Assembly (NCBI RefSeq): GCF_014145325.1
Contig: NZ_JACHTF010000008.1
Span: forward strand, 62,001-126,000
Source of the DNA: Marilutibacter spongiae
GTDB lineage: Bacteria; Pseudomonadota; Gammaproteobacteria; Xanthomonadales; Xanthomonadaceae
Direction: 5' to 3'
DNA length: 64,000 nt
Shown: piece by piece, positions 1-64,000 of the stretch
How the letters are laid out: each line of letters starts with the position of its first letter
Numbering within the stretch: position 1 is the stretch's first letter
The notes under the pieces: generated by a model
What the model was told of the DNA's origin: nothing
The model's database searches: none
What the model saw: the letters and a program-made list of their open reading frames with translations, nothing else
Program-made: the position numbers and the translations under genes

Positions 1-294
1 CTCGGTGATCGCGAACGTGCCGTCGTCCCGCAGCGCCAGCACGGTCTCGATGCCCGGACAGCTGGCGCAGGGCAGGGTGCCCTGGAAGCGGCCGGGCAGC
101 GCCTTCGTGTCGACGTCGGAGGCCGGCACGGCGTCGGCGGGCGTCACCTCGTGCAGCACCGCCGCTGGCGCCTCGTCCGCATTCGGTGCGGGGGCGGCGG
201 TCGTGTCTTCGGCAGGCTCGCCGGGTTGGCACGCCGCCAGGGCCAGCGGAAGGAGGACGAGGGCGACGAGGGGTCGGCGGGTGGTGGGCATCAT
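1..294 (-). CDS. NlpE-like outer-membrane lipoprotein (3' part missing)
   Basis: The gene begins at a double ATG (294 and 291) and runs off the left edge, leaving 98 residues. The N-terminus is a lipoprotein signal: an Arg pair, a hydrophobic stretch and the lipobox LALAAC with Cys22, followed by Gln, which favours outer-membrane sorting. A low-complexity Ala/Pro/Glu linker follows. Residues about 69-98 contain a pattern close to GTLPCASCPGIETVLAL, the CxxC region and first strands of the NlpE N-terminal domain (copper homeostasis and adhesion lipoprotein; surface sensor for Cpx in E. coli). It lies 21 bases downstream of the YjgR-like gene on the same strand, so co-transcription is likely. 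The rest of the domain is outside the window, so family length cannot be judged. Confidence 0.8.
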   Translation of the reverse strand, partial: MMPTTRRPLVALVLLPLALAACQPGEPAEDTTAAPAPNADEAPAAVLHEVTPADAVPASDVDTKALPGRFQGTLPCASCPGIETVLALRDDGTFAITE

Positions 295-315
295 GGGTGT
301 CCTGTGCACGGGGGG

Positions 316-1854
316 TCAGCGCTTGCGGCCGAACAGGCCGCCCAGCAGGCCGCGTACGATCTGCTGGCCGATGCGGTTGCCGACGGTGCGCGCGGTCTGC
401 TTGCCCATCGTCTCGAGCATCCCCTGGCGGCGCTTGGTGCCGAATACCGCGTCCTTGACCGCCTGGCCAAAGCCGCCGTCCTCGGCGTCGTCCTGTTCGC
501 GGGTACGCGCGGGCGGCGCCTCCACTTCGCGGGCAGCCGTCGCGGCCTTCGCGGCCAGCATCTCGGCCGCCGACTCGCGGTCGATCGCGGTGTCGTACTT
601 CATGCCCACGGGGCTGCCGGCCCGGACCGCGGCGCGCTCGGCCCCGGTGATCGCGCCCATCCGGCAGCGCGGCGGCGCCACCAGGGTGTGTTCGACCGGC
701 ATCGGGATGCCCCGATCCTGCAGCGTGGACACCAGCGCCTCGCCGGTGCCGAGGCGGGAGATCGCCTCGGCCACGTCCAGCGCGGGATTGGCGACGAAGG
801 TCTCCGCCGCGGTGCGGACCGCCTTCTGGTCGCGGGGCGTGTAGGCGCGCAGGGCGTGCTGGAACCGGTTGCCGAGCTGGCCGAGGATCTCGTCGGGCAC
901 ATCGTCCGGGAACTGGGAGCAGAAATACACGCCCACGCCCTTGGAACGGATGATGCGCACCACCTGTTCGACCCGCTGGCGCAGGGCCGCCGGGGCATCG
1001 TCGAACAACAGGTGGGCCTCGTCGAAGACGAACACCAGCCGGGGCTTGTCCAGGTCGCCGACCTCGGGCAACTGCTCGAACAGCTCCGACAAAAGCCACA
1101 GCAGGAAACTGGAGTACAGGCGCGGCTTCATCACCAGCGTGTCGGCCGCCAGCAGGTTGATCACGCCCCGGCCGTCGGGGGTGGTGCGCATCAGGTCGGC
1201 CAGGTCCAGCGCCGGTTCGCCGAAGAACATGTTCGCGCCCTCGCCCTCCAGGCGGAGGAGGGCACGCTGGATCGCACCGATCGAGGGCGTGGTGACCAGG
1301 CCGTACTTCGTCGAGATGTCCTTGCGTTCGGCGGCGACGAGGTTGAGCAGGGCCCGCAGGTCGTCCAGGTCGAGCAGCAGCAGGCCGCGGTCGTCGGCGA
1401 GGCGGAAGACGATCTCCAGGATCCCCGACTGGGTGTCGTTGAGTTCCAGGATGCGGGCCAGCAGGGTGGGACCCATCTCGCTGACGGTGGTGCGCACCGG
1501 GTGCCCCAGCTTGCCGAACAGGTCCCAGAACACCGTCGGACTGCCTTCGCTGGCGTAGCCGTCGATGCCGATCCGATCGATCCGGGCCTGCAGCTTGTCG
1601 TTCATCGTGCCAGCGACGGCGAGGCCGGCTATGTCGCCCTTGACGTCGGCCATGAACACCGGCACGCCGATGCGCGAGAAGCCTTCGGCGAGCACCATCA
1701 GGGTCACCGACTTGCCGGTGCCGGTGGCGCCGGCCACCAGGCCATGCCGGTTGCCCAGCTGCGGTTGCAGCACCACGTGCCCGCCGCTCGCGGCCCGTGC
1801 GTCGGGCGTGGTGATGGCCTTGCCGATGAGGATGGGATCCATGCGCCGCTCCAT
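316..1854 (-). CDS. YjgR/HerA-like P-loop ATPase (DUF853)
   Basis: A 512-residue cytosolic protein of the DUF853 family, related to HerA/FtsK-type motor ATPases. The Walker A motif GATGTGKS is at residues 42-49 and a Walker B-like LVFVFDEAHLLFDD at about 270-283. A sensor-like segment with SQFPDDVPDEIL and QLGNRFQHALRA lies near 315-340. The C-terminus is Gly/Lys/Arg-rich (LLGGLFGRKR). E. coli YjgR is of similar length; its physiological role is unsettled, so no reaction is assigned. The start is ambiguous: ATG at 1854 (MERR...) or ATG at 1842 (MDPILIG...). The second has GGAGCG a few bases upstream and fits the family's short N-terminus better. The next gene upstream is transcribed divergently. 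Confidence 0.9.
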   Translation of the reverse strand: MERRMDPILIGKAITTPDARAASGGHVVLQPQLGNRHGLVAGATGTGKSVTLMVLAEGFSRIGVPVFMADVKGDIAGLAVAGTMNDKLQARIDRIGIDGYASEGSPTVFWDLFGKLGHPVRTTVSEMGPTLLARILELNDTQSGILEIVFRLADDRGLLLLDLDDLRALLNLVAAERKDISTKYGLVTTPSIGAIQRALLRLEGEGANMFFGEPALDLADLMRTTPDGRGVINLLAADTLVMKPRLYSSFLLWLLSELFEQLPEVGDLDKPRLVFVFDEAHLLFDDAPAALRQRVEQVVRIIRSKGVGVYFCSQFPDDVPDEILGQLGNRFQHALRAYTPRDQKAVRTAAETFVANPALDVAEAISRLGTGEALVSTLQDRGIPMPVEHTLVAPPRCRMGAITGAERAAVRAGSPVGMKYDTAIDRESAAEMLAAKAATAAREVEAPPARTREQDDAEDGGFGQAVKDAVFGTKRRQGMLETMGKQTARTVGNRIGQQIVRGLLGGLFGRKR

Positions 1855-1997
1855 TCAGGTCAGGCCCGATTCTAGTAGCAAGCCGGGCCGGGCCGCAGCT
1901 TGGTTGATGGCAGCGATACAGCGGTTTCCGTGACCGGCGTCGTCCCTGTTGTGGGATGCCCCGCGCAGGCGATACCCTGCGGCATCACCTTGGCTTC

Positions 1998-3539
1998 ATG
2001 TTGCTTTCCATGCCTGTATTTGCTCGTGTATCGCCGCTGGCGATGGGTTTGTCGTGCTCGTTCGCCCTGTTGCTCTCCTGTGCCCCGCTCGATGCGCGGG
2101 CCCTCTCGCGCCGCGACCAGGCCGCCGTCGACGCCCTCAACCAGCGCATGGCCGCCGCCGAGGCGCAGTACCGCGAAGGCCTGGTCAAGACCGCCAATGC
2201 CGATCCGGAGGGCGTGAAGATGGGCGACGCGGCGCTGGAGGACATGGAGGACGTGCTCGCCGCCTGCGTGAAGCAGCGCGGCTGTTCGCCGACCACGCTG
2301 CTGGCGACCTACAAGCGCCTGCTCAAGCACGACCTCGACAGCGCCGACCCCTTCGCCGATGCGGTCGATCCCGGCGACGTCGACCCCGACCACCTGGACC
2401 TGGCCGAGGGCGAGTCCGACCCGCTGGCGGCCGACGTGCCCGAGGCCGCGCGCGCCGCGGCCCTGCTCAACGACCGACGCCACCGCTTCGACGACATGGT
2501 CAAGTACAACCCGGCGGTCCAGGCCGGCATCCGCCGCTGGCTGACCGACATGCGGCCGTCGCTGATGAACAGCTACGAGAACTACCAGTACCTGCGCCAC
2601 CTGATGTGGCCCCAGTACGAGCGCGCCGGACTGCCCGAGGCGCTGCTGTTCGGGATCATGGCCAAGGAATCCAACGGCAAGGTCCACGCGCGATCGCGCG
2701 CGGGCGCGGCCGGGCCGATGCAGTTCATGTACGCCACCGGCAAGCGGTTCGGACTGGGGGAGGACAGCACCGGCTTCGACACCCGTTACGACCCCTATTC
2801 GGCCTCGCAGGCCAGCGTGGGCTACCTCAACGAGCGCATGCACGAGCTCAACAACAGCATCGAGCTGGCGCTGGCGGCCTACAACGGCGGCGAGGGGCGC
2901 GCGCGGCGCGTCCACCGCGAGCACCTGGGCAAGGATTTCTGGGACGAGTCGGTCTACAACGCGTTCCCCGCCGAGACCCGCGACTACGTACCGATGGTGA
3001 TCGCCGCGGCCTGGCTGTTCCTGCATCCCAAGCAGTACGGGATCGAGTTCCCCAGGGTCGATGCGCGCCGGGCGACGCTGGTGCTCGAACAGCCGGCGTC
3101 GATCTACGAGCTGACCATCTGCCTGGGCAATGGCGACACGCGCGACGGTTACATGCGCGTGCTGCGCAACCTCAATCCGCGCTACCAGGCCGACAACCTG
3201 TTGCCGGCGGGCACGCGGCTGGATGCCACCACGCGCATGGTCGGGTTGTACAACCGCTGGTGCACGCGCGGTGCCCGCTCCGAACTCGCCCGCACGCTGG
3301 TGCTGAGCGATCCGGACTCGGCCATCGTGCGCAGCCGGCCGGCGGTGGCGCCGGCGACGCCAGGCCCGGTGACGAGCACGCCGCGCGAGTACCGGGTCAA
3401 GGCCGGCGAGACGCTGACCTCGATCGCGCGCAAGTTCCAGTGCGGGACCGGCCAGCTGGCGCGCTCCAACAACATTTCCGCCCCGCGCTATACGATCCGG
3501 CCCGGCCAGCGGCTGAGCCTGGAAGGCTGCCAGAACTGA
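1998..3539 (+). CDS. MltD-like lytic murein transglycosylase with LysM
   Basis: The 513-residue protein should cleave the MurNAc-GlcNAc bond of peptidoglycan with formation of a 1,6-anhydro end. From the ATG at 1998 it has a hydrophobic export signal (residues about 10-32, ending near a Cys, possibly a lipoprotein). An SLT domain follows, with catalytic Glu224 in MAKESNGK and the downstream GAAGPMQFM and LALAAYNGGEGR motifs. A single C-terminal LysM (about 464-509, YRVKAGETLTSIA) would bind glycan. An upstream in-frame ATG at 1956 would add 14 polar residues before the signal and is less likely. E. coli MltD is about 450 residues with two LysM repeats, so this is a one-LysM relative. Divergent from the YjgR-like gene, it ends convergently with psd. 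Confidence 0.9.
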   Translation: MLLSMPVFARVSPLAMGLSCSFALLLSCAPLDARALSRRDQAAVDALNQRMAAAEAQYREGLVKTANADPEGVKMGDAALEDMEDVLAACVKQRGCSPTTLLATYKRLLKHDLDSADPFADAVDPGDVDPDHLDLAEGESDPLAADVPEAARAAALLNDRRHRFDDMVKYNPAVQAGIRRWLTDMRPSLMNSYENYQYLRHLMWPQYERAGLPEALLFGIMAKESNGKVHARSRAGAAGPMQFMYATGKRFGLGEDSTGFDTRYDPYSASQASVGYLNERMHELNNSIELALAAYNGGEGRARRVHREHLGKDFWDESVYNAFPAETRDYVPMVIAAAWLFLHPKQYGIEFPRVDARRATLVLEQPASIYELTICLGNGDTRDGYMRVLRNLNPRYQADNLLPAGTRLDATTRMVGLYNRWCTRGARSELARTLVLSDPDSAIVRSRPAVAPATPGPVTSTPREYRVKAGETLTSIARKFQCGTGQLARSNNISAPRYTIRPGQRLSLEGCQN

Positions 3540-3560
3540 GCCGTCGCGCCGGCGCCACCG

Positions 3561-3585
3561 GCGACCGCCCGACGCGGGCGGTCGC
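3561..3585. terminator. Hairpin between convergent genes
   Basis: A perfect 10-bp stem (GCGACCGCCC at 3561-3570 with GGGCGGTCGC at 3576-3585) has a 5-base loop. It sits between the stop codons of the transglycosylase and psd, which converge. There is no U-run on either side, so it is a factor-independent terminator only by position and stem strength. It could equally protect 3' ends. Confidence 0.5.
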
Positions 3586-3602
3586 GGTTCGCCGGCCCGG
3601 CC

Positions 3603-4448
3603 TCAGGCGCGCGTGGCCAGGCGCTGGCCCAGGCGGACCGCGCTTTCGGCCTGCAGCCCGGGGGCGAGGGTCGCCACGCCGGGCGGCAGCAGCACGATCA
3701 CGGTGGAGCCGTAGTTGAAGCGCGCCATCTCGTCGAAGCGTTGCAGGCGGATCGCCTCGCCGCGGTAGTCCTTGCGCGTGATCCGGTCGCCGTACTCGGG
3801 GATCTCCTCGCCGCTCCACACGGTTTCCACCCCCGAGACCAGCAACGCGCCGACCATCACCGAGGCCATGGGGCCGAAATCGGTGTCGAACAGGCAGGCC
3901 AGGCGCTCGTTGCGGGCGAACAGGCGCGGTACCCGGCGCACGGCGTCGGGCCCGACGCTGAAGAGCCGCCCCGGGACGTGCACGGTTTCGCGCAGGGTGC
4001 CGGTCCAGGGCATGTGCACGCGATGGTAGTCGCGCGGAGACAGGTACACCGTGGCGAAGACGCCGCCGTGGAACGGCGCGGCGAGGCCGGCGTCGCCCAG
4101 CAGCTCGGCGGCGGTGAACGACTGGCCCTTGGCCTGGAAGATGCGCCCGTCGCCCTCGATCGCGCCGCACTGGCTGATGCGGCCATCGGCCGGCATGAGG
4201 AAGGCGCGGGGATCCGGGTCGGCGACGCGTGCGCCCGGCTTCAGCGCACGGGTGAAGAAGCTGTTGAACGTCGGGTAGGCGCTGGGATCGGCTTGCGCCG
4301 CCTCCGACAGGTCGACGCCGAAACGGCGCGTGACCGTGTCGATCAGCCACTGCTTGGTGCGCACGTTGTCGGAATAGGCCAGCGACCGAGCCATCGACGA
4401 GAGCAGGCGGTGGGGCAGGGCGTAGGTCAGCGTGGTCACCAGGCTCAT
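3603..4448 (-). CDS. psd: Phosphatidylserine decarboxylase proenzyme
   Basis: It decarboxylates phosphatidylserine to phosphatidylethanolamine at the inner membrane. The 281-residue proenzyme carries the self-cleavage site as YGST near the C-terminus (Gly247-Ser248). Ser248 would become the pyruvoyl group after cleavage into beta and alpha chains. E. coli has LGST, so the Leu-to-Tyr change before the Gly is a small deviation. The DYHRVHMPW segment matches the conserved His region of the family. The start is the ATG at 4448, which overlaps the stop of the SCO1-type gene by four bases (ATGA), indicating translational coupling. The open frame continues far upstream through prmB/aroC antisense sequence, but nothing there is protein-like. 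Confidence 0.95.
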
Positions 4449-5095
4449 GGCGAACCCGCCGCGGTGAGGGCCTGGAGGTCGGCGGCGATCTTCATCGGCT
4501 CGAAGGGCGGACGGACCAGTCCAGCCATGCGCCCCTGCGGGTCCAGCACGGCGATGGTCGCACTGTGGTTGATCGTGTACTGGTCGGCCGGGTAGCCCTC
4601 CGGCGGCGGCGCCTTGGAGAACACCATGCTCAGCGAGGTGGCGAAGGCCTCCACCGCCGGCAGGCTGCCGGTCGCGGCCAGGGTGTCCCCGTGGAAGGCG
4701 TGCGCGTATTGGCCGATCAGCTCGGGCGTGTCGCGTTCGGGGTCGACGGAAACGAACAGCACCCGCGGGCGGGTGGCGTCCGCGATCGCCTCCCAGGCCT
4801 TCTGCGCGCGCGCAAGTTCGGCCAGGGTGGTGGGGCAGATGTCGGGGCAGTGGGTGAAACCCAGGAATACCAGGGTCCAGTGCCCCTGCAACTCGGCCGG
4901 CTCCAGCGGCGTGCCGTCGGACTGGGCAAGATCGAATGCGGGCAGTTCGCGGGCCGGCTCGAACAGGCGCACGGCCTGCAGGGCGGGCGCTTCGGCCGAA
5001 GCCGCCACGGGGCCGAAATGGTGGGTGGAGGCCCACAGGCCCAGTCCGGCGGCCAGCGCGGCGACGAGGATATAAACAGTTGTACGGTTGAACAT
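4445..5095 (-). CDS. SCO1/SenC/PrrC-type copper chaperone
   Basis: A 216-residue thioredoxin-fold protein of the SCO1 family, which delivers copper to cytochrome c oxidase or acts as a thiol redox protein in the periplasm. One N-terminal membrane anchor (about 7-25) precedes the domain. Copper ligands are visible as Cys83 and Cys87 in [11 protein letters not shown] and His177 in [19 protein letters not shown] is the typical strand-loop between them. It overlaps psd downstream by four bases and is read divergently from prmB. The pairing with psd looks like co-transcription of envelope genes rather than a shared pathway. Confidence 0.92.
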
Positions 5096-5152
5096 GAGCG
5101 TTCCGAATGAGGCGCGGACGAATCATACCGGCCACGCGCGTCCGGCGACGGC

Positions 5153-5158
5153 TATAAT
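5153..5158 (+). promoter_or_regulatory. Candidate -10 box for prmB-aroC
   Basis: TATAAT lies 35 bases before the prmB ATG, in the 97-base gap between the divergent SCO1-type gene and prmB. It is a perfect -10 consensus in a GC-rich context, but no convincing -35 hexamer is seen 16-18 bases upstream. Confidence 0.4.
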
Positions 5159-5192
5159 CGCCGGTCATCCCCCGACCCGCCGTGAACATGCC

Positions 5193-6131
5193 ATGAGCGC
5201 TGCCCCGCTGACCGCCGACTTCGAACAGGTCACGATCGTCGACCTGATCCGTCATGGCGGGAGCCTGTTCGCCGATGCGGGCCTGACCTTCGGGCACAGC
5301 TACGACAACGCCCTCGACGAGGCCACCCAGCTGGTCCTGCACGCCCTGCGCATGCCGCACGACCTGAGCCCGGTCTACGGGCAATCGCGGGTCACCACGC
5401 AGGAGAAGGCGCGGGTCCTGGCGCTGTTCGAGCGCCGCATCCGCGAGCGCGTGCCCGCGGCCTACCTGACCGGCGAGGCCTGGTTCGCGGGACTGAGCTT
5501 CAAGTCCGACCCCCGCGCCCTGGTGCCGCGCTCGCCGATCGCCGAGCTGATCGAGTCGGGCTTCGAGCCCTGGCTCGGCGGGCGCGAGGTCCACCGCGTG
5601 CTCGACTTGTGCACGGGCTCGGGCTGCATCGCCATCGCCACCGGCCACCACCATCCCAACTGGGAGGTGCATGGCATCGACATCAGCGACGACGCCCTTG
5701 CGCTGGCCGCGGAGAACAAGGCGCGCCTGCATGCCGACAACGTCGAATTCCTGAAGTCCGACCTGTTCGCCGCGCTCGAGGGCGAGGTCTACGACCTGAT
5801 CGTCACCAACCCGCCCTACGTGACCAACGACGAAACCGATGCGCTGCCGGAGGAGTACGCCCACGAGCCCGAGCTCGGCCTGCGCGCCGGCGACGACGGC
5901 CTCGACCTTGCCCTGCGGATCATGCGCGACGCGCCCGCCCACCTGGGCGAGCACGGCCTGCTGGTCTGCGAGGTCGGCGAGGCCGAGCATGCGCTGGTCG
6001 CGCTGCTGCCGGAACTGCCCATGGCCTGGGTCGAGTTCAAGGTCGGCCAGATGGGCATCTTCGTGGTCGAACGCCAGGACCTGGTCGAGCACCACGACCG
6101 GATCCGCGCGCTGGCCGACGCACGCGGCTGA
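5193..6131 (+). CDS. prmB: Ribosomal protein L3 N5-glutamine methyltransferase
   Basis: A class I SAM-dependent methyltransferase of 312 residues. SAM-binding motif I reads [10 protein letters not shown] (138-147) and the glutamine-methyltransferase signature NPPY is at 206-209. PrmB modifies a Gln of ribosomal protein L3, while its relative PrmC acts on release factors. I favour PrmB because of the long N-terminal helical region, the linkage to aroC (as in E. coli) and the C-terminal QMGIFVVER. The start is the ATG at 5193; an earlier in-frame ATG at 5088 would add 35 unlikely residues and overlap the divergent gene's start. aroC follows after 12 bases. Confidence 0.9.
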
Positions 6132-6143
6132 CGGACGACGGCG

Positions 6144-7262
6144 ATGTCCGACAACAGCTTCGGCCGACTGCTGCGCGTCACCACCTTCGGCGAGAGCCAT
6201 GGCCCGGCGATCGGCTGCGTGGTCGATGGCTGCCCGCCCGGGATCGCCCTGGCGGCCGACGACTTCCGTCGCGACCTGGACCGCCGCGCGACCGGCAAGA
6301 CCCGCCACACCTCCGCCCGCCGCGAGGCCGACGAGATCGAGATCCTCTCCGGCGTGTACGAGGGGTTGACCACCGGTACGCCGATCGGCCTGCTGATCCG
6401 CAACACCGACGCGCGCAGCCGCGACTACGGCAGCATCGCCGAGCAGTTCCGTCCCGGCCACGCCGACTACGCCTACTGGCAGAAGTACGGCATCCGCGAT
6501 CCGCGCGGCGGCGGGCGATCGTCCGCGCGCGAGACCACCATGCGGGTCGCCGCAGGCGTGATCGCCCGCAAGTGGCTGGCCGAGCGCCACGGCATCGAGA
6601 TCCAGGGCTTCCTGTCGCAACTGGGTGAGATCCACCCGACCGGGATCGACCTGTCGGTGGTCGAAGGCAACCCCTTCTTCTGGCCCGACGCTGGCCAGGT
6701 GGCCGAGCTCGAGGCCTACATGGATGCACTGCGCAAGTCCGGCGATTCGGTCGGTGCGCGGGTGGACGTGGTCGCCCGCGGCGTGCCCCCCGGCTGGGGC
6801 GAGCCGGTCTACGGCAAGCTCGACGGCGAGCTGGCCGCGGCCCTGATGAGCATCAACGCGGTGAAGGGCGTCGAGGTCGGCGACGGCTTCGAGTCGGTGG
6901 CCCAGAAGGGCAGCGAACACCGGGACCGGATGACGCCGGGCGGCTTCCTGTCCAACCATGCCGGCGGTGTGCTGGGCGGCATCAGCACCGGCCAGGACCT
7001 GCGCTGCTCGGTCGCGTTCAAGCCGACCTCCAGCCTGCGGCTGCCGGTCGATGGCCTCGACGTCCACGGCGAGGTCGTCGAAGTGGTGACCACCGGTCGC
7101 CACGATCCCTGCGTGGGCATCCGCGCGATCCCCATCTGCGAGGCCATGGTGGCCCTGGTGCTGATGGACCAGGCGCTGCGCCATCGTGCCCAGTGCGGCG
7201 ACGTGGGCGCGGTCGCGCCGCGCATCCCGGGCCATGCCGGCGAGGCGGACGACAAACGATAG
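6144..7262 (+). CDS. aroC: Chorismate synthase
   Basis: It converts 5-enolpyruvylshikimate 3-phosphate to chorismate using reduced FMN, the last common step of aromatic biosynthesis. The 372 residues match the family length (about 360). The N-terminal signature [15 protein letters not shown] (6-20) is present, as are RPGHADY, the basic phosphate-binding segment [13 protein letters not shown] and the C-terminal [12 protein letters not shown]. Only 12 bases separate it from prmB, so they are probably co-transcribed. Confidence 0.97.
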
Positions 7263-7421
7263 CGGCCAGCCGACAGGCGCCTCCGCCCCCGGGCCCGGAG
7301 GCCTGCCGTTCCGGCTGCGCCGCATGGAGACGACGGCCCGGACGCCCCTCCCAACGGCAGGGCGGCACGCGCGGTGCGCGGCCGGCCAGCCCATCCGAAA
7401 CGAATCCAAGGAACATCAGTC

Positions 7422-8438
7422 ATGAGCAAGAAGGTAAACGTCGCCGTCGTCGGAGCCACCGGTGCCGTGGGCGAGACGATGCTGGCCATCCTCGCCGAGC
7501 GGCGCTTCCCCGTCGGCGAGCTCTTCGTGCTGGCCAGCGAGCGCTCGGCCGGCGGCAGCATCGAGTACCGGGGCGAGGAGTACATCGTCCAGGACCTGGC
7601 CGCGTTCGACCCCACCGGCGTCGACATCGCCCTGTTCTCCGCCGGCGGCGACGTCTCGCGTGAATACGCGCCGAAGTTCGCCGCGGCCGGTGCGGTGGTG
7701 ATCGACAACTCCTCGGCGTTCCGCTACGACGACGACGTGCCGCTGGTGGTGAGCGAGGTGAACCCGGACCAGGTCGCGAACCGCCCGCGCGGCATCATCG
7801 CCAACCCCAACTGCTCGACCATGCAGATGCTGGTCGCACTGGCGCCGCTGCACCGCGAGTCGCGGATCGAGCGCATCAACGTCGCCACCTACCAGTCGGT
7901 CTCCGGTGGCGGTCGCTCGGCGATGGAGGAACTCGGCCGCCAGACCGGCGCGCTGCTGAACTTCCAGGATCCCAGCCCCGAGCGCTTCCCGGTGCAGATC
8001 GCCTTCAACCTCATCCCGCACATCGACGACTTCCAGGACAACGGCTTCACCAAGGAGGAGATGAAGCTGGTCTGGGAGACCCGCAAGATCCTCGGCGACG
8101 ACGGCATCATGGTCAATCCCACCGCCGTGCGCGTGCCGGTGTTCTACGGCCATTCCGAAGCGGTGGCGATCGAGACCGAAGCCAGGATCAGCCCCGAGCG
8201 CGCACGCGAGCTCCTGCGCGCGGCGCCGGGCGTGGAAGTGGTCGACGAGCGCAAGCCCGGCGGCTATCCGACACCGGTCACGCATGCCTCCGGCAACGAT
8301 GCGGTATACGTGGGGCGCATCCGCGAGGACCTCTCGCACCCGCGCGGACTGAACCTCTGGATCGTGTCCGACAACATCCGCAAGGGCGCGGCGCTCAACG
8401 CGGTCCAGTTGGCCGAGCTGGTCGTGGCCGAGGGCTGA
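7422..8438 (+). CDS. asd: Aspartate-semialdehyde dehydrogenase
   Basis: It reduces aspartyl phosphate to aspartate semialdehyde with NADPH, feeding lysine, diaminopimelate, threonine and methionine synthesis. The 338-residue protein has the nucleotide-binding start VAVVGATGAVGETML, the catalytic Cys131 in NPNCSTMQM and the active-site segment with VFYGHSEAV. The ATG at 7422 follows AAGGAA by a good distance. The 159-base gap after aroC contains a GC-rich inverted repeat (GCCTCCG and CGGAGGC around 7279-7303) without a U-run and no gene. fimV follows 75 bases downstream, as seen in pseudomonads and xanthomonads. Confidence 0.97.
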   Translation: MSKKVNVAVVGATGAVGETMLAILAERRFPVGELFVLASERSAGGSIEYRGEEYIVQDLAAFDPTGVDIALFSAGGDVSREYAPKFAAAGAVVIDNSSAFRYDDDVPLVVSEVNPDQVANRPRGIIANPNCSTMQMLVALAPLHRESRIERINVATYQSVSGGGRSAMEELGRQTGALLNFQDPSPERFPVQIAFNLIPHIDDFQDNGFTKEEMKLVWETRKILGDDGIMVNPTAVRVPVFYGHSEAVAIETEARISPERARELLRAAPGVEVVDERKPGGYPTPVTHASGNDAVYVGRIREDLSHPRGLNLWIVSDNIRKGAALNAVQLAELVVAEG

Positions 8439-8513
8439 CGACGGACGCCGCCGCATTGCACGGCAAGGGCGGCGGCGGCTAGAGTCGCCCCGGGGAACGA
8501 GGAAACGGGATTG

Positions 8514-10508
8514 ATGAAGTCATTCATGCGACATGCGCTGGCACTGCTCCTGCTGGTCGCCAGCGGCTCGGCCGCGGCGCTGGGCCTGGGCGAGATCGTC
8601 GTGCATTCCCGGCTCGGCCAGCCCCTGCTGGCCGAGATCCCGATCGTCTCCAGCGACCCCAGCGAGCTCGAGCAGCTCCAGGCCCGCCTGGCGTCGCCGG
8701 AGACCTTCGCCCGGGTGGGCCTGGAGCCGCCCCGCGGCGTGGTGTCCGACCTGCGTTTCATGGTGGCGCTGGACAATGCGGGCAATCCGGTCATCCGCGT
8801 CACCAGCAGCCAGCCGGTCAGCGAATCGATGCTGACCTTCCTGGTCGAGGTCGACTGGGGGCAGGGACGCCTGGTACGCGAGTATTCCGCCCTGCTGGAC
8901 ACGCCGCGGACGGTATCGGCGCCGGTGCAGCCGGCGATCGACGCACCGGTCGTCTCGCAGCCCAACCTGGTCGAGCGCGGTCCCGAGCCGCTGCCCGTCG
9001 AGCCCGGCCCGCCAGCCGGCGCCGATGAAACCGCGGCGCCGCTGGCGGTCGAAGGCGGACCGGACGACGCGGCCACGGACGCGAGCGCGAGCGAGGTGCC
9101 CGGGGCACCGGCGCCTATCGCCGCGCGTCCGGCCCGTCCCGCCCGTCCGGCAGGCGAGATCGGCGGCGACAGTTACCGTGTCCAGGGCGGCGACACCTTG
9201 TCGGGCATCGCCAGCCGCATGCGCGGGGTGCGCGGCCTGAGCATGAACCAGACCATGATCGCGCTGCTGCGTGCCAATCCCGATGCCTTCATCGACGGCA
9301 ACGTCAATCGGGTCAAGGCCGGCGCGGTCCTGCGCGTGCCGGGCGTGGACGAGGTCTTCACGATCGAGGCCGCCGAAGCCAACGCGCTGGTCCGCGAACA
9401 GACGCGCCAGTGGCGTCAGGGGCGTACCGCGGTCCCGCAGCCCGCGGCTGCCGGCAGCGTGGGCGAAACCGCTGGCGCTTCGTCGCCTTCCGGCACCGCG
9501 GGCACCGCGGGCACCGGGGCGGCCGGTGCCGACGCGCGCCTGGAAATCGTGCCGGCCGGTGCGTCCGCCAATGCCAGGGCCGGCAATCAGTCCGGCGCTA
9601 GCGCTGGCGGCGAAGGCGACGAACTGCGCCAGGAGAGCGAGGCCCGGGAGACCCTGGCCGCGCGCGACGCCGAACTGGCGGAAATGAAATCGCGCCTGGC
9701 CGAACTGGAAGCGCTGCAGGAGAAGCAGCAGCAACTGATCGAGCTGAAGGACAGCGAGCTGGCGGCCGCCCAGCAGCGACTTGCCGAGAACGCCAGCACG
9801 TCCGGGGCCGCGCGTGGATCGGTGCTGCCCTGGATCCTGGGCGGCATCGGCCTGCTGGTGGTGGGCCTTCTGGCCGGCCTCGCGCTGCGTCGACGGCCCG
9901 CGCGCAGCGTGTTCCGGGCACCCGACGCGCCCTCGAACAGGCCTTCGCTGGCCGATGCCTTCGCTGGCGGCAGCGTCGTCGGGTCCGCGGCCGCGGGCGC
10001 GGTCGATACCGATACCGATACCGATACCGACCCAGCCCTGGATGCTGCCGACGATGACGCCGCCGACATCGATCTCCTCGACGAGTTCTTCGATGAGGGT
10101 CGCGCGGCTGTCGACGCGATGGAAACCGACGGTCCCCGCGCCGCCCGGGACGACGCCCCGGCTCCGGCCGACACCGGGAACCTCATGGAGATCGGGACGG
10201 AAGAGGCCGCGGAGTTCGAGGACGAAGACCTCGGCGCATCCGCCGTGGAAGATGAGCCCTGGTCGCCCGCCGAAGCCCCCCCGGCCTGGCACACCGGCAA
10301 GGCCCTGGCCGCCGGCGTCGCCGACGAAGACGTGGACGAGGTGCCCGTGGCGGGCGGCGGCGGTGGCAACGAACGCCTCGAGCTGGCGCGTGCTTACATG
10401 GCCCTGGGCGATCGCGACAGCGCCCGCCAGCTGCTGGCCGAGGTGCGCCTGCATGGCGACCTGGCCGCGCGCCAGCAGGCCATGCAGATGCTGCGCGACC
10501 TGGAGTGA
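8514..10508 (+). CDS. fimV: FimV-like peptidoglycan-binding pilus/polarity protein
   Basis: An inner-membrane protein required in relatives for type IV pilus assembly and cell-pole organisation. The 664 residues hold, in order: a signal peptide (1-22); the FimV N-terminal domain (LGLGEIVVHSRLGQPLLAEI...); a LysM (about 220-278, YRVQGGDTLSGIA); a Gln/Glu-rich coiled coil (369-425); one membrane helix (about 435-458); an acidic cytosolic linker with a DT repeat (498-506); and the short C-terminal FimV/TPR-like motif (about 620-664, LELARAYMALGDRDSARQLL). P. aeruginosa FimV is about 920 residues, so the cytosolic TPR region is reduced here. I use the ATG at 8514, preceded by GAGGAAA, rather than the TTG at 8511. 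Confidence 0.93.
   Translation: MKSFMRHALALLLLVASGSAAALGLGEIVVHSRLGQPLLAEIPIVSSDPSELEQLQARLASPETFARVGLEPPRGVVSDLRFMVALDNAGNPVIRVTSSQPVSESMLTFLVEVDWGQGRLVREYSALLDTPRTVSAPVQPAIDAPVVSQPNLVERGPEPLPVEPGPPAGADETAAPLAVEGGPDDAATDASASEVPGAPAPIAARPARPARPAGEIGGDSYRVQGGDTLSGIASRMRGVRGLSMNQTMIALLRANPDAFIDGNVNRVKAGAVLRVPGVDEVFTIEAAEANALVREQTRQWRQGRTAVPQPAAAGSVGETAGASSPSGTAGTAGTGAAGADARLEIVPAGASANARAGNQSGASAGGEGDELRQESEARETLAARDAELAEMKSRLAELEALQEKQQQLIELKDSELAAAQQRLAENASTSGAARGSVLPWILGGIGLLVVGLLAGLALRRRPARSVFRAPDAPSNRPSLADAFAGGSVVGSAAAGAVDTDTDTDTDPALDAADDDAADIDLLDEFFDEGRAAVDAMETDGPRAARDDAPAPADTGNLMEIGTEEAAEFEDEDLGASAVEDEPWSPAEAPPAWHTGKALAAGVADEDVDEVPVAGGGGGNERLELARAYMALGDRDSARQLLAEVRLHGDLAARQQAMQMLRDLE
10005..10028 (+). 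repeat. Four-copy GATACC hexamer in fimV
   Basis: Four perfect tandem copies of GATACC encode Asp-Thr four times in the acidic linker of FimV. Because the unit is six bases, slippage would change linker length without breaking the frame. Confidence 0.9.
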
Positions 10509-10523
10509 CCGGGATGGCGGGCC

Positions 10524-11363
10524 GTGGACGTGGATGAGGCCGCACGGCCTGCGCCGCCGGTCCAGCGGCTGGCGATGGCGGTCGAGTACGACGGCAGTGC
10601 GTTCTCCGGCTGGCAGCGACTGACCCGGCCGGGCGAGGAGGGCCGTCGCGACGAGGCGACGGTCCAGGAGGCGGTTGAAGCCGCGCTCGGCTTCGTCGCC
10701 GGCCAGCCCATCGCGACGGTCTGCGCCGGCCGCACCGACGCCGGCGTGCACGCGCGGGCCCAGGTCATCCACTTCGACAGTCCGGTCGCGCGCGATCCCC
10801 GCGGCTGGGTGCTGGGCACGACCACGCGGCTGCCGCCCTCGGTGTGCATCCGCTGGTGCGTGCCGGTCGCCGCCGACTTCCATGCCCGCTTTTCCGCGCG
10901 CGCGCGCCGTTACCGCTACCGCCTGCTCAACCGCCCGGTGCGCCCGGCGCTGATGCGCGAGTACCTGGGCTGGGAACGACGCCCGGTGGACGCGGCGGCC
11001 ATGCACCGCGCTGCCCAGGTACTGCTGGGCGAACAGGATTTCTCCGCCTTCCGTACCGTGCACTGCCAGGCGCCGCACGCACGTCGGAACATGCATGCCA
11101 TCAACGTCGGCCGCGATGGCGAGGTGATCGATTTCGAGCTGCAGGCCAATGCCTTCCTGCACCACCAGGTGCGCAATATCGTCGGCAGCCTGCTGGTGGT
11201 GGGGCGGGGCGAGAAGCCGGAGGGCTGGATCGCCGAACTGCTGGCCGGCCGCGACCGGACCGTGGCCGGCCCGACCGCGCCGCCGGGCGGCCTGATGTTC
11301 CTGAATCCGCTGTATCCGCCGGGGTGCGGCCTGCCGGCCGAAGTGACCCTGCCCGATGCCTGA
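10524..11363 (+). CDS. truA: tRNA pseudouridine(38-40) synthase
   Basis: It isomerises uridines 38-40 in the anticodon arm of many tRNAs. The 279-residue protein contains the catalytic Asp72 in [11 protein letters not shown], the start strand [15 protein letters not shown] and the C-terminal [16 protein letters not shown] motif of the TruA fold. The start is GTG at 10524, 15 bases after the fimV stop; ATG at 10575 (MAVEYDG) is possible but would remove the usual short extension. The last eight bases overlap trpF. The truA-trpF linkage is typical of gammaproteobacteria related to Pseudomonas. Confidence 0.94.
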
Positions 11364-12036
11364 GGCCGTGCCCGCCATGGAACGTTCGCACCTGCGCACC
11401 CGCATCAAGTTCTGCGGCCTGACCCGCCCCGGCGACGTCCGCCTGGCCTGCGAGCTGGGCGTGGACGCGATCGGCTTCGTCTTCGCCCGTCGCAGCCGCC
11501 GCCGCGTCGAGCCGGAGCAGGCGCGCCTGCTCCGCCAGGCCCTGGCCCCCATGGTCAGCGCGGTGGCCTTGTTCATGGACACTCCGGCCGACGAGGTCCG
11601 GCGCGTGGTCCGTATCGTCGGGCCCCACCTGCTGCAGTTCCACGGCAGCGAGGACGACGACTTCTGCCGGCAGTTCGGCGTGCCCTACTTGAAGGCCATC
11701 GCCATGGGCGGCGCCCTCGGGGATCGCGGCGAGGAGGCCCTGTTCGGCGCCTTCCCGGGGGCGAGCGGCTTCCTGCTCGACAGCCATGCCAGTGGCGAGG
11801 CCGGCGGAAGCGGTCATGCGTTCGACTGGGCGACGGTTCCCGCCGGACTCTCGCGCCCGGCCCTGCTGGCAGGTGGGCTGTCGCCGGACAACGTGCACGA
11901 TGCCATCCGCCAGGTCGCGCCCTGGGGGGTGGACGTATCGTCGGGCATCGAGAGCGCGCACGGCCTGAAGGACGGCGAACGCATGCGCCGGTTCGTCGAA
12001 GAGGTCCGCCGCGCCGACCTCCCCCCGCGCGACTGA
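11356..12036 (+). CDS. trpF: Phosphoribosylanthranilate isomerase
   Basis: It catalyses the Amadori rearrangement of phosphoribosylanthranilate in tryptophan synthesis. The 226-residue TIM barrel shows the catalytic Cys region IKFCGLTR, the LLQFHGSE strand, and [10 protein letters not shown] and [10 protein letters not shown] of the phosphate site. The ATG at 11356 overlaps the end of truA; a second ATG at 11377 (MERSHL) is equally compatible with the fold. trpC and trpD are not next to it, so the pathway genes are split, as in pseudomonads and xanthomonads. A 114-base gap precedes trpB. Confidence 0.94.
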
Positions 12037-12150
12037 GCCGGGCACGCGCGAGGGCCGGGGCATCGGCAGCGCGCGCCGGGCCCGTTACACTGTCCCATTA
12101 CGTCGCAATGCCCCGACGGACGCGACGGCCTGAATGGATCACACGCCAAA

Positions 12151-13364
<1,214 letters not shown>

Positions 13365-13368
<4 letters not shown>

Positions 13369-14174
13369 GCCGCATCGACCGCAGGTTCGCCGCCCTCAAG
13401 ACGGCCAGCCGCAAGGCCCTGGTTCCCTTCGTCACGGCCGGCGACCCCTCGCTGGAGGCCACCGTGCCGGTCATGCGCGCCCTGGTCGAGGCCGGGGCCG
13501 ACGTGATCGAGCTCGGCGTGCCGTTCTCCGACCCCATGGCCGACGGCCCCACCATCCAGCGCAGTTCCGAGCGCGCGATCGCCCGTGGCGCGGGCCTGTC
13601 CTGGGTGCTCGAGGCGGTGCGCGGCTTCCGCGAACACGACGCCGACACCCCCGTCGTGCTGATGGGCTACCTGAACCCCGTCGAGATCCGGGGCGCCGAG
13701 GCCTTCGCCCGCGCCGCGACCGCCGCGGGCGTCGACGGGGTCTTGTTGGTCGACCTGCCCCCGGAGGAGGCCGCCGATTTCCGCGCCGGGTTCCGGGCGC
13801 ACGGGCTCCAGCTCGTCCTGCTGGCCTCGCCGACCACCTCGGCCGGCCGGATCGACCAGCTCTGCGCCGAGGGAGAGGGCTATCTGTACTACGTCAGCTA
13901 CGCCGGCGTGACCGGCGCCGATCGGCTGGATACCGGGGCGGCCAACGACCGCCTGCACAGCATCATGGCCGGCAGCCGGGTGCCGGTGGTGGCCGGATTC
14001 GGCATCAAGGACGCCGCCAGTGCCGCCGCCATGGCCCGCGAGGCCGACGGCGTGGTGGTCGGCAGCGCCCTGGTGTCGGCCCTGGACGGCGCGTCCACGC
14101 CCGGCGAGGCGGCGGAGCGGGCCCGGGCCTTCCTGGCCCCGCTGCGCGCCGCCCTGGATACCGTGACAGGCTGA
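13365..14174 (+). CDS. trpA: Tryptophan synthase alpha chain
   Basis: It cleaves indole-3-glycerol phosphate and passes indole to TrpB through the complex tunnel. From the overlapping GTG at 13365 the protein is 269 residues. The catalytic Glu49 and Asp60 fall at the Salmonella positions in [26 protein letters not shown] and VVAGFGIKD form the phosphate-binding end of the barrel. The open frame extends upstream into trpB, but the N-terminus [11 protein letters not shown] is the family start. accD follows after 92 bases. Confidence 0.96.
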
Positions 14175-14266
14175 GGAAGCGCCTGCGCTAAACTGCCGGC
14201 CCCGCTTCCAGGCGGGCCGGCATCCATGCCAAGGCCGGCCCACCGCAACACAGGAACATCCAACGC

Positions 14267-15154
<888 letters not shown>

Positions 15155-15221
15155 TCCCCTGTCCGCTTCCCGTCGCGCCTGGCGTGATCATGAGCGGCCA
15201 ACGCAAAGGAACGATTGCAGA

Positions 15222-16571
15222 ATGAGTCGAAAGTATTTCGGGACCGACGGCATCCGGGGGCGCGTGGGGCAGGGGGCGATCTCGGCGGACTTCGTCCTCC
15301 GCCTCGGCAACGCCTATGGGCATGCCCTGAAGCTGTCCAGCGGCACCCGCAAGCCCCTCGTGGTGATCGGCAAGGACACCCGGATCTCCAACTACATGTT
15401 CGAAGCGGCGCTGGAGGCCGGGCTGGTGGCGGCGGGCGTCGACGTGCAGCTCATGGGGCCGATGCCCACCCCGGCGGTGGCCCACCTGACGCGTTCGCTG
15501 CGGGCCGACGGCGGCATCGTCATCTCCGCCTCGCACAATCCGCACTACGACAACGGCATCAAGTTCTTCTCGTCCGACGGCGAAAAGCTCGACGATGCCA
15601 CCGAGCTGGCCATCGAAGCCGCCCTGGACACGCCGTTCCACACCGTCGAGTCCGACCAGCTGGGCAAGGCCGTGCGCACCCGCGGCGCGGTCGCGCGCTA
15701 TGTGGAGGCCTGCAAGAACTCTGTGCCGCGCGGGTTCGATCTCAAGGGCATGCACATCGTCATGGATTGCGCCAATGGCGCGACCTACGAGATCGGCCCG
15801 CTGGTGTTCCGCGAGCTCGGTGCGCGGGTCGATGCGATCGGCGTCGAGCCCAATGGCACCAACATCAACGACGGCGTCGGCTCCACCCATCCCGGCGCGC
15901 TGGCCGAGCAGGTCCGTGCGCGCGGCGCCGACATCGGCATCGCCTTCGACGGCGACGGCGACCGGGTGCTGCTGGTGGACGAGGCCGGCACCGTGCGCGA
16001 CGGCGACGACCTGCTGTTCCTGCTGGCCACCGACTGGCGCCAGAGCGGGCGCCTGCAGGGACCGGTCGTCGGTACCCTGATGACCAACTTCGGCCTCGAA
16101 CAGGCCTTCGAACAGCGCGGCATCGGTTTCGTGCGCGCCAAGGTCGGCGACCGCTACGTGCACCAGCAGCTGATGGCGCATGGCGGCGTGCTCGGCGGCG
16201 AGACCTCCGGTCACCTGCTGTGCCTGGATCGCGTCAGCACCGGCGACGGCATCGTCAGCGCCCTGCAGGCGCTGGAGGTCCTCAAGCGCCGTGGCGTGCG
16301 CCTTGGCGTGGCCCTGGAAGGCCTGCACAAGGTCCCGCAGGCAACGGTCAACGTCCGCTACGATGCCGGCAAGGCCCAGCCCGTCGAAGCCGCATCGGTG
16401 AAAACCGCGCTGGCAGAGGCGCAGGCCGCGGTCGCAGGACGGGGCCGCGCCTTCCTGCGGCCGTCGGGCACCGAGCCGGTGGTGCGCGTGACGGTCGAGG
16501 CCGACTCGCCCGAGTTGATGCAGGCCACGCTCGACGCCCTCGCCGCCGCCGTCCGCGCGGCGACTTCCTGA
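15222..16571 (+). CDS. glmM: Phosphoglucosamine mutase
   Basis: It interconverts glucosamine 6-phosphate and glucosamine 1-phosphate for UDP-GlcNAc synthesis. The 449 residues start with the classic [12 protein letters not shown]. The phosphoserine loop is ISASHNP (101-107, active Ser104 in ASHNP), the Mg2+ loop is FDGDGDR near 243, and the C-terminal phosphate-binding RPSGTEP is near 414. In many gammaproteobacteria glmM is adjacent to tpiA and secG; here two other genes lie between. Confidence 0.96.
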
Positions 16572-16623
16572 CCACCGCCCGGCGCCCGCGCGCCGGCGAT
16601 CACAACCGCACAAGACGACAACG

Positions 16624-17580
16624 ATGAGCCCAGCGCAGATTCCCACCCTCGACATCCGCAGGTTCACCCAGCCGGTGAGCGCCGCCGACCGCGCCGCGTT
16701 CGTGTCGGAACTCGGCCGCGCCTACGAAGCCTGGGGCTTCGCCGGCATCCGCGGGCACGGGATCGGCGAGGCGCGGATCGAGGCGGCCTACGACGTGTTC
16801 CAGCGTTTCTTCGAGCTGCCCGAGCCGGTCAAGATGAAGTACCACGTGCCCGGGACCGGCGGCGCGCGCGGTTACACGCCCTTCGGCGTGGAGACGGCCA
16901 AGGATTCCAAGCACCACGACCTCAAGGAGTTCTGGCACGTGGGCCGGGAGATCCCGCGCGATTCGCGCTACGCCCCGTACATGCCGTCCAACCTGTGGCC
17001 CGACGAGGTCGCCGGCTTCCGCGAGCATGCCTACGGCCTGTACGAGGCCCTGGACGCGCTGGGCAGCTCGGTGCTGTCGGCGCTGGCCCTGCACATCGGC
17101 CTGCCCGAGGACTGGTTCCGCGACAAGACCGACCAGGGCAATTCGATCCTGCGACCGATCCACTATCCACCGATCACCAGCGACGACATCCCCAACGTGC
17201 GTGCCGGCGCCCATGAGGACATCAACCTGATCACCCTGCTGGTCGGTGCCAGCGCGGCGGGCCTGGAGGTGCGTTCGCGACAGGGCGAATGGGTGCCGTT
17301 CACGGCCGACGCCGACACCATCGTCGTCAACATCGGCGACATGCTGCAGCGCCTGACCAACCACGTCTATCCGTCCACGACCCACCGCGTGGTCAACCCC
17401 AGGGGCGAGGCGGCACGCAAGCCGCGCTACTCGACGCCCTTCTTCCTGCACCCCAATCCGGACTTCCTCATCGATGTCCTCCCGGGCTGCGTGAGCGCGG
17501 ACAACCCCTTGCGCTACGATGCGCCGATCACCGCCCAGGCCTACCTCGACGAACGCCTGCGCGAGATCAAGCTCAAGTAG
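16624..17580 (+). CDS. Isopenicillin-N-synthase-like Fe(II)/2-oxoglutarate oxygenase
   Basis: A 318-residue double-stranded beta-helix dioxygenase of the DIOX_N/2OG-FeII_Oxy family. The iron triad is His197, Asp199 (AHEDINLITLL) and His254 (TTHRVVNP). The 2-oxoglutarate carboxylate motif RxS is Arg268-Tyr-Ser270. The N-terminal domain has the typical FELPEPVKMKY segment. Substrate cannot be read from sequence; homologues in proteobacteria are annotated only as oxidoreductases. It begins 52 bases after glmM and ends overlapping the convergent glycosylase gene by eight bases. Confidence 0.85.
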   Translation: MSPAQIPTLDIRRFTQPVSAADRAAFVSELGRAYEAWGFAGIRGHGIGEARIEAAYDVFQRFFELPEPVKMKYHVPGTGGARGYTPFGVETAKDSKHHDLKEFWHVGREIPRDSRYAPYMPSNLWPDEVAGFREHAYGLYEALDALGSSVLSALALHIGLPEDWFRDKTDQGNSILRPIHYPPITSDDIPNVRAGAHEDINLITLLVGASAAGLEVRSRQGEWVPFTADADTIVVNIGDMLQRLTNHVYPSTTHRVVNPRGEAARKPRYSTPFFLHPNPDFLIDVLPGCVSADNPLRYDAPITAQAYLDERLREIKLK

Positions 17581-18148
17581 GGGCCGGATCGCCAGCGCGG
17601 CGTACGACCGCGACGCCCGCCTCCTGCAGCGCCCGTCGCCATGCTTCGCGCTTGGCATCGACCGCCTGCGAGGCGTTCGCGGGACTGGTGGAGGGCAGGC
17701 GTTGCAGCAGGCGCCCATCGTCCAGGCGACGCCCCGGGACCAGGCGCCGGTAGCTGGCCTCGGCCTTCGCGCCATTGAACAGCACGCTGCCGATGCCCGG
17801 ATGGGCGTCGAAGAAGGCCTCGAAGTCGTTCGCCGCGGCCGTCTCGTCGCGGATCGCGCTGTCCAGGCTGCCCGCGCGCTCGCACTGAGCCAGGACGTCC
17901 CAGACCGCCACGCCGGACTCGACCAGGCGGCGGACCCGCAACGGGTACGGCAGCGACGTCGAAAAACCGAAGAAGTCGGCCATGAAGGGCCAGAACAGGT
18001 TGCGGGGATGGGCGTAGTACGCCCGTGCCGCCAGCGAAGCCGCGCCCGGCATGGAGCCCAGTACCAGCACCCGCGGCGCCTTGCCCGCGATGGGCGGGAA
18101 GCCATGCAGGGTCGGGCCGGCGGCGGGCGGGGCGGGGGAGGAGGGCAT
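17573..18148 (-). CDS. DNA-deoxyinosine (hypoxanthine) glycosylase, UDG superfamily
   Basis: A 191-residue protein matching the family 6 uracil-DNA-glycosylase fold that removes hypoxanthine produced by adenine deamination. Diagnostic segments are VLVLGSMPGAASL (28-39, active-site loop) and YYAHPRNLFWPFM (44-56, with Asn50). FNGAKAEASY and the LPSTSPANA end motif follow. The TSPAN form of motif 2 replaces the HPSP-type loop of other UDGs and is typical of this family. It converges on the oxygenase gene with an eight-base stop-to-stop overlap, and its start faces tpiA. Confidence 0.85.
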   Translation of the reverse strand: MPSSPAPPAAGPTLHGFPPIAGKAPRVLVLGSMPGAASLAARAYYAHPRNLFWPFMADFFGFSTSLPYPLRVRRLVESGVAVWDVLAQCERAGSLDSAIRDETAAANDFEAFFDAHPGIGSVLFNGAKAEASYRRLVPGRRLDDGRLLQRLPSTSPANASQAVDAKREAWRRALQEAGVAVVRRAGDPAPT

Positions 18149-18242
18149 GCGCGGTCGATTGTAGCCATCCTTTTCCGGCCCACTGGGTTAGAATGCCGCG
18201 CCCCGGGTCGAGCCCGGGCGTCGCCACGTCACAGGAGTCCCC

Positions 18243-18998
18243 ATGCGTCGCAGGATCGTTGCAGGAAACTGGAAGCTTCACGGCGACCGCAAGTTCGCCT
18301 GCGACCTGCTCGACCAGGTGGTGGCCGCGGAAGTGCCGGCGGGCGTCGAGCGCCTGATCCTGCCGCCGCTGCCGATCCTGGGCGACCTGGTGGAGCGCTA
18401 TGGGGCGCGGGGCCTGGCTTTCGGCGCGCAGGACGTCAGCGCCTACCAGTCCGGCGCCTACACCGGCGAGGTGTCCGCCGCGATGCTGATCGACGTGGGT
18501 GCCCGCTACGGCCTGGTCGGCCATTCCGAGCGTCGCCAGTACCATGGCGAAACCAGCGAGTGGGTCGCACGCAAGTTCATGGCGGCCCGCGAGGCCGGCC
18601 TCACCCCCATCCTGTGCATCGGCGAGAGCCTGTCCGAGCGTGAACGCGGGCAGACCGAGTGGCGGCTCGAGGAACAGCTCGGTCCGGTCATCGAACTGGG
18701 TGGGGTGGAAGCCTTCGACGGCGCCATCGTGGCCTACGAGCCCGTCTGGGCGATCGGAACGGGCAAGACGGCCAGTCCCGAGCAGGCCCAGCAGGTCCAC
18801 GCATTCATCCGTAGCGAAATCGCTGCGCGCGATGCTAGAATTGCGGGCTCGCTTCCGATTCTTTACGGCGGAAGCGTGAAGGCCGGCAACGCGGCCGAGC
18901 TGTTTGCGCAGCCGGACGTGGATGGCGGCCTGATCGGCGGGGCCTCCCTGGTTGCCGCCGACTTCAACGCCATCGCTTCGGCGGCGGCGCCCCGGTAA
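18243..18998 (+). CDS. tpiA: Triosephosphate isomerase
   Basis: It interconverts dihydroxyacetone phosphate and glyceraldehyde 3-phosphate in glycolysis and gluconeogenesis. The 251-residue barrel has Lys11 in AGNWKLHG, the general acid His94 in GHSERRQ, the base Glu166 in AYEPVWAIGTGKT and the phosphate loop LYGGSVKAGNA. TAGAAT at 18189-18194 is a possible -10 element in the gap from the divergent glycosylase gene, without a clear -35. secG follows 21 bases later. Confidence 0.97.
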   Translation: MRRRIVAGNWKLHGDRKFACDLLDQVVAAEVPAGVERLILPPLPILGDLVERYGARGLAFGAQDVSAYQSGAYTGEVSAAMLIDVGARYGLVGHSERRQYHGETSEWVARKFMAAREAGLTPILCIGESLSERERGQTEWRLEEQLGPVIELGGVEAFDGAIVAYEPVWAIGTGKTASPEQAQQVHAFIRSEIAARDARIAGSLPILYGGSVKAGNAAELFAQPDVDGGLIGGASLVAADFNAIASAAAPR

Positions 18999-19019
18999 CG
19001 AACGAGAGTCCTTATTCCG

Positions 19020-19463
19020 ATGCTGTTGATCCTCAACGTCATCTTCGTATTGGTCGCGGTCGCCATGATCGCGCTGATCCTGATGCAGCGCGGCGCGGGT
19101 GCGCAGGCCGGCTCCGGTTTCGGCGGTGGTGCGTCCGCGACGGTGTTCGGCGCGCGCGGCTCCTCCAGTTTCCTCACCAAGGCCACCAAGTGGCTGGCCG
19201 TGGTGTTCTTCCTGATCACCTTCTACATGGCCTGGGCGGCCACCCATGGCGCGAGGCTGGCGGACAACGCCGCCAACGACCTGGGCGTGATGTCCGAGGT
19301 CCCGGCCGCGTCGCAGGGCGCGCCGTCCGAGGCCGCGCCGGCCAGTCCGGGCCTGAGCGCGACGCCGGCGGTGCCCGAGGCCGCGCCGGTCGCCGCCCCC
19401 GAGGTCCCGGAGGCCCCCGCGCAGCCGCCGGCCGAAACCGGGGCGCCGGCCGGCGGCGGCTGA
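19020..19463 (+). CDS. secG: Preprotein translocase subunit SecG
   Basis: A small SecYEG translocon subunit with two membrane helices (about 1-20 and 56-75). The conserved cytosolic loop between them contains [22 protein letters not shown]. At 147 residues it is longer than the 110-residue E. coli protein because of an Ala/Pro/Glu-rich periplasmic tail from about residue 95, commonly seen in xanthomonads. It is preceded by tpiA and followed by tRNA-Leu, a conserved arrangement. Confidence 0.95.
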   Translation: MLLILNVIFVLVAVAMIALILMQRGAGAQAGSGFGGGASATVFGARGSSSFLTKATKWLAVVFFLITFYMAWAATHGARLADNAANDLGVMSEVPAASQGAPSEAAPASPGLSATPAVPEAAPVAAPEVPEAPAQPPAETGAPAGGG

Positions 19464-19590
19464 GGCGGGTCATTCGGCCCAGGCAGGAAAAAGTTTGAAG
19501 CGTTCGACAGGGAAGACGGACGGCGATCAGTCATAATCGCAATGGGGCACGGTCGGTCGTACGGGTCCCGGGTCACGGAAGACAGTCAAT
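19464..19590 (+). promoter_or_regulatory. Gap before tRNA-Leu with possible -10 box
   Basis: There is no gene in these 127 bases. CATAAT at 19532-19537 resembles a -10 element, but it lies 54 bases before the tRNA and has no -35 at normal spacing. tRNA-Leu may therefore depend on read-through from tpiA-secG. Confidence 0.3.
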
Positions 19591-19675
19591 GCCCAGGTGG
19601 CGGAATTGGTAGACGCACTACCTTGAGGTGGTAGCGACTTAGGTCGTGGGGGTTCGAGTCCCCCCTTGGGCACCA
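19591..19675 (+). tRNA. leuU: tRNA-Leu (GAG)
   Basis: An 85-base class II tRNA with encoded CCA. The acceptor stem GCCCAGG pairs with CTTGGGC (one G-U). The anticodon stem CTACC/GGTAG (19618-19622 and 19630-19634) encloses loop TTGAGGT with anticodon GAG at 19625-19627. A variable arm and the T-loop GTTCGAGTC follow. It reads CUC and CUU codons. In E. coli the same tRNA, leuU, lies directly after secG. Confidence 0.97.
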
Positions 19676-19787
19676 TTCATTCGGGATCTCCGGCAACACC
19701 CGCCTCGCGGGACCCTGCGGGAGCTCCCGGTGGCGCAGCCGCGCCGAGCCAAGCCGCGCTTGCGCGGCCATAGCCGAGAGAACACAC

Positions 19788-20144
19788 GTGCTGGCCGAAT
19801 ACCTGCCGACCCTGCTGTTCCTGATCGTCGCCGGCGGTATCGGCGTCGCCCTGCTCATCGTGGGCAACGTGCTCGGGCCCAAGCGCCCGACCGCGGAGAA
19901 GCTGGCACCCTACGAGTGCGGCTTCGAGGCGTTCGAGGACGCGCGCATGCAGTTCGACGTGCGCTACTACCTCATCGCCATCCAGTTCATCATTTTCGAC
20001 CTCGAGATCATCTTCATCGTGCCCTGGGCGACGGTCTTCCGCGACCTGGGCATGGTCGGGCTGGTCGAGATGGGCCTGTTCGCCGGCATGTTGCTGCTCG
20101 GCTTCGTCTACGTCTGGAAGAAGGGAGCCCTGGAATGGGAGTGA
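19788..20144 (+). CDS. nuoA: NADH-quinone oxidoreductase subunit A
   Basis: First gene of the complex I operon: a 118-residue membrane subunit with three helices and the conserved [10 protein letters not shown] and [19 protein letters not shown] segments near the quinone channel. The start is GTG at 19788. The 112 bases between tRNA-Leu and nuoA hold no gene and no promoter that I can defend; GCGGGACCC/GGGAGCTCCC-like pairing near 19707-19731 may form a leader hairpin. It overlaps nuoB by ten bases. Confidence 0.96.
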
Positions 20145-20707
20145 GCGAGACCATCTCCGGACTGATGAACAACCCGCTGCCCGAAGGGCGGCTGGACGAC
20201 ATCCTGCGGCCGGAAGCCGACAACCCGGTGATGCAGCAGGGCTATGTCACCACCAGCATGGATGCGCTGTGGAACTGGGCGCGCACCGGCTCGATGTGGC
20301 CGATGACCTTCGGCCTGGCCTGCTGCGCCGTGGAGATGATGCACGCCGGCGCCGCGCGCCTGGACCTCGACCGCTACGGCGTCGTGTTCCGGCCCTCGCC
20401 GCGCCAGTCCGACGTGATGATCGTCGCCGGCACCCTGGTCAACAAGATGGCCCCGGCATTGCGCAAGGTCTACGACCAGATGCCCGACCCCAAATGGGTC
20501 ATCTCGATGGGCAGCTGCGCCAACGGCGGCGGCTACTACCACTATTCCTATTCCGTGGTGCGCGGCTGCGACCGGATCGTACCGGTCGACGTGTACGTAC
20601 CGGGCTGCCCGCCGACTGCCGAAGCGCTGGTCTACGGCATCCTCCAGTTGCAGCGCAAGATCCGCCGCGGCACCAACTTCGGCGACAACAAGCAGGGTAT
20701 CCGCTGA
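20135..20707 (+). CDS. nuoB: NADH-quinone oxidoreductase subunit B
   Basis: A 190-residue peripheral subunit carrying the terminal [4Fe-4S] cluster N2 that hands electrons to quinone. Ligands are the tandem Cys63-Cys64 ([11 protein letters not shown]), Cys128 ([10 protein letters not shown]) and Cys158 (VPGCPP). The ATG at 20135 overlaps nuoA; longer upstream frames run through the tRNA and are not coding. Confidence 0.97.
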
Positions 20708-20708
20708 C

Positions 20709-21437
20709 ATGGGCGAGAGGGTGACCGATTTCGTCGAGCGCCTGCGGGCGCGTTTCGCCGAAGCGGCGGTGTCCGTCGCCGAGCCCCACGGCGAGGTGAC
20801 CGTGGACGTCGCCGCCGCGGACTGGTTCCCGGCCGCCATGGCCTTGCGCGACGAGTTCGGCTTCGAACAGCTCGTCGATGTCAGCGGCGTCGACTACCTG
20901 AGCTACGGCAGCGACGAGTGGGACACCGACGTGTCCTCCGAAGGCTTCTCGCGTGGCGTGGAAGGCAAGAGCGCAGGGCGTTTCGCCTGGGGCGAGTCGC
21001 CCAACGGCGCGGCGGCGCTGCCGGAACACCGCTTCGCGGCCGTCGCCCACCTGCTGTCGGTGGCGCACAACCTGCGCGTGCGCCTGCGCACGTTCGCCGA
21101 GAACGACGACCTGCCGGTGGTCGCCTCGCTGACCCCGGTGTGGCCGGGCGCGAACTGGTTCGAGCGCGAGGCCTTCGACCTCTACGGCATCCTCTTCGAA
21201 GGGCATCCGGACCTGCGCCGGATCCTCACCGACTACGGGTTCGTCGGCCATCCGTTCCGGAAGGACTTCCCGTTGATCGGCAACGTCGAAGTGCGGTACG
21301 ACGCCGAGCGCAAGCGCGTGGTCTACGAGCCGGTCTCCATCGATCCCCGCGTCGGCGTGCCGCGCGTGATCCGCGACGATGCCCGCTACCAGACCGCCGT
21401 CGGTGAAGCCGCCCAGCGCGCGGAGGTGAAGAAATGA
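20709..21437 (+). CDS. nuoC: NADH-quinone oxidoreductase subunit C
   Basis: A 242-residue (30-kDa-type) subunit of the connecting module, separate from NuoD as in most proteobacteria and unlike the NuoCD fusion of E. coli. The core signature [22 protein letters not shown] is split here by position: [12 protein letters not shown] at about 155-166, then [13 protein letters not shown] and [11 protein letters not shown] Ser/Gly/Ala-rich stretch at about 77-102 is longer than in E. coli. The stop overlaps the nuoD ATG by four bases. Confidence 0.95.
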
Positions 21438-22732
21438 GCGCCGTGACCCTGCCCAGCGGCAACACCTCGGGCCTGAACAACGCCGAGATCCGCAACTACA
21501 CGTTCAACTTCGGCCCCCAGCACCCGGCCGCGCACGGCGTGCTGCGCCTGATCCTTGAGATGGACGGCGAGGTCGTGCAACGCGCCGATCCGCACATCGG
21601 CCTGCTGCATCGCGGCACCGAGAAGCTGGCCGAGTCCAAGCCGTTCAACCAGTCGATCGGCTACATGGATCGCCTGGACTACGTGTCGATGATGTGCAAC
21701 GAGCACGCCTACGTCCGTGCCATCGAGACCCTGCTGGGGATCGAGGCGCCCGAGCGCGCGCAGTACATCCGCACCCTGTTCGACGAGATCACCCGCATCC
21801 TCAACCACCTCATGTGGATCGGCTCCAATGCGCTCGACCTGGGCGCGATGGCGGTGTTCCTCTATGCGTTCCGCGAGCGCGAGGAGTTGATGGACTGCTA
21901 CGAGGCGGTGTCGGGTGCGCGCATGCACGCTGCCTACTACCGTCCCGGCGGCGTATACCGCGACCTGCCGGCGCAGATGCCGCGCTACAAGGAGTCGCCG
22001 TGGCGCAAGGGCGCGAAGCTTCAGCGCTTCAACGCCTGGCGCGAGGGCTCCATGCTCGATTACCTGGATGCGTTCGCGGACGATTTCCCGGCGCGCGTGG
22101 ACGAGTACGAGACCCTGCTCACCGACAACCGCATCTGGAAGCAGCGCACCGTCGGCGTGGGCGTGATCCCGCCGGAACAGGCGCTGGCCTGGGGCATGAC
22201 CGGACCGATGATCCGTGGTTCGGGCATTGCCTGGGACCTGCGCAAGAAGCAGCCCTACGCCAAGTACGCCGAGGTCGACTTCGACATCCCGGTGGGCGTC
22301 AACGGCGACTGCTACGACCGCTACCTCGTGCGCGTTGCCGAGATGCGCGAGTCCACGCGCATCATCAAGCAGTGCGTCGCCTGGCTGAAGGCCAATCCGG
22401 GACCGGTGATCGTCGACAACTTCAAGGTCGCGCCGCCGAAGCGCGAGGGCATGAAGGACGACATGGAAGCCCTGATCCACCACTTCAAGCTGTTCTCGGA
22501 AGGCTACTGCGTGCCGGCCGGCGAGACCTACGCCGCGGTCGAGGCGCCCAAGGGCGAGTTCGGCTGCTACCTGGTGTCCGATGGCGCCAACAAGCCGTTC
22601 CGCGTGAAGCTCCGTGCCCCGGGCTTCGCCCACCTGTCGTCGATGGACGAGGTGGTCAAGGGCCACATGCTGGCCGACGTGGTGGCGATGATCGGCACCT
22701 ACGACATCGTGTTCGGCGAGATCGATCGATGA
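21434..22732 (+). CDS. nuoD: NADH-quinone oxidoreductase subunit D
   Basis: The 432-residue (49-kDa-type) subunit forms the quinone-binding pocket with NuoB. Hallmarks are [13 protein letters not shown] near the N-terminus, HRGTEKLAE, the tyrosine/histidine quinone region [11 protein letters not shown] and the C-terminal VFGEIDR. It is coupled to nuoC by an ATGA overlap. Unlike the other junctions in the operon, its downstream gap is 127 bases and contains an inverted heptamer repeat. Confidence 0.97.
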
Positions 22733-22738
22733 AAGGCC

Positions 22739-22852
22739 GTGATTGGGGATTGGTGATGGGTGATTCGCGAAGGCGGCGCACCATCGTGTCCGCCGTGGTC
22801 TCACGTCGCGCCGCCGGCTTCTTCCAATCACGAGTCACCAATCACGAATCAC
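22739..22852. repeat. Inverted heptamer-repeat element between nuoD and nuoE
   Basis: Four tandem seven-base units on the left (GTGATTG, GGGATTG, GTGATGG, GTGATTC at 22739-22766) mirror four on the right (CAATCAC, GAGTCAC, CAATCAC, GAATCAC at 22825-22852). Between them a second pair of arms (GAAGGCGGCGC at 22769-22779; GCGCCGCCGGCTTC at 22808-22821) continues the pairing. The whole 114-base element can fold as one long imperfect hairpin with a loop of about 28 bases. It fills almost the entire nuoD-nuoE gap. It is not coding on either strand as far as I can see. Confidence 0.85.
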
Positions 22853-22859
22853 TGCTGCC

Positions 22860-23387
22860 ATGAAAGCGACCGGAAACTTCGAGGCCTGCCAGCACGTCGA
22901 CCCGATGGTCGCGTTGTCTGACAAGACCCGCGCCCACATCGACCACTGGCTGGCCAAGTTCCCGCCGGATCGCAAGCGCTCGGCCGTGTTGCAGGGCCTG
23001 CACGCGGCGCAGGAGCAGAACGAGGGCTGGCTGTCGGACGAACTGATCGCGGCGGTGGCCAAGTACCTGGGCCTGCCGCCGGTCTGGGCCTACGAGGTCG
23101 CGAGCTTCTACTCGATGTTCGAGACCGAGAAGGTCGGCCGCAACAACGTCGCCTTCTGCACCAACATCAGCTGCTGGCTCAACGGCGCCGAGGACCTGGT
23201 CCGGCATGCCGAGAAGAAGCTCGGCTGCAAGCTCGGCGAATCGACCGCCGACGGGCGCGTGTTCCTCAAGCGCGAGGAAGAGTGCCTGGCGGCGTGCTGC
23301 GGCGCACCGGTGGTCGTGATCAATGGCCATTACCACGAGAAGCTCGATCCGGCGAAGGTCGACGAGCTCCTGGACGGACTGGAGTAA
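22860..23387 (+). CDS. nuoE: NADH-quinone oxidoreductase subunit E
   Basis: A 175-residue thioredoxin-like subunit with the [2Fe-2S] cluster N1a of the NADH-oxidising module. Ligands are visible as Cys100 and Cys105 (FCTNISC) and Cys142 and Cys146 ([10 protein letters not shown]). The ATG at 22860 lies directly after the heptamer-repeat element, seven bases from its last unit, so no standard ribosome-binding site is seen. Initiation may depend on folding of the element. nuoF begins ten bases after the stop. Confidence 0.95.
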
Positions 23388-23397
23388 GGCGGAGGCA

Positions 23398-24753
23398 ATG
23401 GCGCACCACGACTATTCCAAAGGTTACGGCCCGGTCGGTCCTGCACCGCAGGAGCACAGCGTCGTCTACACGACGTTGCACTACGACACGCCGTGGTCCT
23501 ACGAGAACTACCTCAAGACCGGTGGTTACGCCGCGCTGCGCAAGATCCTCACCGAGAAGATCCCGCAGGCCGACGTCATCGAGATGGTCAAGCAGTCGGG
23601 CCTGCGCGGCCGCGGCGGCGCGGGCTTCCCGACCGGCCTGAAGTGGAGCTTCATGCCCAAGGGCAGCGAGACGCAGAAGTACATCCTGTGCAACTCGGAC
23701 GAGTCCGAGCCGGGCACCGCCAAGGATCGCGACATCCTGCGCTACAACCCGCACGCGGTGGTGGAGGGCATGGCGATCGCCTGCTACGCGACCGGTTCGA
23801 CGGTGGCCTACAACTACCTGCGCGGCGAGTTCCACCATGAACCCTTCGAGCACTTCGAACAGGCGCTGAAGGAAGCCTACGCGCACGGCTGGCTGGGCAA
23901 GGACGTGCTGGGCAGCGGCGTGGATATCGACATTTACGGTGCGCTCGGCGCCGGCGCGTACATCTGCGGCGAGGAAACCGCCCTGATGGAATCGCTGGAA
24001 GGCAAGAAGGGCCAGCCGCGCTACAAGCCGCCGTTCCCGGCGAACTTCGGCCTGTTCGGCAAGCCGACCACGATCAACAACACCGAGACCTATGCCTCGG
24101 TCCCCGCGATCGTGCGCAACGGGCCGGAATGGTTCCTCAACCTGGGCAAGCCGAACAACGGCGGCGCCAAGGTGTTCTCGGTCTCGGGCCACGTCGCCCG
24201 CCCGGGCAACTACGAGATCCGCCTGGGCACCTCGTTCGCCGACCTGCTGGAGATGGCCGGCGGCATGCGCCCGGGCCGGACGCTGAAGGCGGTGATCCCC
24301 GGCGGCTCCTCCATGCCGGTCCTGCCGGGCGAGGTGATGATGGGCCTGACCATGGACTACGACTCGATCCAGAAGGCCGGCTCCGGCCTGGGCTCGGGTG
24401 CGGTCGTGGTGATGGACGACAGCGCCTGCATGGTGCGCGCCTGCCAGCGCATCGCGCGCTTCTACTTCAAGGAAAGCTGCGGCCAGTGCACCCCGTGCCG
24501 CGAAGGCACCGGCTGGATGTACCGCATGCTGACGCGCATCGTCGAGAAGCAGGCGACGCTCGAGGACCTGGAGATGCTGCGCTCGGCCGCGGGCCAGATC
24601 GAAGGCCACACCATCTGCGCCTTCGGCGAGGCCGCCGCCTGGCCGGTGCAGGGCTTCCTGCGCCACTACTGGAACGAGTTCGAGTACGCGATCGTGAACA
24701 AGCGTTTCCTGGTCGACGACCAGGCCGCGGGCACCGTGGAGAAGGCCGCATGA
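23398..24753 (+). CDS. nuoF: NADH-quinone oxidoreductase subunit F
   Basis: A 451-residue NADH- and FMN-binding subunit where electrons enter complex [14 protein letters not shown] (71-83) is the glycine-rich FMN/NADH motif, and [14 protein letters not shown] follows. [17 protein letters not shown] is also conserved. The [4Fe-4S] N3 ligands are Cys361, Cys364, Cys367 ([13 protein letters not shown]) and Cys407. The ATG at 23398 is preceded by GGCGGAGG. The stop overlaps nuoG by four bases. Confidence 0.97.
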
Positions 24754-26993
24754 GCGCGCAGCCCGCCAACCCCAACGTCCCGCCCGACCACGTCACCATC
24801 GAGATCGACGGCGTCGAGATGTTCGCGCCGAAGGGTTCGATGGTCATCCAGGCCGCCGACAAGGCCGGCATCCCGATCCCGCGCTTCTGCTACCACGACA
24901 AGCTGTCGATCGCGGCGAACTGCCGCATGTGCCTGGTCGACGCGGAGATGGGCGGTCGCCCGTCGCCGAAGCCGCTGCCGGCCTGCGCGACGCCCGTCGC
25001 CGACGGCATGAAGGTCTTCACCCGCAACGAGAAGGCGCTCAAGTCGCAGCGCAACGTGATGGAGTTCCTGCTGGTCAACCACCCGCTGGACTGCCCGATC
25101 TGCGACCAGGGCGGCGAGTGCGAGCTGCAGGACCTGTCGATGGGCTACGGCCGCTCGGTCAGCCGTTTCGTCGAGCGCAAGCGCGTGGTCCCGGACGAGG
25201 ACATGGGGCCGCTGGTCGCCACCGAGATGACCCGCTGCATCCAGTGCACCCGCTGCGTGCGCTTCACCGCGGAGATCGCCGGCACCTACGAGCTGGGCGG
25301 CATGAGCCGCGGCGAGAACCTGCAGATCGGCACCTACGACGGCAAGCCGCTGACCACCGAACTGTCGGGCAACGTGATCGACGTGTGCCCCGTCGGCGCG
25401 CTGACCAACAAGGTGTTCCAGTTCAAGGCGCGTCCGTGGGAGCTGACCGCGCGCGAGTCACTGGGCTACCACGACGCGCTGGGCAGCAACCTGTACCTGC
25501 ACGTGCGCCGCGGCGACGTGCTGCGCGCGGTGCCGCGCGACAACGACGACGTCAACGAGTGCTGGCTCTCGGACCGCGACCGCTACTCGCACCAGGGCCT
25601 GTACGCCGCCGATCGCGCGACGACCCCGATGCTGAAGGTCGACGGCCAGTGGCGCGAAGCCGGTTGGGACGAGGCGCTCGCGCGCGCCGTCGCGATCCTG
25701 CGCGACAACGGCGCCGACAACCTGGGCATGCTGGTCCATCCGGCCACCTCGAACGAGGAGGGCGAACTGCTCGCCCGACTCGCCGAAGCGCTGGGCACCG
25801 GCAACCTCGACCACCGGATCAGCCAGTCCGACCTGACCGATGCCGCCGTCGCCGAAGCCTTCGCTATGCCCGTCGCCGCGATGGAAGAGGCCGACCTCAT
25901 CGTCATCGTCGGCAGCCACCTGCGCCACGAACTGCCCCTGGTGCACCAGCGCGTGCGCAAGGCATGGCGCAAGGGTGCGCGCGTGGTGGTCGTCAACCCG
26001 GTCGACTTCGACTTCGCCTTCGACATCGCCGACAAGCACATCGTGCCGCCTTCCGCGATCGCCGGCGCGCTGGCCGATGCCGGGTTGGCGCAGGCGCTGG
26101 GCGAGGCCGGGCACGCCGCGATCATCGTCGGCGGGCTGGCCGAGAACAGCCTGCACGCAGCCGCGATCCGCAAGGCGGCGGCCGACCTGGCCGCGAACAG
26201 CGGCGCCCGCCTGTGCCGCATCCCGCAGGGCGCCAATGCGCTCGGCCTGGCCGATGCGGGCGTGCTGCCGAGCTCGCGCGACGCCAAGTCCATGCTGGCC
26301 GAGCCGCGTTCTGCCTACGTCATCTACGGCATCGAGCCGGGCCTGGACTTCGCCTCGGCCGGCAATGCGATGAAGGCCCTGTCCGCGGCCCAGGTGGTCG
26401 CGTTCAGCCAGTTCGCCTGCCAGTCCACCCTGGCCGTGGCCGACGTGATCCTGCCGATCGGGGCCCTGGCCGAGATCGACGCGACCCTGACCAACCTGGA
26501 GGGTCGCCGCCAGGTGGCCCAGGCCGGCGGCAAGATGCCGGGCGAAGCGCGCGCCGGCTGGCGCGTGCTTCGCGCCCTCGGCGGTGCGCTGCAGGCCCCG
26601 GGCTTCGAGTTCACCGACCTGGCCGGCCTGCGTGCGGGAATGACCGCGCGTGACGTCTCGCCGGTGGCCGGCCTCGCGCCCTACCTGTCCAACGAGGGCC
26701 TTGAAGTGGTGGCTGCCACCGGCATCTACCGCAGCGACGCGGTGGTGCGCCGCGCCCCGGCGCTGCAGGCCCATCCGCTCAATGGCGGTCCGTCCGCCCG
26801 TCTCAATCCGACCGACGCCTCGGCCCTGGGCCTTGGCGACGGTGCGATGGGCAAGTTCACCGCGACCGCCGGCACCGCGACCCTGCCGGTCTCGGTCGAC
26901 GCGCGCGTGGCGGCGGGCACGGTGCTCATCGAAGCCGGGCATGGCGCGACCGCGCCGCTCGGCCATGGCCGCGTCAACGCGGGGAGGGCCTGA
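24750..26993 (+). CDS. nuoG: NADH-quinone oxidoreductase subunit G
   Basis: A 747-residue iron-sulfur subunit of the molybdopterin-oxidoreductase lineage. A ferredoxin domain carries [2Fe-2S] ligands Cys47, Cys58, Cys61 and Cys79. The His-Cys cluster motif [17 protein letters not shown] follows, then [10 protein letters not shown] with a later CPVGALT for a [4Fe-4S] cluster. The C-terminal molybdopterin-like domain has no catalytic role in complex I. It is shorter than E. coli NuoG (about 900) but normal for the nonfused alphaproteobacterial/xanthomonad type. nuoH follows two bases later. Confidence 0.96.
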
Positions 26994-26995
26994 TC

Positions 26996-28057
26996 ATGCT
27001 GGCCAGCTACGTCGACCCGATCCATGCGTGGTTCCTGTCCCTGGGCACCTTCGGGATGCTCGCCTGGATCGTGCTCAAGATCCTGCTGATCGCCATGCCG
27101 GTGATCATCACCGTGGCCTTCTACGTGGTCTGGGAGCGCAAGCTCATCGGCTGGATGCACGTCCGCCACGGGCCGATGTACGTGGGCATGGGCATCTTCC
27201 AGGCCTTCGCGGACGTGTTCAAGCTGCTGTTCAAGGAGGTCATCCAGCCCACCCGGGCCGAGCCCTTCCTGTACAAGTTCGCGCCGCTGCTGACGCTGGC
27301 GCCGGCGTTCGCGGCCTGGGCGGTCGTGCCGTTCGACGCCAAGCTCGTGCTCTCCAACGCCAATGCCGGTCTGCTGTACCTGTTGGCGATGACCTCGCTG
27401 GGCGTCTACGGCATCATCCTGGCCGGGTGGGCGTCCAACTCGAAGTACGCCTTCCTCGGTGCCATGCGCGCCGCGGCGCAGGTCGTCTCCTACGAGATCG
27501 CGATGGGTTTCGCGATGGTGGGCGTCATGGTCTCGGCCGGCAGCCTCAACCTCAGCCAGATCGTGATGGCGCAGTCGGGCAACGCCGGCCTGTTCGAGTG
27601 GTTCTGGCTGCCGTTGCTGCCGCTGTTCGTCGTCTACTTCATTTCCGGCGTCGCCGAGACCAACCGCGCGCCGTTCGACGTGGTCGAAGGCGAGTCGGAG
27701 ATCGTGGCCGGCCACATGGTCGAGTATTCGGGCTCGGCGTTCGCGCTGTTCTTCCTGGCCGAATACGCCAACATGATCCTGATCAGCTTCCTGACCGCGA
27801 TCTTCTTCCTCGGCGGCTGGCTGAGCCCCTTCCAGGGCCTGGGCATCCCGTTCCTGTCGGTCGATGGCTGGTGGTGGCTGCTGGCCAAGGTGTTCTTCTT
27901 CGCCAGCTGCTTCATCTGGTTCCGCGCGTCCTTCCCGCGCTACCGCTACGACCAGATCATGCGGCTGGGCTGGAAGGTCTTCATTCCGATCACGATCGCC
28001 TGGATCTGCGTGACCGCACTGATGGCGTACTTTGGCGTGTTCGAGCCGGGGCAATAA
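26996..28057 (+). CDS. nuoH: NADH-quinone oxidoreductase subunit H
   Basis: A 353-residue membrane subunit with eight or so helices, linking the peripheral arm to the proton pumps and lining the quinone entry channel. Conserved [35 protein letters not shown], the acidic loop [16 protein letters not shown] and [14 protein letters not shown] are all present. The spacing to nuoG (two bases) and nuoI (nine bases) is tight. Confidence 0.97.
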
Positions 28058-28066
28058 GGCAGAGGC

Positions 28067-28555
28067 ATGAATCGAATCGTTTCCTACTTCAAGAGCCTCC
28101 TGCTCCTTGAGCTGATGCAAGGGCTTGGACTGACGTTCAAGTACCTGTTCCGGCCGAAGTACACCTTGATGTACCCGATGGAGAAGACGCCGCAGTCGCC
28201 GCGCTTCCGCGGCATCCACGCGCTGCGCCGCTATCCCAATGGCGAGGAACGCTGCATCGCGTGCAAGCTGTGCGAGGCGGTGTGCCCCGCGCTGGCGATC
28301 ACCATCGATTCGGAGAAGCGCGAGGACGGCACGCGCCGCACCACGCGCTACGACATCGACCTGTTCAAGTGCATCTTCTGCGGGTTCTGCGAGGAATCCT
28401 GCCCGGTGGACTCGATCGTCGAGACGCACATCCACGAATACCACTTCGACCAGCGCGGACAGAACATCGTCACCAAGCCGCAGCTGCTGGCGATCGGCGA
28501 CCGGCTCGAGGCCGAGATCGCCGAGCGCCGCGCTGCCGACGCGCCCTTCCGCTGA
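28067..28555 (+). CDS. nuoI: NADH-quinone oxidoreductase subunit I
   Basis: A 162-residue subunit with two [4Fe-4S] clusters (N6a/N6b). Two CxxCxxCxxxCP motifs are visible: Cys63, 66, 69, 73 ([12 protein letters not shown]) and Cys102, 105, 108, 112 ([12 protein letters not shown]). An N-terminal amphipathic segment (about 10-30) anchors it to the membrane arm. nuoJ starts ten bases after the stop. Confidence 0.97.
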
Positions 28556-28564
28556 GTGCATGGC

Positions 28565-29215
28565 ATGGATCTCGTAACTATCGCCTTCTACCTGTTCGCC
28601 TCCGCCGCCGTGCTGTCGGCGCTGGCGGTCATCACGATGAAGAACCCGGTCCACGCCGTGCTCTCGCTGGTGCTGACCTTCTTCTCCGTGGCCTGCGTGT
28701 GGATCATCGGCGGCGCCGAGTTCCTCGGGGTCGCGCTGATCCTGGTCTACGTCGGCGCGGTGATGGTGCTGTTCCTGTTCGTGGTGATGATGCTCGACAT
28801 CGACGTCGCGCCGCTGCGCGAGGGCTTCGTCCGGTTCCTGCCGGTCGGGCTGGTGGTCGCCGTCGTCATGCTCGTCGAGATGCTGGTCCTGATCGGCGTC
28901 AAGGTGCAGATGAGCGTGCCGCTGGCCGCCGACGCCGCCGAGTCCGAGGGCCTGTCCAACACCGCCTGGCTGGCCAGCGCGCTGTTCACCAGGTTCCTGC
29001 TGCCGTTCGAGGTCGCCGCGGTCATCCTCACCGTGGCGGTGATCGCCGCGGTCATGCTGACCCTGCGCCGCCGCGGCGGCACCAAGCACCAGGATCCAGC
29101 CGCGCAGACGCGCGTTCGCGCCGCCGACCGCGTGCGCATGGTGAAGATGGATGCCGAGCGGCCCCGCGTCGCCGCCAGCGATGCCGCCGACGAGGCCGGG
29201 GAGGCCCAGCCATGA
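28565..29215 (+). CDS. nuoJ: NADH-quinone oxidoreductase subunit J
   Basis: A 216-residue membrane subunit with five helices, including the pi-bulge helix region [24 protein letters not shown] of the family, which is involved in coupling. The chosen start is ATG at 28565 ([11 protein letters not shown]); GTG at 28556 adds only three residues. The tail after the last helix (from about 165) is long, charged and Arg/Ala-rich. It overlaps nuoK by four bases. Confidence 0.95.
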
Positions 29216-29529
29216 TGCTCGAAAGCCTGACCACCGGCCACTTCCTGGCGCTCGGCGCCGCGTTGTTCTGCATCAGCGTCGCGGGCATCTTCATCAACCG
29301 CAAGAACGTGATCGTCCTGTTGATGTGCATCGAGCTGATGCTGCTCTCGGTGAACATCAACTTCATCACCTTCTCCCGGCAACTGGGCGATCCTGCCGGC
29401 CAGGTCTTCGTCTTCTTCATCCTGACCGTGGCCGCGGCCGAGGCCGCCATCGGCCTGGCGATCCTGGTCACCCTGTTCCGCAACCGGCGCACGATCAACG
29501 TCGCCGAAATCGATTCGATGAAGGGCTGA
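29212..29529 (+). CDS. nuoK: NADH-quinone oxidoreductase subunit K
   Basis: A 105-residue, three-helix antiporter-like subunit. The conserved membrane glutamates are visible in [13 protein letters not shown] and [13 protein letters not shown]. It starts at the ATG overlapping the nuoJ stop (a second ATG at 29215 is adjacent). nuoL follows four bases later. Confidence 0.96.
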
Positions 29530-29533
29530 TCCG

Positions 29534-31612
29534 ATGACGGGTATGGAACACGCCATCTCCAGGTCCATGCTGCTGGCCATCGTGCTGGCACCGCTGCTGG
29601 GTTCGATCGTCGCCGGCCTGTTCGGCCGCAAGGTCGGCCGCGCCGGCGCGCACTCGGTGACCATCCTCGGCGTCGCCGCGAGCTGCGCGATGTCCGCCTA
29701 CGTCCTGTGGCAGCTGGCGGGGCAGGGCGCGGCGCCCTTCAACGAGAACATCTACACCTGGTTCCAGATCGGCGGCTACGAAGCCCATGTGGGCTTCATG
29801 GTCGACAAGCTGACCGCGATGATGATGGTCGTGGTGACCTTCGTGTCGCTGCTGGTGCACGTCTACACCATCGGCTACATGCACGAGGACCCGGGCTACC
29901 AGCGCTTCTTCAGCTACATCTCGCTGTTCACCTTCTCGATGCTCATGCTGGTGATGAGCAATAACTTCCTCCAGCTGTTCTTCGGCTGGGAGGCGGTGGG
30001 CCTGGTGTCCTACCTGCTGATCGGCTTCTGGTTCAAGAAGCCGACCGCGGTGTTCGCCAACATGAAGGCCTTCCTGGTCAACCGCGTCGGCGACTTCGGC
30101 TTCCTGCTCGGCATCGCCGGCATCCTGCTGATGTTCGGCTCGCTGGACTACGGCGTCGTGTTCGCCAATGCGCCCAGCCTGCTGGAGGGCTCGACGATCT
30201 CCATCCTCGCCGGCCATGAGTGGTCGGTCGCCACGGTCATCTGCATCTGCCTGTTCATCGGCGCGATGGGCAAGTCCGCGCAGGTCCCGCTGCACGTGTG
30301 GCTGCCCGACTCGATGGAAGGCCCGACCCCGATCTCGGCCCTGATCCACGCCGCGACCATGGTCACCGCCGGCATCTTCATGGTGGCGCGCATGTCGCCG
30401 CTGTTCGAGATGAGCCACACGGCGCTCGAGTTCGTGCTGTTCATCGGTGCGACGACGGCGTTCTTCACCGGCCTCATCGGCATCGTGCAGAACGACATCA
30501 AGCGCGTGGTCGCGTACTCCACGCTCTCGCAGCTGGGTTACATGACGGTCGCGCTGGGTGTGTCGGCCTACAGCGCCGCGGTGTTCCACCTGATGACCCA
30601 CGCCTTCTTCAAGGCGCTGCTGTTCCTGGCGGCCGGCTCGGTCATCATCGGCATGCGCCACGAGCAGGACATGCGCAAGATGGGCGGCCTGCGCAAGTAC
30701 ATGCCGATCACGTACTGGACCAGCCTGATCGGCACCCTGGCCCTGGTCGGGACACCGTTCTTCAGCGGCTTCTACTCCAAGGACACCATCATCGAGGCGG
30801 CCCACCACGCGGCGACCGGCGAGCACGCCACCTGGGTGTCGCAGTACGCGTACTGGGCGGTGCTGCTGGGCGCGTTCGTCACGGCCTTCTACAGCTTCCG
30901 CCTGCTCTACATGACCTTCCACGGCAAGGAGCGCTTCCGCGAGGTCGCGGCCCATGGCCACGACGCGCACGCGCACGACGACCACGGCCACCATGGACCG
31001 GTCGAGCCGCACGAATCGCCCTGGGTGGTGACGGTGCCGCTGGTGCTGCTGGCGATCCCCTCGATCCTGGTGGGTTTCTTCACCGTCGGTCCCATGCTGT
31101 TCGGCACCGACTGGAGCGGCCACCACGAGACGCTGCCGTTCTTCCTGGGCGCGATCGACCTGTCGGTGGCGCGCGACACGGTGATGGCCGTCGCGGAGGA
31201 GGCGTGGCACGGACCGGTCGCGTTCGCCCTGCACGGCTTCAAGGCGCCCGCGTTCTGGCTGGCCTTCTCCGGCTTCGCCCTGGCCACGCTGATGTACCTG
31301 TTCAAGCCGGAACTGCCTGCCAAGGCGCGCCATGCGCTGGCCTGGCCGGTGCGGGTGCTCGAGAACAAGTACGGCTTCGACAACCTCTGGATCGACGGCT
31401 TCGCCGCGGGCGGCGTGCTGGTGGGTCGCGCGTCGCGCGCCATCGACAGCAAGCTCATCGACGGCGTGGTCGTCAATGGCAGCGCCCGGGTCGTGGAGCT
31501 CGTCGCCCAGTTGGGCAGGCGCGGCCAGTCCGGTTACCTCTACCACTACGCATTCGTGATGATCGTCGGCCTGATCGTGCTGCTGGCCGCGCTCATCCGG
31601 ACCCTGACCTGA
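29534..31612 (+). CDS. nuoL: NADH-quinone oxidoreductase subunit L
   Basis: A 692-residue distal proton-pumping subunit of the Mrp-antiporter type, with about 14 core helices, the lateral helix and a final anchor helix (YHYAFVMIVGLIVLLAALI). FFGWEAVGLVSYLLIGFW and KSAQVPLHVWLPDSMEGPTPISALIHAATMV, given here as two conserved regions, contain the Glu and Lys residues of the proton path. Residues about 473-498 are a His/Asp-rich loop (AHGHDAHAHDDHGHHG) not present in the E. coli protein. Confidence 0.96.
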   Translation: MTGMEHAISRSMLLAIVLAPLLGSIVAGLFGRKVGRAGAHSVTILGVAASCAMSAYVLWQLAGQGAAPFNENIYTWFQIGGYEAHVGFMVDKLTAMMMVVVTFVSLLVHVYTIGYMHEDPGYQRFFSYISLFTFSMLMLVMSNNFLQLFFGWEAVGLVSYLLIGFWFKKPTAVFANMKAFLVNRVGDFGFLLGIAGILLMFGSLDYGVVFANAPSLLEGSTISILAGHEWSVATVICICLFIGAMGKSAQVPLHVWLPDSMEGPTPISALIHAATMVTAGIFMVARMSPLFEMSHTALEFVLFIGATTAFFTGLIGIVQNDIKRVVAYSTLSQLGYMTVALGVSAYSAAVFHLMTHAFFKALLFLAAGSVIIGMRHEQDMRKMGGLRKYMPITYWTSLIGTLALVGTPFFSGFYSKDTIIEAAHHAATGEHATWVSQYAYWAVLLGAFVTAFYSFRLLYMTFHGKERFREVAAHGHDAHAHDDHGHHGPVEPHESPWVVTVPLVLLAIPSILVGFFTVGPMLFGTDWSGHHETLPFFLGAIDLSVARDTVMAVAEEAWHGPVAFALHGFKAPAFWLAFSGFALATLMYLFKPELPAKARHALAWPVRVLENKYGFDNLWIDGFAAGGVLVGRASRAIDSKLIDGVVVNGSARVVELVAQLGRRGQSGYLYHYAFVMIVGLIVLLAALIRTLT

Positions 31613-31625
31613 CAAGGACCGCGAC

Positions 31626-33170
31626 GTGAACCCCGAGCCCTTGAATGGCATGATTTCCCAAAGCTCGTTCCCCCTGCTGAGCCTGCTCGTCTGGCTGCCG
31701 ATCCTGGGCGGCTTCGCCACCCTGGCGTTCGGCGATGCCCGCGCCAATGCCGCCCGCTGGTTCGCCACGGGCGTGGCCGTCGTCACCCTGGCGTTGAGCG
31801 TGTTGCTGCTCACCGGCTTCGACATGGCGAGCCCGGCGATGCAGTTCGCCGAGAGCCACGCCTGGATCCCGGCCTACGACATCCGTTACAGCCTCGGAGC
31901 CGACGGCATCTCGGTCGCGCTGATCGCGTTGACCACGCTGACCTCGGTGCTGGTGCTGATCGGCGCCTGGGGGTCGGTGGACAAGCGCGTCAACCAGTAC
32001 TACGCCGCGTTCCTGGTCCTCGAGGGCCTGATGATCGGCGTGTTCAGCGCGCTCGACGCGATGCTGTTCTACGTGTTCTTCGAAGGCATGCTGATCCCGA
32101 TGTTCATCATCATCGGCGTGTGGGGTGGGCCGCGCCGGGTGTACGCCTCGGTGAAGTTCTTCCTCTATACCTTCCTGGGTTCGGTGTTCATGCTCGTCGG
32201 CCTGATCTACCTGTACCTGAAGGGCGGCAGCTGGCAGCTCGCGGACATGTACCAGCTGCAGCTCGGCGCCAGCGAGCAGATGTGGCTGTTCTTCGCGTTC
32301 CTGGCGGCGTTCGCGGTGAAGGTGCCGATGTTCCCGGTGCACACCTGGTTGCCGGACGCGCACGTCGAGGCGCCGACCGCCGGTTCGGTGATCCTGGCCG
32401 CGATCATGCTGAAGATCGGTGGTTACGGCTTCCTGCGCTTCACCCTGCCGATCGTGCCCGACGCCGGACACGAGTGGGCGTGGCTGGTCATCGCGCTGAG
32501 CCTGGTGGCGGTGATCTACGTCGGCCTGGTCGCCTTGGTCCAGGACGACATGAAGAAGCTGATCGCGTACTCGTCCGTCGCGCACATGGGCTTCGTCACC
32601 CTGGGCACCTTCATCGTGTTCGGCCTGGTGCGCGACTTCGCCAACCTGGACGCCGCACGCCTGGCCCTGCAGGGCGCGATGGTGCAGATGATCAGCCATG
32701 GTTTCGTGTCCGGCGCGATGTTCAGTTGCGTCGGCGTGCTGTACGACCGCATGCACAGCCGCATGATCAAGGACTACGGCGGCGTCGCCAACGTGATGCC
32801 CTGGTTCGCCGCCTTCGTGGTCCTGTTCGCGATGGCCAACGCGGGCCTGCCGGGCACCTCGGGCTTCGTCGGCGAGTTCATGGTGATCCTGGCCGCCTTC
32901 CAGAAGCATCCGCTGATCGCCTTCGGCGCGGCCACCACCCTGGTCATCGGTGCCGCCTACACCCTGTGGCTGGTCAAGCGGACCATCTGGGGCGAGGTGG
33001 GCAACGCCCACGTGGCGGAGCTGAAGGACATCAATGCACGCGAAGGTTTCGTCCTGGGCGTGTTTGCCATCGGCGTGCTGGTGCTGGGCATCTGGCCCAA
33101 GCCGCTCACCGACCTGATGGAGCCCTCCATCGCGAATCTGGCGACCCACATCGCCACGTCGAAGCTTTGA
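31626..33170 (+). CDS. nuoM: NADH-quinone oxidoreductase subunit M
   Basis: A 514-residue antiporter-like proton-pumping subunit with about 14 helices. YVFFEGMLIPMFIIIGVWG includes the conserved Glu, and VKVPMFPVHTWLPDAHVEAP the Lys/His region. The start is taken as GTG at 31626; ATG at 31650 (MISQSSFP) would shorten the N-terminus by eight residues. Confidence 0.96.
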   Translation: MNPEPLNGMISQSSFPLLSLLVWLPILGGFATLAFGDARANAARWFATGVAVVTLALSVLLLTGFDMASPAMQFAESHAWIPAYDIRYSLGADGISVALIALTTLTSVLVLIGAWGSVDKRVNQYYAAFLVLEGLMIGVFSALDAMLFYVFFEGMLIPMFIIIGVWGGPRRVYASVKFFLYTFLGSVFMLVGLIYLYLKGGSWQLADMYQLQLGASEQMWLFFAFLAAFAVKVPMFPVHTWLPDAHVEAPTAGSVILAAIMLKIGGYGFLRFTLPIVPDAGHEWAWLVIALSLVAVIYVGLVALVQDDMKKLIAYSSVAHMGFVTLGTFIVFGLVRDFANLDAARLALQGAMVQMISHGFVSGAMFSCVGVLYDRMHSRMIKDYGGVANVMPWFAAFVVLFAMANAGLPGTSGFVGEFMVILAAFQKHPLIAFGAATTLVIGAAYTLWLVKRTIWGEVGNAHVAELKDINAREGFVLGVFAIGVLVLGIWPKPLTDLMEPSIANLATHIATSKL

Positions 33171-33181
33171 GGTTGTAGCGC

Positions 33182-34627
33182 ATGATCATGCCTGTACGCA
33201 CCGCCGCGGACCTGCTGCCCCTGCTGCCTGAACTGGTGGTGGTCTCGGGTGCCTTCGCGCTGCTGATGCTGGACCTCTTCGTCGGCGAGAGCCGCCGCGT
33301 GCTGACCCATGCGCTGGGCGTGGCGCTGCTGCTGGTCGTGGCCGTGATGGTCGCCACCGGCGTGGGCGGCGACGGCGAAGTGTTGAGCGGCATGTTCGTG
33401 CGCGACACCGCCGCCAACGTGCTCAAGACGGTGATCTGCGCGGTGTCGGCGCTGGCGATGGTCTACGCCTGGCCCTTCCTGCGCGCCCGCGGCCTGTACA
33501 AGGGCGAGATCACCGTGCTGATGCTGTTCGCGGTGCTCGGCATGATGCTGATGGTGTCGGCCAACTCCCTGGTGATGGTCTACGTGGGCCTGGAGATGCT
33601 GGCGCTGTGCTCGTACGCGCTCGTGGTCTGCGACCGCGACAGCCCGCTGGCCTCGGAGGCGGGCATCAAGTATTTCGTGCTCGGCGCGCTGGCGTCCGGC
33701 CTGCTGCTCTACGGCCTGTCGCTCGTCTACGGTGCGACCGGCACCCTGGACCTGCACGAGATCGCCACGGCGGCGGGGCAGGCCCCGACCTCGACGATGC
33801 TCGTCACCGGCGTGGCCTTCGTCGTCGCCGGCGTGGCGTTCAAGTTCGGCGCGGCGCCGTTCCACATGTGGTTGCCCGACGTCTACCAGGGTGCCCCGAC
33901 CCCGATCACGCTGTTCATCGGCTCCGCGCCCAAGCTCGCCGCCTTCGGCATGGCCTACCGCCTGCTCGAGGTCGCGGTTGGACCGCTCGACGGCCACTGG
34001 CGGCTGATGCTCGCCGGCCTGGCGGTGCTGTCGCTCGCCTTCGGCAACCTCGGCGCGCTGGTGCAGACCAACTTCAAGCGCCTGCTGGCGTATTCCACCA
34101 TCTCGCACGTGGGCTTCCTGTTCGTCGGCCTGGCCGGCGGCGGTGCCCAGGGTTTCTCTGCGGCGATGTTCTACGCGATCAGCTACGCATTGATGTCGGC
34201 CGCCGGCTTTGGCGCGATCATCATGCTCTCGAGCCGGGGCTTCGAGGCCGACCGCATCGACGACTTCAAGGGCCTCAACGCGCGCAACCCGTGGATGGCC
34301 GGACTGGTGCTGTGCGTCATGGCCTCCCTGGCCGGCGTCCCGCCGTTCCTCGGCTTCTGGGCCAAGCTCGCCGTGCTGCGCGCCGCGCTCGACGGCGACA
34401 TGATGTGGCTGGCCCTGGTCGGCGTGGTGTTCGCGGTGATCGGCGCGTTCTATTACCTGCGCGTGATCAAGGCGATGTACTTCGACGTCCCGGACGGCGC
34501 GATGCCCGCGCCCACCGCGGGCCGGCCGATGGGCATCGTGTTCGGCGTCAACGCCCTGTCGCTGCTGGTGCTGGGCCTGGCCTGGAACCCGATCATGGCG
34601 TGGTGCATCAAGGCGTTCGCGGCCTGA
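33182..34627 (+). CDS. nuoN: NADH-quinone oxidoreductase subunit N
   Basis: A 481-residue third antiporter-like pump and the last gene of the operon. MVYVGLEMLALCSYALV carries the conserved Glu, and FKFGAAPFHMWLPDVYQGAP the Lys/His segment. All 14 nuo genes A-N are present in canonical order. No terminator is seen between its stop and the tRNA-fMet promoter 45 bases on, so complex I transcripts could read into the next operon. Confidence 0.96.
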   Translation: MIMPVRTAADLLPLLPELVVVSGAFALLMLDLFVGESRRVLTHALGVALLLVVAVMVATGVGGDGEVLSGMFVRDTAANVLKTVICAVSALAMVYAWPFLRARGLYKGEITVLMLFAVLGMMLMVSANSLVMVYVGLEMLALCSYALVVCDRDSPLASEAGIKYFVLGALASGLLLYGLSLVYGATGTLDLHEIATAAGQAPTSTMLVTGVAFVVAGVAFKFGAAPFHMWLPDVYQGAPTPITLFIGSAPKLAAFGMAYRLLEVAVGPLDGHWRLMLAGLAVLSLAFGNLGALVQTNFKRLLAYSTISHVGFLFVGLAGGGAQGFSAAMFYAISYALMSAAGFGAIIMLSSRGFEADRIDDFKGLNARNPWMAGLVLCVMASLAGVPPFLGFWAKLAVLRAALDGDMMWLALVGVVFAVIGAFYYLRVIKAMYFDVPDGAMPAPTAGRPMGIVFGVNALSLLVLGLAWNPIMAWCIKAFAA

Positions 34628-34672
34628 ACGATGCACGAAAGTGTTCCGTCGCCTGTCGATGCAAATGAAGGG

Positions 34673-34700
34673 TTGCCAAGCAACGCTTCACTGCTATAAT
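34673..34700 (+). promoter_or_regulatory. Sigma-70 promoter of the tRNA-fMet-rimP-nusA operon
   Basis: TTGCCA (34673-34678) and a perfect TATAAT (34695-34700) are separated by 16 bases. The predicted start is about five bases before the mature tRNA. This is the best promoter match in the window. Confidence 0.8.
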
Positions 34701-34711
34701 AGGCGGCCTGA

Positions 34712-34788
34712 TGCGGGGTGGAGCAGTCTGGCAGCTCGTCGGGCTCATAACCCGAAGGTCGCAGGTTCAAATCCTGCCCCCGCTACCA
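34712..34788 (+). tRNA. metY: Initiator tRNA-fMet (CAU)
   Basis: A 77-base tRNA with encoded CCA and anticodon CAT at 34746-34748. Initiator features are clear. Position 1 (T) faces position 72 (T), so the top of the acceptor stem is unpaired. The anticodon stem has three consecutive G-C pairs (GGG/CCC) below loop CTCATAA. The body GGGGTGGAGCAG and GTTCAAATCC matches bacterial initiators. As in E. coli, it is the first gene ahead of rimP-nusA-infB. Confidence 0.96.
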
Positions 34789-34830
34789 GCTTCGATCCAG
34801 GGATTGCAGGTGTAAGGCAGTCCTAAAATG

Positions 34831-34857
34831 AAGCCTCGTTAGGAGGCTTTAATTTTT
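34831..34857 (+). terminator. Intrinsic terminator 42 bases after tRNA-fMet
   Basis: Stem AAGCCTC (34831-34837) and GAGGCTT (34843-34849), with loop GTTAG, is followed by TAATTTTT. The stem is 7 bp with a T-rich tail. It probably limits read-through from the tRNA into rimP-nusA, so the protein genes may be controlled by antitermination or partial termination. Confidence 0.75.
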
Positions 34858-34927
34858 GGATCAGGGCTTGGGCTTGAGTGATCGCGTTCTGCTCGCGTGG
34901 TCACGCCGAAATCCAGCAGTGCCGGAC

Positions 34928-34955
34928 AAGGGGCCCAATGGGCCCTTTGTTGTTT
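34928..34955 (+). terminator. Second intrinsic terminator in the rimP leader
   Basis: A 9-bp stem (AAGGGGCCC with GGGCCCTTT, one G-U) around an AAT loop is followed by GTTGTTT. It lies 70 bases downstream of the first terminator and 70 before rimP. Between 34628 and 35025 there is no protein gene: only the promoter, the tRNA and these two hairpins. Confidence 0.7.
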
Positions 34956-35025
34956 CCCCGGGTCGCCGCGTGCGGCCCGCCTGGAATCTGGAAGGCAAGG
35001 CGCAATCGCAGGAGACTACGACCGC

Positions 35026-35634
35026 GTGACGGACAAGGCATCCCAAATCTCGGCACTGCTGGCCCCGACGGTGACGTCGCTGGGCCTCGAGCTGCTTGGC
35101 GTGGAGTATCTCCCGTCGCCCGGCGGCGCGGTGCTGAGGCTCTATATCGACCTTCCCGCGACGGGCGAGGGCGGCGCGCCGCCGCGCGCGGTCGGCATCG
35201 AGGACTGCGAGGCGGTCAGCCGCGAGGTGTCCGCGCAGCTCGACGTCGAGGACCCGATCTCGGGCAACTACACCCTGGAGGTATCGTCGCCGGGGCTGGA
35301 CCGACCGCTGTTCAACGCAAGTCAGTTCCAGCGCTTCGCGGGCGAGTCCGCCAAGGTGGTGCTGAAGCTGCCGCAGGACGGCCGCCGTCGCCTGCAGGGG
35401 CGGATCGCCCAGGTGGCCGGCGACACGGTCACCTTCGAACTGGATGGCGGCGAGTTCGTCGTTTCCGTCGACAACATCGAGAAGGCGCGCCTGGTGCCCG
35501 ACTGGGCCGCCCTGGGCATGGCGCCCGCAAAGCCCGGCAAGAACCCGCCACGGCGCGAGACCCGCGCCGAGGGCAAGAACACCGACAAACCAACCAAGAA
35601 GCCGGCGACCGACGGGTCGAACACGGCGGAGTGA
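35026..35634 (+). CDS. rimP: Ribosome maturation factor RimP
   Basis: It assists maturation of the 30S subunit. The 202-residue protein has the N-terminal alpha/beta domain, with [36 protein letters not shown] and the signature [14 protein letters not shown]. An SH3-like C-terminal domain follows. A basic, Lys/Arg/Thr-rich tail of about 35 residues makes it longer than E. coli RimP (150). The start is GTG at 35026 with AGGAG ten bases upstream; the longer frame starting upstream includes the terminator region and is rejected. Confidence 0.93.
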
Positions 35635-35638
35635 CGTA

Positions 35639-37126
35639 ATGAGCAAGGATCTGTTGCTGGTCGTTGATGCGGTCGCCAACGAGAAGGGCGTCCCGCGCGA
35701 AGTGATCTTCGAGGCGATCGAAGCCGCGCTGGCCTCGGCCGCCAAGAAGCGTTACCACGAGCAGGACGTGCTGGTGCGCGTCGCCATCGACCCGAAGGAC
35801 GGCAGCTACGAGACCTTCCGCCGCTGGGAAGTCGTGGCCGACGACGTGGTCATGGAATCCCCCGATCGCCAGACCCGCATGATGGATGCGGTCGAGGAGG
35901 CCGAGGGCGTGGAGATCGGCGACTTCATCGAAGAGCAGATCGAGAACCCGGACTTCGGCCGCATCGCCGCGCAGGCCGCCAAGCAGGTGATCGTGCAGCG
36001 CGTGCGCGAGGCCGAGCGTGCCCAGGTGGTCGACGCGTGGAAGGATCGCGTCGGCGAGCTGGTCACCGGCATCGTCAAGCGCGTCGAGCGCGGCAATATC
36101 TTCGTCGACCTGGGCGGCAACGCCGAGGCGATCATCCAGAAGGACAAGGGGATCCCGCGCGACATCCTGCGCACCGGCGACCGCGTCCGCGGCTACCTGT
36201 TCGACGTGCGTACCGAGCCGCGTGGCCCGCAGCTGTTCATCAGCCGCGCCGCGCCGGAATTCATGATGGAGCTGTTCAAGCTGGAAGTGCCGGAAGTCGG
36301 CCAGGGCCTGGTTTCGATCAAGGCCTGCGCGCGCGACCCGGGCGACCGCGCCAAGATCGCCGTCGAGGCGCACGACAACCGCACCGATCCGATCGGCGCG
36401 TGCATCGGCATGCGCGGCTCGCGCGTCCAGGCGGTGAGCAACGAGCTCAACGGCGAGCGCGTGGACATCGTGCTGTGGTCCGACAACCCGGCGCAGTTCG
36501 TCATCAACGCGATGGCGCCGGCCGAGGTGCAGTCGATCATCGTCGACGAGGAAAAGCACTCCATGGACCTGGCCGTCGCCGAGGACCGCCTGGCGCAGGC
36601 CATCGGCAAGGGCGGCCAGAACGTCCGCCTGGCCAGCCGCCTGACCGGCTGGCAGCTCAACGTGATGACCCAGGACCAGGTCACCGCGAAGTCCGAGGCC
36701 GAGCAGAACGCCGCGCGCGACCTGTTCCAGGAGAAGCTGGAGGTCGACGAGGAGATCGCCGGCATCCTGGTGGCCGAGGGCTTCACCACGGTCGAGGAGA
36801 TCGCCTACGTGCCGGTCGGCGAGCTGTTGGCGGTGGAGGGCTTCGACGAGGACATCGTCGAGGAACTGCGCGCCCGTGCCCGCGACGCGCTGCTCAACGA
36901 CGCGCTGGCCGCGGAGGAAGAGCTCGACGAGCACCAGCCGGCCGAAGACCTGCTCTCGCTGGAGGGCATGGACGAGGCCACCGCCTACGCGCTCGCCGCG
37001 AAGGGCGTGGTCACCCGCGAGGACCTCGCCGAGGCCGCCACCGACGAGATCACCGACGTGGAAGGCATCGACGAGGAGCGCGCGGCGGCACTGATCATGG
37101 AAGCGCGCAAGCACTGGTTCGAGTAA
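35639..37126 (+). CDS. nusA: Transcription termination/antitermination protein NusA
   Basis: A 495-residue RNA-polymerase-binding factor controlling pausing, termination and antitermination. Domains in order: N-terminal polymerase-binding domain (1-~125), S1 domain (~135-200, GELVTGIVKRVERGNIFVDLGG), KH1 and KH2 (GACIGMRGSRVQAV and QAIGKGGQNVRLA), and two acidic C-terminal repeats with helix-hairpin-helix character (about 360-495). It begins four bases after rimP. Confidence 0.97.
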   Translation: MSKDLLLVVDAVANEKGVPREVIFEAIEAALASAAKKRYHEQDVLVRVAIDPKDGSYETFRRWEVVADDVVMESPDRQTRMMDAVEEAEGVEIGDFIEEQIENPDFGRIAAQAAKQVIVQRVREAERAQVVDAWKDRVGELVTGIVKRVERGNIFVDLGGNAEAIIQKDKGIPRDILRTGDRVRGYLFDVRTEPRGPQLFISRAAPEFMMELFKLEVPEVGQGLVSIKACARDPGDRAKIAVEAHDNRTDPIGACIGMRGSRVQAVSNELNGERVDIVLWSDNPAQFVINAMAPAEVQSIIVDEEKHSMDLAVAEDRLAQAIGKGGQNVRLASRLTGWQLNVMTQDQVTAKSEAEQNAARDLFQEKLEVDEEIAGILVAEGFTTVEEIAYVPVGELLAVEGFDEDIVEELRARARDALLNDALAAEEELDEHQPAEDLLSLEGMDEATAYALAAKGVVTREDLAEAATDEITDVEGIDEERAAALIMEARKHWFE

Positions 37127-37342
37127 CAGGCAGCACACCCGCCCGGGGGCTTCGAAAGAGGCCTCCCGGGCACTCCGGTCCGGTTTCCGGGCCGGCTTTC
37201 GCAGGCCGGGGAGGGCTCCGGCCTGTGGACGGGCCATTCAGGGGCCGTCACGCCGCGTCGATTCAAGAGACGCGCGGGCGGGACTAGAATGGCGACACTC
37301 CGCGCGGGAACCCTATCCGCGCCACCAAGACACGGAAACCGA
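37127..37342 (+). promoter_or_regulatory. nusA-infB gap with hairpin and possible internal promoter
   Basis: There is no gene here. A GC-rich hairpin is formed by GCCCGGGGGC near 37141 and GCCTCCCGGGC near 37162. A possible internal promoter has TTCAAG (37262-37267) and TAGAAT (37285-37290) with a 17-base spacer, about 50 bases before infB. The -10 matches five of six consensus bases; the -35 is weak. Confidence 0.4.
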
Positions 37343-39916
37343 ATGTCGCAACAAACCACCATTCGCAAATTGGCCGCACTGGTGAACACGCCGGTCGAGA
37401 AGTTGCTGGAACAGCTGGCCGAGGCCGGCATGAAGTTCAGCGACCCGGACCAGGTCGTGACCAGTACCGAGAAGGTCAAACTGCTCGGCTTCCTGCGTCG
37501 GACGCACGGCAAGGACGACAAGTCCGCTGACGCCGGGGCATCGCCGAAGAAGATCACCCTCAGCCGCAGCCGCAAGCAGGAGCTGACCGTCGGTGGCGGC
37601 AAGACCCGCTCGACGGTCGACGTGGTCGTGCGCAAGAAGGTCACCCTCAGCCGGCCGGCCGAAGGCGCGGGCGAGGGCGGTGGCGGCGACGAGCGTGCCG
37701 AGATCCTGCGCAAGCTCGAGGAGTCGCGCCAGCGCAACCTCGAGGAGCAGCAGCGCCTCGCGGAGGCCGATCGCCAGCGCGCCGAAGAGGCCGAGCGGGC
37801 GGTCCGCGAAGCCGAGGCCGCGAAGGAAGCCGAGCGCCTGCGCGCCGAGCAGGAGGCGCTGGCCGCCGCCGAGCCGGAGATCGACGCCGATGCGCCGGTC
37901 GCGCACAAGGCCGGTGGCCACGGCCATCCCAAGACCCCGCCGGCCCGCACCGAGGGACGCGAGGCGTCGCCGCGCGGCAAGGCACGCGGCAAGGGTTCGG
38001 AAGACGGCGGCAACCGCTTCGCCGGGCAGATGCACCTGAGCGCGTCCGACCGCGCCCGCCGCACGAGCGCCCGAGGCAAGCCGAAGTCGCGCCGCCAGGG
38101 CGACCAGTCGCGCACCGGTGCCGGTCCGCACGGCTTCTCCAAGCCCACCGCCCCGGTGGTGCGCGAAGTCGCCATCGGCGAGACCATCACCGTCGCGGAC
38201 CTGGCGCAGAAGCTCGCGCTGAAGGGCGGCGAGGTGGTCAAGGCGCTCTTCAAGATGGGCGTCATGGCGACCATCACCCAGAGCATCGACCACGACACCG
38301 CGGTGCTGGTCACCGAGGAACTCGGGCACAAGGCCGTCCGCGCCGATGCCGAGGACGCGGAGAACGAACTGCTGGCCCACGTCGAGGACGTGACCGGCGA
38401 GAAGGTCGCGCGCCCGCCGGTGGTCACCATCATGGGCCACGTCGACCACGGCAAGACCTCGCTGCTCGACTACATCCGGCGGACCAAGGTCGCCACCGGC
38501 GAAGCCGGCGGCATCACCCAGCACATCGGCGCCTACCACGTCGAGACCGACCGCGGCGTCATCAGCTTCCTCGATACCCCGGGCCACGCGGCGTTCTCGT
38601 CGATGCGCGCCCGCGGCGCGAAGCTGACCGACATCGTGGTACTGGTCGTGGCCGCCGACGACGGCGTCAAGCCGCAGACCATCGAGGCCATCCAGCACGC
38701 CAAGGCGGCGGAAGTGCCGCTGGTGGTGGCGATCAACAAGATCGACAAGTCCGGTGCCGACCCCTCGCGCGTCAAGACCGAGCTGATGGGCCAGGAAGTC
38801 GTGTCCGAGGAATTCGGCGGCGACACCCAGTTCATCGAACTCTCGGCCAAGACCGGCGAGAACATCGATGCCCTGCTCGACGCGATCTCGCTGCAGGCCG
38901 AAGTGCTCGAACTGTCCGCGGTCAGCGAAGGCCGCGCCAGCGGCGTGGTCATCGAGTCCTCGCTGGACAAGGGTCGTGGCCCCGTCGCGACCGTGCTGGT
39001 CCAGCAGGGCACCCTGTCCAAGGGCGACTACCTGGTCTGCGGCGTGCAGTACGGCCGCGTCCGTGCCCTGTTCGACGAGACCGGCTCGCAGGTCGAGGCG
39101 GCGACGCCGTCGATCCCGGTGCAGGTCCTGGGCCTGTCCGGCGTGCCGGACGCGGGCGATGACTTCGTGGTCGTCGACGACGAGCGCCTGGCCAAGGAAG
39201 TCGCGCAGCAGCGCGATGCCAAGCGTCGCGAGTCGCGCCTGGTCGCCCAGGCGGGCAACCGCATGGAGGACATCCTCGCGCAGATGGGCAGCGGCGAAGG
39301 CCAGCAGACCCTCAACCTGGTCGTGAAGGCCGACGTGCAGGGTTCGGTGCAGGCGCTTCGCGATGCGCTGACCGCGCTGTCGACCGACGACATCCGCATC
39401 AACGTCATCGGCGGTGGCGTGGGCGGCATCACCGAGTCCGACGCGACCCTCGCGGCGACGTCGAAGGCGACGATCATCGGCTTCAACGTGCGTGCCGACG
39501 CCTCGGCGCGCAAGGTCATCGAGACCCATGGCGTCGACCTGCGCTACTTCTCGATCATCTACGACGTGATCGACCAGGTGAAGCAGGTGGCGTCCGGCCT
39601 GCTGGGCGTGGAGATCCGCGAGGAGATCATCGGCATCGCCGAGGTCCGCGACGTGTTCCGCAGCTCCAAGTTCGGCGCCGTCGCCGGCTGCATGGTGGTC
39701 GAGGGCTCGGTCAAGCGCAGCAAGCCGATCCGCGTGCTTCGCGACAACACCGTGGTCTTCGAAGGCGAGCTCGAGTCCCTGCGCCGCTTCAAGGAGAACG
39801 TCGACGAGGTGCGCAACGGCACCGAGTGCGGCATCGGCGTCAAGGAGTACAACGACGTCAAGCCGGGCGACCAGATCGAGTGCTTCGAGCGCATCGAGGC
39901 CCAGCGGACCCTCTAA
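37343..39916 (+). CDS. infB: Translation initiation factor IF-2
   Basis: A GTPase that places fMet-tRNA on the 30S subunit; it is encoded in the same operon as the initiator tRNA. 857 residues: an IF2 N-terminal domain (1-~52), a long charged Glu/Arg/Ala linker (~110-210) and a second IF2_N module (~275-325). The G domain has GHVDHGKT (365-372), DTPGH (411-415) and NKID (465-468), and the C-terminal domains bind the initiator. The start is ATG at 37343 ([11 protein letters not shown]); an in-frame ATG 54 bases upstream overlaps the putative promoter and is unlikely. Confidence 0.97.
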
Positions 39917-40053
39917 GGGTCCGCCTCGAATGGGGAACCGGGCACGGGGCATGGCGGGGTCGGTCTCGACACTCGCCGTGCCGGCGCCCGGCCGCTCCGG
40001 ATCGGCATCCGTCCCGCCGCCCGTTTCCCTCCATTCCCGAGCATGCATTACCG

Positions 40054-40440
40054 ATGAAAAAGTCATTCCATCGCACCGATCGCGTCTCCGCCCAGCTCCG
40101 CCGGGAGCTGGGCACGATCGTCCATGACGCGGTGCGCGAGCACGCGTTGCCCTCCGTCAGCGTGTCCGACGTCGAGATCAGCCGCGACCTGGCCCATGCC
40201 AAGGTCTTCGTGACCGCGCTCCAGGAAGAGCGCTCGGCCGAAGCGGTGAAGGCGCTCAAGGCGCTGTCGCGCGAGCTGCGCTACAAGCTGGGCCAGGCGG
40301 TGAAGCTGCGCCATGTGCCCGAGCTCCACTTCCATTACGACGACTCGGTCGACCGCGGCGAGCGCATCGACAACCTGCTGCGCGACCTGCCCGACCTGCA
40401 GGCGCCCGACGCCGGCGACGACGAGGCTTCGTCTTCCTGA
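40054..40440 (+). CDS. rbfA: 30S ribosome-binding factor A
   Basis: A 128-residue KH-fold protein acting in late 16S rRNA processing and cold adaptation. Recognisable segments are [38 protein letters not shown] and the end of the domain, [23 protein letters not shown] short acidic tail follows. The ATG at 40054 is chosen; longer upstream frames run into the infB 3' end. The 137-base gap after infB contains no gene or clear signal. Confidence 0.95.
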
Positions 40441-40510
40441 GCGCGCCCGGTCGCAGCGGTCGTGCCGGTCCCGGCATCGCCCTTGGCCGGCCGGGCCCGT
40501 GTTTCCCCAG

Positions 40511-41461
40511 ATGAGCAAGAAACCGCGCACCGTATTCAGGCCGCTCGACGGCATCCTGCTGCTGGACAAGCCCGCGGGGCTGAGTTCCAACCAGGCGCTG
40601 CAGCGGGTCAGGCACCTGTTCCGCGCCGCGAAGGGCGGCCACACCGGTAGCCTGGACCCGCTGGCCACCGGCCTGCTGCCGATCTGTTTCGGCGAAGCGA
40701 CCAAGATCGCGGGCCTGTTGCTGGGGGCCCGCAAGGCCTATGCCTGCGAGGCCGAGCTGGGCCGGACCACCGACACCGACGACGCCGAGGGCGAAGTGCT
40801 GCAGGAGCGGCCGGTGCCGCCCATCGATGCCGCGCGCCTGGAACAGGCCCTGGCGGCCCTGCGCGGACCAATCCTGCAGCGGGCGCCGATCTACTCCGCG
40901 CTCAAGCAGGGCGGCGAACCCCTCTATGCGAAGGCGCGCCGGGGCGAGGCCATCCAGGCCCCTGAACGCGAGGTCGTCATCGACCGCCTCGACGTGGTGG
41001 CCCACGAGGGCCCGCGGCTGGTGCTGCACGTGGAGTGCGGCTCGGGGACCTACATCCGCAGCCTGGTCCGCGACCTGGGCGAAGCCCTGGGCTGCGGCGC
41101 CCATGTGACCGCCCTGCGTCGCCTGTGGGTGGAACCCTTCGCCACGCCGGCGATGCACACGCTGGAATCCTTGCAGGCGCTCGCCGGGCAGGGGGAGCCG
41201 GCGCTCGACGCCTGCCTGCTCCCGATCGAGGCCGGCCTGGCCGGCTTCACCGCCGTCCAGGTCGACGAGGCCGGTGCGGACCGCCTGGCCCACGGCCAGC
41301 CCGCGCTCGTCGCGACCGCCGGCGAGGACGGGGTGGTCGCGATCATGGGGCCGGAGGGGCGATGCCTGGGCATCGGCCGCCATGCCGGCGGGGAGGTCGC
41401 GCCGCAGCGCATGTTCCGCTGGGCGGTCGCCACCGGCCAGCCGGCCCCCCCGCGGGGCTGA
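40511..41461 (+). CDS. truB: tRNA pseudouridine(55) synthase
   Basis: It makes pseudouridine 55 in the T-loop of tRNAs. The 316-residue protein has [15 protein letters not shown], the catalytic Asp in [16 protein letters not shown], the YEC-like [17 protein letters not shown] strand and [15 protein letters not shown]-terminal PUA-like domain follows. The ATG at 40511 comes 70 bases after rbfA. Confidence 0.95.
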
Positions 41462-41532
41462 ACAGGGCCCCCGGCGGTCCGCTGGGCCTGGTCCCGGAGC
41501 CCCTGGACGGGTCGCATTCCGCGCAGGGAAAC

Positions 41533-41541
41533 TGTTACAAT
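41533..41541 (+). promoter_or_regulatory. Extended -10 promoter candidate for rpsO-pnp
   Basis: TGTTACAAT is an extended -10 (TG, one base, then TACAAT) 134 bases before the rpsO start, in the 213-base truB-rpsO gap. No good -35 is seen, as is usual for extended -10 promoters. E. coli also has a separate rpsO promoter here. The 130-base leader that follows could carry S15 autoregulatory structure, but I cannot show a pseudoknot by eye. Confidence 0.5.
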
Positions 41542-41674
41542 TCCGCCGCTTTCATCCAAGCAAGCACCCATTCGTTCATTTCCAACAACGGCGAGCCCCG
41601 CGGTACGCCGGCGCGATGTCGTCATCGCATGCCGTCGTTTCTGCAGGCCACGCGTCTGAAAGGTAAACAAAGCA

Positions 41675-41935
41675 ATGTCCATCGATACCAGCAAGATCAT
41701 CCAGGAACACGGTCGCGGCACCAACGACACCGGCTCCCCGGAAGTCCAGGTCGCCCTGCTGACCGCCCGCATCGAGCTCCTGACCGGCCACTTCAAGGAG
41801 CACAAGCAGGACCACCACAGCCGTCGTGGCCTGTTGATGATGGTGAACCGCCGTCGCAGCCTGCTGGACTATCTGAAGCGCAAGGACAACGCGCGCTACA
41901 AGGCCCTGATCGAGAAGCTCGGTCTGCGCCGCTAA
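41675..41935 (+). CDS. rpsO: 30S ribosomal protein S15
   Basis: An 86-residue primary 16S rRNA-binding protein of normal length. It has [19 protein letters not shown], the conserved [19 protein letters not shown] and the C-terminal [12 protein letters not shown]. It begins with ATG after AAAGGTAAACAAAGCA. Confidence 0.98.
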
Positions 41936-41946
41936 GCAGAACACCC

Positions 41947-41980
41947 ACCGCGGCGCAGTGATGCGCCGCGGTTCGTTTTT
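41947..41980 (+). terminator. rpsO-pnp intercistronic hairpin with T-run
   Basis: An 11-bp stem (ACCGCGGCGCA at 41947-41957 with TGCGCCGCGGT at 41962-41972) and a GTGA tetraloop are followed by TCGTTTTT. In E. coli the same junction has the rpsO terminator and an RNase III processing hairpin that starts PNPase autoregulation. This stem could serve either role. Confidence 0.75.
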
Positions 41981-42085
41981 CGGGAGTCGTTCCACGGGCG
42001 GCTTCCCAGGCTGCCATCCTGCAGCCGACCGACCGGGGCAGGGGCGCCGGCGGATCGCAACGAATCGAAACGACAGGACTCCAAC

Positions 42086-44194
42086 GTGTCAAAAATCACC
42101 AAGACCTTCCAGTACGGCAAGCACCAGGTCACCCTGGAAACCGGCGAGATCGCCCGCCAGGCCGGCGGTGCCGTCATCGTCAAGGTTGAAGACACCGTGC
42201 TGCTGGTCAGCGCGGTCGCCAACAAGACCGCACGCGAAGGCCAGGACTTCTTCCCCCTGACCGTCGACTACCAGGAGAAGTTCTACGCCGGCGGCCGCAT
42301 CCCCGGTGGCTTCTTCAAGCGCGAAGGCCGCGCGACCGAGAAGGAGACCCTGATCTCCCGACTGATCGACCGCCCGATCCGCCCGCTGTTCCCGGAAGGC
42401 TTCCGCAACGAAGTCCAGATCATCGCCACGGTGATGTCGATGAACCCGGAGATCGACGGCGACATCCCCGCGCTGCTCGGCGCCTCCGCCGCCCTGGCCC
42501 TGTCGGGCGCCCCCTTCGACGGCCCGATCGGCGCCGCCAAGGTCGGCTACAAGGACGGCGAGTACCTTTTGAACCCGACCAAGAGCGACCTGGAAGGCTC
42601 CAAGCTGGAGCTGGTGGTCGCCGGTACCGCCGGTGCCGTGCTGATGGTCGAGTCGGAAGCCGACGTGCTGTCCGAGGAAGTGATGCTGGGCGCCGTGGTG
42701 TTCGGCCACGAGCAGATGCAGGTCGCCATCAACGCGATCAACGAACTGGTCGCCGAAGCCGGCAAGCCGAAGTGGGACTGGGCCGCCCCGGCCCGCAACG
42801 ACGCCATCGTCGCCGCCCTCAAGGGCGCGATCGGCGACCGTCTGGGCGCTGCGTTCCAGATCCGCGACAAGGGCGAGCGCAAGGAGGCCATCTCCGCGCT
42901 GAAGAAGGACGTCCTGGCGTCGCTGGCCGACCAGGCCGAAGCGAACGAATGGAGCGGCGCCGAGCTGTCGAAGGAATTCGGCGAGCTGGAATACGAGACC
43001 ATGCGTGGCGCCGTGCTGAGCACCAAGGTGCGCATCGACGGTCGCGCGCTCGACACCGTCCGCCCGATCAGCTCCAAGGTCGGCGTGCTGCCGCGTACCC
43101 ACGGCTCCTCGCTGTTCACCCGCGGCGAGACCCAGGCGATCGTGGTCGCCACGCTGGGCACCGCGCGCGATGGCCAGATCATCGATGCCGTCTCGGGCGA
43201 GTACAAGGAACACTTCCTGTTCCACTACAACTTCCCCCCCTACTCGGTGGGCGAGGCCGGCCGCATGATGGGCCCGAAGCGCCGCGAGATCGGCCACGGC
43301 CGCCTGGCCAAGCGCGGCGTGCTCGCCGTGATGCCGACGATGGAGGAGTTCCCGTACACCATCCGCATCGTCTCGGAGATCACCGAGTCGAACGGCTCCT
43401 CGTCGATGGCCTCGGTCTGCGGTTCCTCGCTGGCCCTGATGGACGCCGGCGTGCCGATCAAGGCCCCGGTCGCGGGCATCGCGATGGGCCTGGTCAAGGA
43501 AGGCGATGACTTCGTCGTCCTGTCCGACATCCTGGGCGACGAGGACCACCTCGGCGACATGGACTTCAAGGTGGCCGGTACCGAGAACGGCGTGACCGCC
43601 CTGCAGATGGACATCAAGATCCAGGGCATCACCAAGGAAATCATGCAGGTCGCGCTCGAGCAGGCCAAGGCCGGTCGCCTGCACATCCTCGGCGAGATGG
43701 CGCACGCCCTGACCAGCCCGCGTGGCGAGCTCAGCGAGTTCGCGCCGCGCCTGCTGACCCTGAAGATCCACCCGGACAAGATCCGCGAAGTGATCGGCAA
43801 GGGCGGTTCGACCATCCAGGCGATCACCAAGGAGACCGGCACCCAGATCGACATCCAGGACGACGGCACCATCGTCATCGCCTCGGTCAACGCCGCCGCC
43901 GCGAACGCCGCCAAGGACCGGATCGAGCAGATCACCTCGGACGTCGAGCCGGGCCGCATCTACGAAGGCAAGGTCGCCAAGATCATGGACTTCGGCGCGT
44001 TCGTCACCATCCTCCCGGGCAAGGACGGCCTGGTGCACGTCTCGCAGATCTCCAGCGAGCGCGTCGAGAAGGTCAGCGACAAGCTGAAGGAAGGCGACGT
44101 GGTCAAGGTCAAGGTGCTGGAAGTCGACAAGCAGGGCCGCATCCGCCTGTCGATGAAGGCCGTCGAGGAAGGCGAAGGCGCTTCGGCCGAGTAA
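42086..44194 (+). CDS. pnp: Polyribonucleotide nucleotidyltransferase (PNPase)
   Basis: A 3'-5' phosphorolytic exoribonuclease of the degradosome, 702 residues from GTG at 42086. Two RNase PH-like domains flank a helical domain. [14 protein letters not shown] and the first-domain GGFFKREGR are seen, then the second-domain TRGETQAIV and [17 protein letters not shown] ([19 protein letters not shown], about 555) and S1 ([18 protein letters not shown], about 620-690) RNA-binding domains close the protein. It is the last gene of the operon. Confidence 0.97.
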
Positions 44195-44215
44195 GCCGGG
44201 CGACATCGCAGACGC

Positions 44216-44247
44216 ACGAAAAAGCGGGCTTCGGCCCGCTTTTTCGT
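44216..44247. terminator. Strong bidirectional terminator after pnp
   Basis: A perfect 14-bp stem (ACGAAAAAGCGGGC with GCCCGCTTTTTCGT) is closed by a TTCG tetraloop. The A-run and T-run inside the stem let it work on both strands. It separates the pnp operon from the convergent histidine kinase gene. Confidence 0.92.
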
Positions 44248-44334
44248 GGGCGTCTCCGGGCGTGGATGGGGCGCGTCGTCCGCTCCGGACGCGGGTGGGG
44301 ATGGCGTTGGAGTCCCGCGAGCGCAGGCGGGTGC

Positions 44335-45618
44335 TCAGTTCCGGACGCCGCCTGGCCGGCTCGAAGCGAGCCCATCGCCCGCTGCGTTACGTTCCGGCTG
44401 CGCGGGCACCGTGCCGCCTGGGCCGACATCCACCTCGACGCGCAGCCGGTGGCCGGGCAGGGCGCGTTGCCGGAGGGTCCCGCCGAAGCGTTCGACCAGT
44501 CGCTCCGCGAGCTGTCGCCCGACGCCGAAGCCGGAAGGCGCGGGCCGGTCCGGGAGCGGATTGTCGATGCCCAGCGTCGTGCCATGCACCTCGATCCGGA
44601 TCTCGCCCCGGTCTCCGTGCTGGATCGCGTTGAGCAGCAGGTTGTTCAGGATGGTCTCGGCGACTTCCCCGGGCATGGGCCAGTCGATGTCCGGACCCGA
44701 TGGCATGCGCAGGGTCTGTCCCTTGGCCGTTGCCAATGGCGCGAGTTCCTCGACGAGCGTGCCCAGCAGCCGCAAGGGCTTGCACGGCCGTGGCGGCGCC
44801 GCCTGGCCGTCTCCCAGCCAGAGCAGGGCGTGACTGGCCCTGGCGAGGCGGCCCACGGCCCGATGCAGGCGCTGCCACGCGGCGTGCTCCACGCGCTCGG
44901 GCAGGGCATCGAGCAGGGCCAGGCTGGTCCGGGCGGATTGCAGCGGTGTCCGGAGTTCGTGCGCGAGGAACGCCAGCGTCTCGCGCTCGCGATCGAGCAC
45001 CGCGCGGCGCGACTCCCAGACCTTCGCGTTGAGGCGGGCGAGTTCGCTGAACTCGAAGATCCCCTGGGCATCCGCCAGCGCATGCAGGTCATGGGGGCCC
45101 TCGGCCTCGCTGAAACGGGCCACCAGTTCCCGGGCCTGTCCCGACACCCGCGCCACGAACCGGTGCGCGAGCGCCCACGCAACCAGCGCCAGCGCGGTGG
45201 CGATCAACAGCAGCCAGGGCCAGGCGCGCACCAGGGCCGGATTGACCGCCAGGTGCGCGGTCGCATCGTGGACCAGGAGGGACTCCGCACCCCGTCCGTC
45301 GCGCATGGCCAGCACGTGCAGGTAGCGTCCGTCCGGAAGCCGGAACTCGCGGATGGCGCCCAGCGGCTGGCCCGCGGTGCGCTCGCGCAGCGCGTCGTCG
45401 GCTTGCCTGCGGGCCACCAGCATGAAGCCTGGCGGTAGCGGTCCCGGCGAATGCAGGCCCTGCTGTCGGCCGACATCGCGCAGGCGATCGTCGATCAGCC
45501 GGTCCTCGAGCATGTAGGCGGTCAGGACCGTCATCGCGGCGAATCCGGCCAGCAGCACCAGGGCGAAGACGATCCATTGCCGGGCCAGTACATCGTGCAG
45601 GCGGCGCTTGCCTCTCAT
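44335..45618 (-). CDS. Sensor histidine kinase
   Basis: A 427-residue inner-membrane kinase partner of the adjacent response regulator. Helices at about 15-35 and 133-150 flank a short periplasmic sensor of about 95 residues. The HisKA phospho-acceptor is His220 in FLAHELRTPLQSAR. The ATPase domain shows NNLLLNAIQHG (N box), GIDNPLP in place of a standard D box, and GFGVGRQLAERL (G2). The DxGxG motif is degenerate. The start overlaps the regulator's stop by four bases. The input signal is unknown; the short sensor loop resembles those of PhoQ/QseC-like small sensors only in size. Confidence 0.88.
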   Translation of the reverse strand: MRGKRRLHDVLARQWIVFALVLLAGFAAMTVLTAYMLEDRLIDDRLRDVGRQQGLHSPGPLPPGFMLVARRQADDALRERTAGQPLGAIREFRLPDGRYLHVLAMRDGRGAESLLVHDATAHLAVNPALVRAWPWLLLIATALALVAWALAHRFVARVSGQARELVARFSEAEGPHDLHALADAQGIFEFSELARLNAKVWESRRAVLDRERETLAFLAHELRTPLQSARTSLALLDALPERVEHAAWQRLHRAVGRLARASHALLWLGDGQAAPPRPCKPLRLLGTLVEELAPLATAKGQTLRMPSGPDIDWPMPGEVAETILNNLLLNAIQHGDRGEIRIEVHGTTLGIDNPLPDRPAPSGFGVGRQLAERLVERFGGTLRQRALPGHRLRVEVDVGPGGTVPAQPERNAAGDGLASSRPGGVRN

Positions 45619-46322
45619 CGAGGGCCTCCGAAGCGGTAACCCAGCCCGCGCACGGTCGTGATGGGCGACTCGCCGAACCGCTCATGCATGGCGCGCCGCA
45701 GCTGGTAGACGTGGGTACGCAACGGATCGCTGCCGGGCGCTTCGTCGCCCCAGAGCCCCTCGCACAGCGCCTGGCGCGAGACCGTGCCGGGGAACGCCCG
45801 CATCAGCCGCGCCAGGATGCCCAGGCCCGTGGCATGGAGGGGCAGGCTGAGTTCGTCCCGTGACAACAATCCCCGCTGGGGGTCCAGGCGGTATCCATCG
45901 GCCAGGATCAGGCCGCCATCCGCGGCCCTGGCGTGGGTGCCCATGGCGCGGATGCGTGCCAGCAGTTCGGCCGGCTCGAACGGCTTGACCATGTAGTCCA
46001 GGGCGCCGGCCTCGAAGCCGCGAAGCTTGTCGGCCAGCCCGCCGCGGGCGGTCAGGAAGATCGCGGGTTGGCGCAGGCCCTGTACCTGCTTCAGCTCACG
46101 GCACAGGCTCATCCCATCCTCGCCCGGCAGGTTCACGTCCAGCACGAGCAGGTCGAACGTCGACTCCAGGAGACGGGCCCGCGCCTGGGACGCATCGTAG
46201 GCGAAGTCGACCGCCAGCCCGTGCGCCTCCAGGTAGTCGGCGATGCCGGCGGCGACGTCAAGGTCGTCCTCGACCAGCAGTACCGCCAGCTTCGCGCCTT
46301 TTTCGTCCTCGAGCCTGTCCAA
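45615..46322 (-). CDS. OmpR-family response regulator
   Basis: A 235-residue regulator: receiver domain with acidic pocket VEDD (17-20), phospho-acceptor Asp62 in LVLDVNLPGEDG and Lys in DYMVKPFEP, then a winged-helix DNA-binding domain ending TTVRGLGYRF. No ATG exists at the N-terminus; the start is taken as TTG at 46322, with GAGGGCAGG upstream. The 90-base gap to the DJ-1-like gene contains a 7-bp hairpin (GGCCGGG, CCT loop, CCCGGCC at 46361-46377). Confidence 0.88.
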   Translation of the reverse strand: MDRLEDEKGAKLAVLLVEDDLDVAAGIADYLEAHGLAVDFAYDASQARARLLESTFDLLVLDVNLPGEDGMSLCRELKQVQGLRQPAIFLTARGGLADKLRGFEAGALDYMVKPFEPAELLARIRAMGTHARAADGGLILADGYRLDPQRGLLSRDELSLPLHATGLGILARLMRAFPGTVSRQALCEGLWGDEAPGSDPLRTHVYQLRRAMHERFGESPITTVRGLGYRFGGPR

Positions 46323-46412
46323 GCGCCTGCCCTCGTGTTCGCACGCGGTGAATGGTCGGCGGCCGGGCCTCCCGGCCGATGCCGGGGTCCGGTCGCAAGC
46401 ATCGGCCGCGGG

Positions 46413-47465
46413 CTAGTTCCTTGCAAGCCGTTGCAGTTGGTAGGCCTCACGCAGCCGCCATTGCATGGCCGCCACCACGGCGTGCATGAGCAGGAGGCGC
46501 CGATCGCTGCGTGCAGCACCCGCCTTCATCGCCAGGGCGGCATCGATGCCGGCCTCGTGGTAGGTCGCCAGCAATTGCACGCTGATTTCCTCGGCGCTTC
46601 GCGCCCGAGGCACCGGCTCATGGCCCAGCGCACGCACCATGTGCTCCGCGACGGACCATGTGGACCACGGGTTCTGGCCGGTCACCAGGCGCTCGTCGAC
46701 CACGGTGTTGTCCAGGTACACGGGGCCTTCGACGAAGCGCGCCCCCTGTCGCGACAGTTCGTCCTGCAACAGGTACGGGAACAGCTCGCGGGCATTTTCG
46801 ATCAGGAACAGTTCCTCTGCGTTGGTGAAGCCGGTGACCCACCGCCCCTGCAGCCAGGGACGGCCGGAGGCATCGCGGAGCCCGATCAGCGCCGCAGGCC
46901 CGTGGCAGACGGCACCGACCACGCCGCGAGGGGCGATTTCCGCCACGATGCGAGCGATGGCGGGGTTGCCGGGGAAGTCGAACATGGCGCCCTTTCCGCC
47001 GACGAAGTAGACGGCCTGGTACAGCGTTGGGTCCACCCCGGAGAGCGGGAGGGAATTGGCCAGCTTGTGTCGCGCACGTGCATCGTTGAGGAATGCGTAG
47101 TCGGCATCGCCGGTGTCGTCCTGGTCCAGCCTCATCGGAGGCTTGCCGCCAAGGGGACTGGCGATGTCGACCTCGTAGCCGTTGGCCAGGAACGTCCAGT
47201 AGGCCCGCGACAGCTCGGTCAGCTCGTAGCCGGCCTTCCTGCTGCTGTCGCCGATGAGGGGGGTGCTGGTGACGACGGCCAGGATCCGTCCTCGCTGCCC
47301 GGATGTCCGTGCGCGCAGGAAGGGCAGGTCGGCCGCATCCGCGTTCCGGTCCGCCTGCGGCTCGGATTCGAGATCGAGGCTTGCCACGTACGCCCAGCCG
47401 CCAAGCGCGAGTACCAGGCACAGGCCCACCGCCGCCAACGAGGCGATCCGTATCTTTCTCCACAT
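46413..47465 (-). CDS. Membrane-anchored DJ-1/PfpI (class I glutamine amidotransferase-like) protein
   Basis: A 350-residue protein with a single N-terminal helix (about 5-28) followed by a DJ-1/PfpI domain resembling Hsp31/YhbO-type glyoxalases and chaperones. The nucleophile elbow is VGAVCHGPAAL with Cys187 and His188, and acidic residues at 81 and 84 in GYELTEL could complete the site. A helical extension (about 280-350) follows the domain. Most family members are soluble; the anchor suggests a periplasm-facing or membrane-attached enzyme. It lies upstream of the two-component genes on the same strand. A methylglyoxal or protein-repair role is possible but unproven. Confidence 0.75.
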   Translation of the reverse strand: MWRKIRIASLAAVGLCLVLALGGWAYVASLDLESEPQADRNADAADLPFLRARTSGQRGRILAVVTSTPLIGDSSRKAGYELTELSRAYWTFLANGYEVDIASPLGGKPPMRLDQDDTGDADYAFLNDARARHKLANSLPLSGVDPTLYQAVYFVGGKGAMFDFPGNPAIARIVAEIAPRGVVGAVCHGPAALIGLRDASGRPWLQGRWVTGFTNAEELFLIENARELFPYLLQDELSRQGARFVEGPVYLDNTVVDERLVTGQNPWSTWSVAEHMVRALGHEPVPRARSAEEISVQLLATYHEAGIDAALAMKAGAARSDRRLLLMHAVVAAMQWRLREAYQLQRLARN

Positions 47466-47621
47466 GCGTGCATCTCCATCTCTGCGTCTCGCCGGAATGG
47501 CGTGGAGATAGCCTGGTGCTTCCGCATCAATCGAAGATCAAACGGGGCGCGCAACGGATGGGCATGGATGCTTCGCCGCCACGAGGGCGGCTGGAAGGGT
47601 CCAGCCCGGATGACGTCGTCG

Positions 47622-48998
47622 TCAGCGGTGGGACGCCGCCGGGCGGCGTCTCATCAGGTAGATCACCGCGCCCACCGCGATCGCCACCGCGGCCGCGGCG
47701 AGGTTGCCCACCCCCGCGCTCGCGACCAGGGCCAGCGACACCAGCAGCGCGAGCACGGGGATCAGCGGGCCGCCGGGCAGGGCCAGGGCATTGGGACGAT
47801 CGCGATAGCGCTTCTGCAGGACGAGCAGCGACGCCGCGGTGCCGATGTAGCTGCACAGTCGCGCGACCACCGAGAGCAGCGCGAGATTGGCGAAGGCCTG
47901 CGAAACGCCGCTGCCCCCGAACTGCTGGCCCAGCACCAGGACGGTCGCGAGCACGCCGGTGACGATGATCGCGATGGTCGGGGTGCGGTAGCGCGGGTGC
48001 ACGCGCGAGAGTGCGGCCGGGCCATAGCCGTCGGCCGAGAGCGCGTAGAGGTAGCGCGGGCCGAACAGCATGGTGTTGCTGTTGCTGCCCAGGATCGAGA
48101 CTGCCGCGCCCAACGTCAGCAGTAGCGCGCCGGCGGGGCCGGCGAAGGTCTCGGCGGCGTCCGCCAGCGGCGAGCGGGACGCGGCGAGGTCGGGCACGGT
48201 GCCCTGGGCCACGACCTGCACGGCGACGTAGATCAGGGTCACCAGCACGATCATGGTGATCAGCGCGAACGGGACGTCGCGCCGGGGATTGCGGAACTCG
48301 CCCGCCGCGGCCGGGGTGTTCTCGAAACCGGCATAGGCGTAGAGCAGCAACAACGCGCCTTCGCCCAGCTTGTCGGTCGGCGGTGCGCCCATGGCCACGG
48401 CCTGCGACCAGTCGACGAAGAACGCGCCCACCGCGATGAAGAACAACAGCGGGACCAGCTTGGCCAGCACGAGGGCCACACCGGTGCGCGCGGCGGTGCG
48501 CACGCCGACCACGTTGATGTAGGTCAGGAAGGCGAGGGAGCCGACCACGACGGCGGTCCAGCCCCAGCCCTCGCCCGCGGGCGCCCAGAACTTGGACACC
48601 GCCAGCGCCAGGCCGCTGCCCAGGGCCGCGGCGGATGCCACGCGGGTCAGCCAGGTCATCCAGCCGACCTCGAAACCGATGAAGTCGCCGAACGCATCGC
48701 GGGCGTAGAGATAGCTGCCGCCGGCATCGTCGTAGTAGCTGCCGGCCTGGGCGTAGCACAGCACGAGCAGGCCGACGGCGACGCCTGCCAGCAATACCGC
48801 CCACAGGCTGGCCGGTCCCAGCAGCAGGGCCGTGCTGGCGGGCAGCAGGTAGATGCCGCTGCCGATGACGTCGTTGATCGACAGGCCCACGATCTGCCAG
48901 CGGCTGACCGCCCGCACCATGCCGGTGTCGTGGTCGATGCCGGGACCGGGTTCGCCCGTGGCCGGGTGGTCGACGGTCGGGCGAAGGGGGTCAGTCAT
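47622..48998 (-). CDS. APC-superfamily amino acid/peptide permease
   Basis: A 458-residue inner-membrane transporter with about 12 helices. The first-helix motif VIGSGIYLLPA is the unwound substrate-binding segment of the APC family, and YAYAGFENTPAAAGEFRNP the helix-6 region. The start at 48998 (MTDPLRPTVDH) overlaps the L,D-transpeptidase-fold gene by eight bases, so the two are coupled. Substrate cannot be derived from sequence. Position at the end of a murein-peptide gene cluster suggests import of an amino acid or dipeptide released from peptidoglycan. Confidence 0.85.
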   Translation of the reverse strand: MTDPLRPTVDHPATGEPGPGIDHDTGMVRAVSRWQIVGLSINDVIGSGIYLLPASTALLLGPASLWAVLLAGVAVGLLVLCYAQAGSYYDDAGGSYLYARDAFGDFIGFEVGWMTWLTRVASAAALGSGLALAVSKFWAPAGEGWGWTAVVVGSLAFLTYINVVGVRTAARTGVALVLAKLVPLLFFIAVGAFFVDWSQAVAMGAPPTDKLGEGALLLLYAYAGFENTPAAAGEFRNPRRDVPFALITMIVLVTLIYVAVQVVAQGTVPDLAASRSPLADAAETFAGPAGALLLTLGAAVSILGSNSNTMLFGPRYLYALSADGYGPAALSRVHPRYRTPTIAIIVTGVLATVLVLGQQFGGSGVSQAFANLALLSVVARLCSYIGTAASLLVLQKRYRDRPNALALPGGPLIPVLALLVSLALVASAGVGNLAAAAVAIAVGAVIYLMRRRPAASHR

Positions 48999-49815
48999 TC
49001 GATGGGTCCTTGGCGGCAGGCGGGGTGGACGTCGGGGCGGGCGGCAGCCGCGGCAGGTGCCACGGCGCCTGCAGCCGAGCGTAAGCAGCTTCGGGCAGCA
49101 GCACAAACACCGGCTGCGCCGCCGGGTCCAGCCAGTCGAGCAGGGCGGCCATCCGGCCGGCCGGCATGGCGGTGCAGCCGGCGGTGGCGACGTCCGCCGC
49201 CTTCCACACATGCGCGAAGATGCAACTGCCGGCCGGACTGCGGTTGCCGGGGTTGTGCTCGATCACGAAGCCTTGCGCGTAGCGGCCGTCGCCATCGGCA
49301 TGCAGGTCGCGCCGCATGGGCTCGGTCGAGCCCTCCACGGCCGCCGCGCCGACCTCGTCGGCGTCGACGATGCGGTTGTACAGCGGCGAGCCGGGCACGT
49401 CGATGCAGTAGTCGCTGGCCTGCATGGCCCGGTAGGACAGCGCGGTGTGCGCGTCGGCGGCGTATCCGAAGGCGTCGCCGATGCCGAAGATGCCGGCGGG
49501 GCTGCGACCGTCGCCCTCGCGCTTGCGCGTTCCGGCCTGGTCCGGGTGCAGGCCCAGGCCCCAGGCGCTTCCGGCGCGGCCAATGCGCACCGGCTCGGCC
49601 GCGGCGACCTGGCGCCAACCCGCAGCGTCCTTCTCGAAGCGCAGCATGCGCCCGCCATCGGCGTCCCAGTCGGCGGTGGCGACGACCACCATCTGCCGGG
49701 CCTGGGCCCAGGGCGTGGCGGCCTGTGCCGTCGCCGCCGTCAGCGCGAGGAGGACGCCGGCGAGGAGGGCGATGGGCACCTCAGGGATCGAGCATCTTCT
49801 GGACATGCTCCGCAC
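48991..49815 (-). CDS. Exported YafK/L,D-transpeptidase-fold protein
   Basis: A protein of up to 274 residues with an export signal (LLAGVLLALTAATAQA) and an L,D-transpeptidase-like catalytic domain. GDGRSPAGIFGIG is the typical entry motif; His202 and Cys214 in FAHVWKAADVATAGCTAMP form the catalytic pair. Members cross-link or cut peptide stems at diaminopimelate. Three starts are possible: ATG 49815, ATG 49806 (MSRRCS, with GGAG upstream and a positive N-region) and GTG 49779 immediately after the regulator's stop. I favour one of the ATGs because the signal needs the Arg pair. A Pro/Thr-rich tail follows the domain. Confidence 0.82.
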   Translation of the reverse strand: MRSMSRRCSIPEVPIALLAGVLLALTAATAQAATPWAQARQMVVVATADWDADGGRMLRFEKDAAGWRQVAAAEPVRIGRAGSAWGLGLHPDQAGTRKREGDGRSPAGIFGIGDAFGYAADAHTALSYRAMQASDYCIDVPGSPLYNRIVDADEVGAAAVEGSTEPMRRDLHADGDGRYAQGFVIEHNPGNRSPAGSCIFAHVWKAADVATAGCTAMPAGRMAALLDWLDPAAQPVFVLLPEAAYARLQAPWHLPRLPPAPTSTPPAAKDPSND

Positions 49816-50698
49816 TGTTCCGGTAGTGGTCGAGGTAGTCGTCCGAATGTTGGCACACCAGCACGATCACCAGGTCGAGCATGTGCTGCAGCGCGGCCTG
49901 GTAGAGCAGGGGTTCGACGTGGGCGTCGTCGTCGTGCGCGGACACCAGCAGCGCCGCGTCGGCATGCGCGCGCAATGGGTTGGCGCCGTGCCGGGTGACC
50001 GACACCGTCTTGCCGCGGCGGGCCCGGAACTGCCGGCTGACCTGGCACAGCTCCGGCTGGCGGCCATGTTCGGAGAACACGACCAGCACGTCGCCGGGGC
50101 CGGCCGAGCTGACGCTGGCGGCCATCAGCACGGGATCGGCGTGCTCGACGGTGGCGATGCCGATCAGCGACAGGCGCAGGCCCAGGCCACGCGCATGGAT
50201 GCCGTCCTGGCCGAGCCCGCAGATGAAGACGCGGTCGGCATCGACGATGGCCTGCACGATCCTGTCGATCTGCTCGAGCGGGTTGAGCAGTCGGGTCTCC
50301 TGCTCGGCGCGGGCCTTGCCGCGCCAGAGCGCGTCGGCCAGCGCCACGTGCGGTGACACGTCGCGCGTGGGCGCGGGGCGGCTGGCGCCGTCAGCGGTCT
50401 CGCGCGCGAGCGCCTCGCCGATGCAGAACTTCAGGTCGGGGTAGCCCTTGAACCCGAGCTTCTGGCTGAACTTGACGACGCTGGACTGGCTGATGCCCAG
50501 CGCACTGGCCAGCTGCTGCGAGGAGTAGTCGCGCAGCAGGTGGGCGTTGTCGAGCAGGAAGTCGGCGATCCGTCGCTCGATCGCCGACATGCGGTCGCGC
50601 TCGGCCCGGACCTTGAGCAGGGGCGATGCGTCCGCGGCGCCGGCGACGGGGGCGTCCGCGGCGGGTGCCTCCTGCGGGGGCGGGGCGCCGCGGCTCAT
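49781..50698 (-). CDS. RpiR/MurR-type transcriptional regulator with SIS domain
   Basis: A 305-residue regulator. After a Pro/Ala-rich start, an RpiR helix-turn-helix spans about 38-110 (LASALGISQSSVVKFSQKLG). A SIS sugar-phosphate isomerase-like domain follows (about 140-270), with VFICGLGQDG and VLVVFSEHGRQPEL. The usual SxSGxT sugar-phosphate loop is altered to FSEHGRQ, so the ligand may be unusual. It overlaps the epimerase stop by four bases (ATGA). MurR, the best-known relative near murein genes, responds to MurNAc 6-phosphate; here that is only an analogy. Confidence 0.87.
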   Translation of the reverse strand: MSRGAPPPQEAPAADAPVAGAADASPLLKVRAERDRMSAIERRIADFLLDNAHLLRDYSSQQLASALGISQSSVVKFSQKLGFKGYPDLKFCIGEALARETADGASRPAPTRDVSPHVALADALWRGKARAEQETRLLNPLEQIDRIVQAIVDADRVFICGLGQDGIHARGLGLRLSLIGIATVEHADPVLMAASVSSAGPGDVLVVFSEHGRQPELCQVSRQFRARRGKTVSVTRHGANPLRAHADAALLVSAHDDDAHVEPLLYQAALQHMLDLVIVLVCQHSDDYLDHYRNSAEHVQKMLDP

Positions 50699-51792
50699 TC
50701 GGGCAGCATCTCCAGGCCCCGCACCTCGCGGATGCCCAGGCCCGGGGCGTCCACGATCGAGATTTCCGATTCGTTGAACTGCACGCCGCCGTCGACCGGG
50801 TCGTACCGGCAAAGCGACGGGCCGTCCAGGTCGACCTTGGTGATCGCGTCGGCCTTGGCCACCGCCAGGTGGACCGCGGCGGCGACGCTGATGCTGGTCT
50901 CGATCATGCAGCCGATCATGCATTCCACGCCGTACAGCGAGGCGATGTCGGCGATGCGGATCGCGTTCGACAGGCCGCCGGTCTTCATCAGCTTGATGTT
51001 GATGATGTCGGCGGCGTGCATCTTGATCAGGTCGATCACCTCGGTCGGACCGAACACGCTCTCGTCGGCCATCACCGGCGTGTGGACGCGGTCGGTCACG
51101 TACTTCAGGCCGCGGATGTCGTGCGCCTTGACCGGTTGCTCGAGCAGTTCCAGCTCGACCCCGGCGTCCTCGAGCGCCTGCATGGCGAAGACCGCCTGCT
51201 TGGCGGTCCAGCCCTGGTTGGCGTCGAGGCGGAGCAGGGCGCGGCCTTCGACCGCGGCATGGACGGCCTTGACCCGCTCGATGTCCAGGCCGATGTCCTT
51301 GCCGACCTTGATCTTCAGCGACTCGAAGCCGCGGTCGACCGCCGCCAGCGAGTCGGCCACCATCTTGTCGATGTAGTCGACGCTGATGGTGATGTCGGTG
51401 GTGATGACCGGGTCGCCGCCGCCGAGCAGGCGGTAGAGGGGCGCGTCGTAGAGTTGGCCGAACAGGTCGTAAAGCGCGATCTCCACCGCGGCCTTGGCGC
51501 TGAAGTTGCGTTCCAGCGCGGTCTGCACCAGGCGCGTGTTGCGGTTGAGGTCGGCGATCTCCGCGCCGAGCAGGCGCGGACGGATGTAGCGCCGGATGGC
51601 TTCGATGATCGAGCCATGGGTGTCGCCGGTGATGACCGCCGTCGCGGCGGCCTCGCCGTGGCCCACGTGCCCGGTGTCGGTCCGCACCAGCACGATGATG
51701 TCCTCGACGGTGTCGACCGTGCGCAGGGCGGTCTTGAACGGCGTCTTCAGCGGTACGCGCAGCATGCCGACCTGGATGTCGGTGATCTTCAT
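50695..51792 (-). CDS. L-Ala-D/L-Glu (dipeptide) epimerase
   Basis: An enolase-superfamily enzyme of 365 residues, expected to convert L-Ala-D-Glu from peptidoglycan to L-Ala-L-Glu so that ordinary peptidases can use it. The residues fall at the positions known for B. subtilis YkfB: base pair Lys160 and Lys162 (SLKIKVG), metal ligands Asp190, Glu218 and Asp243, and second base Lys267 (NIKLMK). The dipeptide-recognition motif is Asp321-Leu-Asp323. It is cytosolic (no signal) and preceded by an 88-base gap from the NlpC/P60 gene. Other dipeptide specificities exist in the family, so Ala-Glu is probable rather than proven. Confidence 0.9.
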   Translation of the reverse strand: MKITDIQVGMLRVPLKTPFKTALRTVDTVEDIIVLVRTDTGHVGHGEAAATAVITGDTHGSIIEAIRRYIRPRLLGAEIADLNRNTRLVQTALERNFSAKAAVEIALYDLFGQLYDAPLYRLLGGGDPVITTDITISVDYIDKMVADSLAAVDRGFESLKIKVGKDIGLDIERVKAVHAAVEGRALLRLDANQGWTAKQAVFAMQALEDAGVELELLEQPVKAHDIRGLKYVTDRVHTPVMADESVFGPTEVIDLIKMHAADIINIKLMKTGGLSNAIRIADIASLYGVECMIGCMIETSISVAAAVHLAVAKADAITKVDLDGPSLCRYDPVDGGVQFNESEISIVDAPGLGIREVRGLEMLPE

Positions 51793-51880
51793 CGGGTTTC
51801 CTCGTGGCGGCCATCCGCGGTCGGGTGGGCACGGCGGCCGGGCCGTTGCGCGAAAGATCCGGTATCCGCGGGCCAGGGTC

Positions 51881-53329
51881 TCATGGGCGGATCTTCTGGA
51901 TGCTGTAAATGCGGTCGACGAGGCTCGCGTCCTCGCCCGACTGCAGGGGTTCGAGCGGCGTCACCGATACGCCGTTGAGCACGATCCGCCGCAGTCCGCC
52001 ATCGGCGTCGCGGACACTGACGCCGGTGACGTCGTGGATCACGTACGGGGCCCCTTCATACTGGCCGATCACCATCATCACGTGGCCCGGGATGTAGACC
52101 AGGTCGCCGGCGTGCAACTGGCGCAGCACCGCGAGCCGCGATTGGCGGTCGTCGCCCTCGTCGAAGCGGACCGTGTTGAAGACCGGACTGACGCCCTGCG
52201 CGCTCGTGTTGCGCGGCAACTGGACGCCGAAGGCGCGGTAGACCTCGGATACGAAGCCGCTGCAGTCGCGTGCGTCGTAGGCGTGGCCCCAGCCGTAGCG
52301 CTCGCCGAGGAACTTGAAGCCCTGTTCGATGACGCCCGCCGGCGTCAGCGGCAGGTAGGCGGCGGCGACGTCCTGGCTTCGCGGCAGCAGCGCCGGCGTG
52401 AAGCGCAGCGTACCGTCGTCCTCGCGCACCGGCAGCTGGACCACGTGGCCCGCGTAGGCCGCCTGGCCGTTGACCGGCGCGCCCGCCGGCCAGTCCGCGA
52501 GCAGCGGCACGCGCACGCCCATGTCCAGTTGCAGGTCGGACACCCGGGGCGCTTCCGGCGTATGCACGGTGCGCGCGGTGGCGCCGGTGACCACGACGTA
52601 GGGCGTCTTGCGGCCGTAGCCGAGCACGTCCGCGCGCGGACCGACCGCGACACGGGACTTGCGGATCCAGGCGGCATAGCGCGGGCTCACCGCGAACCAC
52701 CATTCGCCGTCCCGGCTCTCGTGCAGGATCGCCAGCGGCGTGCCCGGGAACAGGGCCGTCTCCTGGAAGCGGTCGATGTCGGTGTCGTCCGGGTCGCTGA
52801 ATACCCGGACGTCGGTGGGGAAGCTGCGCATGTCGGCGCGATGGACGACCAGGCCCCAACGGGTATCGACCCTGTCCGGCAGACGCTCCAGGCCGAGGCT
52901 CGGTGCCAGCGTGTCCAGTCCCGCGAACGGCGCGCCCCCGGCGATGAACAGCGGGCGGCCGGGAGGCGAGGACAGGCGCCGTACGAGCGCTTCGATCTCC
53001 GCGCTCGGCATCGACGCGGGAAAGCGCCCGAGGTCGTGCATCGAGCCGTCCTCGGCGAACAGACGCGCGTTGAGTCGTGCAATGGCCTGCGCGTCGAGCA
53101 CGACGCGGTCGGGCGCGTCCAGGCGCGAGGTCCAGAAATCCGCGGAGAGCTGCGCGAGCTCGACGCCGGGCACCCCGGTGCCGTCGGCGGCGGGCTCGCG
53201 TGCCATCGCGGCGGTCGTGGCCAGCAGGCCCAACCCGGCCAGCGCGGCGAGCAGGGTACCCAGGCCGGCGCGGACGCGGCGGGGCTTCCGGGACAGGAGC
53301 ATCGGCATGGCAACACGCATCTTCGGCAT
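51881..53329 (-). CDS. Exported NlpC/P60 murein peptidase with SH3-like domains (YkfC-like)
   Basis: A cysteine peptidase of about 482 residues from the ATG at 53329 (alternatives at 53320 and 53308). A basic, hydrophobic signal (RKPRRVRAG... to ATTAAMA) precedes two SH3b-like regions and the NlpC/P60 catalytic domain. Cys356 lies in RDCSGFVSEVY, with His416 (GHVMMVIG) and His432 (YVIHD). B. subtilis YkfC, with the same domain order, cleaves after D-Glu in murein peptides to release L-Ala-D-Glu. That enzyme is cytosolic; this one is exported, so the dipeptide would be produced in the periplasm. It is first in the leftward cluster. Confidence 0.87.
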   Translation of the reverse strand: MPKMRVAMPMLLSRKPRRVRAGLGTLLAALAGLGLLATTAAMAREPAADGTGVPGVELAQLSADFWTSRLDAPDRVVLDAQAIARLNARLFAEDGSMHDLGRFPASMPSAEIEALVRRLSSPPGRPLFIAGGAPFAGLDTLAPSLGLERLPDRVDTRWGLVVHRADMRSFPTDVRVFSDPDDTDIDRFQETALFPGTPLAILHESRDGEWWFAVSPRYAAWIRKSRVAVGPRADVLGYGRKTPYVVVTGATARTVHTPEAPRVSDLQLDMGVRVPLLADWPAGAPVNGQAAYAGHVVQLPVREDDGTLRFTPALLPRSQDVAAAYLPLTPAGVIEQGFKFLGERYGWGHAYDARDCSGFVSEVYRAFGVQLPRNTSAQGVSPVFNTVRFDEGDDRQSRLAVLRQLHAGDLVYIPGHVMMVIGQYEGAPYVIHDVTGVSVRDADGGLRRIVLNGVSVTPLEPLQSGEDASLVDRIYSIQKIRP

Positions 53330-53414
53330 CCCCGTTTGATCGGTCCAGCGGCCGTCCGACGGCCGGTCCGGCAGCGCCTGGAATCCCGGCGTCCGACCGG
53401 GTCCTCGGTTCCAG

Positions 53415-53442
53415 AGAATACTTATTTCGATCAAAGTATCAA
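53415..53442 (-). promoter_or_regulatory. Candidate promoter of the murein-peptide cluster
   Basis: On the minus strand TTGATA (53442-53437) and TATTCT (53420-53415) are spaced by 16 bases, about 86 bases before the chosen NlpC/P60 start. It lies in an AT-rich island (53411-53460) that contrasts with the surrounding GC-rich sequence. Confidence 0.5.
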
Positions 53443-53452
53443 TTCGGAATAA
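53422..53452. promoter_or_regulatory. Palindromic operator candidate
   Basis: Inverted arms TTATTTCGAT (53422-53431) and TTCGGAATAA (53443-53452) match at eight of ten positions, with an 11-base centre. The site overlaps the -35 and spacer of the leftward promoter and lies 41 bases before the rightward transglutaminase-like gene. The RpiR-type regulator in the cluster is the obvious candidate to bind it. Confidence 0.5.
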
Positions 53453-53492
53453 ATTATTGACCGCCTTCCCGTCTGCGTGTTACACCGATGTC

Positions 53493-55022
53493 ATGTCCAG
53501 CCGGCCGGGGGGCCGCGTCGTGGCGAATGACCCAAGCACACCTAGCGCGATCACGTCCGGCCTGCGCACGCAGGCGCGGCGGCTGGGATGCGGCGCGCTG
53601 CTGGGCTGGAGCCTGCTGCTGCCCGCGAGCCCGGGTCCTCGCGACACCGTACGTGAAGTCGTCGCCCGGGTCGACGCAGGGCGTTTCGCCGAGGCCGAGC
53701 AGCGTATCGGCGAGGTCCTGGCCGATGGCGCCACCCCGGCGGGGGTGCGCACCGCGCTGGCCTTCGAGCGCGAACGCATGCGCCGCATCCTGCTCGACTT
53801 CCCGCTCGACGAGCCGGCCACGCAGGAGCGCCTGCGCAAGGAGATTCCCGACCTGCAGGCGGGCGAGTTCGCGGCGTGGTCGGCCTCGGGCGCCCTCGAG
53901 CACCTCGACATCGATGGCCGGCCACGCTACTTCGCGCGTGCGGTCCCCAACCTGTTCCGGGTGAGTGCGGAAGCCGCGATGCGTCGACGGGAAACGCCCG
54001 TGCCGCACAACGGTCCCATGGAGGCGCTGGGCCCGCACCACGTCGAGGTGCGCGACGCCGCGCTGGCGACGGGACGGGCCGGCGTGGCGCCACGGCGCAT
54101 CCGCGTGGAGCAGTCGCTGGTGGTGGACGCGGACGCGGTACCGGCAGGGGAAACGCTCAGGGCCTGGATCCCCTATCCCCGGGCGATCCCCGGCCAGCAG
54201 GACGACATCCGCCTGCTGGGCAGCGATCCCGTCCAGCCGGTCGTGGCGCCGGCGTCCGCGCTCCAGCGCACCGTCTACCTGGAGAAGCAGGCCGTGGCGG
54301 GCGTGCCGACCGAATTCTCGGTGAGTTACGAACTGACCGTGCGCGGCCAGTACCACGCGATCGATCCCGAGCGCGTCAGCCGCGTGCTCTTGCCCCCGGA
54401 ACTGCTCGAGTTCACCGCCGAGCGTCCCCCGCACATCGTGTTCACCGATGCCTTGCGGCGCTTCTCGAAGCAGGTCGTGGGCGACGAGCAGAACCCGGCG
54501 CGCATCGCACGCAGGCTGTTCGCGGCCGTCGACCGGATCCCCTGGGCCTCGGCGCGCGAATACTCGACGATCTCCAACATCAGCGCGCACGCGCTGCGCA
54601 CCGGGCATGCCGACTGCGGACAACAGACCCTGCTGCTGATGGCGCTGCTCCGCCTCAACGGCATCCCCAGCCGCTGGCAGTCGGGCATGGTCTATTCCGA
54701 CGGCGACTACGACAACCTGCACGACTGGGGCTGGCTCTACCTGGCGCCCTACGGCTGGGTGCCGATGGACGTGACCACCGGCCTGCTCGACAGCCCGGAC
54801 GAGGGCCTGCGCGATTTCTACTTCGGCGGCCTGGACGCCTATCGGATCGCCTTCAACGACGATTATTCGCGGGAGTTCTTCCCGCCCAAGGAGCATTTCA
54901 GGTCGGAGACCGTGGATTCGCAGCGCGGCGAAGTGGAGTGGCTGGGGGGCAACCTCTACTTCGACCAGTGGGACTACCGCTTCTCGGCGAAGGTCCTGCC
55001 GGGCAACGCCACCGCGCACTAG
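53493..55022 (+). CDS. Exported transglutaminase-like cysteine protein
   Basis: A protein of about 509 residues with an N-terminal hydrophobic export segment (about 30-45) and a transglutaminase-core domain. Cys375 is in HADCGQQTLLLMALLR, His410 in NLHDWGWLYL and Asp426 in WVPMDVTTG, giving a full Cys-His-Asp triad. The first 300 residues are not recognised by me: a helical part followed by beta-rich sequence with AWIPYPRAIPGQQ. Bacterial members are usually peptidases or amide hydrolases, not cross-linkers. Start ATG 53493 is preferred over TTG 53457 and GTG 53520. It is divergent from the NlpC/P60 gene and followed after 48 bases by a TonB-dependent receptor. Confidence 0.75.
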   Translation: MSSRPGGRVVANDPSTPSAITSGLRTQARRLGCGALLGWSLLLPASPGPRDTVREVVARVDAGRFAEAEQRIGEVLADGATPAGVRTALAFERERMRRILLDFPLDEPATQERLRKEIPDLQAGEFAAWSASGALEHLDIDGRPRYFARAVPNLFRVSAEAAMRRRETPVPHNGPMEALGPHHVEVRDAALATGRAGVAPRRIRVEQSLVVDADAVPAGETLRAWIPYPRAIPGQQDDIRLLGSDPVQPVVAPASALQRTVYLEKQAVAGVPTEFSVSYELTVRGQYHAIDPERVSRVLLPPELLEFTAERPPHIVFTDALRRFSKQVVGDEQNPARIARRLFAAVDRIPWASAREYSTISNISAHALRTGHADCGQQTLLLMALLRLNGIPSRWQSGMVYSDGDYDNLHDWGWLYLAPYGWVPMDVTTGLLDSPDEGLRDFYFGGLDAYRIAFNDDYSREFFPPKEHFRSETVDSQRGEVEWLGGNLYFDQWDYRFSAKVLPGNATAH

Positions 55023-55070
55023 CAGGGACGCCACCTACCTCAACCACAGCAACCAGTTCGGGGGATACAC

Positions 55071-58000
55071 ATGTACGGCACGGCATTGCGGAAGAGTGCG
55101 TTATTCGTGGCCATGGGGATCGGCCTGGCGTCGATGGCGCCGGGGATCGTCCACGCCCAGAACGTGAACGGCGCCATCGCCGGCCGCGCCAACGCCGGGG
55201 ACCGGATCACCGTCACCAATACCGAGACGGGCCTGTCGCGATCGGTCGCCGCCGGCGCGGACGGCAGCTACCGGTTGTCGCAGCTGCCGGTGGGTAGTTA
55301 CTCGCTGCAGGTCAGCCGCGATGGCCAGCCGCTCGGCGAACCGGTCGAGGTCGGCGTGTCGCTGGGCAACGCGACGACCATCAACCTGGGCAGCGACGGC
55401 GTGGTCAGCCTCTCGGCGGTCCAGGTGATCGGTTCGCGGGTGATCTCGCCGGTCGACGTCACCTCGACCGAGTCGGCCACCAACATCACCGCCGAGGAGA
55501 TCGAGCGCCTGCCCGTGGAGCGCGACGTCGCGTCGGTGGCCCTGCTGGCCCCCGGCGTCGCGGGCGGCAGCGCGGGCTTTGGCGGCATTTCCTTCGGCGG
55601 CTCTTCGGTCGCCGAGAACGCGTTCTACATCAACGGCCTCAACGTCACCGACTTCTACAACCGCGTCGGCTTCTCGCAGGCGCCGTTCGACTTCTACCAG
55701 GAGTTCCAGGTCAAGACCGGCGGCTACTCCGTCGAGTACGGGCGCACCACCGGCGGCGTGGTCAACGCGATCGCCAAGTCGGGCAGCAACGACTTCCACT
55801 ATGGCGCCAAGCTGGTGCTGGAACCGCGGGACTGGCAGTCCTCGGCCCGCGACAGCTACCTCGATGGCGACCGCTACCTCACGCGCAGCAAGGACAGTTC
55901 GGACCTGACCACCCTCAATGCCTGGGCCTCGGGCCCGATCATGAAGGACCGCCTGTTCTTCTTCGCGATGTACGAAGCCCGCGACGTCAAGCCCGAGAAC
56001 ACCAGCAACACCGGCACCAGCTTCACCCGCGGCGACTCCGACAACGGCTTCTGGGCGACGACGCTCGACTGGCAGCTGACCGACAACAACCTGCTCAGCC
56101 TGATGGCGTTCTCGAACGAGAACCGGGTCGACAACGCCACCTATGCCTACGACTTCGACGCCGGCGCGCGGGGCGACAAGCTCAGCGAGGCCTATTCCGA
56201 GTCCGGTGGCGACAACTGGGCGCTCACCTGGACGTCCCACTTCACCGACACCTTGTCGATGAAGCTCATGCACGGCCGCAACGAGCGCAACAGCGTGGCT
56301 GCCTCACCCAACGACGGCGATTGCAACTACGTGACCGCCGGCGCCGGGGTGGTCGACCCCGGGGTGCCGCTGGGCTGCACCAACAACGCCACCATCTACG
56401 ACCGCAACGACCAGCGCGAGCAGACCCGCGCCGATTTCGAGTGGTCACTGGGCGACCACCTGCTGCGATTCGGGCTGGATCGCGAGACCAACACCTCCGA
56501 CCTGAGCCAGGACTACGCCGGTCCCGGCGGCATCCAGTACAACGTGTACTCGACCACGCCCGGCGCACAGATATCCGGCGCGGGCATCGTGCCGCCCGGC
56601 TACTTCGCCTATGTTCGCGCACGCCGCTATTCGATCTTCGGCGAATTCGAGAGCCGCAACGAGGCGTTCTACCTCGAGGACAACTGGTCGGTCACCGACA
56701 ACCTGGTGCTCAACCTCGGCATCCGAAACGAGACCTTCGACAACCGCGACGCCGAGGGCCGAACCTACATCGAGATGGACGACATGTGGGCACCGCGCGC
56801 CGGCTTCGCCTGGGACATGAAGGGCGACGGCACGACCAAGCTGTTCGGCAACGTCGGCCGCTATTTCCTGCCGGTCGCCAACGTCATCAACATCAAGCAG
56901 GGCGGGGCGCTGCTGGACGAGCGCACCTACTACGGCTTCGACGGTTGGGACATCCAGGAACGCGACGGCGTGCAGTTCGCGGTGCCGATCCTCGGCACCC
57001 AGTTCGGCTTCGACAACAGCCAGGGCGACGGCACCGTCGGCGACCTGCGTGCCGAGGTCGACGCCGACATGGACCCGGTCTACCAGGACGAACTGATCCT
57101 GGGCTTCCAGCAGCAGATCAACTCGACCTGGTCATGGGGCGTGCGCGGCACCTACCGCAAGCTCCACAACGCCATCGACGACATCAACCTGACCGCCACC
57201 CACTGCGGGCGCATCGCCAGCCGCTGGGTCATGGCCAATCCGGGCGAGGACGTGACGGTCTGGGGCGACACCGATTGCGACGGCGTGGACGACGGTTACC
57301 TGACCGTCGATACCTCGAAGATGGGTTACTGGACCGAGTCCGACAACTACGAGTTCGTCAACGGCGAATGGGAGTACGTGGATTCGACGCCGACCGGACA
57401 GCGCGGCTGGGTCAAGCCCAAGCGCAGCTACAAGGCGCTGGAGTTCCAGGTCGATCGCGCGTGGGACGGCAAATGGGCCTTCAACGCTGCCTATACCCTG
57501 TCCTGGAACGAGGGCAACGCCGAGGGCCCGGTCAACACCGACACGAACTTCGGCGACACCGGGCGCACCGAGAACTTCGACGATCCCTTCGTCAACTACC
57601 GGGGCGACGGACCGCTGGCGAACGACCACCGACACCAGATCAAGCTGCGCGGCAGCTATGCCTTCAACGACAACTGGAGCATGGGCGCCACGCTGGACGC
57701 GCGTTCGGGTGGGCCGATCACCGCCTTTGGCGTGGGCAACCCCTACAACTGGAAGAGCTACCACAGCTACTTCATCTGCGTGGAAAACTGCACCCCGCCC
57801 GAGGGCGCGCAGGAAGGCGATACCTGGAGCACCGCCGACCGCGTGTTCGAGCATTCCCCGCGCGGCGGCGAAGGCAACATGCCCTGGATCATCGACGTGG
57901 GAATGAGCCTGGGCTATGAGCGGCAGTTCTCGTTCGGTACCTTCGAAGCGCGGCTGTCGGTCTACAACCTGTTCAATCGGCAGGAGCCGGTCTGGGTTTA

Positions 58001-58106
58001 CCAGGACCTGGAACCGGGCGTGGGCGACCGCGACGAGTACTTCGGCAAGGAGCGCTTCCTGCAGTCGCCGCGCTACGGCCAGCTGATGCTCGCATGGCGC
58101 TACTGA
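55071..58106 (+). CDS. Oar-like TonB-dependent outer-membrane receptor
   Basis: A 1011-residue receptor: signal peptide (1-29, GIVHA/QN), then a carboxypeptidase-regulatory-like beta domain (about 30-110) typical of Oar/SusC-type receptors. A plug domain follows (about 130-240, with INGLNVTDFYN and VEYGRTTGGVVNAIAKSG), then a long 22-strand-type barrel ending in an aromatic residue (QLMLAWRY). No TonB box is obvious. A Cys pair in the late loop (YFICVENCTPPEG) may form a disulfide. In xanthomonads such receptors take up complex nutrients, including peptides; the ligand here is unknown. It lies between a transglutaminase-like protein and a serine hydrolase on the same strand. Confidence 0.9.
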   Translation: MYGTALRKSALFVAMGIGLASMAPGIVHAQNVNGAIAGRANAGDRITVTNTETGLSRSVAAGADGSYRLSQLPVGSYSLQVSRDGQPLGEPVEVGVSLGNATTINLGSDGVVSLSAVQVIGSRVISPVDVTSTESATNITAEEIERLPVERDVASVALLAPGVAGGSAGFGGISFGGSSVAENAFYINGLNVTDFYNRVGFSQAPFDFYQEFQVKTGGYSVEYGRTTGGVVNAIAKSGSNDFHYGAKLVLEPRDWQSSARDSYLDGDRYLTRSKDSSDLTTLNAWASGPIMKDRLFFFAMYEARDVKPENTSNTGTSFTRGDSDNGFWATTLDWQLTDNNLLSLMAFSNENRVDNATYAYDFDAGARGDKLSEAYSESGGDNWALTWTSHFTDTLSMKLMHGRNERNSVAASPNDGDCNYVTAGAGVVDPGVPLGCTNNATIYDRNDQREQTRADFEWSLGDHLLRFGLDRETNTSDLSQDYAGPGGIQYNVYSTTPGAQISGAGIVPPGYFAYVRARRYSIFGEFESRNEAFYLEDNWSVTDNLVLNLGIRNETFDNRDAEGRTYIEMDDMWAPRAGFAWDMKGDGTTKLFGNVGRYFLPVANVINIKQGGALLDERTYYGFDGWDIQERDGVQFAVPILGTQFGFDNSQGDGTVGDLRAEVDADMDPVYQDELILGFQQQINSTWSWGVRGTYRKLHNAIDDINLTATHCGRIASRWVMANPGEDVTVWGDTDCDGVDDGYLTVDTSKMGYWTESDNYEFVNGEWEYVDSTPTGQRGWVKPKRSYKALEFQVDRAWDGKWAFNAAYTLSWNEGNAEGPVNTDTNFGDTGRTENFDDPFVNYRGDGPLANDHRHQIKLRGSYAFNDNWSMGATLDARSGGPITAFGVGNPYNWKSYHSYFICVENCTPPEGAQEGDTWSTADRVFEHSPRGGEGNMPWIIDVGMSLGYERQFSFGTFEARLSVYNLFNRQEPVWVYQDLEPGVGDRDEYFGKERFLQSPRYGQLMLAWRY

Positions 58107-58156
58107 TCTGCCCGGCCCCCCGCGCGCCGTTCGCGCCGCCGCGGGGGGCGTGGGGC

Positions 58157-59755
58157 ATGCGTGCCGGCGTCGCCGGTAGCGGGGCCTCGCGCCGGCTGAC
58201 GGCGTTCCTCATGTCGGTGGCGATCGCGTGCGTGCCCGCGGTGGCGCTCGCGCAGGGGGCGACGGGCGCACGCGACCCTGCCGCCCTGGCGCGGATATTC
58301 GACCAGGCCATGGCACGCTACGCGTTGCCCGGGATGGCGATGGGCGTGATCGAGGACGGCAAGGTCGCCTGGGTGCGCACGGGCGGCGAGACGGTCGCCG
58401 GTTCCGGCGATCCCGTGCAGCCTTCCACGCTCTTCAAGATCGCCTCCAATAGCAAGGCCATGACCGCGTCGCTGCTGGCGCGCCAGGTCGACGCGGGCCT
58501 GCTGGCCTGGGACGATCCGGTCGTCCGCCACCTGCCCACGTTTCGCATGCACGACCCGTGGGTCACGCGGGAGATGCAGGTGCGCGACCTGCTGGTGCAC
58601 AACTCCGGCCTGCCGGAGGGCGCCGGCGACCTGATGCTTTGGCCCGAGCCCAACCGTTTCGGCCGCGACGACATCATCGCCGGCCTGGCCCACCTGGAGC
58701 CCGAACGCAGCTTCCGGTCGGGCTACGCCTACGACAACCTCATGTACGTGGTGGCGGGCGAGGTCGCCGCCGCCGTCGGCGGCGCGTCCTACGAGACGCT
58801 GCTGCGGCGCGAGGTCTTCGCGCCGCTCGGCCTCGACGCCTGTCGCGTCGGCCAATGGGAGCGCGCCGCGGCGGGCAGCGTCGCCCAGCCGCACATGCAT
58901 GCCGACACGGGCAACGTCGCCATCCGCACCGACGGCGACACGGTGCCCGCGATCACCTCCGCCGCCGCCGGCGGCATCCGCTGCAACCTCGACGACATGC
59001 TGGCGTGGGCGCTGAACTGGCTCGACCCGACGCCCGCGCAGCGCGAGTGGCTGTCGCAGGCGCAGCGCGACGCGATGTGGACCGCGCATACCCCGCTGCC
59101 GGTGTCTTCGCGCAATCGGGAATGGGATGGCACCCATGTCCGCGCCTATGGCTATGGCTGGCGCCTGGCCGACGTGGACGGCGAGTGGACCGTGTCGCAC
59201 ACCGGCACGCTGTCGGGCATGTACTCGGTGCTGATGCTGTTGCCGGACCGGAAGTCCGGCTTCGTGGTCATGATCAATGGCGAAGGCAGCACCGCGCGCA
59301 CGGTGCTGACCGCCGCCCTGCTCAAGTATTTCACCGACCCGGGATCGGGCGCGGACGTGAGTGCGTTCGCCGAGCGCCTGGAAAGCGAGCGCACCGCGCC
59401 TTCGGCGTCGCGGGTGCCGGATACCACGTCCCGCCGGCCGATCGATGCCACGTTCCTGGGGGCGCGGCTGGGGCGATACCGCGACCCCTGGTTCGGCGAG
59501 GTGTCGGTATGCACCGTCGGCGACGGCGTGCGCTTCCGTTCGGTGATGTCGCCCTTGCTGTCGGGACGGGTGATGCGCGTGGGCGAGCGTGCTTTGGTCG
59601 ACTGGGACGACGACACCGTCGACCTCGAGGCCTGGATGGACTTCCACGACGAAGGCGCCGGCACGCGCATGACGATGGCCAAGCTCGACCCCGATGGCGA
59701 CTTCAGCTCGGACTACGAGGACCTGGACTTCCGGCGAATCGGTGACTGCGAGTAG
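58157..59755 (+). CDS. Exported class C beta-lactamase-like serine hydrolase
   Basis: A 532-residue hydrolase with a signal peptide (RRLTAFLMSVAIACVPAVALAQ). The SxxK motif is Ser97-Asn-Ser-Lys100, YxN is Tyr192-Asp-Asn194 (YAYDNLMYV), and the KTG-equivalent is His348-Thr-Gly. A DUF3471-type C-terminal domain (about 430-530) follows. Family members include D-aminopeptidases, DD-peptidases and esterases; no evidence favours true beta-lactam resistance. An earlier in-frame ATG at 58094 would overlap the receptor gene and put 21 extra residues before the signal; ATG 58157 follows a GGGG-rich ribosome site. It converges with dinB with a nine-base gap. Confidence 0.85.
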   Translation: MRAGVAGSGASRRLTAFLMSVAIACVPAVALAQGATGARDPAALARIFDQAMARYALPGMAMGVIEDGKVAWVRTGGETVAGSGDPVQPSTLFKIASNSKAMTASLLARQVDAGLLAWDDPVVRHLPTFRMHDPWVTREMQVRDLLVHNSGLPEGAGDLMLWPEPNRFGRDDIIAGLAHLEPERSFRSGYAYDNLMYVVAGEVAAAVGGASYETLLRREVFAPLGLDACRVGQWERAAAGSVAQPHMHADTGNVAIRTDGDTVPAITSAAAGGIRCNLDDMLAWALNWLDPTPAQREWLSQAQRDAMWTAHTPLPVSSRNREWDGTHVRAYGYGWRLADVDGEWTVSHTGTLSGMYSVLMLLPDRKSGFVVMINGEGSTARTVLTAALLKYFTDPGSGADVSAFAERLESERTAPSASRVPDTTSRRPIDATFLGARLGRYRDPWFGEVSVCTVGDGVRFRSVMSPLLSGRVMRVGERALVDWDDDTVDLEAWMDFHDEGAGTRMTMAKLDPDGDFSSDYEDLDFRRIGDCE

Positions 59756-59764
59756 CGCACGGTC

Positions 59765-60889
59765 TCAGGCGTCGCCCGGGGGGTGCGCCTCGAACAGCTC
59801 GATCTGGGCGGCTTCGCCCTCGCCGTCGACGAAGCCCGAAACGCCGACCCCGACCAGGCGATAGAGCGTGTCCCGGGGCAGGTCCACGCGCTGCCGCAGC
59901 TCGCAGGCGACCTCGGCCAGGCCCTGCGCATCGGCCGGGAGCGAGGGCAGGGTCAGGCTGCGGGTCAGGATGCGGAAATCGGCGGTCTTGAGCTTCAGCA
60001 CCACGGTACGGGCGATGCGCTGCGGGTCACGGGCACGCTCGCGCTGGTAGCCGGCCCAGGTCTTCTCGGCCAGGCACTGGATATGGGGTGCCAGCGACGA
60101 CAGCGGCAGGTCCTCGGGGAAGGTGTCCTCCGAGGACACCTGCATGGTCGGGCGTTCGGGCTGCACGGGATTGTCGTCCACGCCCATCGACAGGCGGTGC
60201 AGGCGCGCGCCCCAGCGACCGAACATCCGCTCCAGCTCGGCCTGGCCGAGGCCGCGCAGGTCGCCCACCGTGGCGATGCCCAGGCGCGCCAGGCGGCGTT
60301 CGGTGACCTGGCCGACGCCCGGGAGCCGCCCGACCGGCAGCGGCTGCAGGAAGGCATCGACATCGCGCGGGCGCAGCACGAACTGGCCGTCGGGCTTGCG
60401 CCAGTCCGAGGCGATCTTGGCCAGGAACTTGTTGGGCGCGATGCCGGCCGATGCGGTCAGCCCGGTTTCCTCGCGGATCGCCGCGCGGATGGCCTCGGCG
60501 GTGGCCGTCGCCGAGGGCATTCCGGTCTTCGTTTCGGTGACGTCGAGATACGCCTCGTCCAGGGACAGCGGCTCGATGAGGTCGGTATGGCGGGCGAAGA
60601 TCGCACGGATCTGCCGGGAGACGGCCTTGTAACGCGGGAAGTCGGGCGGCACGAACACCGCGTGCGGACACAGCCGCTCCGCGCGCACCGCGGGCATCGC
60701 CGAGCGCACGCCGAAGCGTCGCGCCTCGTAGCTGGCCGCGCACACCACCGAGCGCGCGCCACGCCAGGCCACCACGACCGGTTGCCCCTTCAGTTCGGGC
60801 GCGTCGCGCTGCTCCACCGACGCGTAGAACGCGTCCATGTCGACGTGGACGATCTTGCGGAGCGGGGCAGCGGGCACGGGCGACGGCAT
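59765..60889 (-). CDS. dinB: DNA polymerase IV
   Basis: A 374-residue Y-family translesion polymerase. The palm metal residues are in VHVDMDAFYASVEQ and LSLDEAYLDVT; ASAGIAPNKFLAKIASD and the helix-hairpin-helix LPGVGQVTERRL follow. The little-finger domain ends with QIELFE at about residue 363, a plausible beta-clamp-binding motif. No LexA box is evident in the 93-base gap upstream. The gene is unrelated to the neighbouring transport cluster. Confidence 0.95.
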   Translation of the reverse strand: MPSPVPAAPLRKIVHVDMDAFYASVEQRDAPELKGQPVVVAWRGARSVVCAASYEARRFGVRSAMPAVRAERLCPHAVFVPPDFPRYKAVSRQIRAIFARHTDLIEPLSLDEAYLDVTETKTGMPSATATAEAIRAAIREETGLTASAGIAPNKFLAKIASDWRKPDGQFVLRPRDVDAFLQPLPVGRLPGVGQVTERRLARLGIATVGDLRGLGQAELERMFGRWGARLHRLSMGVDDNPVQPERPTMQVSSEDTFPEDLPLSSLAPHIQCLAEKTWAGYQRERARDPQRIARTVVLKLKTADFRILTRSLTLPSLPADAQGLAEVACELRQRVDLPRDTLYRLVGVGVSGFVDGEGEAAQIELFEAHPPGDA

Positions 60890-60982
60890 CGGGATCCGGG
60901 GGGAACGATACCGCGTCCTGCTGACAGCGGGCGTCAGCAGGGTGTGTTGGGCGGTCGCCCAGGGCCGCCCCCGACTGCAGGC

Positions 60983-61336
60983 TCAGGGATGGTAGTCCGG
61001 GTCCGGCGGCTGGGCGGGTGCCATCGCCACGACCGGAGGCGTGGTCGGCGTGCTCCAGTTGACCACGTCCTCGATCCAGGCGTTGCCGGCAAACCGGTCC
61101 CAGCGCGCCTGGTTGGCGTTCCAGGCGTAGTGGACGTGGGCACGGACGGTGATCGGAGGGAGCTGCGGGACGGGCACGTTCGCCCACTGTACCGTCAGGG
61201 TGTACTGGTAGCCGCGCTGTGCCCACGCATCCTGCGGGACCTGGGCGAAGATCGGGTTGGGGTCGTAGGGCGGCGGATTGCCCAGCAGGGCGGTCGCGGC
61301 GCCGATCCTGCGCTGCTGCGGAGGCACGTAGGCCAT
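60983..61336 (-). CDS. Unrecognised 117-residue Pro/Trp-rich protein
   Basis: I do not recognise this protein. It starts at ATG 61336 with GAGG ten bases upstream (an earlier in-frame ATG at 61399 lies in a hairpin). No signal peptide or membrane helix is seen. The sequence is rich in Pro, Gln, Trp and Tyr: PPPYDPNPIFAQVPQDAW near the start, then VHYAWNANQARWDRFAG in the middle, and a Pro-rich tail ending DPDYHP. Alternating hydrophobic residues (YTLTVQW, ITVRAHVHY) suggest a small beta sandwich. Codon use looks like its neighbours. It lies 106 bases downstream of the GntP permease on the same strand. Confidence 0.6.
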   Translation of the reverse strand: MAYVPPQQRRIGAATALLGNPPPYDPNPIFAQVPQDAWAQRGYQYTLTVQWANVPVPQLPPITVRAHVHYAWNANQARWDRFAGNAWIEDVVNWSTPTTPPVVAMAPAQPPDPDYHP

Positions 61337-61356
61337 GGGGATACCTCGAGGGTCGG

Positions 61357-61405
61357 GAAGGGGTGGGTGAAGCCGCGCGTCGCGACGCGATGCGGCCACC
61401 CCTTC
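61357..61405. repeat. Nested inverted repeat downstream of the GntP permease
   Basis: Outer arms GAAGGGGTGG (61357-61366) and CCACCCCTTC (61396-61405) enclose a perfect inner palindrome CGCGTCG/CGACGCG (61376-61389). It occupies the gap between the permease and the 117-residue protein. There is no T-run, so it is either a factor-dependent terminator or a leader structure. Confidence 0.65.
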
Positions 61406-61442
61406 TCCAACGCCGGGCCTAGCGTGCCGTGAAGCCGGCGCG

Positions 61443-62846
61443 TCAGACCAGACCGGTCGCGTAGAACAGCCCGATGATGAAGAACACCGCCAGCGTCTTG
61501 ATGATCGTGATCGCGAAGACGTCCTTGTAGGCCTGCCGGTGCGTGAGACCGGTGACCGCCAGCAGGGTGATCACCGCGCCATTGTGGGGCAGGGTGTCCA
61601 TGCCGCCGGATGCCATCGCGGCGACCCGGTGCAACACTTCCATGGGGATGCCGGCGGCATTGGCGTTGGCGATGAAGGTGTCGGCCATCGCCGCCAGGGC
61701 GATGCTCATGCCGCCCGAGGCCGAGCCGGTAATGCCGGCGAGCGCGGTGACCGTCACCGCTTCGTTGACCAGCGGGTTGGGGATCGAGCCCAGGGCGTTG
61801 GCCACGATGAGGAAGCCCGGCAGGGCGGCGATCACCGCGCCGAAGCCGTATTCCGACGCGGTGTTCATGGAGGCGAGAAGGGCCCCACCGACGGCGCTCT
61901 TGCTGCCCTCGGCGAAGCGCGTGGCGACTGGCTTCCAGGCGAGTGCGATCACGGCCAGGATGCCGACGAGCAGCGCCGCCTCGACCGCCCAGATCGCCGC
62001 GATCTTCGAGACCTCCTGAACCACGGGGGCCGCGTCGCCGACCACCGCCGGGTCGAAACTGTGGGTCTCGCCGTACATGCGCGGGATCCATAGCGTGAAC
62101 AGCTTGTTGGACACGCCCACCAGCACCAGCGGCAGGATCGCCAGCCAGGGATTGGCGAGGCGATCGTCGGTGAATGGCGCCGGCTCGTTGACCAGGCTCG
62201 CCGGGTCGCCGTAGCCCTCGCCGGCCCGGGCGGCCTTGCGCCGGCGCGACTCCAGGTAGGTCATGCCGAGCACCAGTATGAACACGCCGCCCAGCGTGCC
62301 CAGCACCGGCGCGGCCCAGGAGTTGGTGCCGAAGAAGGCGGTGGGGATGATGTTCTGGATCTGCGGCGTGCCGGGGAGCGCATCCATGGTGAAGGTGAAG
62401 GCGCCCAGCGCGATCGTGCCGGGGATCAGGCGCTTGGGGATGTCGCTCTGGCGGAACAGTTCGGCCGCGAACGGGTAGACGGCGAACACCACCACGAACA
62501 GCGACACGCCGCCGTAGGTGAGCAGGGCGCAGACCACGACGATGGACAGCATCGCGCGCTGGGCCCCGAGCAGCCTGATCGTCGCGGCGACGATCGACTT
62601 CGAGAACCCCGACAGCTCGATCAGCTTGCCGAAGATCGCCCCCAGCAGGAACACCGGGAAATAGAGCTTGATGAAGCCGACCATCTTGTCCATGAACAGG
62701 CCGGTGAACATGGGCGCGACCAGGCTGGGGTCGGTCAGCAGCACGGCGCCGAGGGCGGCGATCGGCGCGAACAGGATCACGCTGTAGCCGCGATAGGCGA
62801 CGAACATCAGGAAGCACAGCGCCCCCAGTACGATCAGAAACTCCAT
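61443..62846 (-). CDS. GntP-family proton symporter
   Basis: A 467-residue inner-membrane permease with about 12-14 helices of the GntP (gluconate/hydroxy-acid:H+) family. GSASGGMSIALAAMA and ASGGMDTLPHNGAVITLL are typical of the hydroxybutyrate/citrate-like subgroup, as is FTMDALPGTPQIQNIIPT. An internal charged loop lies near 205-235. The likely substrate is a small organic acid; sugar acids cannot be excluded. It is divergent from a TonB-dependent receptor, 195 bases away, suggesting a shared nutrient. Confidence 0.88.
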   Translation of the reverse strand: MEFLIVLGALCFLMFVAYRGYSVILFAPIAALGAVLLTDPSLVAPMFTGLFMDKMVGFIKLYFPVFLLGAIFGKLIELSGFSKSIVAATIRLLGAQRAMLSIVVVCALLTYGGVSLFVVVFAVYPFAAELFRQSDIPKRLIPGTIALGAFTFTMDALPGTPQIQNIIPTAFFGTNSWAAPVLGTLGGVFILVLGMTYLESRRRKAARAGEGYGDPASLVNEPAPFTDDRLANPWLAILPLVLVGVSNKLFTLWIPRMYGETHSFDPAVVGDAAPVVQEVSKIAAIWAVEAALLVGILAVIALAWKPVATRFAEGSKSAVGGALLASMNTASEYGFGAVIAALPGFLIVANALGSIPNPLVNEAVTVTALAGITGSASGGMSIALAAMADTFIANANAAGIPMEVLHRVAAMASGGMDTLPHNGAVITLLAVTGLTHRQAYKDVFAITIIKTLAVFFIIGLFYATGLV

Positions 62847-62970
62847 TCCTTGCTCCCCGGCGCCCTGGCGGGCCCTCGACAGTCCGGAGTCTCGGCAACC
62901 CGGCGGCGCGTGGGCATTGTCCGAAGGTACAGCAGTCGCGCCGCGCGCCCCCTCCTAGTCTGTGCTCCAT

Positions 62971-62986
62971 GACGGGGACCCCCGTC
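62971..62986. promoter_or_regulatory. Perfect 7-bp palindrome in the permease-receptor gap
   Basis: GACGGGG and CCCCGTC flank a two-base centre, 56 bases before the receptor start, within the 195-base divergent gap. It could be an operator or a small hairpin; no promoter consensus is clear beside it. Confidence 0.35.
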
Positions 62987-63041
62987 GTTGCACTGCACAC
63001 CATCATTCCGACATCGGTTGGCACCTGGGGAGAGGACACGC

Positions 63042-64000
63042 ATGAACCGCAAACACCTGAGCATCGCCATTACCTGCGCATTGCTGGCACCCAGTGCCTG
63101 GGCGCAGGACGCCGGCACCACCGCGGCGCAGGGCGAGCGCGCCGCGGCGACCCTCGACGCGGTCACGGTCACCGCCCGCAAGCGCGAGGAGACCCTGCAG
63201 GAAGTGCCGGTCGCCGTCACCGCGTTCACCGCCGACGCGCTCGACAAGCTCGACGTCGAGGACCTGTCCGACCTGGACGCGCAGGTGCCCAACCTGACCA
63301 TCTACGCCGCGCGCGGTTCCAGCAGCACGGTGACCGCCTACATCCGCGGCATCGGCCAGTCCGATCCGCTGTGGGGCGTCGACCCCGGCGTGGGCATCTA
63401 CCTCGACGACGTCTACATCGCCCGGCCCCAGGGTGCGCTGCTGGACGTGTTCGACGTCGACCGCATCGAGGTCCTGCGCGGCCCGCAAGGCACGCTTTAC
63501 GGCAAGAACACCATCGGCGGCGCGATCAAGTACATTTCCCGCGGCCTGCCGGCGAGCACCGACGGCTTCGCCTCGGTCACCGCGGGCACGAACGGGCAGC
63601 TCGACGTCAAGGCCGCGCTCGGCGGTTCGTTCGGCGGCAACGATGCCTTGCGCGGCAGGATCTCTGTCGCCAGCCTCAACCGCGACGGCTACGGCGAGAA
63701 CCGCATCACCAAGCAGGACGTGAGCGACAAGGAGATCCTGACGCTGCGCGCCGAGCTGGGCGCCTATGTCAGCGACGATTTCAACATCCGTTTCGCCTAC
63801 GACTGGATGGACGACCAGTCCGGCGTGCGCGGTGCGCAGATGCTCGCGCCCAATCCGTTCGCGCCCGGTTACGCACCCCTCGACGACCGCTACGACGTGC
63901 GCAACGGCATGCCGAACGTCAACGACACCGACATGCAGGGCCTGTCGGCGACCGCCAACTGGCGCGTCAACGACGACTGGTCGGCGAAGTACGTCATCGC
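63042..64000 (+). CDS. TonB-dependent outer-membrane receptor (3' part missing)
   Basis: The first 319 residues of a siderophore-type receptor. A signal peptide (ending SAWAQ) is followed by DAVTVTARKREETLQEVPVAV, the usual start of the plug. Plug hallmarks are AYIRGIGQSD, GIYLDDVYIARPQGAL and EVLRGPQGTLYGKNTIGGAI. Barrel strands begin near residue 190. Unlike the receptor at 55 kb it lacks the carboxypeptidase-regulatory domain. Such receptors in xanthomonads and sphingomonads often import plant- or polymer-derived compounds. GGGGAGAGG precedes the ATG. The gene continues past the window's right edge. Confidence 0.9.
   Translation, partial: MNRKHLSIAITCALLAPSAWAQDAGTTAAQGERAAATLDAVTVTARKREETLQEVPVAVTAFTADALDKLDVEDLSDLDAQVPNLTIYAARGSSSTVTAYIRGIGQSDPLWGVDPGVGIYLDDVYIARPQGALLDVFDVDRIEVLRGPQGTLYGKNTIGGAIKYISRGLPASTDGFASVTAGTNGQLDVKAALGGSFGGNDALRGRISVASLNRDGYGENRITKQDVSDKEILTLRAELGAYVSDDFNIRFAYDWMDDQSGVRGAQMLAPNPFAPGYAPLDDRYDVRNGMPNVNDTDMQGLSATANWRVNDDWSAKYVI

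Follow-up and report, generated by a model that had tools for sequence, protein, structure and literature searches.

Five tightly packed leftward genes of Marilutibacter spongiae, lying in the 64,000-nucleotide stretch of DNA analysed here (the window), raise the question of whether they form a pathway for scavenging murein peptides, as originally predicted, and of how far such a pathway would extend. The locus probably serves the regulated use of peptidoglycan peptides, with steps from the outer membrane to the cytoplasm. This reading draws on gene content, synteny, active-site residues, export signals scored by a heuristic, and operator conservation, from which we infer the substrates, the transport steps, the repression and its ligand.

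Gene organisation of the locus

The five leftward genes lie where they were first placed (Table 1), with a gap of 88 bases between NLP and EPI and overlaps of 4, 35 and 8 bases at the EPI/SIS, SIS/LDT and LDT/APC junctions, lengths that depend on start codons of our choice. The transglutaminase-like gene does read divergently from them, but the cluster proves larger than the original five genes, as TGL heads an equally tight operon with TBDR and BLA (48-base gap between TGL and TBDR, 13-base overlap of TBDR and BLA). In Lysobacter-like bacteria the eight genes make up a conserved set that resembles a toolkit for feeding on small cell-wall peptides, its members ranging from an import channel in the outer membrane to an enzyme of the cytoplasm.

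Table 1. Features of the locus, in positions of the window
Feature	Assignment	Position	Strand	Basis or remark
APC	amino-acid permease	47622..48998	-	PF13520/PF00324; inner-membrane carrier slot
LDT	YkuD-like (L,D-transpeptidase fold) protein, predicted exported	48991..49815	-	Pfam YkuD 22.6 bits
SIS	RpiR/MurR-like regulator	49781..50698	-	HTH_6 + SIS
EPI	L-Ala-D/L-Glu epimerase-type enolase-superfamily enzyme, predicted cytoplasmic	50695..51792	-	Pfam MR_MLE; 1jpm comparison
NLP	four-domain NlpC/P60 peptidase, DvLysin/PnpA type, predicted exported	51881..53329	-	Pfam NLPC_P60 + SH3_6; fold match
O1	first site of putative tandem operator, GAATAnnTATTC-like	53416..53427	.	
O2	second site of putative tandem operator, GAATAAATTATTG	53447..53459	.	
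TGL	transglutaminase-like cysteine hydrolase	53493..55022	+	Pfam Transglut_core; reads divergently
TBDR	TonB-dependent receptor, Oar-like	55071..58106	+	CarboxypepD_reg, Plug, OMP_b-brl_4; conserved in place
BLA	serine hydrolase, beta-lactamase/AmpH fold, predicted exported	58094..59755	+	PF00144; conserved in place

Pfam matches over the cut-off (NLPC_P60, SH3_6, MR_MLE, HTH_6, SIS, AA_permease_2) bear out the calls made for the peptidase, the epimerase, the RpiR/SIS regulator and the permease. The L,D-transpeptidase fold holds less firmly, since the YkuD score of LDT falls narrowly below the cut-off of 23.4 bits; its H202 and C214, which we take to be the His and Cys of the expected YkuD motif, are invariant in 20 aligned sequences (the window and 19 of 46). 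The TGL triad C375, H410 and D426 is likewise invariant in 29 aligned sequences (the window and 28 of 64), and the receptor scores above cut-off for Plug (38.2 bits) and TonB_dep_Rec (38.1 bits). Oar-like receptors are numerous, which counts against reading a murein substrate from the class of TBDR.

Export was scored as the highest 12-residue hydrophobicity mean near the N terminus, with a threshold of 1.8. By this heuristic, NLP (2.43), LDT (2.67) and BLA (2.36) are predicted to be exported in the window, in line with the signal peptide first noted on the peptidase, and their relatives in 120 pooled loci mostly exceed the threshold (111/113, 71/75 and 49/56, respectively). TGL falls narrowly below it in the window (1.70) and above it in 88 of 92 relatives; EPI (1.47; 1/120 relatives above) and SIS (0.92; 0/83) fall below it.

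Conservation and spread

Every locus was retrieved through the epimerase. There are 80 named loci, of which the 69 of at least 18 kb are used for counts, and 40 family loci; the two sets share organisms and are kept apart, and only the counts of operators, motifs and signals draw on all 120 loci together (the operator count adds the window). The block, NlpC-epimerase-RpiR-LDT on one side and TGL-TBDR-hydrolase on the other, is retained in the 69 named loci (epimerase 69, NlpC 68, RpiR 68, TBDR 61, TGL 58, LDT 56, hydrolase 48), and the synteny is also seen in the family loci. Because this gene order is maintained across many genera, it is not due to chance.

The five-gene order originally to be sought in other genomes is preserved in its first four members, with the APC permease optional. 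Clusters lacking the peptidase, which had been named as evidence against a scavenging pathway, occur in a few cases, namely two of the 40 family loci (L045, L046) and one of the 80 named loci (L115); epimerase-less loci could not appear, as all loci were found by this gene. A class-wide search returned matches at E 1e-100 in 4 of 369 genomes, all from the family of M. spongiae itself, so that the wider spread is patchy; three named loci belong to other genera, Pseudidiomarina (L131), Lacimicrobium (L136) and Rheinheimera (L143), and L142 to an unclassified gammaproteobacterium.

The epimerase and the peptidase

The best PDB match of EPI is the B. subtilis L-Ala-D/L-Glu epimerase 1jpm, with 48.6% identity (172/354 aligned residues). 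K162, K267, R24, K160, D190, E218, D243, D321 and D323 are conserved with respect to 1jpm and invariant in 13 sequences (the window and 12 of the 40 family loci), the residues other than the two catalytic lysines being further active-site positions. The catalytic lysines of YkfB are given as K162 and K268 in PMC5808125. EPI scores below both NCBIfam AEE equivalog cut-offs (247.3 vs 500 and 118.4 vs 343 bits); on its residues and likeness, it is assigned as an L-Ala-D/L-Glu epimerase-type enzyme.

NLP combines clip, SH3b1, SH3b2 and NlpC/P60 domains with Cys-His catalytic residues, and its best fold matches are gamma-D-Glu-DAP endopeptidases. The predicted model aligns with the four-domain DvLysin over residues 48-482 and with YkfC only from 157, and by this model NLP belongs to the DvLysin/PnpA-type lysins. 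The original assignment to the YkfC type does not survive. Specifically, "SH3b + NlpC/P60 without clip", our wording of the YkfC type from two papers, does not describe NLP, whose predicted model includes the clip domain that YkfC lacks, and the published residue test excludes it, because the position of BcYkfC Asp256 is Asn in the window and in all 34 rows of the alignment (the window and 33 of the 77 named NLP frames that were usable). C356, H416, H432, Y218 and N374 are invariant in the same 34 rows. The motif was recovered from 107 of 113 NLP frames, with Asn in 106 and Asp in one (L118); six frames gave no motif, and five of these (L070, L131, L136, L142 and L143) are in the alignment, where they show Asn. 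The Tyr partner is retained, the counterpart of BcYkfC Tyr118 in SH3b1 being a Tyr three residues before the SH3b Trp in 34/34 rows, in a weakly aligned region of the profile. Judged by the published residues, NLP would not be an enzyme of free stem peptides and may leave L-Ala-D-Glu on MurNAc. An amidase would then be needed; a MurNAc-L-Ala amidase lies near just 11 of the 69 named loci, which counts against the preferred reading.

Carrier slot and accessory genes

The carrier slot sits in the epimerase operon, adjoining LDT, and is filled by unrelated transporter classes. The APC permease, once proposed as the defining transporter, occupies it in 17 of the 69 named loci and an SDF symporter in 44, with NhaC-like carriers in two further loci; DUF819 carriers also occur at the loci. 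SDF scores best to the Glu/Asp symporter GltP, below its cut-off, and we know of no APC, SDF or NhaC carrier that carries the L-Ala-D-Glu dipeptide. The genes identified in the block, whose flanking genes are identified in part, include neither a Dpp/Opp binding protein nor an ABC transporter.

Around this block, the 69 named loci carry a D-Ala-D-Ala dipeptidase (VanX type) in 33, a DAP decarboxylase (LysA, over cut-off) in 26, an M19 dipeptidase in 20 and the amidase (Amidase_2) in 11; L131 adds an alanine racemase gene. These variable accessory genes fit stem-peptide catabolism and support murein-peptide scavenging, although none of the four is in the window's block and PF01427 has no match anywhere in the window's genome. 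Among 41 whole genomes, PF01427 is represented by exactly one gene in 30 and by none in 11, and no more than 20 kb separate the single gene from EPI in 27 of those 30. In 10 genomes picked for having a LysA at the locus, this gene comes on top of a longer genomic copy that is probably bifunctional; three genomes without a locus LysA (G000, G158, G144) were included as well. LysA accompanies DUF819 in 17 of 24 loci and is found in 9 of 45 others (Fisher 6e-5, kinship ignored); on the tree this amounts to just four independent pairs, for which a sign test is uninformative, so that a DAP-carrier role for DUF819 is no more than a guess. A quick epimerase tree requires at least 4 state changes for the transporter (59 rows) and at least 10, 7, 6, 10 and 7 for VanX, LysA, M19, DUF819 and the amidase (69 rows).

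The regulator and its putative operator

SIS scores above cut-off for HTH_6 (71.6 bits) and SIS (46.5 bits). It is not MurR proper (equivalog score 92.9 vs a cut-off of 408 bits), and MurNAc-6-P is rejected as a likely ligand, as no MurQ (MurNAc-6-P etherase) over cut-off was found in the genome.

A putative tandem operator with a 31-base register occupies the divergent promoter. O1 overlaps the -10 element of the predicted leftward promoter (53442-53415), while O2, located 31 bases downstream of O1, continues into TTGACC, a -35-like hexamer towards TGL; the promoter scan returned the leftward promoter only, the rightward -10 being poor by eye. Among 121 loci, counting the window, 99 have the pair at a 30-32-base register and 93 of these at exactly 31 bases (85 distinct sequences), once 4 of an initial 103 pairs, with spacings of 20, 20, 46 and 60, are left out. 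No pair appeared in 40 shuffled loci (one shuffle per locus, base content alone preserved), and L131 and L136 have only weak pairs, with 5 mismatches and spacings of 31 and 30. Across 120 loci, on either strand, the pair tracks the SIS gene (both 97, SIS only 10, pair only 1, neither 12; Fisher 7e-10, kinship ignored). With up to one mismatch allowed, the 3.63-Mb genome holds a single copy of O2, the stronger half, and this is the one at the locus.

Proposed function and alternatives

In the preferred reading, cell-wall fragments would enter the periplasm via TBDR, where exported TGL, BLA, LDT and NLP would trim and cut them, NLP cleaving the gamma-D-Glu-DAP bond. An inner-membrane carrier, APC in this locus and SDF or another class in other loci, would import the small product, most likely L-Ala-gamma-D-Glu; EPI would convert this to L-Ala-L-Glu, which ordinary peptidases would then split. 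The RpiR-like protein, bound to the O1-O2 pair, would keep the two divergent operons repressed as long as no ligand in the cytoplasm reports the substrate. The purpose originally proposed, murein-peptide scavenging, is supported by the likeness and retained residues of EPI, by the adjoining relative of gamma-D-Glu-DAP peptidases, itself predicted to be exported, and by the accessory genes.

The most substantial alternative splits the work differently: NLP would cut sugar-bound muropeptides, AmpG would import sugar-L-Ala-D-Glu, AmpD would free the dipeptide for EPI in the cytoplasm, and APC, SDF, NhaC or DUF819 would import DAP, D-Ala or Glu. Possible but somewhat doubtful, it accords with the Asn of NLP, the AmpG of this genome, the LysA genes and the score of SDF to GltP, and with the cleavage of muropeptides by DvLysin, EcgA and PnpA (PMC7860986). 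Weighing against it are the invariant Tyr, linked to free-L-Ala recognition, and the carrier slot within the epimerase operon.

The fold families of NLP, LDT and BLA include own-wall remodelling enzymes, and all three score as exported, as would suit self-recycling, in which they act on the cell's own wall, turnover peptides are recovered from the periplasm, and TBDR and the regulator serve another peptide. This is unlikely, as both a TBDR and TGL accompany the epimerase. A separate search found TGL in 91 of 198 family genomes, all 91 with an EPI ortholog (within 8 kb in 89, on different contigs in two), and no TGL genome without one among the 198. Moreover, 71 of the 198 lack an epimerase match at E 0.001, so that the epimerase is dispensable, and AmpG and Mpl, present elsewhere in the window's genome, already serve that purpose; by the same token, ordinary recycling exists without the locus, which counts against the preferred reading too.

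General peptide or protein scavenging, with an epimerase handling diverse dipeptides, is more improbable still. Peptide-uptake loci contain Oar-like receptors, transglutaminase-like hydrolases and serine hydrolases as well, and other solved dipeptide epimerases, some with other specificities, are among the relatives of EPI; however, the closest likeness of EPI is to the Ala-Glu epimerase, with R24, D321 and D323 retained, and the VanX, LysA and MurNAc amidase families point to the cell wall. Unrelated neighbours with no common function are scarcely credible, being contradicted by synteny, co-occurrence and the shared putative operator.

Within the preferred reading of a peptidoglycan-peptide utilisation system, a narrower claim is plausible at a little under even confidence: a TonB-dependent cell-wall-peptide locus with active outer-membrane uptake, a lysin-type NLP with a Tyr and Asn pocket, a carrier slot of APC, SDF or NhaC with DUF819 as an added carrier, and one dedicated RpiR repressor. 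With Asn for Asp beside the Tyr, such a pocket could accept L-Ala still on MurNAc. Murein recycling is well known; active TonB-dependent uptake of external wall fragments, joined to a set of stem-peptide enzymes and a single regulator, did not turn up in searches of open-licence full texts. If true, predatory Lysobacter and relatives could feed on prey walls, which would explain the use of other bacteria's walls by Lysobacter-like predators and Stenotrophomonas-like bacteria, and substrate classes would follow for the DUF819 group, the TGL family and the TBDR group.

Comparison with known systems

The exported first step, at first taken as new, had already been proposed, together with dipeptide import, for B. 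cereus by Xu et al. 2010. In that paper (PMC2954226), B. subtilis ykfABCD and B. cereus ykfBC likewise place an Ala-Glu epimerase beside an SH3b-NlpC/P60 peptidase, B. cereus ykfBC has a signal peptide on the peptidase and none on the epimerase, as predicted here, and the association is stated for Bacteroides thetaiotaomicron too. The YkfC-type BT_1314 (4r0k) of that species and its epimerase neighbour show the ykfBC pairing in a Gram-negative. Unlike the Bacillus systems, the locus has a lysin-type peptidase in which Asn replaces Asp256 and a clip domain is added at the N terminus, adds TBDR, TGL, the hydrolase, LDT and the RpiR regulator, and shows no Dpp/Opp binding protein or ABC transporter in the part of the block that is identified. 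NLP differs from DvLysin (3m1u), PnpA (6sqx) and EcgA in its association with an epimerase and with import genes, and in the alignments the YkfC-type Tyr of its SH3b1 is replaced by Ala in DvLysin and by Thr in PnpA.

The E. coli MpaA-YcjG pathway is cytosolic, with an unrelated peptidase and no TonB-dependent receptor, and AmpG and Mpl lie outside the locus in this genome. Together with AmpG recycling, it performs the same chemistry, from tripeptide to L-Ala-D-Glu to L-Ala-L-Glu (PMC2954226). The architecture of the locus also has a parallel among receptors dedicated to scavenging polymers. Xanthomonas TBDR loci bring hydrolases, carrier and regulator together in one locus. Their receptors, in the carbohydrate utilisation loci of PMC1790865, are likewise dedicated to polymer scavenging, whereas the enzymes here would be for cell-wall peptides and theirs are for plant carbohydrates.

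Gene layout and extent of the locus

The block is best read as a utilisation locus that is linked to TonB, is under a single regulator, and pairs a peptidase of lysin type with a carrier that can be exchanged. Leftward from 53329 it encodes an NlpC/P60 peptidase (NLP), an L-Ala-D/L-Glu epimerase (EPI), an RpiR-like regulator (SIS), a YkuD-like protein (LDT) and an APC permease, whose junctions comprise one 88-base gap and three overlaps, bearing out the tightly packed five-gene set of the original prediction. Rightward from 53493 it encodes the transglutaminase-like protein (TGL) already noticed there and two overlooked genes, a TonB-dependent receptor (TBDR, after a 48-base gap) and a beta-lactamase/AmpH-fold hydrolase (BLA, 13-base overlap). 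Since the outer flanking genes (PfpI, histidine kinase, response regulator, DinB, permease) have no match across the 80 named related loci among the matches listed, the conserved unit spans about 47622-59755; a closely related congener (L025) does carry most of these genes. The DJ-1/PfpI-type protein (46413-47465), directly 3' of the carrier gene and unmatched in named loci, has a signal-like N terminus by eye.

Distribution

The epimerase is matched at E 0.001 in 127 of 198 Xanthomonadaceae genomes, of which 124 have a close ortholog at E 2e-87 or below, and is present in all 91 family genomes bearing TGL. The 40 family loci read for gene content hold NLP (38), LDT (34), TBDR (30, one weak), SIS (29), TGL (27), BLA (25, some lost beyond the stretch end) and APC (13). 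The named-genome scan gave at least 80 loci, 69 of which, at least 18 kb long, were used for counts. Among the matches listed, these 69 hold a core of EPI (69), NLP (68), SIS (68), TBDR (61), TGL (58), LDT (56) and BLA (48), along with genes for an SDF symporter (44), VanX (33), LysA (26), DUF819 (24), M19 (20), APC (17) and Amidase_2 (11). The genera listed are Pseudoxanthomonas, Lysobacter (including L. enzymogenes and L. antibioticus), Stenotrophomonas, Xanthomonas, Luteimonas, Rhodanobacter, Dyella, Luteibacter and others, as well as Pseudidiomarina, Lacimicrobium and Rheinheimera. L045 and L046 carry EPI orthologs (67% identity), the rest of the block not being found across a 19-kb stretch, and Rhodanobacter L083 and L087 hold TGL, LysA, hydrolase, VanX and amidase together, with no TBDR match at the locus.

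A putative tandem operator

Putative operators between the divergent operons
Feature	Window positions
O1	53416-53427
O2	53447-53459

The two elements start 31 bases apart; O1 shares bases with the -10 of a predicted leftward promoter, and O2 leads into a -35-like TTGACC facing TGL. With up to one mismatch, O2 occurs once in the whole 3.63-Mb genome. A similar pair in a 30-32-base register is found in 99 of 121 loci (window counted), with a spacing of exactly 31 in 93 (85 distinct sequences), and in none of 40 base-shuffled loci. Across 120 loci, with SIS counted on either strand, the pair accompanies 97 of 107 loci with SIS versus 1 of 13 without (Fisher 7e-10, kinship ignored); the one pair without SIS, L135, lies on a contig that ends on its SIS side. 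The simplest reading of these sequence patterns is that SIS would repress both operons.

Enzymes of the core

EPI shares 48.6% identity with the B. subtilis enzyme and retains the two catalytic lysines and all other residues checked. The TGL triad (C375, H410, D426) is invariant (n=29), and its predicted model (pLDDT 87.6) lies nearest to 3isr, a putative Cytophaga cysteine protease (E 1.2e-14), resembling transglutaminases more weakly and pseudomurein endoisopeptidase PeiP as a weaker match (E 0.004); its target is possibly a cell-wall peptide bond. L118, from a Rhodanobacter metagenome bin, has the sole NLP with Asp, not Asn, at the YkfC Asp256 position.

The carrier slot

The APC permease had been proposed as the transporter class of the pathway. 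Among the matches listed, 56 named loci have LDT, and the next identified gene encodes SDF in 37 of them and APC in 16. There, both occur in 1 of 69 loci and neither in 9 of 69; their distribution on a quick epimerase tree implies at least four changes, and an NhaC-type carrier (PF03553) lies instead near the locus in Pseudidiomarina and Lacimicrobium. Because the slot holds exchangeable carriers, they probably import a small product, and the APC class does not define the system. DUF819, a membrane protein (for example L028:6492-7649), is, when there, an additional gene mostly between NLP and TGL, and its context suggests a candidate carrier of a stem-peptide product.

Accessory genes and stem-peptide chemistry

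Profile scans of one representative per family assign the exchangeable genes: VanX is a D-Ala-D-Ala dipeptidase (PF01427), LysA matches DAP decarboxylase (TIGR01048) at 451.6 bits against a cut-off of 297.9, and the other two are an M19 dipeptidase and an Amidase_2 protein. The Pseudidiomarina locus also has an alanine racemase between BLA and NLP. Presumably the decarboxylase acts on DAP, the D-Ala-D-Ala dipeptidase and racemase suit the D-Ala end of the stem peptide, the amidase the MurNAc-L-Ala bond and the M19 enzyme mixed dipeptides, so that every accessory gene fits some stem-peptide bond or product. In the whole-genome control, the D-Ala-D-Ala dipeptidase gene is present in 30 of 41 genomes, always as a single copy and in 27 of the 30 within 20 kb of the epimerase; it is absent from the other 11 searched, the window's own included. 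All ten locus DAP decarboxylases checked, in genomes picked for having one, are extra to a longer genomic frame elsewhere. Several relatives carry a piperidine-6-carboxylate dehydrogenase gene and, judged by eye, pyrD-like and murB-like genes 3' of the carrier (L041:781-5479 and similar), and the proximity of lysine catabolism genes to the decarboxylase may be coincidence. A prolyl oligopeptidase-type S9 peptidase (L131:11555-13633) adjoins the Pseudidiomarina version.

Relation to peptidoglycan recycling

Murein peptide use was correctly guessed as the purpose, and the block is larger and better supported than first described. The idea itself is ordinary; no prior description of this locus was found among the matches listed for open-licence papers. 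MurQ gave nothing above cut-off in the genome. Since genes elsewhere in the genome encode AmpG (448.5 bits against a cut-off of 350) and Mpl (602.8 bits against 388.7), the locus is an addition to ordinary recycling, consistent with scavenging.
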